Below are positions 1 to 35,524 of a stretch of DNA of 35,524 nt, in pieces (positions within the stretch are counted from its first letter, which is position 1; each line of letters starts with the position of its first letter). The notes below the pieces were generated by a model. That model made no database searches. It was not told where the DNA came from and saw only the letters and a list, made by a program, of their open reading frames with translations. Both the position numbers and the translations under genes were made by a program. Where the stretch lies: assembly GCF_947302755.1 (NCBI RefSeq), contig NZ_CAMYWM010000009.1:1-35524 (forward strand), read 5' to 3'. This DNA comes from an uncultured Anaerovibrio sp. (GTDB taxonomy: Bacteria > Bacillota > Negativicutes > Selenomonadales > Selenomonadaceae).

Positions 1-55
1 GTAGTGCGAAAAACCGTTTCGCACGGAGTTTACTGCGAAAATGCACGGAGTTTAC
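1..55. repeat. Palindromic repeat, REP-like copy 1
   Basis: A perfect 8-bp inverted repeat (GTGCGAAA, 5-nt spacer, TTTCGCAC) at about 4-24 is followed by a degenerate second copy (TGCGAAAATGCACGGAG) that shares the trailing word GCACGGAGTTTAC. The same palindrome with the same spacing and flanks recurs in opposite orientation at about 10127-10155. It lies just downstream of the decarboxylase beta-subunit terminator, in noncoding DNA, as expected for a dispersed intergenic repeat. Its function is unknown. Confidence 0.55.
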
Positions 56-99
56 CAAAAAAAGGGACTGAACAATGATTTCTCATTCTTCAGTCCCTT
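56..99 (-). terminator. Rho-independent terminator of the decarboxylase subunit operon
   Basis: A perfect 11-bp stem (62-72 with 89-99, core GGGACTGAA/TTCAGTCCC) has a 16-nt loop. On the minus strand it is followed by a T run (the A run at 57-63). It lies 20 bp past the beta-subunit stop codon, so the transcript appears to end here and no further subunit gene follows in this operon. Confidence 0.9.
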
Positions 100-118
100 G
101 GGATATTTAAATAAATTC

Positions 119-1252
119 TTATTTAGCCAACATAGCCATCATGGTACCGGCCGCTACTGCTGTACCGATAACACCTGCCACATTAGGACCCATTGCGTGC
201 ATCAGGAGGAAGTTGGAAGGATTTGCCTTCTGACCAACCATCTGGGATACACGGGCTGCCATTGGAACGGCAGATACACCTGCAGATCCGATGAGCGGAT
301 TAATCTTGCCACCGGACAGACGGCACATAACTTTACCAAGCAATACGCCGGCAGCAGTACCACCAGCAAATGCCAGGAGACCAAGGAGGATAATCTCAAT
401 AGTCTGTACAGTCAGGAAGTGCTCTGCACTCATGGTCATACCAGTACCAGTAGCCAGGAAGATGGTAACAATGTTGCACAGTGCATTCTGGGAAGTATCG
501 GACAGACGGTCAGTTACGCCAGACTCACGGAACAGGTTACCCAACATCAGCATGCTGATGAGAGCAGCTACCGGTGGAAGCAACAGGGAAATGATAATAG
601 CCGAGGAAATTGGGAATACCAATCTCTCAAACTTGGTTACATTCCGGAGCTGCTCCATCTTGATAGCTCTTTCTTCCTTGGAGGTCATCAGCTTCATAAT
701 AGGAGGCTGAATAAGTGGTACCAAGGACATGTAAGAATAGGCTGCTACAGCAATAGCACCAAGCAGGTTTGGAGCCATCTTGGAGGCCATATAAATAGCT
801 GTAGGGCCGTCAGCACCGCCAATGATGCCGATAGCCGAAGCCTCCTGGGCAGTGAAGCCCAGAACCATCGCACCAGCCAGGGAAATAAATACACCGAACT
901 GGGCAGCTGCACCCAGGAACAGGGTGTTAGGATTTGCAATCAAAGGACCAAAGTCCGTCATGGCACCTACACCAAGGAAAATCAGCGGAGGGAAAATCTC
1001 GTACTGAATACCATAGTGAATAACCTGCATAACACCAGGCTCTTCGAGGAAGCCGGTGCATGGAAAGTTGGCCATGATACAACCAAAGGCAATCGGAGTC
1101 AGCAAAAGTGGCTCAAATTCTTTACCGATGGCCATGTACAACAGTAACAGGCCTACGAGAATCATAATAAAATTGCCCAACGTAAAGGCTGCAAAACCAC
1201 TGTCCAGCCACACTGACTGAATAGATGTTAAAAATGCGCTTAATATATCCAT
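119..1252 (-). CDS. Sodium-ion-translocating decarboxylase, beta subunit (OadB/MmdB/GcdB family)
   Basis: This is the integral membrane subunit that decarboxylates carboxybiotin and pumps Na+ outward in biotin-dependent decarboxylases (oxaloacetate, methylmalonyl-CoA or glutaconyl-CoA type). The 377-residue protein is hydrophobic throughout. It has the family motif GGADGPT around residues 145-151, with Asp148 matching the ion-binding aspartate known in OadB, and the late motif [15 protein letters not shown] near the C-terminus. Its length fits the shorter MmdB/GcdB type better than OadB (about 430 residues). The ATG at 1252 has an AAGGAG about 13 nt upstream. It follows the delta/gamma-like subunit by 20 bp and ends at a strong terminator. 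The substrate cannot be decided here because the carboxyltransferase and biotin-carrier genes are not in the window; methylmalonyl-CoA is a guess based on the adjacent cobaltochelatase. Confidence 0.93.
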
Positions 1253-1272
1253 ACGTTAGTGAGTTCTCCTTA

Positions 1273-1620
1273 TCATCTCATCTTCGTGGTAGTAAGGGCC
1301 TCATGACGAGCTATACCGCCCCAGCCAGGACGATCAGCTACTCTGATGGCCTTAACACGGGAAAAGCCCACGCCCATAGTGGCCAAAGCTGCTGCAATAG
1401 CTGCTACGGTCTCGTCTGAGATACCCTTCTCCACTACTGGAGCAGGTGCAGCCTTCTTTGGAGCTGGAGCTGCCTTTGGAGCTGCCTTTGGAGCTGCTGC
1501 TGCTTTTGCAGTCGGATCAATCTTGTGGATCAATCTGATGTAAAGGCTCAACACAAACAGCACCGCGAATACGATTGTCATGTTAATCAACATAATGACA
1601 ATAGGATTCTGAGTTTCCAT
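1273..1620 (-). CDS. OadG-family small subunit of the Na+-pumping decarboxylase (MmdD/GcdD-like)
   Basis: This small membrane-anchored subunit helps assemble the decarboxylase complex. The 115-residue protein has one N-terminal transmembrane segment (about residues 7-29), then an Ala/Pro/Lys-rich linker (about 38-62) of AAPK/APAPKKAAPAP type. A short C-terminal domain (about 66-110) contains GFSRVKAIRVADRPGWGG. This layout is typical of MmdD/GcdD/OadG. It is the first gene of a two-gene operon with the beta subunit. In the best-known operons the biotin carrier lies between or beside these two genes; here it is absent. The repetitive GCN-rich linker produces spurious open frames on the other strand. 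Confidence 0.88.
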   Translation of the reverse strand: METQNPIVIMLINMTIVFAVLFVLSLYIRLIHKIDPTAKAAAAPKAAPKAAPAPKKAAPAPVVEKGISDETVAAIAAALATMGVGFSRVKAIRVADRPGWGGIARHEALTTTKMR

Positions 1621-1656
1621 AAATACACCGCCTTATCATAAAAAAATATAAACTGC

Positions 1657-1698
1657 CACTGCTTCTATTTAAATATAAATATTCAGGGTGAAGCAGTG
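1657..1698 (-). promoter_or_regulatory. Leader hairpin upstream of the decarboxylase operon
   Basis: A perfect 9-bp inverted repeat (CACTGCTTC at 1657-1665, GAAGCAGTG at 1690-1698) has a 24-nt AT-rich loop. It lies between the predicted promoter and the first gene. On the minus strand the stem is followed after a few bases by TTTATATTTTTTT, so it could act as a leaky terminator/attenuator, an mRNA-stabilising 5' hairpin or a protein-binding site. The function is inferred only. Confidence 0.5.
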
Positions 1699-1729
1699 CC
1701 CCCCTTTAACACTTTTAATACACTAATAC

Positions 1730-1758
1730 ATTATATCAAAAATTCACGCCACTTTAAA
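1730..1758 (-). promoter_or_regulatory. Predicted sigma-A promoter of the decarboxylase operon
   Basis: On the minus strand a perfect TATAAT (1730-1735) is preceded after 17 bp by TTTAAA (1753-1758, 4 of 6 to consensus). It sits about 110 bp upstream of the first gene, with a leader hairpin in between. The -35 match is modest. Confidence 0.5.
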
Positions 1759-1790
1759 GAACCAACTGACTATTATTTTAAAAAAGACTT

Positions 1791-2570
1791 TTACAGGGCA
1801 TTTTTGATACGTTTGATATAAATGGAGCGATACAGCTGGTTTTCCCCCAGGCCCTTGGTGGAGAACCGCACCTCTATGCCCGCTGCCGAAACAATATTTT
1901 TCCAGGAATCCGGCTGGTCACCGGCCATATCCACCGTTGCATGGTCGCCACCGGTAAGGAGCATAGGCCGCAAAAAAACCTTTTTTACGCCCTTTTCCTT
2001 GAGCCGCTTCATCACATCATCCAAATTGGGATAATCCTCTGCCTCCAATACCCCCACGTGTACCGGCAAATGCTTTTTGTCAGCATACTCCTGGACCCAT
2101 TCATACACCGGATTGTGCCGCTTTGGTGAGCCATGGCCCATCAAAAGAAGCTCCTCGCCGGGCTCCAGGGAGTCCAGATAGAAGAGGATATCGGCAATAC
2201 CCGCGTAATCCTCCGGTCCTTTACCGGCCAGGGCCGGCTGAGCCAGATGAACCTCCATAAACTTATCCCTGGCGTCATCCACCACCTTTACCACCTTGTC
2301 ATCAAATTCCTGCCCCGGTGTCAGGTGGGTGGGAGCCACTACAACCTTTTCGTAGCCTTCCTTTTCAAGATTGCCCAAAACGCTTTCCAATGTGCCGTAC
2401 TTTATCCCCTGAGCGGCCAATTTCTTAATGAGAAACCGGCTGGTCCAGGCTTCAAACACATCATAATCGGGAAATTCCTTACGGATATCTGCAATAAGGC
2501 TGTCAATACATTTCTTTTTGACATCCTTATCCCCTACCCCAAAGGTAGTTACAACTATTGCCTGCTTCAT
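1791..2570 (-). CDS. cbiK: Sirohydrochlorin cobaltochelatase (anaerobic), CbiK family
   Basis: It inserts Co2+ into sirohydrochlorin (or its precorrin-2 form) at the start of the anaerobic cobalamin pathway, in the cytoplasm. The 259-residue length is that of CbiK. Two conserved histidines are visible: His146 in MGHGS and His210 in GGDHATVDMAGDQPDSWK, which correspond to the metal-binding pair of Salmonella CbiK. The N-terminus (AIVVTTFG) has no export signal, so this is not the periplasmic CbiK-P type. The start codon overlaps the glmM stop codon by one base (TAATG), so translation is probably coupled to glmM. It is the last gene of the cdaA-to-cbiK run and no terminator is evident before the next promoter. 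It stands alone, away from other cobalamin genes. Confidence 0.93.
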   Translation of the reverse strand: MKQAIVVTTFGVGDKDVKKKCIDSLIADIRKEFPDYDVFEAWTSRFLIKKLAAQGIKYGTLESVLGNLEKEGYEKVVVAPTHLTPGQEFDDKVVKVVDDARDKFMEVHLAQPALAGKGPEDYAGIADILFYLDSLEPGEELLLMGHGSPKRHNPVYEWVQEYADKKHLPVHVGVLEAEDYPNLDDVMKRLKEKGVKKVFLRPMLLTGGDHATVDMAGDQPDSWKNIVSAAGIEVRFSTKGLGENQLYRSIYIKRIKNAL

Positions 2571-3925
2571 TATCGTGCACCCTGTTCTTTCAAAACAACA
2601 TCTGCGATTTCATGACAAATTGTATCCAGCTGGGCCTGATCAGGGCCCTCAGCCATAACGCGGATAAGCGGCTCTGTACCGGATGGACGGACTAAAATGC
2701 GGCCGTCAGGGCCCAATTTCTCTTCGCCGGCCTTGATGGCAGCCCTGATATTGGCATTATCCTCCCAGCCCTCCTTGGTTTTTACTGCCACATTAACCAA
2801 CAGCTGAGGATAGCTTACCATCATTTCATTTAATTCAGAGGCCTTTTTGCCGCTGCGCTTTATTGCCGACAGCACCTGGATAGCCGTTACCGGCCCATCA
2901 CCGGTGGTGTTGTAATCGGTGAAAATAATATGACCGGACTGCTCGCCCCCCAGCTTGTAGCCGTTGGCCAGCATATTTTCCAATACATAGCGATCCCCCA
3001 CCTTGGTGATTTCCGCTCTGCCCCCCAGCTCCTTAATGGCCTTGTGGAAGCCGATATTGGCCATAACCGTGGTCACAACTGTATTATGGGTCAATCGTCC
3101 ATCGGCAATCATTTCCTTGGCACACATTACCAAAATATGGTCGCCGTCGATGATATTTCCCTTTTCATCCACACAGAGACACCGGTCCGCATCTCCATCA
3201 TGGGCAATACCAAAATCGGCCCCCAGGCCCACAACCGCCTTCTGAATGCGGTCCATATGGGTAGAGCCGCAGTTATCATTTATGTTGCGTCCATTTGGGG
3301 CATTGTTAAGCACGATAACATCAGCCCCCAGACGGTTCAGCACCATAGGCATTACCTCATAGGCGGCACCATTGGAGCAATCCAGCACAATCTTCATACC
3401 GTCAAACCGTTCCTTGCAGGTGGACAGAATAAAGTCCTTGTACTCATTTATGTAATTATGGCGATAATCGATGTAGCCCATTTTGGCTCCGGTGGACCGT
3501 GGGTAATCATCCCCGGCCTCAATTTTCTTTACTATGGCCTCCAGCTCGTCCTCCACGGAATCCGGCAGCTTATAGCCATTGCCGCCAAAGAACTTAATGC
3601 CATTATCATGGAACGGATTATGGGAAGCCGATATTACAATACCGCAATTAGCCTTCTTCTTCTTGGTCAGGTAGGCAATAGCCGGCGTGGGAATAACGCC
3701 AACGATAATGGCCCGTCCCCCTGCCGAGCAGATACCGGCACACAGGGCCGCCTCAAACATCTGACCGGAAATACGGGTGTCCCGGCCAATAAGAATCTTT
3801 GGCATGGTCTCCGAATTTTCACCAAAGTACAGGGTGGCCGCCCGGCCCAAACGATATGCCAGCTCCGGCGTCAGCTCAACATTTGCCTCGCCGCGCACAC
3901 CATCAGTACCAAATAATCTTGACAT
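2570..3925 (-). CDS. glmM: Phosphoglucosamine mutase
   Basis: It converts glucosamine-6-phosphate to glucosamine-1-phosphate for UDP-GlcNAc, and so for peptidoglycan and lipopolysaccharide. The protein of about 451 residues starts MSRLFGTDGVRG. It has the phosphoserine loop ISASHNP (Ser101 from this start), the metal-binding DGDADR and the C-terminal phosphate-binding RPSGTEP. The start at 3925 is chosen because GGAGG lies 11 nt upstream and the family begins with this sequence; an upstream in-frame ATG at 3943 overlaps that ribosome binding site. It lies in the conserved Firmicute cdaA-cdaR-glmM order, but an FAD oxidoreductase gene is inserted between cdaR and glmM. GlmM is known to bind and inhibit CdaA in several Firmicutes. 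Confidence 0.96.
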   Translation of the reverse strand: MSRLFGTDGVRGEANVELTPELAYRLGRAATLYFGENSETMPKILIGRDTRISGQMFEAALCAGICSAGGRAIIVGVIPTPAIAYLTKKKKANCGIVISASHNPFHDNGIKFFGGNGYKLPDSVEDELEAIVKKIEAGDDYPRSTGAKMGYIDYRHNYINEYKDFILSTCKERFDGMKIVLDCSNGAAYEVMPMVLNRLGADVIVLNNAPNGRNINDNCGSTHMDRIQKAVVGLGADFGIAHDGDADRCLCVDEKGNIIDGDHILVMCAKEMIADGRLTHNTVVTTVMANIGFHKAIKELGGRAEITKVGDRYVLENMLANGYKLGGEQSGHIIFTDYNTTGDGPVTAIQVLSAIKRSGKKASELNEMMVSYPQLLVNVAVKTKEGWEDNANIRAAIKAGEEKLGPDGRILVRPSGTEPLIRVMAEGPDQAQLDTICHEIADVVLKEQGAR

Positions 3926-3976
3926 AATTTTAATAACCTCCATAATGAGTATTTCAAAACCACAATTTTACATCAC

Positions 3977-5587
3977 TTAAGTATGACCCTTTTTTGTCAA
4001 AAATGCAAGTGCCCCATTCATGCCATCAAGGGCCGCACTCATGATGCCCCCGGCATAGCCGGCTCCCTCCCCAATGGGATAAAAGCCTGCCAGGCTCTCC
4101 GACTGGAAGGTCAGCTTATTTCTGATAATGCGGCAGGGAGCTGATGACCGGGATTCTATACCCGTCATCACCGCCCCCGGATCATCAAAGCCCCTTATCC
4201 GGCGGCCAAAATAGGGCAGGGCCGCCTGCAGCATACCGCTGACAAAATCCGGCAGACATTCATGCAAATCCACAGGACGAACCCCGGGCCGATAGGATGG
4301 TTTTGTCAAAAAATCCCTGGAGCCGGCCCTTCCGGCCAGAAAATCCCCTACTGTCTGCACCGGCGCGTAATAGTCCCCGCCACCGGCCTGGAAGGCAGCC
4401 CGTTCCCATTTTTGCTGGAACTCAATGCCCCCCAGGGGATGGGCGGCAAAATCCCCGGTGCCCACCGTCACCAGCAAAGCCGAATTGGCCACGCCGGAAT
4501 CCCGTTTATAATTGCTCATGCCATTGGTTACGACCCCACCTGGTTCCGAGGTGGCGGCTACCACCTGGCCGCCTGGGCACATGCAGAAGGAATAGGCCCC
4601 TCTCCCCTGTGCCTTGTCATTGTAGGTAAGAGCATAATCGGCCACCGGCAGCAAGGGATGACCAGTGGCATCACCGTACTGGTTTCTGTCAATCATTTCC
4701 TGGGGATGCTCGATCCGCACCCCTACGGCAAAGGCCTTGGCCTCCATGCTGAGGCCGAAATCATACAGCATTTTGTAGGTATCCCGGGCCGAGTGGCCTA
4801 TGCCGAAGAATGCGGCCGATGTCTCAATCCGTTCGCTGTCATTGACCAGCACCGCACTTATGGCCCCGGCACTGTTTTGTTCTATGCCGGTTACCTGACT
4901 TTCAAACCGCACCTCACCCCCCAGTCTGATGACCTCAAGGCGGATATTTTTAACTACGGTGCGCAGCATATCCGTACCTATATGGGGCTTATGCAGATAT
5001 TTTATATCCTCCGGGGCACCGGCCTGCACGAAATCCTCCAGCACCCTGCTAATCAGCGGATCATTTACCCTGGTGGTCAGCTTGCCATCGGAAAAGGTTC
5101 CTGCCCCTCCTTCGCCGAACTGCACATTGGAATTTGGCAAAAGAGACCCTCCGGACCAAAAACGCTGAATGTCTTCATGGCGGCTGTCCACATCTCTGCC
5201 CCGCTCCAGCACCACCGGCCTGCAGCCGGCCCTGGCCAGGGTCAGGGCCGCAAACATCCCTGCTGGGCCAAAGCCCACGATTACCGGGGGCCGATCATCA
5301 GCTGATGGTGCCGGATATGTCTTGGGCCGCCCCACCTTAGGGGCCCAATCTACATTCTTGTCCCGTCTGAACCGGCTGACCACCTTTTTTTCATTCCCCT
5401 CCAGGGCAACATCCAATATATATACAAACTTAATTGGAGCCCCCTTGTAGCGTCTGGCATCTATGGCTTTACGCACAATTACCACCTCACTTACACAGTG
5501 GGGTGGTAATTCCAACCGTTGTTCAACTAACTCAGGAAGGGGTGTCCTATCATCAAAGGAAACATTGAAATTCTGTATCCTAATCAC
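3977..5587 (-). CDS. NAD(P)/FAD-dependent oxidoreductase, uncharacterised FAD-dependent dehydrogenase family
   Basis: The 536-residue flavoprotein has an N-terminal domain of about 95 residues (lysine/arginine-rich, RRYKGAPIKFVYILDV). A Rossmann FAD-binding segment VIVGFGPAGMFAALTLARAG follows (glycine motif at 105-110), then VLERG. The conserved block QFGEGGAGTFSDGKLTTR follows, with late motifs SSAPCRI and GEGAGYAGGIMSAALDG. This matches a widespread bacterial family of 'FAD-dependent dehydrogenases' without known substrate, often found near glmM in Firmicutes. It lacks a signal peptide and is probably cytoplasmic. It lies between cdaR and glmM with short gaps (21 and 51 bp), consistent with one operon. 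A link to c-di-AMP or wall synthesis is only suggested by position. Confidence 0.85.
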   Translation of the reverse strand: MIRIQNFNVSFDDRTPLPELVEQRLELPPHCVSEVVIVRKAIDARRYKGAPIKFVYILDVALEGNEKKVVSRFRRDKNVDWAPKVGRPKTYPAPSADDRPPVIVGFGPAGMFAALTLARAGCRPVVLERGRDVDSRHEDIQRFWSGGSLLPNSNVQFGEGGAGTFSDGKLTTRVNDPLISRVLEDFVQAGAPEDIKYLHKPHIGTDMLRTVVKNIRLEVIRLGGEVRFESQVTGIEQNSAGAISAVLVNDSERIETSAAFFGIGHSARDTYKMLYDFGLSMEAKAFAVGVRIEHPQEMIDRNQYGDATGHPLLPVADYALTYNDKAQGRGAYSFCMCPGGQVVAATSEPGGVVTNGMSNYKRDSGVANSALLVTVGTGDFAAHPLGGIEFQQKWERAAFQAGGGDYYAPVQTVGDFLAGRAGSRDFLTKPSYRPGVRPVDLHECLPDFVSGMLQAALPYFGRRIRGFDDPGAVMTGIESRSSAPCRIIRNKLTFQSESLAGFYPIGEGAGYAGGIMSAALDGMNGALAFLTKKGHT

Positions 5588-5608
5588 TCAGCATACCTCT
5601 CTCATGGC

Positions 5609-6547
5609 CTAATTATCATTTTTCTTTTTTATCTGCACCTTCACGGTAACCTCTTTACTCGGTGATATTATACCATCCGGCAGAACAAGATTCACCTCTT
5701 TTATTACATCGGCCTTTGCCTCTTCAATGACTACCGGCTCTGTGGAAATATCAGCAAGCTTTTCCAGAAGCTCAACCTTGCCGGTAATCTCCACCTTGTC
5801 CGGCTTAACTGAGGTACCGGCCACCACATAGGCTTTATCCGGTGTACCCCGGTATACCGGCTTTATCGGCAGCACCTTCTTGTCAACACCGCTCAATATT
5901 TTGGCCATAACATCAATCTCCGGTGAGGCCAGGGTCACCGAATCCACAATACTCCCATTGTCGTCCACCGGGGTCAGCTTGACATGAACCCGGAAATCCA
6001 CCGTGCTATTAGCCAAATTCAGGTATCCTACCACTCTGGTCACCCGTTCCACCTGGCTTCTGGGCCCGCTTACAACCATGTAATTGGTATCCGGAATGAC
6101 TTTTTCCAAAACGCTGCGGGCACCGGTATTCCCCGTCACCTGAATGTCCACCGGCAATTGCTTATCGATAAGGGATTCCATGGTAACATCAACGGTCTCC
6201 TCCGATATATCCACCACTTCAAAGCCCTGGGGCACAACGGTGCGCACCTTTATGGTATTGGTGCCCTCCACGGCTTCAGCCAAATCCACATAGGCCTTAA
6301 AATCATCGGCCTTGGTGGCAGTAAGGGAGGCCCTTGGGGCCCGCACCTTTACCGTAACCGAAGAAACGCTCAGCTTTACGGTATAACCAGCTGGTTCATT
6401 GACAGTATAAATCGGAACGGTGAAGGTAGAATTCACCGAGGGATTTTGCTCATTCATCACAAAGAACCACAAAACCACCGCACCAAGCAGGGCTAAAATC
6501 TTGGCTGGAAGATTGCGCCTGAATAAATTTTGAATTCTATTCATCAT
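5609..6547 (-). CDS. cdaR: YbbR-domain protein, CdaA regulator CdaR
   Basis: This membrane-anchored regulator modulates the diadenylate cyclase CdaA from outside the membrane. The protein of about 312 residues has one N-terminal transmembrane helix (about residues 14-31) with positive residues on the cytoplasmic side. Several YbbR repeats follow, recognisable by V-x-V-x-A/G-P patterns (for example VTVKVRAPRA, MVVSGPRSQVERV, VEITGKVELLEK). The start at 6547 is preferred over 6568 because GGAGG lies 7 nt upstream. The 3' end of cdaA overlaps it by about 11 bp, indicating tight coupling. A length of about 310 suggests three YbbR domains. Confidence 0.9.
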   Translation of the reverse strand: MMNRIQNLFRRNLPAKILALLGAVVLWFFVMNEQNPSVNSTFTVPIYTVNEPAGYTVKLSVSSVTVKVRAPRASLTATKADDFKAYVDLAEAVEGTNTIKVRTVVPQGFEVVDISEETVDVTMESLIDKQLPVDIQVTGNTGARSVLEKVIPDTNYMVVSGPRSQVERVTRVVGYLNLANSTVDFRVHVKLTPVDDNGSIVDSVTLASPEIDVMAKILSGVDKKVLPIKPVYRGTPDKAYVVAGTSVKPDKVEITGKVELLEKLADISTEPVVIEEAKADVIKEVNLVLPDGIISPSKEVTVKVQIKKKNDN

Positions 6548-7388
6548 CCTTCTTCCTCCAATTGGCAAGAATATCCTTAAATTTCATTCTTGGCTTTTCA
6601 TTAACAAACAGTGGGCGAATGCGCTGACGCAGGCTGTCATGGGTCATATAGCGTTCTATACGGCCATTTTCCGCCACAGAAACCACCCCGGTTTCCTCAC
6701 TTACTATAATAATCACCGCATCACATTGCTCAGACAAGCCTATACCCGCCCGATGACGGGTTCCCAGCTCACTGCTGAGGGAGCGATTCTCCGTAAGGGG
6801 CAGATAGCAGCCGGCCGCCACCAGACGCTTGCCACGGATTACCGCCGCCCCGTCATGCAAGGGCGTATTGGGAATAAATACATTCATCAAAAACTCGGTG
6901 GTTATCAAGCCATCGATTTTGATACCGGTATCAATTATCTCATTGATACCAACATTTTTTTCGATGACCAGCAAAGCACCGATTTTCTTATCCGCCATAT
7001 TAAATACAGCCTTGTCAATTTCGTTGGTAATGGAATTGGCTTCCTCCGCATCCAAATATTGGTCAAGGCCCAGAAAACGGCCCTGGCCCAATCGTTCAAG
7101 GGCCCGGCGCAGCTCAGGCTGGAATACAATGGGCAACGCCACAAACAGCAGCTGCACAGATTTTTGCAGCAGCCATGAAATAACATGAAGCTCCAACAGG
7201 CTTGCACACAGGGTTACAATCATTAATACGATGAGTCCCTTCACCAGGGTGATGGCCCGGGTATCCTGCAGCATTTCATAAACCTTGTACAGGATTATGG
7301 CTACAATCAATATATCGATGACATCCCAGAAGCCCACCGTCCGCAAAAGACCATGTATCTGGGATGGAATTGGCAAATCAAAGGGCAT
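6537..7388 (-). CDS. cdaA: Diadenylate cyclase CdaA (c-di-AMP synthase)
   Basis: It makes cyclic di-AMP from two ATP at the membrane; c-di-AMP controls potassium and osmotic balance and wall homeostasis. About 283 residues: three N-terminal transmembrane helices (about 22-38, 47-63 and 70-90), then the DAC domain with the catalytic motifs DGA (179-181, in PLHDGAAVI) and GTRHR (209-213). The ATG at 7388 is favoured because AAGGAG lies 8 nt upstream; a TTG at 7409 would lie before that site. It is the first gene of the cluster, and its 3' end overlaps cdaR. Confidence 0.96.
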   Translation of the reverse strand: MPFDLPIPSQIHGLLRTVGFWDVIDILIVAIILYKVYEMLQDTRAITLVKGLIVLMIVTLCASLLELHVISWLLQKSVQLLFVALPIVFQPELRRALERLGQGRFLGLDQYLDAEEANSITNEIDKAVFNMADKKIGALLVIEKNVGINEIIDTGIKIDGLITTEFLMNVFIPNTPLHDGAAVIRGKRLVAAGCYLPLTENRSLSSELGTRHRAGIGLSEQCDAVIIIVSEETGVVSVAENGRIERYMTHDSLRQRIRPLFVNEKPRMKFKDILANWRKKDDE

Positions 7389-7421
7389 ATTCAAAACTCC
7401 TTGCAACAAATATATACAACT

Positions 7422-7427
7422 ATTATA
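7422..7427 (-). promoter_or_regulatory. Possible -10 element of the cdaA operon
   Basis: A perfect TATAAT lies on the minus strand 34 bp upstream of the cdaA start. The best -35 at 17 bp spacing is only about 3 of 6 (TTTAAT). The region 7410-7577 is otherwise AT-rich noncoding DNA between cdaA and the ilvE terminator. Confidence 0.35.
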
Positions 7428-7577
7428 TGTTTTATTCTATCATCATTAAATAAAATCCTGCTATAAAAAATAATTCTTTTGATAATTACATTAAAGTTTG
7501 ATTGCCCCCACCTGAAGAGGAAGGGGAAATCTTAAGCTCGTAATAATATTAATCCTTATTAATGAAAACAAGGTGAA

Positions 7578-7612
7578 CAAAAATAAAACGTCCCTCAAAA
7601 CAGAGAGACGTT
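7578..7612 (-). terminator. Terminator downstream of ilvE
   Basis: A stem AACGTC (7587-7592) / GACGTT (7607-7612), extended by CTC/GAG after one mismatch, has a 6-nt loop. On the minus strand it is followed by a T-rich stretch (7575-7586). It begins 14 bp beyond the ilvE stop. Confidence 0.75.
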
Positions 7613-7625
7613 CCATTTTCCATCA

Positions 7626-8705
7626 TTAATACTGACCAGCCACGTCGATAAAGCCGAAGGTATCCTCCACCTCACCGGTATGCAAGCCATCAATATAATC
7701 ATACATCTTCTGGGCAAATGGGCCTATCTTGCCGTCGTTGAATACCATTTTGGTATCAGCATTATCGTAGCCCAGCTCACCAACAGGAGAAATTACTGCC
7801 GCTGTACCGGAACCAAATACCTCCTCCAGCTTGCCATCCTTATAGGCCTGCAGCAGCTCATCCGTGGAAATTCTCCGTTCCTCCACCTCATAGCCCCAAG
7901 CCTTGGCCACCTGCAAAACTGTGCGTCTGGTAATACCATCCAGGATAGTACCGTCCAGCTCAGGTGTAACAATCTTATTATCAATCTTAAAGAGGATATT
8001 CATGGAGCCCACTTCGCCAATATATTTACGCTCAACGCCATCCAGCCACAGGGTCTGGTCATAGCCCTTTTCATGGGCCACCAGGCCTGCATGAAGTGAT
8101 GCGGCATAGTTGGCCGGTGTCTTGGCAGCTCCCAGACCGCCCCGGACTGCCCGTACATAAGTGTCCTCCACCATAATCTTTACCGGTGCAAAGCCATGAG
8201 CATAGTAGGCCGCCACAGGAGACAGGATAATCATCAGCTTATAGCATTTGCTGACGCTGACCCCCAAATATGGGTCATTGGCAAAAATAAACGGACGGAT
8301 ATACAGGCTCTGACCAGGGCCATCAGGAATCCAATCCTTTTCAATATTAATCAGCTGCATGAGGGCGTCGTAAACCAGCTTCTCATCCACCTGGGGAATA
8401 TCCAAAATCTTGGCAGATTTATTCAGTCTTGCAATATGATCCTTGGCACGGAATACCACAGCCTTGTTTCCCTTGTAGCGATAGGCCTTGCAGCCCTCGA
8501 AAATGGCCTGGCCATAATGAAGGGTGGTATTGGCGGGGCTTACCTTAATATCCTCATATGGAACAATGCGTGGATCATACCAGCCCTTGCCCTCCTCATA
8601 ATCCATTACAAACATGTAATCAGAAAAATGGGTACCGAACCCGATTTTGGTTACATCAGGTTTTGCCTTTAAAGTATCCGCCTTCACAAAACGAACATCT
8701 GCCAT
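7626..8705 (-). CDS. ilvE: Branched-chain amino-acid aminotransferase
   Basis: This PLP-dependent class IV (fold type IV) aminotransferase interconverts leucine, isoleucine and valine with their 2-oxo acids. It has about 359 residues and is of the BCAT group II type (eukaryote-like/BcaT), with AIFEGCKAYR near residues 67-76. The PLP lysine is in GAAKTPANYAAS (about Lys195), followed by KYIGEVGSMN and the late FGSGTAAVISPVG. The start at 8705 (MADVRF) has AGGAG about 10 nt upstream; an in-frame ATG at 8741 lies inside a palindromic operator-like sequence and is less likely. It is monocistronic, with its own promoter and terminator. No leader of T-box size is present. Confidence 0.94.
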   Translation of the reverse strand: MADVRFVKADTLKAKPDVTKIGFGTHFSDYMFVMDYEEGKGWYDPRIVPYEDIKVSPANTTLHYGQAIFEGCKAYRYKGNKAVVFRAKDHIARLNKSAKILDIPQVDEKLVYDALMQLINIEKDWIPDGPGQSLYIRPFIFANDPYLGVSVSKCYKLMIILSPVAAYYAHGFAPVKIMVEDTYVRAVRGGLGAAKTPANYAASLHAGLVAHEKGYDQTLWLDGVERKYIGEVGSMNILFKIDNKIVTPELDGTILDGITRRTVLQVAKAWGYEVEERRISTDELLQAYKDGKLEEVFGSGTAAVISPVGELGYDNADTKMVFNDGKIGPFAQKMYDYIDGLHTGEVEDTFGFIDVAGQY

Positions 8706-8728
8706 AAATATACATCTCCTAACTGTGT

Positions 8729-8745
8729 GTACATTTTTCATGTAC
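8729..8745. promoter_or_regulatory. Operator-like inverted repeat in the ilvE leader
   Basis: A perfect palindrome GTACAT-N5-ATGTAC lies between the predicted ilvE promoter and its start codon. It is next to TGTGTAAACA (8747-8756). A site in this position fits repressor binding or roadblock control; the regulator is unknown. Confidence 0.4.
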
Positions 8746-8767
8746 TTGTGTAAACATATAATAACTG

Positions 8768-8796
8768 ATTATATGCCTTCCATTGTAATAAATCAA
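8768..8796 (-). promoter_or_regulatory. Predicted sigma-A promoter of ilvE
   Basis: On the minus strand TTGATT (8791-8796) is separated by exactly 17 bp from a perfect TATAAT (8768-8773), about 60 bp upstream of the ilvE start. It is one of the best promoter matches in the window. Confidence 0.7.
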
Positions 8797-8805
8797 GTAT
8801 TTTTT

Positions 8806-8848
8806 GCCATTATCTGCATAACATTGTAAACCATGTACACATAATGGC
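8806..8848. repeat. Inverted repeat between nnrD and ilvE
   Basis: GCCATTAT (8806-8813) pairs perfectly with ATAATGGC (8841-8848) around a 27-nt spacer that contains TGTAAACC and TGTACACA. On the minus strand it is followed by an A run, not a T run, so it is not a classical terminator for nnrD. It could be an operator or an mRNA 3' hairpin. Confidence 0.35.
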
Positions 8849-9730
8849 TCACTTAAGTTCCAGCAGTACCCGGCCTATTCTGTCAATCATATCCGTTGCA
8901 ATAAGGCCATTGCCGTATTCAGCATAGGCCAAATCACCGGCCCGGCCGTGGATATATACCCCCACCACCGGACTTCGGTCTGCCCTGACCTGGGGACAAA
9001 TGCCGGCTATGGTGCCTGCCAGCACATCACCGCTGCCTGCTGTGGCCATTCCCGGATTGCCCACAGTGGTTACATAACCGCTGCCATCAGGATAAACTAC
9101 CACTGTTTTCTCACTTTTACCTACAATAATACAATTACATTCCCGGGACTCCCTGCAGATAATCTCCATATAATCCCTTTTCAGGTCATCCACAGTAACC
9201 CCCGATAACGCGGCCAGCTCCCCTACATGAGGGGTTAAAATCGGCCGTCTTTTGCATTGCTTCAGCAAACTGCCCTGTCCGTTAAAGGCATACAGTCCAT
9301 CGGCATCAATAATCAATTGGGACTCCGTCCCTGTAACAAATTCACGGACCAAAGCCATGGTGCTGTCCTGACGGCCCAGCCCCGGCCCAATAAGGACCAC
9401 ATCATAGCCCCGGGCTTTATCCATAAGGGTACTAAGTGAGTCCCGACCAATAAAACCCCGGCCATTATCCGCCACCGGTATGGTCATAGGCTCCGTCAGC
9501 TTTATTTCAAAAATGGTGTTCAGGCTGGCTGCACAGACCAGGGTAACTATCCCGGCCCCGGCCCGCATGGCCGCCTGGGCAGCCATCACCGCCGCCCCGG
9601 TCAGCCCCCTGGAACCGGCAATAATCAGCACCCGCCCGCAGGTTCCCTTGTGACAGGCTGTCGGACGGGGCCTAATAGCCTCCTTCACCAGTTGCCTATT
9701 AATTGGAATTAATTCCCCTTCCATAGCCAT
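8849..9730 (-). CDS. nnrD: ADP-dependent (S)-NAD(P)H-hydrate dehydratase
   Basis: It repairs hydrated NADH/NADPH by ADP-dependent dehydration in the cytoplasm. The 293-residue protein belongs to the ribokinase-like YjeF C-terminal (CARKD) family. It has GTCGRVLIIAGSRGLTGAA at about 29-47, the ADP-binding GPGLG (115-119), and the signature NPGMATAGSGDVLAG (225-239) with the catalytic Asp235. The epimerase half (YjeF_N/NnrE), often fused at the N-terminus, is absent here. The gene therefore encodes only the dehydratase, and the epimerase, if present, must lie elsewhere. It follows acpS by 6 bp, a common pairing in Firmicutes. Start at ATG 9730 or at the second ATG 9724. Confidence 0.92.
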   Translation of the reverse strand: MAMEGELIPINRQLVKEAIRPRPTACHKGTCGRVLIIAGSRGLTGAAVMAAQAAMRAGAGIVTLVCAASLNTIFEIKLTEPMTIPVADNGRGFIGRDSLSTLMDKARGYDVVLIGPGLGRQDSTMALVREFVTGTESQLIIDADGLYAFNGQGSLLKQCKRRPILTPHVGELAALSGVTVDDLKRDYMEIICRESRECNCIIVGKSEKTVVVYPDGSGYVTTVGNPGMATAGSGDVLAGTIAGICPQVRADRSPVVGVYIHGRAGDLAYAEYGNGLIATDMIDRIGRVLLELK

Positions 9731-9736
9731 AATACC

Positions 9737-10108
9737 CTATCCCTCCAGAACGCACTGGGACACAGCACTGGTCTTTGAATGACTTATGCTAAGCCAGATA
9801 TTCTTTACACCCTTTTTCTCTGCATATTCTGCAAAATAACCGGATAACCTGACCCGGGGGCAGCCCAGTTCATCGTTGAATATGTCAATATCCACCAGCT
9901 CGCCCCCCCGCAGGCCTGTACCAAAGGCCTTTAAAATAGCCTCCTTGGCCGCAAACCGCCCGGCAAAGGACTGAACACGGCTTTTTCCCCGGGCCTGACA
10001 ATATTCTATTTCATTTCCGGTGTACACCCTTTTTAAAAAGGCCTCACTGGCAATGGCCCTCTGTACCCGATCCATTTCAATAATATCTACACCTATACCA
10101 ATAATCAT
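9737..10108 (-). CDS. acpS: Holo-[acyl-carrier-protein] synthase
   Basis: It transfers 4'-phosphopantetheine from CoA to a serine of acyl carrier protein. The product has 123 residues from the ATG at 10108, beginning MIIGIGVDIIEMDRV with the metal-binding Asp8 and the RFAAKEAILKAFG motif carrying Glu56. The open frame continues 28 codons upstream, but AcpS family members start at this point and GGAGAAAAG lies just before the ATG. The upstream extension overlaps the second copy of the palindromic repeat, so it is not considered protein. It is directly followed by nnrD. Confidence 0.94.
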   Translation of the reverse strand: MIIGIGVDIIEMDRVQRAIASEAFLKRVYTGNEIEYCQARGKSRVQSFAGRFAAKEAILKAFGTGLRGGELVDIDIFNDELGCPRVRLSGYFAEYAEKKGVKNIWLSISHSKTSAVSQCVLEG

Positions 10109-10126
10109 CGCTTTTCTCCATAGCAA

Positions 10127-10160
10127 GCTCCCGTGCAAAATAGAATTTCGCACTACGCCC
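10127..10160. repeat. Palindromic repeat, REP-like copy 2
   Basis: GTGCAAAA-N5-TTTCGCAC followed by TACG, with AAGCTCCC before it. Compared with copy 1 at the left edge (read on the other strand), the 24-nt core has the same length and about 19 identical bases, and the flanks match (CTCC before, TAC after). It lies between motB and acpS. Confidence 0.5.
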
Positions 10161-10220
10161 TTACAACGATCACTAAGCTCCCACTGCGCCATAGGCTTGT
10201 GCTCGCTAAGTGTTCATAGT

Positions 10221-10243
10221 AAAAGGGCCCCTAAGAGCCCTTT
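10221..10243 (-). terminator. Probable terminator after motB
   Basis: AAAGGGC (10222-10228) pairs with GCCCTTT (10237-10243) around an 8-nt loop, 5 bp past the motB stop. On the minus strand only a short T run follows, so termination may be partial. Confidence 0.45.
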
Positions 10244-10247
10244 CAGT

Positions 10248-11018
10248 TTAACGAATATTCTGCATTGCTGATTTATCAAGATGAACTGCCCGCTCAATCA
10301 GTACCTCAACGCGACGGTTCTGAGTCCGCCCCTCATCGGTAACATTGTCAGCTATTGGTCTGTATTGGCTGCAGCCCACTGCACTGAACCGCGCCGGGTT
10401 CATTCGTGCATCCTGGGCCAAAATGAATTTCATAAAATTAAGGGCACGGGCCGTACTTAACTCCCAGTTGGACGGGAACTGGGCATTGCTTATGGGAACA
10501 TCATCAGTATGGCCGGAAATCAAAATTCGCTGCGGAATAGGCGCGATAAGAGCCGCAATGGCCGGACCTATACGCTGTACTCCCGGTACCAGGTCTGCCG
10601 ACCCTGACGGGAACAGGGCCTTTTCCTTAATACGTATCATAAGCCCCTCTTCAGTAAGGGTGGTGCTCAAATCCTCCTGCAGCTCATTTTGCTCAATATA
10701 CTGGTCCAGGCTGCGTTTCACCGCCTCCAGCTGATTGTTCTCCGCCAAATACGCCTCAGCACCGCCATCATCATTGGACAGATAATCACGGGAGCTGGTG
10801 GCTGCCGGTCCTGCACCAACAAAGAAGGATGGGCCGCCCAGATTAAAGGCTGACGTAAAGGCCTGCGCCATTTGGGTCAGCTTGGTTTCATCAGTCTGGG
10901 AAATGGCAAACAAACAGATAAACAGGGCCAGAAGCAGGGTCATCAAGTCAGAATAAGGCAGAAGCCATGCCTCTGATGCTTCTTCTTCATGAGGCTTTGG
11001 TCTTTTTTTCTTTGCCAT
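10248..11018 (-). CDS. motB: Flagellar stator protein MotB
   Basis: With MotA it forms the ion-conducting stator anchored to peptidoglycan. The 256-residue protein has a basic cytoplasmic N-terminus, one transmembrane helix (about 18-40) that contains the ion-carrying aspartate in PYSDLMT (Asp24), and a plug/linker with an acidic stretch. The C-terminal OmpA-like peptidoglycan-binding domain holds ISGHTDDVPI and NWELSTARA. It lies 3 bp downstream of motA. Whether it uses H+ or Na+ is not decided by these motifs. Confidence 0.94.
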   Translation of the reverse strand: MAKKKRPKPHEEEASEAWLLPYSDLMTLLLALFICLFAISQTDETKLTQMAQAFTSAFNLGGPSFFVGAGPAATSSRDYLSNDDGGAEAYLAENNQLEAVKRSLDQYIEQNELQEDLSTTLTEEGLMIRIKEKALFPSGSADLVPGVQRIGPAIAALIAPIPQRILISGHTDDVPISNAQFPSNWELSTARALNFMKFILAQDARMNPARFSAVGCSQYRPIADNVTDEGRTQNRRVEVLIERAVHLDKSAMQNIR

Positions 11019-11021
11019 CGT

Positions 11022-11798
11022 TTATTCCTCCTTCTTCAAGCCTTCACGTTCTGTCTGAGGAATAAATACCATGAGCTTAGCCTCGATGGCTGTAGGAGAG
11101 TCACCTGCCTGCAAGGACAAAATCCCCTCAATAATCATACGTTTTTGATTTATTTCCTGTTCAGACAGGATTTTAAGCTTATTACAGAATGGAAGCCACA
11201 ATACGTAGCCGGTGAATATACCCAGTATTGTCGCAACGAAGGCCGCTGCAATGGAGTGACCCAGCTTATCAATATCATTCAGGTTACCCAGGGCGGCAAT
11301 CAGACCTACTACGGCGCCAAGTACGCCCAGAGTCGGTGCATAGGTACCGGCCTGGGAGAACATGGAACGGTTCTCCGCATGACGGGCCTGCATTATGGCC
11401 AGCTCCGCATCCAGTACATCACTTACAAATTCCGGCTCCATACCATCAATAACCATACCCAGGCCGGTGCGGAAGAAGGGATCCTCTATTTCCTGAACCT
11501 TGCTTTCCAGGGCCAGAATACCTTCTCTGCGGGCCAGCTGGGATAATTCAATAAACAGCTGCAAAAGCTCACCCGAGGATTGCAGATTATTCTTTTTAAA
11601 GGTCATACCGATGAGCTTCGGAAACCGCACAACCTGGTCCATACGGAAGCCGATGCAAATACAGGAAAAGGTACCACCTACGATAATAAGAAACGCAGCT
11701 GGATTATTAAGTGCAGAAATTGGCGCCCCCTTTATTACCATACCTACGAATACAGAAACAAGACCCATGACCAGGCCAACAACTGTAGCTAATTCCAA
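11022..11798 (-). CDS. motA: Flagellar motor stator protein MotA (TTG start)
   Basis: This is the membrane subunit of the flagellar stator that presses on the rotor. The 258-residue protein has four transmembrane segments (about 1-22, 31-52, 146-170 and 179-200). The cytoplasmic loop contains RREGILALE, and TYAPTLGVLGAVVGLI carries the conserved proline region of helix 3. The start is a TTG at 11796-11798, preceded by GGGGGG about 7 nt upstream. The encoded MELATVVGLVMG matches family N-termini, and the next ATG (codon 11) would cut off part of helix 1. It is transcribed divergently from the LysR gene, with a long leader. No other flagellar gene is nearby. Confidence 0.93.
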   Translation of the reverse strand: MELATVVGLVMGLVSVFVGMVIKGAPISALNNPAAFLIIVGGTFSCICIGFRMDQVVRFPKLIGMTFKKNNLQSSGELLQLFIELSQLARREGILALESKVQEIEDPFFRTGLGMVIDGMEPEFVSDVLDAELAIMQARHAENRSMFSQAGTYAPTLGVLGAVVGLIAALGNLNDIDKLGHSIAAAFVATILGIFTGYVLWLPFCNKLKILSEQEINQKRMIIEGILSLQAGDSPTAIEAKLMVFIPQTEREGLKKEE

Positions 11799-11818
11799 AA
11801 TAATTCCCCCCGTTTAAT

Positions 11819-12154
11819 CCATAATATGCCGCCAATAACCGACATATACAGATTGGTATACTTCAATGAGAATGCGGTGAACAGCTCACAGGCCACCACA
11901 CCCATAATGTGTATATTCTATACGAATATAAAAAATCCTACCTGCACATATACATACACACTTATTATACAACAAAACCATCAAAAAACCAAAATACTAA
12001 ATACCCATTTTTCCCTTAACAGGAAAATAATAAATTTTTCTTATCTTACCATAAGAAGTATTTAACATTCACATAACATATGATATAATAATCAACGGAT
12101 AATTTTGATTTATCGGACGAAAAATCCTTATCAGCTATATCGGAGTGATTACCA
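11819..12154. promoter_or_regulatory. Divergent intergenic control region between motA and the LysR-family gene
   Basis: The 336-bp AT-rich stretch holds no convincing gene. The plus-strand promoter of the LysR gene is clear (12062-12089). For motA a minus-strand TATAAT at 11964-11969, with a weak TTGGTT (11987-11992) at 17 bp spacing, is possible. That would give a leader of about 160 nt. I could not find a convincing flagellar sigma-28 type promoter. A 79-codon open frame on the plus strand has no ribosome binding site and low complexity and is not called. Confidence 0.6.
12062..12089 (+). promoter_or_regulatory. Predicted sigma-A promoter of the LysR-family gene
   Basis: TTAACA (5 of 6 to consensus) is followed after 16 bp by a perfect TATAAT (12084-12089), about 65 bp upstream of the start codon. 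This leaves room for autoregulatory binding typical of LysR-type regulators. Confidence 0.65.
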
Positions 12155-13036
12155 ATGGAATTAAGACAGTTAGAATATTTTCAGATGGCAAGCCGGTTGA
12201 AAAATATCACCAGAGCTGCGGAACGCCTGAACGTATCCCAACCGAATATTACTGTAGCCATAAAAAAGCTAGAGGCTGAGCTGGGCATACAGCTGTTTGA
12301 CCGCAGTCAAAAGCAGCTTTTATTGACTCCCGAGGGCACCATTTTTCTCAACAGGATAGAATTGGCCCTCCGCAACATTCACGATGCCGTCCTTGAGGTC
12401 AACGACTACAAGCAGCTGCAAAAGGGTACCATAAAAATTGGCATCCCATCCATGATTGGTGCTTACCTGTTCCCAAGGATTTTTTCCAGCTTCCAGCATC
12501 TATACCCCCATCTTGATATTTACCTGTATGAGGAAGGGTCCATGACCATCCGGGAACAGCTGGAGCGGGATGAACTGGATTTTGGCATTGTCATCCTTTC
12601 CGATGCCTCCTCCAGTCTGCAGCTGCTGCCTATGGCCCGAAACCAGATTGTGGCCTGTGTGCCTAATGGTCATCCACTAGCCAAAAAGGAGTCCATCAAC
12701 ATTACCGACATAAGCGATGCAGATCTCATTATGCTGAAGGAGGGCTCCTTCCTACGGTATATGGTGCTGAATAAATTGAAGCTGGCCAACATCACCCCAA
12801 ATATTGTTCTGGAATCCAATCAGATAGAGACCATCAAGGGACTAGTAAGCAGCAACGTAGGCATCTCATTCCTGTTGGATTTCATCGTAAAGGGCACCCC
12901 CGGCGTCAAGATACTGCCCTTTGAGGAGCCCATATATGTGGATTTGGGATTGGCCTGGAAAAAGGAACGCTATATTTCCAAAGCCGCCCAATCCTTCATT
13001 GATTTCTGCAAAAACACGCTTAACGACCAGCACTGA
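12155..13036 (+). CDS. LysR-family transcriptional regulator
   Basis: The DNA-binding regulator has 293 residues. The N-terminal winged helix-turn-helix (about 1-60) reads MELRQLEYF, then ITRAAERLNVSQPNITVAIKKLE and GIQLFDRS. A LysR substrate-binding domain follows (about 88-290; KIGIPSMIGAYLFPRI at its start), with periplasmic-binding-protein fold and unknown effector. GGAG lies about 10 nt upstream of the ATG. It is the only plus-strand gene in the window. The usual divergently transcribed target would be motAB, but these belong to flagellar regulons, so its true target may be elsewhere. It ends at a very strong bidirectional terminator. Confidence 0.93.
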   Translation: MELRQLEYFQMASRLKNITRAAERLNVSQPNITVAIKKLEAELGIQLFDRSQKQLLLTPEGTIFLNRIELALRNIHDAVLEVNDYKQLQKGTIKIGIPSMIGAYLFPRIFSSFQHLYPHLDIYLYEEGSMTIREQLERDELDFGIVILSDASSSLQLLPMARNQIVACVPNGHPLAKKESINITDISDADLIMLKEGSFLRYMVLNKLKLANITPNIVLESNQIETIKGLVSSNVGISFLLDFIVKGTPGVKILPFEEPIYVDLGLAWKKERYISKAAQSFIDFCKNTLNDQH

Positions 13037-13038
13037 GC

Positions 13039-13083
13039 CAAAAAAACAGCGTCAGGATAACCCTCCTGACGCTGTTATTTTTA
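13039..13083. terminator. Strong bidirectional terminator between the LysR gene and the DUF815 gene
   Basis: A perfect 13-bp stem (13045-13057 with 13064-13076; core CAGCGTCAGGA) has a 6-nt loop. It is flanked by an A run on the left and ATTTTTATT on the right, so it works for both converging genes. Confidence 0.95.
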
Positions 13084-13102
13084 TTGGATAGAATAAAGGC
13101 CT

Positions 13103-14341
13103 CTACTTCATCTGTCCCAAATAATGGGTCACAAATTGGCGGGCACTTCGGCCGCTGCGGCCGGAATGCTCCAAATTCCACCTATGCCCCAAAATTCTTA
13201 GCTCCTCCCGGTCCAGATGAATGCCCTCCTGACCCAGGAAATGATCGATTATATTCAGATACTCGTCCTGACTTGGCTCCAAATAGGTAATAATCAGGCC
13301 AAATCGATCTGACAGGGAAATTGTCTCATTTATACTGTCATTTCTAAAGAGCTCATCCTGGCCATCAGCCCGATCCCGCCAGGTCTCCCTAATCAAATGA
13401 CGCCTGTTGGAGGTAGCATAAATCAATACATTCTCCGGACAGGATTCCACGCCGCCCTCAATGGCCGACTTTAAATACTTATAATCGCTGTCCGATTCCT
13501 CAAAGGACAAATCATCAAAAAAGATAATAAACCGCTTGCTGGCGTATTGGCGCAGGGTAGCCATTATGGTTGGCAGCTCATTAAGCTGGGCCTTCTGCAT
13601 CTGAAGCAGCCTGAGACCCTGACTGTAATAGGCCTTGGCCAGAGCCTTTACCCCGGAGGATTTACCGGTGCCCCGAGCCCCCACCAGCAGCACATTATTG
13701 GCCGGCTTCCGGTTGATAAAGGCCAGGGTATTGCTGATAAGCTGCTCCTTTTGCCGCTTATAGCCAATAATATCTGCAAAATCCATGGCCTCAAAATGAC
13801 GAATGCCCTTCAGCTTCTGATTTTCACTGTCCCAGGAAAAGGCCTGATGGGAGGCAATTTCCCCATAGCCGTATTTTTGGTAAAAAACCAAAAAGGCCTC
13901 TGCCACGGTTTCCGGGGTATTGCAGCCCTTCAGTTGGTTTTCCAGAAAGGCCGTGGCCTCCAGGGTATAGGGAATAGACGGAACATAATCCTCCAGAATG
14001 CTTATATTCACAATACTGGTGGCCCTGTTGAACAGCAGGGGCAGCAGCTTGGTAATATCATGGATAAAAGCCTTTTTCAGGCTTTCCCCAATAGCTCCCT
14101 TGGAGGTTTCCGTCATCTTGGCTGCCAAGCACCCCTCCTGGCTGAGTAAATGAAGAAATAATTCCCGTATAAGATTACCGCTCCAGCCTTCATTTTCGGC
14201 CTTTTCCACCAGATGACCGGCAAAGGCATGACTCAGGGCCAAATCCTCCGGAGCGCTGCTGGCCGCCATCAGCTCCTGGACCAGCTTATCCTTCAGGATG
14301 CTGCGGCACACCAGCATATTTTCAAGATCAATCCTTATCAT
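13103..14341 (-). CDS. DUF815-family AAA+ ATPase
   Basis: The 412-residue protein has an all-alpha N-terminal half of unknown role. A C-terminal P-loop ATPase domain follows: Walker A GARGTGKSS (221-229), Walker B FIIFFDDLSF (271-280) and a sensor-like IYATSNRRHL. The late region is DRFGLIITYLEPSQDEYL. This architecture matches the DUF815 family, ATPases related to AAA+ proteins, widespread in Firmicutes and proteobacteria with no defined function. The gene follows aroK by 45 bp, so it may be co-transcribed with aroC-aroK. No transmembrane segment is present. A role in shikimate metabolism is not implied by the sequence. Confidence 0.88.
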   Translation of the reverse strand: MIRIDLENMLVCRSILKDKLVQELMAASSAPEDLALSHAFAGHLVEKAENEGWSGNLIRELFLHLLSQEGCLAAKMTETSKGAIGESLKKAFIHDITKLLPLLFNRATSIVNISILEDYVPSIPYTLEATAFLENQLKGCNTPETVAEAFLVFYQKYGYGEIASHQAFSWDSENQKLKGIRHFEAMDFADIIGYKRQKEQLISNTLAFINRKPANNVLLVGARGTGKSSGVKALAKAYYSQGLRLLQMQKAQLNELPTIMATLRQYASKRFIIFFDDLSFEESDSDYKYLKSAIEGGVESCPENVLIYATSNRRHLIRETWRDRADGQDELFRNDSINETISLSDRFGLIITYLEPSQDEYLNIIDHFLGQEGIHLDREELRILGHRWNLEHSGRSGRSARQFVTHYLGQMK

Positions 14342-14386
14342 ATTATTAACTCCCGCCTAAAAAATCCTTTTTCGGCATTCAGCTGC

Positions 14387-14899
14387 CTATCGGTGCTTCA
14401 TATAGGAAATAATATCCCGAGCCACCTGCATGGGGGATAAATCCGTGGTATCCAGGGTATAGTCCGCCTGGTCATACATAGGCTGACGCTGGGCCAACAG
14501 CTCAATTATCCCCTGCCGCCGGTCCTCCATGGCATCCAAAAGGGGCCTTGTTCCCTTTCCGGAGGTACGCTCCACTATGGAATCCACACTGGCCGACAGG
14601 CAAATAATCCGCCCGGTTCTCTTTAATATGGCCACATTTTCCGGATCCTTTATAGTACCGCCCCCGGTGGCAATAACCACACTTTTCCTGGCGGCTGCCT
14701 CCCGGCACATTTCCTTTTCCCGCTCCCGAAAATAGGCTTCACCATGCTTTTCAAACATTTCCGGAATGGTCATTTGATACTTCTTTTCAATGGCCTTATC
14801 CATATCGATGAACTTAAAGCCCAGCATATTGGCCAGCATCCGGCCTGTACTGGATTTGCCCACACCCATAAAGCCAATCAACACAACATTTTTTATCAT
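14387..14899 (-). CDS. aroK: Shikimate kinase
   Basis: It phosphorylates shikimate to shikimate-3-phosphate in the chorismate pathway. 170 residues, the family length. P-loop GFMGVGKSSTGR (about 9-20), the shikimate-binding DMD (32-34), FREREKEM, the GGGTI motif and the arginine-bearing lid GKGTRPLL are all visible. The ATG overlaps the aroC stop by four bases (ATGA), a classic sign of coupled translation. Confidence 0.95.
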   Translation of the reverse strand: MIKNVVLIGFMGVGKSSTGRMLANMLGFKFIDMDKAIEKKYQMTIPEMFEKHGEAYFREREKEMCREAAARKSVVIATGGGTIKDPENVAILKRTGRIICLSASVDSIVERTSGKGTRPLLDAMEDRRQGIIELLAQRQPMYDQADYTLDTTDLSPMQVARDIISYMKHR

Positions 14900-16053
14900 A
14901 AGCTACCCTGAACCCTGTTTTTATAACTCTTTAACCCGCTGAGTAAATCCACCATGGCATCCCCGCCGAATTTATTCAGCATTGCCTCAGTAATAACAAT
15001 GGCGGTCATGGCCTCCCCCACAACTGATGCCGCCGAAACAGCACAACAATCGCTGCGCTCCTTGCAGGCCGATACCTCGGTTTTTGACCCGATATCCACC
15101 GAATTCAGGGGCTTCATCAGGGTTGGAATTGGCTTCATGCAGGCCTTGATGGAAATTTCCTCGCCATTGGTCATGCCCCCCTCCAGGCCGCCGGCCCGAT
15201 TGGTCTTTCTGTATACCCGCTTATCCTTGTCCAGGAACATTTCATCGTGAATTTCACTGCCCGGCAGCTCGCCGCACTGGAAGCCGGCACCGATTTCCAC
15301 TCCCTTAATGGCCTGAATGGACATCATGGCCCAGGCCAGCTTACCATCCAGCCGCTTATCCCACTGGATGTGACTGCCCAGACCCAAAGGGGCCCCCCGG
15401 ACGATAACCTCAAAGACACCGCCCAGAGTATCCCCGGCCTCCATGGCCGCCTGGATTTTTTGCTTCATCCCAGCTTCCGCCTCAGGGTCATAGCAGTTCA
15501 GTTCAGAAGTACCGCTGCCGATTTTGCTGCGATCAATATTGGCTTCATTTACCGATACGCCGCCAATCTTTATTACATGGGATACCACCTGAATGCCACA
15601 GGCCTGCAAAAAGGCCTTGCACAGCCCCCCTACCGCCACTCTGGCCGCCGTTTCCCGGGCACTGGCCCGCTCCAAAATATCCCGGGCGTCCTTCCGGTCA
15701 TACTTTAACACCCCGGTTAAATCCGCATGACCCGGGCGAACCGCCGTTACCTTGTCACCGAACTCGGGGCCAAAAACCGACATCCGGTCCGTCCAGTTCT
15801 GCCAATCCCGGTTAACCACCTGCAGGGTCACAGGATCTCCCATGGTCTCACCGAAGCGAACGCCGGAAACCACCTGGGCCCTGTCCGTCTCGATTTTCAT
15901 GCGGCCCCCACGGCCGTAGCCCTGCTGGCGACGGGCCAAATCGCGGTTTATCTCCTCAATATCGATCCTCAGCCCTGCCGGAAGACCCTCCACTATTGCC
16001 GTAAGACATTGTCCGTGGGATTCCCCGGCGGTCAAAAATCTAAAGCTGCTCAT
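14896..16053 (-). CDS. aroC: Chorismate synthase
   Basis: It converts 5-enolpyruvylshikimate-3-phosphate to chorismate using reduced FMN. 385 residues from the ATG at 16053 (MSSFRFLTAGESHGQ). The family signatures GESHG, RPGHADLTG and the late region RSDCCAVSAASVVGEAM are visible. The open frame extends 12 codons upstream, but GAGGTG lies a few bases before ATG 16053 and homologues start here. It is the first of aroC-aroK-DUF815. It may have its own promoter (TATAAT at 16105-16110) although it also lies just behind the pilus operon. Confidence 0.95.
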   Translation of the reverse strand: MSSFRFLTAGESHGQCLTAIVEGLPAGLRIDIEEINRDLARRQQGYGRGGRMKIETDRAQVVSGVRFGETMGDPVTLQVVNRDWQNWTDRMSVFGPEFGDKVTAVRPGHADLTGVLKYDRKDARDILERASARETAARVAVGGLCKAFLQACGIQVVSHVIKIGGVSVNEANIDRSKIGSGTSELNCYDPEAEAGMKQKIQAAMEAGDTLGGVFEVIVRGAPLGLGSHIQWDKRLDGKLAWAMMSIQAIKGVEIGAGFQCGELPGSEIHDEMFLDKDKRVYRKTNRAGGLEGGMTNGEEISIKACMKPIPTLMKPLNSVDIGSKTEVSACKERSDCCAVSAASVVGEAMTAIVITEAMLNKFGGDAMVDLLSGLKSYKNRVQGSL

Positions 16054-16104
16054 ATAACACCTCATCATAAATACACAGTTAGTACACATCTATCTTTTAA
16101 TTTT

Positions 16105-16120
16105 ATTATATGTGTTTACA
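16105..16120 (-). promoter_or_regulatory. Possible aroC -10 element with TGTGTTTACA site
   Basis: On the minus strand a perfect TATAAT (16105-16110) is directly preceded by TGTAAACACA (16111-16120 read on the plus strand as TGTGTTTACA), where a -35 spacer would be. No good -35 box is visible. A near-identical TGTGTAAACA and a shared CTAACTGTGT word occur in the ilvE leader. Confidence 0.35.
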
Positions 16121-16137
16121 TAAAGCAAGAAAAAGTG

Positions 16138-16701
16138 TTAATGGGCCCTTGTATAAAAAAGGGACATGCTAATACGGGACTCCAGTCCATGGGGCGTGCT
16201 TTTTATGGTAAGGCTATTAATCCTATGGAAGGGGCCGTGCTGCTGCAGGCTCAAGAAAAAGGCCATGAGGGAGAAATACTCACCCCGCAGCCCCAATTCC
16301 ACCCTCTGCTCCGTATATTTGGCCTGCTGCTGCTTTTTGCCGGGCTTAAAGGAAAGGAGGGTCAGCTGGTGATTTTCTGCCTGCCTTTGCAGCTCCCCCA
16401 CAATGGTATATTCCCCGGCTTCCTCAGGCAGCAGCTGCTTCATCTGATTGTATTCCCTGGTAACCCCGGTCAAATAGGCATCAATATCCCCATGACTGCT
16501 TTGAAAGCTGTTTAACAGCTCCACCTGCCGCCTGGCTTCATGGTATTCCTCTCGTACAGCAGCTACCCTGTTGGTTATATAAGGAAAGAACAGGAACATA
16601 TTCGCCAAAAAAATCAGCAGGCTGACCAGCAAAATCAGGCCGCAGGCATAAATCTGTACCGGCCATGCTTTATAGCTGCCCTTTACAAGTAAATTCCACA
16701 T
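16138..16701 (-). CDS. pilO: PilO-like type IV pilus inner-membrane alignment protein
   Basis: The 187-residue bitopic protein has a short cytoplasmic N-terminus, one transmembrane helix (about 17-41), a coiled coil (about 45-90) and a C-terminal ferredoxin-like domain (LSFKPGKKQQQ to LTIKSTP). This is the PilO/GspM layout. In type IV pili PilO pairs with PilN to link the motor platform to the outer-membrane part. The start at 16701 has GGAG about 7 nt upstream. It overlaps the 3' end of the preceding PilM/PilN-like gene by 32 bp. It is the last pilus gene in the run; 84 bp separate it from aroC. Confidence 0.82.
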   Translation of the reverse strand: MWNLLVKGSYKAWPVQIYACGLILLVSLLIFLANMFLFFPYITNRVAAVREEYHEARRQVELLNSFQSSHGDIDAYLTGVTREYNQMKQLLPEEAGEYTIVGELQRQAENHQLTLLSFKPGKKQQQAKYTEQRVELGLRGEYFSLMAFFLSLQQHGPFHRINSLTIKSTPHGLESRISMSLFYTRAH

Positions 16702-17746
16702 TACCCTGCTCCTTCTCCTCTGATTGCTCTATAGCCATATCCAGCCCGGCTGTACTGTTATATTTGACCAATGCCCCAAGGCTTTCTGCCCCTCCTTTTA
16801 TCACCAGCTGTTTATGATCATTCACAGTAAGGTCGGAAAAGGTGACTCCCCCCTGGGGCACGCCGGAAAATTTGACCATAAGGCCATAGGCCGACCAGCC
16901 AAGGCCCTTATTGTGCAATGAAGCAAGTATCCCGGACCGCTCTCTGATCTGCCCCTTCATTTCCTCCGCCTCCTGTTTCTTCTGGCTCACATCGGACAGC
17001 AGGGCCGCCTGCTGCTGACAGCCATGAAGCTCCCCGGCCAGCTCCCGGCATTGCCAAAGCCCCCCCAGTCCTATAACCGCCGCCGCAAATATATTCAATA
17101 ACAGGAAGGCACCGCATATTTTCAACCAATCCCAGGCCAGGAGCTGAGGGGGAGCTGCCGCAAATACGTAGCCGCTGCCCCTTAGATAATCGGTGGCTGT
17201 GCCAATCAGCTGCTGCAGCTCCTGGTATCCTGCCTCCGGTGGAGAGCCCTTCCAGCCCATATCTGACCAATCCGGATAATCCTGTCCCGCCCCAGTCTCC
17301 ATCCCCATTATTCCCAGGATAAACAGCTCCCCCTGATAGGCCCCGACCAGCCTGTTAAAGGCCTCCATAGGCAGCTGCTTCAATGTAGCGGTTCTATCAG
17401 TATATTGATAGGTCCAGAGACCAGAATTACCGGAATAGTCCATTTCCAGCCTGGTGGCCTGCTTCACCTCCTTCTCGGACAGCCCCGGCAGCTCCCTGGT
17501 GCCGGTCAGCAATTCCTCACTGTGGATACATAGCACCACCGGAACCCCTCCGGCATTCTGGCGCAGCAAACGGCTCAATATTTGGTCATGTAATTCCCCT
17601 TCCTCACCGGCAGCCGACTCAATCCACAGCAGGGAAATTTCCCCCGCCCGATTTTGCCGCAGGCCGGCCATGTATGCCCTATTGTCATACACCGACATGG
17701 CCACTATATCCCTGTATTTTTTCCGAAAAATGTTCCCCAATTCCAT
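16670..17746 (-). CDS. PilM/PilN-like fusion protein (GspL-like) of the type IV pilus
   Basis: 358 residues, no exact family name from sequence alone. The N-terminal part (about 1-195) resembles the first half of PilM. It has VVLCIHSEELLTGTRELPGLSEKEVKQATRLEMDY, like the PilM stretch where a conserved glutamate-rich helix follows 'LP..SEKE'. No second actin-like lobe is evident. A transmembrane helix follows (about 211-233), then a glutamine/lysine-rich coiled coil (about 236-280) and a PilN-like ferredoxin-type end (SGVPQGGVTFSDLTVNDHKQLVIKGGAESLGALV). This order equals a shortened GspL or a PilM-PilN fusion. It starts immediately after the preceding gene (TAAATG) and overlaps pilO. Split pilM and pilN genes were not seen nearby. 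Confidence 0.7.
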   Translation of the reverse strand: MELGNIFRKKYRDIVAMSVYDNRAYMAGLRQNRAGEISLLWIESAAGEEGELHDQILSRLLRQNAGGVPVVLCIHSEELLTGTRELPGLSEKEVKQATRLEMDYSGNSGLWTYQYTDRTATLKQLPMEAFNRLVGAYQGELFILGIMGMETGAGQDYPDWSDMGWKGSPPEAGYQELQQLIGTATDYLRGSGYVFAAAPPQLLAWDWLKICGAFLLLNIFAAAVIGLGGLWQCRELAGELHGCQQQAALLSDVSQKKQEAEEMKGQIRERSGILASLHNKGLGWSAYGLMVKFSGVPQGGVTFSDLTVNDHKQLVIKGGAESLGALVKYNSTAGLDMAIEQSEEKEQGNVEFTCKGQL

Positions 17747-18154
17747 TTAAAACATTCCCTTTAGCATAAACCTGTTCCTTGATTCATCAAATTCCAGCAG
17801 AAAGCTTACCTGGGCCTTGGTGTCCCGACCCTCTGCCACCGCCCAGATAATCACCAGATTGGCCTCTTCCCCCACAAAGACCTGACAGTGTCCGCTATCC
17901 GTCTCCCCACTGTAGCCTGTAGAGGTCATGGGGCGATGCTCCTCCAGCACCCTCTGCAAAAGGCCCGGCTCACGGCTTAACCGCTTATATTCCGCCAAAG
18001 CAGCCTGCTCCGCCATAAGAGCCAGCCTCCTGTGCAGCATATCCCTATCCACCAGCTGATGCTCCAGCCTGTTTAATCCCCCCAGGGACATCGTCAGAAG
18101 AGCCGCCGAAAACACCAAAAGCACCGCCACAACGGATATACTGCCCCTGTCCAT
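17747..18154 (-). CDS. PilX-like minor pilin/assembly protein
   Basis: A small protein (about 135 residues) beginning MDRGSISVVAVLLVFSAAL: a short charged leader, RGS and a hydrophobic helix (about 5-28), as in PilX N-terminal domains. A soluble part follows (QVFVGEEANLVIIWAVAEG). No prepilin peptidase site of G-F/S...E type is clear. The open frame reaches 18175 with a TTG and 18172 with an ATG, but these lie inside a degenerate copy of the 21-bp repeat. ATG 18154 has AGGA 8 nt upstream and gives a family-like N-terminus. It follows the minor pilin gene after about 50 bp of repeat sequence. Confidence 0.6.
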   Translation of the reverse strand: MDRGSISVVAVLLVFSAALLTMSLGGLNRLEHQLVDRDMLHRRLALMAEQAALAEYKRLSREPGLLQRVLEEHRPMTSTGYSGETDSGHCQVFVGEEANLVIIWAVAEGRDTKAQVSFLLEFDESRNRFMLKGMF

Positions 18155-18164
18155 TTCCTCAATC

Positions 18165-18274
18165 CTGCTCATCAATAATCATTCCTGCTCATCAATAATG
18201 ATCCCCTATTCATCAATAATGATCCCCTGCTCATCAACAATACTTCCCTGCCCATCAATAGTCCTTTCCTGCTC
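18165..18274. repeat. 21-bp tandem repeats at the end of a minor-pilin gene
   Basis: Five units starting at 18165, 18185, 18206, 18227 and 18248 (first unit 20 bp, others 21 bp) of the type CTGCTCATCAATAATGATCCC, plus a partial sixth. On the minus strand they encode the heptad GIIIDEQ-like tail of the minor pilin. A C-to-T change turns one CAG into the TAG stop at 18206-18208, and the remaining two units are noncoding. The 20-bp unit shifts the frame relative to the others. The repeats also supply the sequence upstream of the next gene's start. Confidence 0.85.
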
Positions 18275-18784
18275 CTTTACCAGCATATAGTAGCTGTACA
18301 GCCCGGTTTCCAGGGTGGATGCCTGACCCGTAGCCCTATTTTCCAATGTCATACGCATTACCACCTTATGGGGCAGCACCTGCTCAAAGGTAATATCACG
18401 GATATTAACGTATTTTTGCCGGTCATTATTGGAAATAGGCTGGCCGTTGACCAAAAATACGCCCTGATTATCCGGGGACTGATAGTAGGTTAATGTGGTT
18501 TGCTGCCCTCCTGTCACATTTTCCCCCTGTACAATCAGCTGATGATGGCCCACCACCCGCATCCCGGTGGCGTATCTTACCCGTTGGTGAACCAGATTGG
18601 TAATCACCCGGATTTCCTCCAAATGAACCCACTGGCTGGTGGTTTTAATATAATTCCGCCCCAGCGCGCCATAGGCCGCTACCAGAGCGGTCAACAGGCA
18701 CAAGCATATGGGCATACATATTAATATCTCCGCCAGGGTAAAGCCCCGGTCATCTGCACCAGCAAATAAATTATTGCCTGTCAT
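18206..18784 (-). CDS. Minor prepilin with GFTLAE site (PilW/ComGF-like)
   Basis: The prepilin of about 192 residues has a leader MTGNNLFAGADDRG cleaved before FTLAEILICMPIC: Phe at +1 and Glu at +5, the classical peptidase and assembly signals. The hydrophobic helix covers about 15-38 of the precursor. A pilin-like globular part follows (for example VRYATGMRVVGHHQLIVQG, LTYYQSPDNQGVFLVNGQPI), reminiscent of PilW. The C-terminus is made from 21-bp tandem repeats (TIDGQGSIVDEQGIIIDE). The start at 18784 is chosen for its GGGGAGAGGGG ribosome binding site; an in-frame ATG at 18802 lies upstream of that site. It overlaps the preceding minor-pilin gene by about 14 bp. Confidence 0.8.
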   Translation of the reverse strand: MTGNNLFAGADDRGFTLAEILICMPICLCLLTALVAAYGALGRNYIKTTSQWVHLEEIRVITNLVHQRVRYATGMRVVGHHQLIVQGENVTGGQQTTLTYYQSPDNQGVFLVNGQPISNNDRQKYVNIRDITFEQVLPHKVVMRMTLENRATGQASTLETGLYSYYMLVKEQERTIDGQGSIVDEQGIIIDE

Positions 18785-19103
18785 GGCCCCTCTCCCCATC
18801 ATCAGCCACCTCCTGCCATACCGGCTGGGACAATATGCGCCGCTCCAGGGCGCAGGCGTCGGCGTACACCAGAAAGCTGTATTTCAGCATCCCCAGCAGG
18901 GATACCAACAGCAGGAACAGCAATAGTACATCCATAAGGACAAAGCCCCCCTCCTGCCCGCCAGTCTTCCCTCTCTTGTCACCACGCCTATGCTCCGGCA
19001 TGGCTCCAGCCAATATTTTCTCGGTACAAGTCTCTTTATAAGTCTCTTTACAGGTCTCGTTATAAGTCCTTTTTAAATCCTTTTCCTCATTTAATTTACT
19101 CAA
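18771..19103 (-). CDS. Small prepilin-like protein with tetrapeptide repeats and GFVLMD site
   Basis: 110 residues. The hydrophobic segment GGFVLMDVLLLFLLLVSLLG (about 53-72) resembles a class III prepilin signal, with Phe at +1 but Asp instead of Glu at +5. This is near the position where ComGE/PilV-like minor pilins sit. Before it is an unusually long, polar leader (about 53 residues) with a tetrapeptide repeat xET(C/Y) encoded by 12-bp tandem repeats (19028-19075). The start is a TTG at 19103, 2 bp after the upstream gene's stop, with GGTGGGG about 10 nt before. An ATG at 19001 would give a shorter leader. The long leader makes processing by the peptidase uncertain. Its exact role is unknown. 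Confidence 0.55.
   Translation of the reverse strand: MSKLNEEKDLKRTYNETCKETYKETCTEKILAGAMPEHRRGDKRGKTGGQEGGFVLMDVLLLFLLLVSLLGMLKYSFLVYADACALERRILSQPVWQEVADDGERGHDRQ
19028..19075. repeat. 12-bp tandem repeats in a minor-pilin gene
   Basis: Four consecutive units of AAGTCTCTTTAT type (19028-19039, 19040-19051, 19052-19063, 19064-19075), the first two differing at a single base, the others at two to four positions. On the minus strand they read (Y/C)(N/K)ET. They keep the reading frame if a unit is gained or lost. Confidence 0.8.
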
Positions 19104-19539
19104 TCCGTATTCGCCCCACCCGATCCACGATTACCTGACTCCGGCCATTGTGCAGGGTCAAGGTAAAAGTACAATTTACAGCCTCCCCATTTACATAAAA
19201 CATGGCCTCCCCCCGGTTGCAGGTTATGGTCACCCCGGGAGGCAAGGTCCACCCTTTCCGGATTTTATTGCCCACCCGATAGCAATATCCCCGGCCGCCG
19301 TTTTGCACCACAACCCTGGGTGCCGCTTCATATACCCGATATCCATCGGCCATAAACGCATCCGTTTCCATGGACAGCTCCTTCACGTATTCCAGCCGCT
19401 TGGCCAGCAGCTTGGCCTCATAATTCAGACGAAGTTCATCCGTGAACCCCATGGTAGGCATAAGCACAGACACCGCTCCCATCATAATCGTCACCCCAAG
19501 GATGATTTCCACCAGACTGCTGCCCACCTCTACCACCAA
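19096..19539 (-). CDS. Minor prepilin with GSSLVE site (GspH/FimT-like)
   Basis: A prepilin of about 147 residues if it starts at TTG 19539: leader MVVEVG, then SSLVEIILGVTIMMGAVSVLM, with Glu at +5 and a hydrophobic helix, then a beta-rich globular part (YRVYEAAPRVVVQNGGRGYCYRV, WTLPPGVTITC). This layout resembles GspH/FimT-type pseudopilins. The open frame runs upstream to 19758 inside the prepilin peptidase gene in another frame. GTG 19575 and ATG 19644 are alternative starts, but they would make long leaders. No clear ribosome binding site is seen, so translation is probably coupled to the peptidase gene, whose stop lies at 19530-19532. Confidence 0.65.
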   Translation of the reverse strand: MVVEVGSSLVEIILGVTIMMGAVSVLMPTMGFTDELRLNYEAKLLAKRLEYVKELSMETDAFMADGYRVYEAAPRVVVQNGGRGYCYRVGNKIRKGWTLPPGVTITCNRGEAMFYVNGEAVNCTFTLTLHNGRSQVIVDRVGRIRIE

Positions 19540-20120
19540 AGCGTTAAATAAGCCATCAGCACCCGTTCCCCGCACATCAGACCCATGGAGCTGCCCAGGG
19601 CCAGAAAGGGGCCAAAGGGAATTTGCTTTTTTCTGACTGCCCATAAACCACCCTGTCCTTCCCTCACATAGCCCATTATGCAATAGGCTGCCACATATAA
19701 TCCTCCCAATATGAAGGATAAATAAAGAGCCACCACTGAACCAGCCTGGCCCAGCCACAGCCCTGCCCCCAGCCCCAGCTTCACATCCCCCAGTCCCAAA
19801 TTTCCCCGGGATAGGAGGCGTATCAGATACAGGCTGCCCCCAAAGGTCAGGGCACCCATCAGACCGTCAGCAAAGCCTTTCTCCGGCCAAAGGACACAGA
19901 GCACCATGCCGCCAATGGCCAAGACAAGCACCAATTCATTAAACAGCCGCCAATAGTGCATATCCCCAATCCCCAGAGGGATAATTACCAAATTGAACAG
20001 CAGCAAAATCCACCACTGGCCCGGTGGAGGGCCCAGCACCAATTCCCCGGCAGAAATAATAATATACGCCGCCGTGATTTCCCTGATATGGCCGGAAAGC
20101 AGCCTAACCCCCTTCTTCAT
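19530..20120 (-). CDS. pilD: Prepilin peptidase (type IV leader peptidase), compact form
   Basis: This polytopic aspartyl protease cuts prepilin leaders at the inner membrane. 196 residues with about six hydrophobic segments. The catalytic aspartates are Asp53 (GIGDMHYW) and Asp112 in GLGDVKLGLGAGLWLG, the family's GxGD motif. The N-terminal cytoplasmic methyltransferase domain with its Cys pairs, present in full-length PilD (about 280-290 residues), is missing. The enzyme may therefore cleave without N-methylating, as in other short A24 peptidases. It starts at the stop codon of the major-pilin-like gene, and the next minor-pilin gene begins inside its 3' end. Confidence 0.88.
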   Translation of the reverse strand: MKKGVRLLSGHIREITAAYIIISAGELVLGPPPGQWWILLLFNLVIIPLGIGDMHYWRLFNELVLVLAIGGMVLCVLWPEKGFADGLMGALTFGGSLYLIRLLSRGNLGLGDVKLGLGAGLWLGQAGSVVALYLSFILGGLYVAAYCIMGYVREGQGGLWAVRKKQIPFGPFLALGSSMGLMCGERVLMAYLTLWW

Positions 20121-20524
20121 TATGGTTCACTGCCCGACCGCTCCTGACGGCCAAATTCCCCCAGGGAATGACCATCGCACAGGGCCTCATTTTCATCGGC
20201 GTTCAGCGTATATTCCCCGTCGCTGATTTCCCCCACGGTACCATCCCGCAGCAGATATTTGCCCTTGGGGGGATGAATATCCTCCACATTTTTTACATAT
20301 TCCGTTAAATCCCCTATTTCCGTGGGATACTGCCCGTGCTCGGTATAATACATCATAATGGCCCCATCCATGGTCTGCAGATCCGCCTGTATCCGGGCCG
20401 TATTGGCCAGGGCAATGGCATTATTATATTTGGGCACTGCCACCGCCAAAATAATCCCCACAATAGTAATGTAAATAATCAGCTCCAGCATGGAAAAGCC
20501 TTCGTCCCTTTCCAACCATTTCAT
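20120..20524 (-). CDS. Prepilin, major-pilin/ComGC-like
   Basis: 134 residues. Short leader MKWLERDEG, then FSMLELIIYITIVGIILAVAVPKYNNAIALAN: Phe at +1, Glu at +5 and the conserved proline near +22, the hallmark of type IV pilins and T2SS major pseudopilins. The C-terminal half (GAIMMYYTEHGQYPTEIGDL) resembles GspG/ComGC. GGAGAGG lies 6-8 nt upstream of the ATG. It is followed at one-base overlap by the prepilin peptidase. It is the best candidate for the main fibre subunit of this system. Confidence 0.85.
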   Translation of the reverse strand: MKWLERDEGFSMLELIIYITIVGIILAVAVPKYNNAIALANTARIQADLQTMDGAIMMYYTEHGQYPTEIGDLTEYVKNVEDIHPPKGKYLLRDGTVGEISDGEYTLNADENEALCDGHSLGEFGRQERSGSEP

Positions 20525-20536
20525 ATAATCCTCTCC

Positions 20537-21724
20537 TTACATATACGCCGTCATCAATTCCAACATCGGCCAAACAATACTTATTACAATAAACCCGATT
20601 ATTATACCCAAAACAGACACTATAACGGGCTCTGACATGGTTTCCAAAATTCTGAGCCGGTTTTCCACCTCCTTCATACAATATTCACTGCCCTGGCGGA
20701 GCATGGCCCCCAGCTCCCCGGATAGCTCTCCTGCAGCCACCAGATTAAATATCACCACCGGATATGGACCATTTTCCATGGATTTTTTCAGGCTGTTGCC
20801 CCGGGCCAGACGTTTGACCATTATCTCCACCCTGTCCCTCAGATATCCATTGGTACACAATGCCACACAGCTGGCCATGGCCCTGTCAATAACGATTCCG
20901 CTGTCCAGCAGCATCCCCAGGCAATCCAACAGAACCCCCAAATCCTTCATCAGCCACAGGCGTCCCCCAAAGGGCAGCTTCAGCAGCAGCCGGTCCAGCT
21001 CCCTGCCAACGGATAATTGGCGTCGGGCAGCCAGTAAGCCTGCAGCCAGGGCCAAAAGCACTGCCAAAGCTCCCACCAGATATTGTGCCGGTACATGGGT
21101 CAGAGCCATCAGCAGTCTGGTGGGCCAGGGCAGCTGCAGGGATAAATCCACAAACATATCCATAATAGTGGGTACCACCACCACAATAATAAACAGCAAG
21201 GAGCACAGGCTCAGCACCACCAAAAACAAGGGGTACACCATGGCCATTTTCAGCCCCTGATACAATTTTTCCCGCCGTGTAAAATGATGGGACAGGGCCT
21301 CAAAGGCCCATTCCAGATTTCCCCCCAGCTCACCGGCCTCCACCATGGCAATTTCCTGGGGGCTGTACACCTGTCCGCAGGAGGACATGGCCGCTGCCAA
21401 AGTGCTCCCCCCGGAAAGGCAGTTTCCCAGTCCCTCCCCTCCATTACCCTGTCCCTCCAATAATTCCACCATCTCATCCAGGGGAATACCGGCCTTCAAT
21501 AGCGTTGCCCCCTGACCATAAAACCGGCTTTTGGCCCCGGCGGGCCCTCCCCCCGTTCCCTGCCGGTGCCCCCCAAATAAGGGGCCGCTGTGTTTCTTCA
21601 GGGATAACACTATCCACCCCTGCCCCCGTAATTCATCATAGGCGGACATATTGTCCTGGGCCTTGATTATGCCTGTCTTCCGCCTTCCCTCATCATCTAT
21701 TGCCCCATATTTATAAGTATTCAT
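20537..21724 (-). CDS. pilC: Type IV pilus inner-membrane platform protein PilC (GspF family)
   Basis: The 395-residue platform protein recruits the PilB and PilT ATPases. It starts MNTYKYGAIDDEGRRKTGII, typical of PilC/GspF. Two GspF domains are seen: the first around 70-195 (FYGQGATLLKAGIPLDEMVELL, then VYPLFLVVLSLCSLLFIIVVVVP), the second from about 265 (DCLGMLLDSGIVIDRAM, AAGELSGELGAML) to the C-terminal transmembrane helix (about 365-388). It overlaps the pilT 3' end by 14 bp and is followed 12 bp later by the major-pilin-like gene. Confidence 0.9.
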   Translation of the reverse strand: MNTYKYGAIDDEGRRKTGIIKAQDNMSAYDELRGQGWIVLSLKKHSGPLFGGHRQGTGGGPAGAKSRFYGQGATLLKAGIPLDEMVELLEGQGNGGEGLGNCLSGGSTLAAAMSSCGQVYSPQEIAMVEAGELGGNLEWAFEALSHHFTRREKLYQGLKMAMVYPLFLVVLSLCSLLFIIVVVVPTIMDMFVDLSLQLPWPTRLLMALTHVPAQYLVGALAVLLALAAGLLAARRQLSVGRELDRLLLKLPFGGRLWLMKDLGVLLDCLGMLLDSGIVIDRAMASCVALCTNGYLRDRVEIMVKRLARGNSLKKSMENGPYPVVIFNLVAAGELSGELGAMLRQGSEYCMKEVENRLRILETMSEPVIVSVLGIIIGFIVISIVWPMLELMTAYM

Positions 21725-22706
21725 AAAGCTTATCCACCGCCATTTCCATGGTCTGCATCCCTGCGTCTGCCCCGGACTGCATCACGGATTTAAGCTGCTC
21801 GTATTTACCCTTTCTGATAATATTGGCCACCGCATTATTGCTGTGGAGCAACTCAGCCCCACAATATTGCCGGCCATCCCGTCCCCTGAACAATTTCTGG
21901 CTGCAGATTCCCCGCAGGGAGGAGGCCAGCATGCTCCGAGCCAGCTCCTGCTGCTCCACCGGAAACATGCTTATGAAGCGTTCCACCGTTTCCACTGCCC
22001 CGCCGGTGTGCATGGTAGCTATTACATAATGACCTGAGGACGCCGCGCTGAGGGCCGCTGCACAGGCTGCCCCATCCCGCAGCTCGGCAATCATAATCAC
22101 GTCGGGATTTTCCCGCATGGCACTGACAATGCCGCTGGCATAATCCACAAAATCTCCCCCCAGCTCCTGCTGACTGAACAGACAGCGGCCCGAGGGATAA
22201 ACATACTCCACCGGATCCTCCAGGGTCAGGATATGATACTCCCTGCGCCTGCCAACCTCAGCCAAAAAGGCGGCTACCGTTGTGGTCTTGCCGGCCCCGG
22301 TAGCTCCGGTAACCAATAACAGACCATCCCCATAATCCATAAACTGCTGTATAAGACCGGCCTGTCCCAGCTCCCCCAGGGCCGGTATGCTCCGGGGCAA
22401 TATGCGCAGGGCAAAGGAAATCCGGCCCTGCTGACGATAAACGTGAACCCGGAAGCGCCACGGGGCTGCTTCCCAGGTAAAATCCACCTCCCTGTGCTTC
22501 AGGTATTTCTCCTGCTGCTCCCGGCAGGTAATCTGAAAAAAGAACTTACATAACGCCTCCTTGGTCAGCTCCTGCTGCCCCATTTTTTTCATTCTTCCTG
22601 CCTGTCGGCAAAACATTGGCTTTCCCTCTGACAAAAATACATCAGAAGCCCCCTCCTCAGCGGCCGCTGCCAATATTTCCCCCAATGCATTACCATCCAA
22701 TTCCAA
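21711..22706 (-). CDS. pilT: Type IV pilus retraction ATPase PilT (TTG start)
   Basis: This hexameric ATPase drives pilus retraction. 331 residues: an N-terminal PAS-like domain, then Walker A GATGAGKT (134-141), the Asp-box region LTLEDPVEY, Walker B PDVIMIAELRD and the His box ATMHT (230-234). The 'AELRD' form and the length of about 330 residues favour PilT over PilB. The start is a TTG at 22704-22706 with GGGGGGAG just upstream; no in-frame ATG exists near it. Its position between pilB and pilC suggests that it is an integral part of the operon and that the pilus is retractile. Confidence 0.88.
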   Translation of the reverse strand: MELDGNALGEILAAAAEEGASDVFLSEGKPMFCRQAGRMKKMGQQELTKEALCKFFFQITCREQQEKYLKHREVDFTWEAAPWRFRVHVYRQQGRISFALRILPRSIPALGELGQAGLIQQFMDYGDGLLLVTGATGAGKTTTVAAFLAEVGRRREYHILTLEDPVEYVYPSGRCLFSQQELGGDFVDYASGIVSAMRENPDVIMIAELRDGAACAAALSAASSGHYVIATMHTGGAVETVERFISMFPVEQQELARSMLASSLRGICSQKLFRGRDGRQYCGAELLHSNNAVANIIRKGKYEQLKSVMQSGADAGMQTMEMAVDKLYEYL

Positions 22707-22721
22707 TTGTCTCCCCCCTGT

Positions 22722-24002
22722 CTATTCACTGCAAACCCGCAGAACCTCCTCCAGCTCCACCAGCCCCGCCTTGGCCTTGTCCACTCCATCCAGCCACATT
22801 GCCTTCATCCCCGTCTGCATGATTTCCTCCTCCAGCTCCTGCAGGCTGGCCTCACGGGTGATACACTGCTGCAGCCGGCTGTCCATAACCAATATTTCCT
22901 GAATTGCCACCCGGCCCTTTACCCCACGGCCATTACACCTGTCACAGCCCCGCCGGTGATATAGCCACATGCCCGGCTCATAGGCCTCCCCCAGGGTCCT
23001 GGCCAGGTCGCTGTCCGGCAATATGTCATAGGCCTGACAGCAATGGGGACACAAGCGGGGCAGCAGCCGCTGGGCCACAATCCCCCTTAGGGCAATGGCC
23101 AGCATAAAGGGCTTAATCCCCATTTCCCTGAGGCGGAAAATCGCCTTGGCAGCACTGGAGGTATGAACCGAGCCAAAGACCAGATGGCCTGTCAGTCCGC
23201 TCTTAATCAATATTTTGGCCACCTCCTCACTGCGCACTTCCCCAATGGCCAAAATATCGTAATCCTGCCGCAGCACTGCCCGCAGAGCCTCCTCAAAATC
23301 CAGCTTCAGCCTGGTATTCACCTGTATCTGATTTATCCCCTCCAGCTGATATTCCACCGGATCCTCAATGGTCACAATATTCTTTTGGCTGTCATTCAGA
23401 TAATGCAGGGCTCCATATAAGGTAGTGGTTTTACCGGAATTCACCGGCCCCACCATAAGTACTGCCCCGCTGGCTTCCCGGCACAGGCCAATAAACCTTT
23501 CCCGATTTTCCGGCGAAAAATCAAGGCTGTCCATGTCCATAAAGCCTGCGGACCTGTTCAGCAGCCGCATCACCACCTTTTCCCCCTTTATCAGGGGTAC
23601 GATGGATACCCGTACATCAATGGTCTGCTGGCCAAATTCATATGAAAAGCGTCCATCCTGGGGCAGCCGGTTCTCCGCAATATTCAGCTGACACATTATC
23701 TTGATGCGGGAAATAACATTGCTGTACAGCTCCATGGAAATTTCATCATAAATTTCCTCCAAACGGCCATCTATGCGATAGCGAAGCCGCCCCAGTTTGT
23801 GCCCGGGCTCCACATGGATATCACTGGCGTTGTTCTCCAGGGCTTCCTGCAGCAGGCCATTGACCAGCTCCACCACCGGCGAGCGGTCATTCACCATCTT
23901 TACCGGGGGCGATATAGGGTCAGAATAGGTGGTGATACTGCGCCGGGCAATTTCAAACAGTTCCCCTAAGGTCTTATTTTTCTTATTATTTTTATTATCC
24001 AT
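22722..24002 (-). CDS. pilB: Type IV pilus assembly ATPase PilB (GspE family)
   Basis: This ATPase powers pilus extension. 426 residues, shorter than the typical 560, because the N1 domain is missing: the protein begins close to the N2 region (VVELVNGLLQEALENNASDIHVEP). Walker A is GPVNSGKTT (185-193), followed by TIEDPVEYQ, IAIGEVR-type Walker B (LAIGEVRSEE, 251-260) and SVHTSSA. The usual aspartate of GEIRD is a serine (Ser258). A zinc-type tetracysteine motif is present: C318/C321 or C322 and C353-x2-C356. It is the first gene of the pilus operon, with a good promoter upstream. Confidence 0.88.
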   Translation of the reverse strand: MDNKNNKKNKTLGELFEIARRSITTYSDPISPPVKMVNDRSPVVELVNGLLQEALENNASDIHVEPGHKLGRLRYRIDGRLEEIYDEISMELYSNVISRIKIMCQLNIAENRLPQDGRFSYEFGQQTIDVRVSIVPLIKGEKVVMRLLNRSAGFMDMDSLDFSPENRERFIGLCREASGAVLMVGPVNSGKTTTLYGALHYLNDSQKNIVTIEDPVEYQLEGINQIQVNTRLKLDFEEALRAVLRQDYDILAIGEVRSEEVAKILIKSGLTGHLVFGSVHTSSAAKAIFRLREMGIKPFMLAIALRGIVAQRLLPRLCPHCCQAYDILPDSDLARTLGEAYEPGMWLYHRRGCDRCNGRGVKGRVAIQEILVMDSRLQQCITREASLQELEEEIMQTGMKAMWLDGVDKAKAGLVELEEVLRVCSE

Positions 24003-24049
24003 ATCTCTTTCCCTTATTTAATTACTAAATATTTTCTTTTATATTAATC

Positions 24050-24077
24050 ATTTTAACACGATGTAAATATTTTTCAA
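24050..24077 (-). promoter_or_regulatory. Predicted promoter of the pilus operon
   Basis: On the minus strand TTGAAA (24072-24077) is followed after 16 bp by TAAAAT (24050-24055), about 50 bp upstream of the pilB start. A second possible pair, TTTACA with TATAAA at 18 bp spacing, overlaps it. The region is very AT-rich, so the exact site is uncertain. Confidence 0.5.
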
Positions 24078-24110
24078 CTATTTTCTTTATATTACTATGT
24101 ATTTTTTTGC

Positions 24111-24155
24111 AAAACAAAAGAGCTGTGGAATATTTTTTCTGTTTTCCCACAGCTC
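24111..24155 (-). terminator. Terminator downstream of addA
   Basis: A perfect 9-bp stem (GAGCTGTGG at 24120-24128, CCACAGCTC at 24147-24155) has an 18-nt loop. On the minus strand it is followed by TTTTGTTTT. It lies 25 bp beyond the addA stop and separates addAB from the pilus operon. Confidence 0.85.
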
Positions 24156-24180
24156 ATATAAAATATTTTATATTTATATT

Positions 24181-27100
24181 TTAAATTTCTATCACACTGC
24201 TGTCATGGAGCATATATAGATACCGTTCCTTTACCTGAATTCCCAATATGGCTTCCAGGGCTGAGGAATACAGCTGAAGCTGCAGCGCATACCGCCGTTT
24301 TACGGCCGAAGGCTCCGTATCCCTATCTGTTTTATAATCCAGCAGCACGTATTGACCATTCTTCTCCTTGAACAGCACATCAATGACGCCCTGACTGAAA
24401 ATATATTCCCCCTCCACGTTATCATAATAGTCATCGGCCTTCAGCATGCGGCTGAAGGGCAGCTCCCGCCACAGCTCCGTCGCCTCCTTCAACCGTTGCC
24501 CGATATCCGTTTTAAAGAAGGATACTATTGATTTAACATTAACATAGTCTGCTTGCTCCTTGGTCAATATTTCATTGGCCACCATACGGGCCAGCTGTTC
24601 CTTTATATCGCCATAGTCCAAACTGCCCGATAAAGCCAGATGCTGCATTACCGAATGCATCAGGGTACCATATTCATTTCCCCGCAGCCCAGCCTTGCCC
24701 TGGTCTTCCTGAATAAACCGGGGCCGATTGAAAATGTATTCCCGGTGCTGGGCCGCCAGCTGCCGGCTCTCCTCCATGGTGGCCTCCCTCAGCACCTCCT
24801 GGGCAAAGCGCCGCTTTAGCTCCGACACCGTCAGCTTGGCTGGAACCTCCTTGGTGCCCCGGTAATCATAATCCAAATGTAAAATTTTCTCCAAGCCAGC
24901 ATAATCCACCTGAATTGGCAACGGCTTGCCGACCTCCACGGCCTGTACCATTTCATTGCTCTCCCTGACTCCCTGACCAGGTACAGTAATGGTGCTGGCC
25001 TCCACCAGGGAAACAGACCAGTGGGAGTCCTGGCCCATGGCATCGGGAATAGCAGCCCGGACCTTGGTGGTACCGGAATACTCCACCAATGGCCTGCCAT
25101 CAGGATGATGGGCTGCTGCTCTGGCTACCCAGTCCATAAATGAATTTACTGATAACAGGGTATACACCGGCAGCACCCTGTGGGTGGTATCAATGTACCT
25201 GCACCATTCCTCTATCCTGGAGCGAAGCCTTTTCTCCCGCCCTACCATAATCAGCTTTTCCCGGGCCCGGGTCATGGCCACATACAAAATCCGCAGCTCC
25301 TCGGCCTGTATCTCCCGCTTCAGCTTGGTCTTTATTGCCTGATAGGAAATGGTATCGTATTTGGTCATAAGCTCCGGGTGAACATATCTTATTCCCATGC
25401 CCAAATTCTTGTGAACAAGTACATCGCTTTTCAAGTCTTTGTCATTAAAGCCCTTGCACATATCAGCAATAACTACCACCGGAAACTCCAGGCCCTTGCT
25501 CTTATGGATGGTCATCACCCGCACCACGTCCTCCCCTTCACCCAGGGTACGGGCCATAGACAGATCCGTTTCCATATCCTTCATGCGCTGGATAAAGCGC
25601 AAAAACCGGAATAAGCCCTGATAATCCGTGCTCTGAAACTCCTGGGCCCTGGTTACCAGCATACGCAGATTGGCCTGGCGCAGAATGCCACCCCGCAGGC
25701 TCCCCACGTAATCATAATAGCCCGTATCCCGGAAAATCTGCCAAATAAGCTCCGGCACACTGACCTGACGGGCCAGCTGACGCCATATGCTGAGCTTGTT
25801 CAAAAAGGCGTCCACCTTTTCCTTAACAGCTTCCTCCAGGGTTGATTCAGGGGTGTTGGCCGCCAGCAGGGCCTCATACATATCCCCATCCCTGGCCCCC
25901 AGCCTCAGATTGGCCAAATCCACGGCACTTAATCCCACAATAGGGGAAAACAGAACGGCTGCCAAATGAATGTCCTGCTGAGCGTTATCAATTACCGACA
26001 ACAGGGAATACATGGTCTGAATTTCCGTGGTCTGGAAAAAGCCCTCGCTGGCATTGGCGTACACCGGAATATCATTTTGCTGAAAAATTTCCTGAATAAT
26101 ATCCGCCTTGCCTTTAGTGGCCCGGAGCAGAACCACCATATCCCGCCAGGTCACCGGACGATAGCCATTGTTTTCCCGGCAATCCTTGTCAAAGACCATG
26201 TGCCCGCTGGCCTTGATTTCCTTTAACCGGGTGGCAATATATTGGGCCTCCAGCTCAAAGCCCTCCAAGTCCTCCTCTGAGTCTGCCAGCTTCTCTGAGT
26301 CTGTTGGCTCGCCTAAGTCTGTTGGCTCCGTTGCTTCCACCGTTCCCTGCTCCTTCACCGCCTGGGCTTGGGCCTCCATATCTATAAGGGCCAGCTCCAC
26401 GTTGTCGGTCATGGTCTCTCCATGCTCCGGCTCCGTATAGCCATAGGGCTTGCCCTCATTAAGCATCGCCCGCTCATCATATTCAATTTCATTGGGCTTC
26501 GGAGTCATCACCTGGGCAAATACGAAATTTATGGCCCACAAAATCTCCCTGCGACTGCGGAAATTACGGCCCAGGGTAATAAGCTCCCCCTCCTTGTTAT
26601 CCTGCTTCTCATAGGCCTTGTACTTTTCCAGAAACAGCTCCGGCTCCGAGGAACGGAACCGGTAAATGCTTTGCTTGACATCCCCTACATTAAAGGTGTT
26701 GCCCCTTCCCTCACCGGCAATCAGCCTCATAATAAAATCCTGGACCTCATTGGTGTCCTGATATTCATCCATCATAATTTCCTGATACCGCTGACGAAGA
26801 GCCAGGGCAACCTCTGAGGGCTGTAATTCCCCGGGCTCAGCCTCCGGTGAATTTAAAATATTCAGGGCAAAATGCTCAACATCACTGAAATCCACCACAT
26901 TCCTTTGCTTTTTGGCATTGGCATAGGCTGTGGAAAAATCCCTCACTATTCTGACGATACAGGCTGCATCCTCACCGGCTGCCTTTAATTCCGGCAACAG
27001 CACATCCTCATCGGCCTGAACAAAGGACCGGATTTTGTTCAGGATATTCTTTGTAGCATCCGCCCTACCTTTAAAGACCTCCTTCACCTCCGGTTCCATG

Positions 27101-28017
27101 CCCTTTAAATTGCCAGGGATTCTAGGAATCTCCTTCATCAGTCCCAGGGCCAGATAAATTTCATGCCAGCCCTTATTTCCCCCTTCCTCCAGGGCCACAG
27201 CCACCCGTTCATAGGCCTCCGCTATAGCCTCAAATTTTCCCCGGACCTTGGGAAGGGCAAAATTTTCTACAATGCCCTTCAGCTCCCCAATATATTCCTT
27301 CACCGGCCCCAGGTGATCGGCTATTTCCTCAGCCATAATCGGCCACCACTTGGTTTCCTTCAGGGAAGAAATGCTCTCCCCCAATGGAACATAATCCTGG
27401 GCCAATCTGCTTAACCAAAGGTTCGGAAAGGGCTGATTTTGGGCCTTGGTATACAGATTCAGTACAATATTATAAAGGGCCGTATCTCCCCGGTCCGTTC
27501 CGTATTTATCGGCAAATCGCTGGAGGGCAGCATCGCCGGCCGTGTATTTGGCCTCAAACATATCCTCCAGCACATCCTGCTGTAAAATAGCCAGCTCGTT
27601 GTTATTGGCTATGCGGAACCTCGGGTCAATATCTATAGCATTAAAATTATTCTTTACCAAAGTTTGGCAGAAGGAATCAATGGTGGAAATATCGGCCCCG
27701 GACAGAAGAATAAGCTGACGCTCCAGCCGCCTTATCCGCCCCTTGTCCCGGTTCTTCCCCGCCATTTCCTGATTGATGGCCTCCTGAAGCCGTTTTTTTA
27801 TCCGCTGCTTCATTTCCTCTGCCGCTGCTTTGGTGAAGGTCACTACCAAAAGGCGGTCCACCTCCCAGGCATCCGGGTCCTTTGCCGGATCCCGCAGCAG
27901 ATGGGATACCACCCGCTCCACCAACACTGCTGTCTTGCCTGAGCCCGCTGCCGCAGATACCAAAATATTTTTATCGTCATTATTTATGGCCAGCTGCTGT
28001 TCCTGTGACCACTCCAT
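24181..28017 (-). CDS. addA: AddA, ATP-dependent helicase/nuclease subunit A
   Basis: This is the UvrD-like helicase plus nuclease subunit of AddAB, which resects double-strand breaks up to Chi for recombination. 1278 residues. It starts MEWSQEQQLAINNDDKNILVSAAAGSGKTAVLVERV (Walker A near 19-27). Helicase motifs follow (ADISTIDSFCQTLVK, MMDEYQDTNEVQDF, GRNFRSRREIL, MTIHKSKGLEFPVVVIAD, ILYVAMTRAREKL). The C-terminal RecB-like nuclease has GVIDVLFKEK and LLDYKTDRD. About 45 residues longer than Bacillus AddA. An 18-bp repeat encodes an extra acidic stretch around residues 545-582. It follows addB by 2 bp. Confidence 0.95.
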   Translation of the reverse strand: MEWSQEQQLAINNDDKNILVSAAAGSGKTAVLVERVVSHLLRDPAKDPDAWEVDRLLVVTFTKAAAEEMKQRIKKRLQEAINQEMAGKNRDKGRIRRLERQLILLSGADISTIDSFCQTLVKNNFNAIDIDPRFRIANNNELAILQQDVLEDMFEAKYTAGDAALQRFADKYGTDRGDTALYNIVLNLYTKAQNQPFPNLWLSRLAQDYVPLGESISSLKETKWWPIMAEEIADHLGPVKEYIGELKGIVENFALPKVRGKFEAIAEAYERVAVALEEGGNKGWHEIYLALGLMKEIPRIPGNLKGMEPEVKEVFKGRADATKNILNKIRSFVQADEDVLLPELKAAGEDAACIVRIVRDFSTAYANAKKQRNVVDFSDVEHFALNILNSPEAEPGELQPSEVALALRQRYQEIMMDEYQDTNEVQDFIMRLIAGEGRGNTFNVGDVKQSIYRFRSSEPELFLEKYKAYEKQDNKEGELITLGRNFRSRREILWAINFVFAQVMTPKPNEIEYDERAMLNEGKPYGYTEPEHGETMTDNVELALIDMEAQAQAVKEQGTVEATEPTDLGEPTDSEKLADSEEDLEGFELEAQYIATRLKEIKASGHMVFDKDCRENNGYRPVTWRDMVVLLRATKGKADIIQEIFQQNDIPVYANASEGFFQTTEIQTMYSLLSVIDNAQQDIHLAAVLFSPIVGLSAVDLANLRLGARDGDMYEALLAANTPESTLEEAVKEKVDAFLNKLSIWRQLARQVSVPELIWQIFRDTGYYDYVGSLRGGILRQANLRMLVTRAQEFQSTDYQGLFRFLRFIQRMKDMETDLSMARTLGEGEDVVRVMTIHKSKGLEFPVVVIADMCKGFNDKDLKSDVLVHKNLGMGIRYVHPELMTKYDTISYQAIKTKLKREIQAEELRILYVAMTRAREKLIMVGREKRLRSRIEEWCRYIDTTHRVLPVYTLLSVNSFMDWVARAAAHHPDGRPLVEYSGTTKVRAAIPDAMGQDSHWSVSLVEASTITVPGQGVRESNEMVQAVEVGKPLPIQVDYAGLEKILHLDYDYRGTKEVPAKLTVSELKRRFAQEVLREATMEESRQLAAQHREYIFNRPRFIQEDQGKAGLRGNEYGTLMHSVMQHLALSGSLDYGDIKEQLARMVANEILTKEQADYVNVKSIVSFFKTDIGQRLKEATELWRELPFSRMLKADDYYDNVEGEYIFSQGVIDVLFKEKNGQYVLLDYKTDRDTEPSAVKRRYALQLQLYSSALEAILGIQVKERYLYMLHDSSVIEI
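26279..26332. repeat. 18-bp tandem repeats inside addA
   Basis: Three units of GAGTCTGTTGGCTCGCCT type (26279-26296, 26297-26314, 26315-26332). They encode the hexads TEPTDL, GEPTDS and EKLADS in an acidic linker. Units keep the reading frame. Confidence 0.8.
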
Positions 28018-28019
28018 GA

Positions 28020-31000
28020 TTACCCCTCCCCTCCAGCTGTTGTGTCCGGCTTATCCTGCAATATATTCTCCTTAACTCTTTGGGTTATTAATTCCATGGC
28101 CTCATCATCGCTTCCCTCCAGCTTACGGTACCCATAGCCCTCCAGCTGTGGGTCAAAGCCGCATAGTGGATGATATTGGCAATAGGTACACGGCGTCTTT
28201 TTATTCCTGTTAACGGGACTGATATCAATTTGCCCATCCAGTATCTTTTCCCCCGTATCCTGAAGCACAAGCTGAATATATTCCATAAGGATGGCAAATT
28301 CCTCCCTGCTTTTCACTGCTTTCACGCTATTCTTATTGACAGAACCATCCTTGGAATATGCCAGCTTCAAAAAACGGCTCCTGTTGGCCGAGCTGAAGTT
28401 AATATCGATCTGCTCCGCCACCTCCCTGTCCAGCAGCACCCACCCCGGCATTTTAAGTGCTCTATCCAGCTCAGCCCGTATTTGGGCCTCATCATAGCTG
28501 TGATTTCCCATGGACAAAACCGGTCTCTTCAGGAAAAAATACAACATTCCCGCCGGCAGCTTCGGCTCGCTGCCGGACTGGTCCATAAGCTGCTTGGCCA
28601 CCAGCAGATAGGTCAGCAGCTGCAATTTCAGACCATAATACACATCCACAACATTTATATACGCGCCACCCGTCTTATAATCAATTATCATAAAATGGCT
28701 GCCGTCCTCATTTACATCTATGCGGTCAATCTGCCCCACCAACTCCAGCCGGTTATTTTCGTGCAAATTATATACCAGCTCCAGGGCTTTCCCCGGATCG
28801 CCATAGGGGCCAAAGGACTGTTCAAAAACCTGTGGATGGAATTTACTTACCTGATCGAATTCGGCCAGACGCTTCAGGGCAAACCGGGCGGTGGCCTCCA
28901 GCCGGGCCAGCTGGGTCTCCAGCTGCTTGGAGGAATACAGCATACCATTATTCAGACGGGGAGCCAATTTATGCAGAAGCTCATGACACAGGCTGTCCCG
29001 TTCCTCCGCTGAAACATCACCCCAACGCCGGCCATCCTCCTTTAATTTTTCGCCGTACTCCTTTAACAGGGCATGAAGCAGGGTTCCCAGCTCCGGATTG
29101 CTGAACCGGTTGATCCGCCGTTCCTTCAGCTTAAGGCCATATTGGGCAAAAAATTGAAAGGGACAGCTGTTATACCGTTCAAATTTCGTCACTGACCCCC
29201 GCAGTATCCCCCTGGAGCCATACAGCTCCCTGGCAATATCCCGGGGCAGCTTGTCCTGCCGCGGATCCTTAAACAATCCCTGACGGATAAGTCCCAGGAT
29301 ATCCCGGACCTCATCCTCCTTTAACAGGTAATTGTACACCTTCTGCCACATGTCGGGCAGCTGTCCCCCATCCCGCAAATCCCTTAGGGCAATGGCCAAG
29401 GAGGATAAGCTCTGCCGCTTGTGGGCCAGCATTCCCAGCTGTTGGTCATGGGAGAATGTATTTATCCAGTCCAGGGGAATGGTTCTGAGGCTCTTGTCCG
29501 GCAGCAGCCCCTTAATCCGGGTCACCACCTCCGCCCCGGTGAGGGCATCACCGGCAGGGGAGGACAGGGGATAGGACACCCACATATATTCCCGGGCCTG
29601 GGTAAAGGCCTTGTAAATCAGATAGCTCTCATTGAAGCTGGCCTCTTCCCCCTGTACCGACAGCTCAATTATTTGCTTTTCATTTATATGCATCCGGTCC
29701 GCATCGGAAAGTACAGTATTTTCCACAGATCGGCGAGGCATAGCCCCGGCATTGGCTCCCAGAATGTATATGGCCTTAATGTTGTCCAGGGCATTCTGGT
29801 CAAAGGAGGCAATATTTACATAATCCAGTCCCGGCGGGATCAGGGCCATTGTCAGGGTGGACAGCCCCTCCTCCAGCAGCTGCTGAAGCTCCTTGATGCT
29901 CATTTTGGTATCGCCGCTGACCTCCACCAGCTGATCCAGCATTTCCATAATGTCATTCCACACCTGCTGATGCTCCCGGGCCACATCCAGGGCCCCGGCC
30001 CGTTCCGCCTGATCCGCCCAGTCCTGCAGGATTTGTGGCACATTCATATCCGTCAAAAATTGATAGATTTCCTGTATCATCTCCCGGGTGGTCCCGGCCC
30101 CCTTCAATCCATCCTGCAATTTCCCCATAGGCTCTGCCACCTGACGGCGAAGCTGATCCGCAGCCGCAGCCCTAAGCTGCTGCCTATCGTCAATTTTCTC
30201 CTGGTCATCCTCCAAGGAATAACGGGAATAGAAGGTCCAGGGCTCCGGCCGCCGCCATACCCGGCTGCCCCTCAGGTTAAATTCCAGGCAATAATTTTCC
30301 AGCAGGTCAATCTGCTGGGCCGTAAGCTGGAAAAAGCCGGTTTTTATACAGCAAAACAAATCATCATATGACCAGCCCCCGGTGCCGGCAATAGCCGACC
30401 GGATAAGCTCTGCCACAGGATGATTGGCACATTGCCGCTTCTTGTCACTGAAGAAGGGAATATCATAATCCTTGAACACAAAGCTGATTAAGCTTCCATA
30501 GGCCTCCTCATCCCGAACCAGAACCCCAATATCCCGCCAGCGATAGCCCTTTTCCCTCACCAGCCTTATAATATCCGCCGCCGCGGCTTCTACCTCCAAG
30601 CGGCAGGTGGCCGCCTCCACCAGGGAAAAATCCCGGGCCTCCTTGGGCAATACCACCTGCCCCCGGGCCAGACTGGCCTCCAGGGCCTTAATTACCGGAT
30701 TGATAAACCGCTGTATTTCCCCGAAATGCCTATATTCCACCGGAATATTATATTTTGCAGCCAGCCTCAGCAGCTTATTACGGCTGATATAGGCCCGATA
30801 AAACAAGCCGGAGGCCTCCTGATTGGCCCATTGCCCCTCCGCCCTGTTCATATCATCCATATTGAAGGTAATGTGAATATTGGCCCCATATTGAAACAGC
30901 CCCTCCAGCACCTGCAGCTCCAGGGGGTTAAAAAACAGAAAGCCATCCAGCCATATATCGGCTCCCTTAACCAGCTGGGACAGGGGAAGCCGCTCAGCCA

Positions 31001-31553
31001 GGGTACTCATAATATCCTTGCCGTCGTTGTAATGGCCGGCCATGGCCTCATTATAATCGCCATATAAAAGAACCAAATCCTGCAATTTATTGATAAGGCG
31101 GATATCCTCCAGCTCCTCACTGGCTGCCCGGAGCTGCTCCGGGGAAATACCATAGCCCTTAAATTCGTTTATAATACCACTTAGTATATTGGCAAAGCCC
31201 CGCTGACGTGAGGCCCGCCCAAAGGCCTTGAGCTCCCGGCAGCGTTTATCCAAAATCCCCTTCAGCAAAAGCTGACGTCCCATATCCGTAATACTTTGCT
31301 CCAGGGCTCCCCCTGTTTCCTGCAGCACCTGATAGGCAAACCGCTTAAAACCGTATACCTGACACCGCATATAGCCCCGTCCCTGGCTTTCCAGCATGGC
31401 AGCCAGCTGACGCTCCACCTTGAAGGTCATGTGCTCAGGCAACAACAATATAATGGCCGGCCCCAATGGCCTCTCCTCCAGCTCCCGCTGAAGCTGCTCA
31501 AGGACATAGGTGGTTTTGCCACTGCCGGCCCGCCCCGTGATTATTTCCAGCAT
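28020..31553 (-). CDS. addB: AddB, ATP-dependent helicase/nuclease subunit B
   Basis: Second subunit of AddAB, carrying Chi recognition, a second nuclease domain and an iron-sulfur cluster. 1177 residues (Bacillus AddB about 1166). It begins MLEIITGRAGSGKTTYVLEQL with an intact Walker A. The Fe-S cysteines are probably the one in NSCPFQFFAQYGL and the CTYCQYHPLC group near the C-terminus. The nuclease motif MIIDYKTGG lies at about two thirds to the end. It is immediately followed by addA; the upstream 224 bp are noncoding with two terminators and no obvious strong promoter. Confidence 0.94.
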   Translation of the reverse strand: MLEIITGRAGSGKTTYVLEQLQRELEERPLGPAIILLLPEHMTFKVERQLAAMLESQGRGYMRCQVYGFKRFAYQVLQETGGALEQSITDMGRQLLLKGILDKRCRELKAFGRASRQRGFANILSGIINEFKGYGISPEQLRAASEELEDIRLINKLQDLVLLYGDYNEAMAGHYNDGKDIMSTLAERLPLSQLVKGADIWLDGFLFFNPLELQVLEGLFQYGANIHITFNMDDMNRAEGQWANQEASGLFYRAYISRNKLLRLAAKYNIPVEYRHFGEIQRFINPVIKALEASLARGQVVLPKEARDFSLVEAATCRLEVEAAAADIIRLVREKGYRWRDIGVLVRDEEAYGSLISFVFKDYDIPFFSDKKRQCANHPVAELIRSAIAGTGGWSYDDLFCCIKTGFFQLTAQQIDLLENYCLEFNLRGSRVWRRPEPWTFYSRYSLEDDQEKIDDRQQLRAAAADQLRRQVAEPMGKLQDGLKGAGTTREMIQEIYQFLTDMNVPQILQDWADQAERAGALDVAREHQQVWNDIMEMLDQLVEVSGDTKMSIKELQQLLEEGLSTLTMALIPPGLDYVNIASFDQNALDNIKAIYILGANAGAMPRRSVENTVLSDADRMHINEKQIIELSVQGEEASFNESYLIYKAFTQAREYMWVSYPLSSPAGDALTGAEVVTRIKGLLPDKSLRTIPLDWINTFSHDQQLGMLAHKRQSLSSLAIALRDLRDGGQLPDMWQKVYNYLLKEDEVRDILGLIRQGLFKDPRQDKLPRDIARELYGSRGILRGSVTKFERYNSCPFQFFAQYGLKLKERRINRFSNPELGTLLHALLKEYGEKLKEDGRRWGDVSAEERDSLCHELLHKLAPRLNNGMLYSSKQLETQLARLEATARFALKRLAEFDQVSKFHPQVFEQSFGPYGDPGKALELVYNLHENNRLELVGQIDRIDVNEDGSHFMIIDYKTGGAYINVVDVYYGLKLQLLTYLLVAKQLMDQSGSEPKLPAGMLYFFLKRPVLSMGNHSYDEAQIRAELDRALKMPGWVLLDREVAEQIDINFSSANRSRFLKLAYSKDGSVNKNSVKAVKSREEFAILMEYIQLVLQDTGEKILDGQIDISPVNRNKKTPCTYCQYHPLCGFDPQLEGYGYRKLEGSDDEAMELITQRVKENILQDKPDTTAGGEG

Positions 31554-31572
31554 AAATAATTCTCACCCCCGC

Positions 31573-31610
31573 TAAAATAAAATCGGACTGAATTGAACAG
31601 TCCGGTTTTT
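31573..31610. terminator. Bidirectional terminator between addB and the 31.6-31.8 kb region
   Basis: CGGACTG (31584-31590) pairs with CAGTCCG (31598-31604) around a 7-nt loop. T runs flank it on both strands (GTTTTTAT on plus, ATTTTATTTT on minus). Confidence 0.8.
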
Positions 31611-31616
31611 ATGAAC

Positions 31617-31640
31617 AAAAAGGGCCAGTATTCCTGACCC
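31617..31640 (-). terminator. First terminator upstream of addB on the minus strand
   Basis: GGGCCAG (31622-31628) pairs with CTGACCC (31634-31640) with one G-U pair and a 5-nt loop. On the minus strand it is followed by TTTTT. It ends the transcript of the PaaK-like gene or of a small RNA between 31641 and 31777. Confidence 0.75.
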
Positions 31641-31777
31641 TAAAGCTTAGTTTGTTAACCCCACGCTGACTGGTGCCAAGTCTCCCTCCTCTTAAGTGAG
31701 AGAAAGGCATCCATAGGCTCTGGATTAATTCGACTACACTCAGTAGGCATATAAATCCCCCACTGAATAAGCCTCAT
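31641..31777 (-). other. Structured intergenic region: possible small RNA or 31-codon ORF
   Basis: On the minus strand this 137-nt stretch after the PaaK-like gene has several local stems: CAGTGGG with CCTACTG (7 bp with a G-U pair), CTAC/GTAG, ATCCA/TGGAT and TCTCTC/GGGAGA. It ends in the first terminator. It also holds a 31-codon frame, 31750 down to 31655 (MPTECSRINPEPMDAFLSLK then 11 residues), with GGGGG 6-7 nt before the ATG. I recognise neither a known RNA family nor a protein family. It could be a 3' UTR, a small RNA or a small protein gene. No strong promoter is visible directly upstream. Confidence 0.35.
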
Positions 31778-32764
31778 TTAATGGGAAACTGCACCTTCAT
31801 ATTCAGTTGGCTCGGCCACCCGCATCATGGTACGGCCACACTTGCATTCACCATCCAGGCGCAGCACCGCATGACCGGTGCGCAGGCGGAAAATAGGCAT
31901 AGCCTCATTGGACAGGGAGGTAAGCACCAATTCCCCCACCCTATGGGGCTCTGTAATAACCTGACTGCCGCCAAATTCCACAATTTCCGGATAGAAAAAA
32001 TCCTCCTGAATATGGAAGCCCTTGTCCACCGGACACTGATACATAATACCGGCACAACCAAAGCCTGGTGAATTGTACACCGTATTGGTATTCACATTCA
32101 TCCGCCGCTCCAGATAAGCCCGCATCGGATTATGGAGTGTTTCCTCCAGGCACACTATAGTAGGCAGATACAAATCCTGGGCATTTTCGCCGTTGGCCTG
32201 CAGCTTAACAATAAGCTGGGTAACCAAGCGGAAATCACTGATAAGCACATCCACATGACAGCTGGTCATCAGCTCCACAATATTATCCATATTGCTGCCC
32301 ATCAGCATAACCGATGCCCCCATCCCCTCCAGGGCATACTGTACATCCATCAGGCGGCTGTCCGAGGCCTCCCCCAGCAGCCCTACCACCGTGGTGTCAT
32401 TGATGCCATAGGCCACCAATACCCTGGTCATCATTTCCAGCTGTCGGGCTATATCCCCGCTGGTATACATTTTTATAAAGGTCTCCGCATCCCCCTGCCG
32501 GGATATGCGCAGTACACCGCTAAGGGGCAGGGTAAGCATATCAAAAATGGAGGTCTCCTTCAGGACGCTCCGCTCCATAAAGGGGAGCTTGGCAATATCC
32601 GCCAGGGTTTTAATATCCCCAGGCGTCACCCCGGCCTCTTCAAAGGCCCGCTGATAATAGCCGCTTTTTTCACTGGCCCACTCCACCCGCTTAATGAGGG
32701 CCTCCAGCTGAAACGCCTCCAGCTGGGCCCGATTCATGGTCTCTATCTTTGGATTAGCAATCAT
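31778..32764 (-). CDS. Degenerate phenylacetate-CoA-ligase-like protein (PaaK family)
   Basis: 328 residues from ATG 32764 (MIANPKIETMNRAQLEAFQLEAL, the typical PaaK beginning; GGAGAG about 10 nt upstream). Full PaaK is about 430 residues. The stretch VLRISRQGDAETFIKMYTSGDI aligns with the PaaK ATP-binding loop region, but SSGTTGKPT is replaced by SRQGDAETF. The later parts are well kept (QEDFFYPEIVEFGG, GELVLTSLSNEAMPIFRLRTGH, ECKCGRTMMRV). The protein ends just after CGRT, so the mobile C-terminal lid is missing. It probably cannot make an acyl-adenylate and may be a binding or regulatory protein. It lies 33 bp behind cheR in the pth-radical SAM-cheR run. The first 10 codons of the longer frame are not supported. 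Confidence 0.75.
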   Translation of the reverse strand: MIANPKIETMNRAQLEAFQLEALIKRVEWASEKSGYYQRAFEEAGVTPGDIKTLADIAKLPFMERSVLKETSIFDMLTLPLSGVLRISRQGDAETFIKMYTSGDIARQLEMMTRVLVAYGINDTTVVGLLGEASDSRLMDVQYALEGMGASVMLMGSNMDNIVELMTSCHVDVLISDFRLVTQLIVKLQANGENAQDLYLPTIVCLEETLHNPMRAYLERRMNVNTNTVYNSPGFGCAGIMYQCPVDKGFHIQEDFFYPEIVEFGGSQVITEPHRVGELVLTSLSNEAMPIFRLRTGHAVLRLDGECKCGRTMMRVAEPTEYEGAVSH

Positions 32765-32797
32765 CGAATTGTCTCTCCTATACCAACAAGACAAGCA

Positions 32798-33583
32798 TCA
32801 GGTAAGAGGCTTCTGATAGAAGAATGGCTGGAAGCTGGTATACCCTAACTTGCGGAAATTCAAAATAGCCTCAGTAGCGCCAACGAACAAAATTCCTCCC
32901 GGCTTCAACGCCTTGAAGAAGTTGGCATAAAGCTGATCCTTTGCTTCCTCGGTGAAATAAATAACCACATTGCGGCAAAGAATCAAATCAAAACCGCTCT
33001 CAAAATTATCCTTCAACAGATTGTGACGCTTAAACTCAATGCAGTCCTTAATCTCCTGGGATACCAGATACTTATCCCCGCTCTTGGTGAAATACTTCCG
33101 CTTGCGCTCCGGATCCATGGCCTTCAGCTCATTATCCGTATATTCACCCTTACGGGCCTTGGCCAAAATCTCAATATCCAAATCCGTAGCCAAAATCCGG
33201 TGGCGGGTACCTGGGGTCAGGGTTTTCATAATCATAGCCAGGGAATAAGGCTCCGCACCAATGGAGCAGCCTGCACTCCAAATATTCAGCTTGCTGCTGC
33301 GCTTCATCAAATCTGGAATAACATCGGTTTCCAGCTTGGCAAACTTATCCGGTGTACGGAAGAATTCCGAAACGTTTATGGTAAGATACTCAATAAACGC
33401 CGCGAAATCATCATGATCCTGAACTACCTTGTCAAAATAGCCGGAATAGGTATCAAACCCATTTCTCTTGGCCAGATTCATAATACGGCGCTGCATCTGA
33501 GGTGCCTTATATAAATCCAAGTCTATTTCAGTCTTTGCCTTTAATTTACCCTTAAATTCCGTCCAATCCTGTTCTGGTGTCAT
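32798..33583 (-). CDS. cheR: CheR-type chemotaxis receptor methyltransferase
   Basis: It methylates glutamates of chemoreceptors using S-adenosylmethionine. About 261 residues: N-terminal helical CheR_N (QMQRRIMNLAKRNGFDTYSGYF, INVSEFFRTP), then the methyltransferase domain with the SAM loop IWSAGCSIGAEPYSLAM, ATDLDIEIL and LILCRNVVIYF. The ATG at 33583 has GGAGGG about 7 nt upstream. It is isolated from other che genes but agrees with motAB in the window, supporting a motile, chemotactic cell. Confidence 0.93.
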   Translation of the reverse strand: MTPEQDWTEFKGKLKAKTEIDLDLYKAPQMQRRIMNLAKRNGFDTYSGYFDKVVQDHDDFAAFIEYLTINVSEFFRTPDKFAKLETDVIPDLMKRSSKLNIWSAGCSIGAEPYSLAMIMKTLTPGTRHRILATDLDIEILAKARKGEYTDNELKAMDPERKRKYFTKSGDKYLVSQEIKDCIEFKRHNLLKDNFESGFDLILCRNVVIYFTEEAKDQLYANFFKALKPGGILFVGATEAILNFRKLGYTSFQPFFYQKPLT

Positions 33584-33658
33584 ATAAATCCCTCCAAACA
33601 TTCTATGTACATATACATATTCAACCTTAAACTGAAAAACCCTTTATTTTTTTTAATA

Positions 33659-34924
33659 TTACCTATTCTCCCCCTCAACATAATGGCTGAAGCTGCCAAT
33701 AACCAGCTGAGGAAACGCCCCTTTCAGCTCAGCTAAAAACCGCCTTGTCCCCACAAAGGTGGATTGGGGCTCCGGCATTATATTCAGGAAGGCATCCGGG
33801 TCAATATTTAAATTCCTTACCTGAATCATCTGCACCGGCAGCTCCCGGAAAAACTCCTTCCAGGCCGCCAGCTCCTCCTCCCGGTCGTTAAAGCCGGGAA
33901 AATACAGCATATTCAATGACACATAAATACCATGCTCCAGGGCATAGCGGATGGAGTCCTTTACATTATCCAGCCGGTAATTGCTGCGATAATAGGCCCC
34001 ATAGCTTTCCGGAATGGCACTTATTATGCTGACCCGCATGGTGTCAAGGCCTGCATCCACTATTTTTCGTATCCCCTCAGTATACCCGGCGTTGGTATTT
34101 ATATTAATCTGCCCCTTACCGGTCCTTGCCCGTATAAGCCTTATTCCTGCCGCAATATTATCGGCCGCCAGGGAAGGCTCTCCCTCGCAGCCCTGGCCAA
34201 AGCTGATAATGGCCTCAGGTGCATTGTCCAAGTGATAAATCCCCAGCTGGGCAATCTGCTCCGGCGTGGGCCGGAACTTAATCCGGCTCTGGGGGGATGG
34301 ACAGCACTCCGCCGGCTGCAGGGATATACAGCCAAAGCAATTGGCATTGCACACCGGGGAAGTGGGAATGCCGCATTCCCACCGGCGATAAAAAATATTT
34401 TCCGCCGTACAGCAATGCCACTCCAGGGAGCAATTGGCCAAATGGTCAATAAGGGGATTGTCCGGCAAATCCTTCTTTACCTGCTTGACCAGCCGCTTTA
34501 AATTTTTGGTATTATAATGCTCCGGATCCCATTTATGATTTTCATCGGTGTAAATAGCCGCCCCATAGAGCTGATCCCTGTAGACACATACCGCCGTATA
34601 GCCATATAGGGGCAATTGGCCGGCCTCCTCCGCCAGCTGGAAGGCCGGCAGCAGGGTCCGGGTATAGCCTGCCGGTAAAATAGCCGATACCGCATTTCCT
34701 GTCAGGGTCAGCACCTCCCCGTCCTGGCCCATGCCCACTGCCTGCCGGTCCGGCAGAAACATCAAATCAGCACTGTCAGGCAGGGGTATCAAATCATCCG
34801 GGGTCAGCAGCCGCAGCTCATCCCCCTCCCGGCCCATGGCCAAAATCCCCGGGGCATCAAATATTTCTCCATTTTCATCGGCATAGAGGGCAATAATCGG
34901 TTCCCTCCCCTTATTCCTGGCCAT
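33659..34924 (-). CDS. Radical SAM protein of unknown function
   Basis: 421 residues. About 185 N-terminal residues form a separate region (YADENGEIFDAPGILAMGREGDEL, YGAAIYTDENHKWDPEHYN). The 4Fe-4S motif VCNANCFGCISLQ follows (C192-x3-C196-x2-C199), then ISFGQGCEGEPSLAAD, ININTNAGYTEGI and VSLNMLYFPGFNDREEE, all typical radical SAM TIM-barrel strands. Two more cysteines before the cluster motif (HCCTAENIF, CGIP) and CC after it (AECCPSPQ) may bind an auxiliary cluster. The substrate is unknown. The start overlaps the pth 3' end by 14 bp, so it is co-translated with pth. Confidence 0.85.
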   Translation of the reverse strand: MARNKGREPIIALYADENGEIFDAPGILAMGREGDELRLLTPDDLIPLPDSADLMFLPDRQAVGMGQDGEVLTLTGNAVSAILPAGYTRTLLPAFQLAEEAGQLPLYGYTAVCVYRDQLYGAAIYTDENHKWDPEHYNTKNLKRLVKQVKKDLPDNPLIDHLANCSLEWHCCTAENIFYRRWECGIPTSPVCNANCFGCISLQPAECCPSPQSRIKFRPTPEQIAQLGIYHLDNAPEAIISFGQGCEGEPSLAADNIAAGIRLIRARTGKGQININTNAGYTEGIRKIVDAGLDTMRVSIISAIPESYGAYYRSNYRLDNVKDSIRYALEHGIYVSLNMLYFPGFNDREEELAAWKEFFRELPVQMIQVRNLNIDPDAFLNIMPEPQSTFVGTRRFLAELKGAFPQLVIGSFSHYVEGENR

Positions 34925-35524
34925 GCTGTTCCTCCTCTGCTAAATCAATTTCCCTTATCTCAGGGCCATCTGCCCCCTCAGGGGACGTATCCGTATTCTT
35001 CCAGTTGTTTTTGGGCTTCTTCTGCTTTTTGGGATTGTATTTATTCATGGCGTTGTCCACGCTCTCCGTCACCATGCACTCAATGGCGGGAATAAGGTAC
35101 CGGATCGCCTCCTGAATTTTGGGCACATCCTCTTCGGGGAAATTGGCCAGCACGTGATTAATAACGGTCCACCCCGGCAGGGGACGGCCTATACCGATAC
35201 GCACCCGGCTAAAATGCTCATCCCCCACATGGGCAATGGTGGACTTAATGCCATTGTGGCCGCCGGCACTGCCCTTCTTCCGTATGCGAATGGTTCCTGC
35301 AGGAATATCCATATCATCATGGCAAACAATAAGATCCTCCGGCTCCAGCCTGTACCAGCGCATCAGCGGTCCTATGCACTCCCCGCTGTTATTCATATAG
35401 GTCTGGGGCTTCACCAGCAGCACCTTCTCGGCACCGATGCGGGCCTCGGCCACCAGGCCCCTCTCCCGTTCCTTCCAGGGCTCTGCCCCCAGATGCTCCG
35501 CCAGGGCGTCCACCATCATCCACC
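34911..35524 (-). CDS. pth: Peptidyl-tRNA hydrolase (5' end outside the window)
   Basis: It releases tRNA from peptidyl-tRNA that drops off ribosomes. The frame is open to the window edge: WMMVDALAEHLG at the right edge corresponds to the part right after the family's N-terminal 'GLGNPG..Y..TRHNVG', so about 20 residues, including the catalytic His, lie outside. Visible motifs: PQTYMNNSGE, CHDDMDIPAGTIRIRKKGSAGGHNGIKS and RVRIGIGRP. The protein carries a charged C-terminal tail of about 40 residues (KKQKKPKNNWKN to LAEEEQHGQE), longer than in most Pth proteins. Confidence 0.94.
   Translation of the reverse strand, partial: WMMVDALAEHLGAEPWKERERGLVAEARIGAEKVLLVKPQTYMNNSGECIGPLMRWYRLEPEDLIVCHDDMDIPAGTIRIRKKGSAGGHNGIKSTIAHVGDEHFSRVRIGIGRPLPGWTVINHVLANFPEEDVPKIQEAIRYLIPAIECMVTESVDNAMNKYNPKKQKKPKNNWKNTDTSPEGADGPEIREIDLAEEEQHGQE

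Follow-up and report, generated by a model that had tools for sequence, protein, structure and literature searches.

A lineage-specific tandem repeat across the stop codon of a minor pilin gene and the start of the next gene in an Anaerovibrio type IV pilus operon

Results

The pilus operon and its minor pilin genes

In this study, we analyzed a stretch of 35,524 nucleotides from the genome of an uncultured Anaerovibrio sp. (NCBI RefSeq assembly GCF_947302755.1, contig NZ_CAMYWM010000009.1; hereafter the window), which we take to be a rumen-type bacterium. The window carries a type IV pilus operon in which a PilT family ATPase, a PilC/GspF protein, a GspG-like major pilin and a PilO-like protein were recognized by profile. 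Gene order and sequence features served to name the prepilin peptidase, the ATPase at 22722-24002 and the genes in positions H, V, W, X and M, none of which had a profile match above the cut-off.

The gene in the PilW/GspJ position (pilW, 18206-18802, minus strand) encodes a protein of 198 aa. Residues 19-25 read RGFTLAE, a prepilin-type N-terminus of the GFxxxE kind, and the neighboring genes encode PilC, PilT and PilO; pilW was therefore classified as a minor pilin gene, with a weak match to the N_methyl profile that stays below the cut-off (15.8 of 21.2 bits). The AlphaFold model of PilW is poor throughout (mean pLDDT 48.6), and the low confidence of the C-terminal tail in that model is therefore uninformative. 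The following gene, minor-pilin-like and in the PilX/GspK position (pilX, 17747-18172, minus strand), encodes 141 aa when read from the ATG at 18172, which is probably its start; this start is predicted, and position 18154 (MDRG) is the alternative. Pfam and NCBIfam searches with the PilX-position protein gave no match, and orthologues at 48-50% identity were found in five congeners.

A second and weaker tandem repeat of the operon, 12 bp x 4, lies at 19028-19076 (minus strand) in the long leader of the gene in the PilV position. Counted from the TTG common to the orthologues, this leader takes about 52 codons before GFVxMD here, vs 5 in A. lipolyticus and about 18 in Anaerovibrio sp. JC8.

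Anatomy of the array

The pilW-pilX junction is occupied by a tandem array of 104 bp (18271-18168, minus strand) that comprises four 21-bp units and one 20-bp unit and is directly followed by the partial copy CAGGATTGAGG. Unit 1 (18251-18271, minus strand; CAGGAAAGGACTATTGATGGG) encodes QERTIDG in the PilW C-terminus, unit 2 (18230-18250, minus strand; CAGGGAAGTATTGTTGATGAG) encodes QGSIVDE, and unit 3 (18209-18229, minus strand; CAGGGGATCATTATTGATGAA) encodes QGIIIDE, the final sense codons of pilW, so that these three units make up the last 21 codons of the gene. Unit 4 (18188-18208, minus strand; TAGGGGATCATTATTGATGAG) begins with the pilW stop codon TAG (18208-18206) and also contains an SD-like sequence with an ATG at 18192, from which a 6-codon ORF, MSRNDY, runs to a TGATG on the pilX ATG. 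Unit 5 (18168-18187, minus strand; CAGGAATGATTATTGATGAG) has lost one base relative to the 21-bp units and includes both a backup TGA in the pilW frame and the pilX ATG at 18172, 5' of which the SD-like GAGCAGGAA straddles the border of units 4 and 5.

A preliminary description of this locus had proposed five heptad-coding 21-bp units across the stop codon and the gene junction. The array across the junction was recovered, but only units 1-3 encode heptads. The description was right that a base change inside a unit creates the stop (CAG to TAG by C to T in unit 4), that one unit has 20 bp (unit 5) and that the start region of the next gene is itself built from the repeat, with ATG 18172 inside unit 5; its statement that the last units are noncoding is too simple for unit 5, which carries that ATG and an SD-like sequence.

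The TRF score of the array was 124, whereas none of 100 first-order Markov windows of equal length scored above 76, which places this in-frame tandem array far above chance. Similarly, five of the six matches in the window to the unit consensus with up to 3 mismatches fall in the array, where 0.04 would be expected by chance. Units 3 and 4 are identical at 19/21 positions and the remaining pairs among units 1-4 at only 14-16/21, so the array has not been homogenized lately. Between units 1 and 2 there are 0 synonymous and 5 nonsynonymous codon differences, and since the differences between units lack a third-position bias, the heptad sequence is under no visible amino-acid constraint.

The repeat unit as a probable copy of a start signal

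Every unit contains an SD-like AGG core shortly 5' of an ATG, and the columns that are invariant across the five units include the AGG core and TTGATG. Because of this structure, our preferred reading is a translation-start region that has been copied in tandem. Between the invariant columns of the SD core and the ATG lies a variable spacer (p 0.017 in a post hoc test, chosen after viewing the columns), a pattern that hints weakly at constrained start signals. The A. lipolyticus pilX start has the sequence GATGACTCAGGATAGGGG and resembles GATGAGCAGG and GATGAATAGGGG of the units. The simplest reading of these sequences is that the pilX start region would have been the seed of the tandem copies; with protein identities of only about 50% to even the closest congeners, the seed is not provable.

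Comparison with Anaerovibrio congeners

The closest named relatives of the pilin belong to Anaerovibrio (JC8, A. lipolyticus and RM50). Both flanks of the locus are collinear with these congeners. The distance from the conserved KE motif of PilW to the DRG motif of pilX is 28-41 nt in the five congeners compared (JC8, three A. lipolyticus and RM50) vs 120 nt here, and at the DNA level 15 congeners yielded nothing array-like, only short matches at chance level (best E 0.003 over 33 bases). The array is thus lineage-specific. The exact unit pattern was also absent from the viral contigs searched. A first scan of genome contigs returned no relative; an alignment-based contig scan returned five Anaerovibrio loci, all from other species, and the genome collections searched contained no second strain of this species. 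The copy number given here is that of one genome, and the other species compared are without the array.

In the five congeners, pilW and pilX overlap. Three congeners were scored by script and two by direct reading: counted from the end of the PilW stop, the pilX start candidates lie at -11 or more in L055, at -14 to -26 in L052 and at -4 (or +2) in L056, and the overlap in L053 and L054 is read from the ATGACTCAGGATAG / ATGACGCAGGATAG sequence. In the genome studied here, the pilW stop and the pilX start are separated by +33 nt, a distance that is wider than at any other operon junction computed and falls outside the range of translationally coupled pairs (stop to start about -8 to +10 nt).

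Consequences of unit gain or loss

We enumerated the outcomes of cleanly gaining or losing one or two units. As 21 = 3 x 7, such events alter the PilW tail by 7-aa steps or alter the spacing to pilX. Gains and losses among units 1-3 move the tail and leave the spacing at +33, and duplication of unit 4 or 5 sets the spacing to +54 or +53, respectively; joint loss of units 4 and 5 deletes the start sequence searched for, and the spacings given are those of the other outcomes. Altogether, PilW ranged from 184 to 205 aa and the spacing from +6 to +54 nt, in agreement with the proposal that slippage can change both. Slippage had further been suggested to remove the stop. Loss of the TAG unit can indeed do so, but the effect is small: PilW gains two residues and stops at +6, for unit 5 supplies a backup TGA (CAG GAA TGA), which makes the loss almost harmless. 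Phase variation by on/off switching is not expected, because with a 21-bp unit every enumerated gain or loss keeps the pilW frame to a stop in or just past the array, and pilW was switched off in no outcome.

Repeat load of the genome

Arrays with period 9-60 and score of at least 100 numbered 24 in a 1.16-Mb sample of this genome vs 5 in 1.2 Mb of three congeners (binomial p 0.0003), the samples being unequal in contig size and possibly different in gene content. As one of 24 such arrays in 1.16 Mb, the pilW-pilX array needs no special function. In a search of its own genome for dispersed copies, the only significant match was the array itself. Loss of mismatch repair was considered as the cause of the many repeats and rejected: the genome encodes a MutS domain, and slippage by 21 bp should depend little on mismatch repair.

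Some other arrays of the genome touch gene edges, for example a 39-bp repeat (2.8 copies, palindromic core) across another same-strand gene junction (L069:12366-12474). Elsewhere in the samples, we observed a 15-bp unit x 31 within a 1472-aa open frame (L121:6911-7379, same genome), an open frame that spans 5361 aa or more, contains several repeat arrays with units of 60 to 246 bp and might encode a giant repetitive surface protein (L126:3913-19998), a 335-bp tandem duplication that seems to cover the 3' portion of a gene, its stop codon and sequence past it (L111:2517-3290), and, in Anaerovibrio sp. JC8, a CRISPR-like array of some 16 copies with a 36-37 bp repeat every ~66 bp (L090:13549-14640).

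Discussion

Origin and possible function of the array

Our analyses favor a lineage-specific minisatellite that arose by tandem copying of the pilX start region at an ancestral gene overlap and is probably close to neutral, a reading to which we assign a probability of roughly 0.7. Originally, pilW and pilX would have overlapped, and the translation-start region of pilX would have been copied in tandem at their junction, the extra copies being read in frame as a heptad tail of PilW. The CAG to TAG change inside unit 4 would then have ended pilW, and pilX would start from the final copy, which has an SD-like sequence and an ATG of its own. The array would persist because the PilW C-terminus and the pilX leader tolerate changes of length. 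This neutral expansion is favored because arrays of this kind are abundant in the genome and no amino-acid constraint is visible in the heptads; we infer both the neutrality and an origin by slipped-strand pairing or unequal crossover.

Several other explanations deserve attention. The array might work as a translational rheostat, in which ribosomes start at the ATGs of the upstream units in a second frame, the short ORFs feed pilX, and the number of units sets the PilX:PilW ratio. The four upstream ATGs do share one frame, and their ORFs of 27, 20, 13 and 6 codons all stop at the TGATG with a one-base overlap with the pilX ATG, an arrangement that is due to the 20-bp unit; for anti-SD pairing, the predicted energies are -5.7 to -10.0 kcal/mol at the upstream ATGs and -5.9 at the pilX ATG. 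The gap of +33 nt is beyond the ~20 nt where tested native pairs lose most termination-reinitiation (PMC10666635), though synthetic pairs can differ, some of those cited in PMC12548453 being still coupled at +25 nt. There is also precedent for short ORFs that bring ribosomes to a coupled gene, including MIRU repeats (PMC12548453). However, with an SD-like sequence of its own, pilX does not depend on ribosomes being brought to it, the repeated SD-ATG already follows from copying, and RNA folding across the array is unremarkable (z -0.88). In addition, units 1-3 sit within translated pilW, and initiation within translated genes is usually suppressed. We consequently regard a rheostat as unlikely, and its extended form, in which the duplicated initiation region is a tunable ribosome-feeding device whose short ORFs replace the ancestral overlap and in which two pilus-tip proteins are made in a ratio set by the number of units, as distinctly improbable.

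The junction could also be a contingency locus, where frequent slippage would vary the PilW tail, and hence the pilus tip, under selection for diversity. The tail can vary by heptads without loss of frame, and some slippage is plausible given the near-identity of units 3 and 4, but the greater divergence of the other pairs argues against recent homogenization, no copy-number variant was seen, unit changes have no on/off effect, and congeners have a short tail; frequent, selected slippage therefore appears rather improbable, and the variable pilus tips of the preliminary description are unsupported. Finally, a collapsed or chimeric assembly, with a different true copy number, might be suspected in a draft of 214 contigs, tandem repeats being described as a source of assembly errors (PMC6868369). 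Such an artefact is very improbable, because common short reads are longer than the 104-bp array, each unit can be told apart from the others and the flanks are collinear with those of congeners. The array is a real, lineage-specific minisatellite that spans the stop codon of a pilin gene and the start of the next gene.

Relation to known systems

A literature search returned no direct precedent for a repeat across a pilin stop codon. Like bacterial minisatellites and VNTRs, the array consists of degenerate tandem units with a length that is a multiple of 3, is lineage-specific and lies at a protein terminus; unlike them, it crosses a stop codon into the next start, and its unit is a copy of a start signal. 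MIRU are described as mobile repeats that insert at start codons, with coupling at -4 nt (PMC12548453). The array shares with them the position at an operon gene junction, with a short ORF ending over the downstream start, but it occupies a single locus, is built of a 21-bp unit, overlaps by -1 (TGATG) and lacks dispersed copies. The pilW-pilX junction of the congeners overlaps as is typical of translationally coupled pairs (PMC10666635, PMC6728339), whereas the PilW stop here lies 33 nt from the pilX start.

Compared with its congeners, this genome presents a case in which an overlapping and probably coupled pair of genes has become a spaced one through a tandem repeat whose unit is the start signal itself. 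It is possible that the array tunes pilX translation, with a putative regulatory role through coupling; if the number of units altered the ratio of two pilus-tip proteins, slippage would offer a simple way of tuning the stoichiometry of a complex without an on/off switch. The evidence favors an ordinary minisatellite with an unusual unit, namely a copied start signal.
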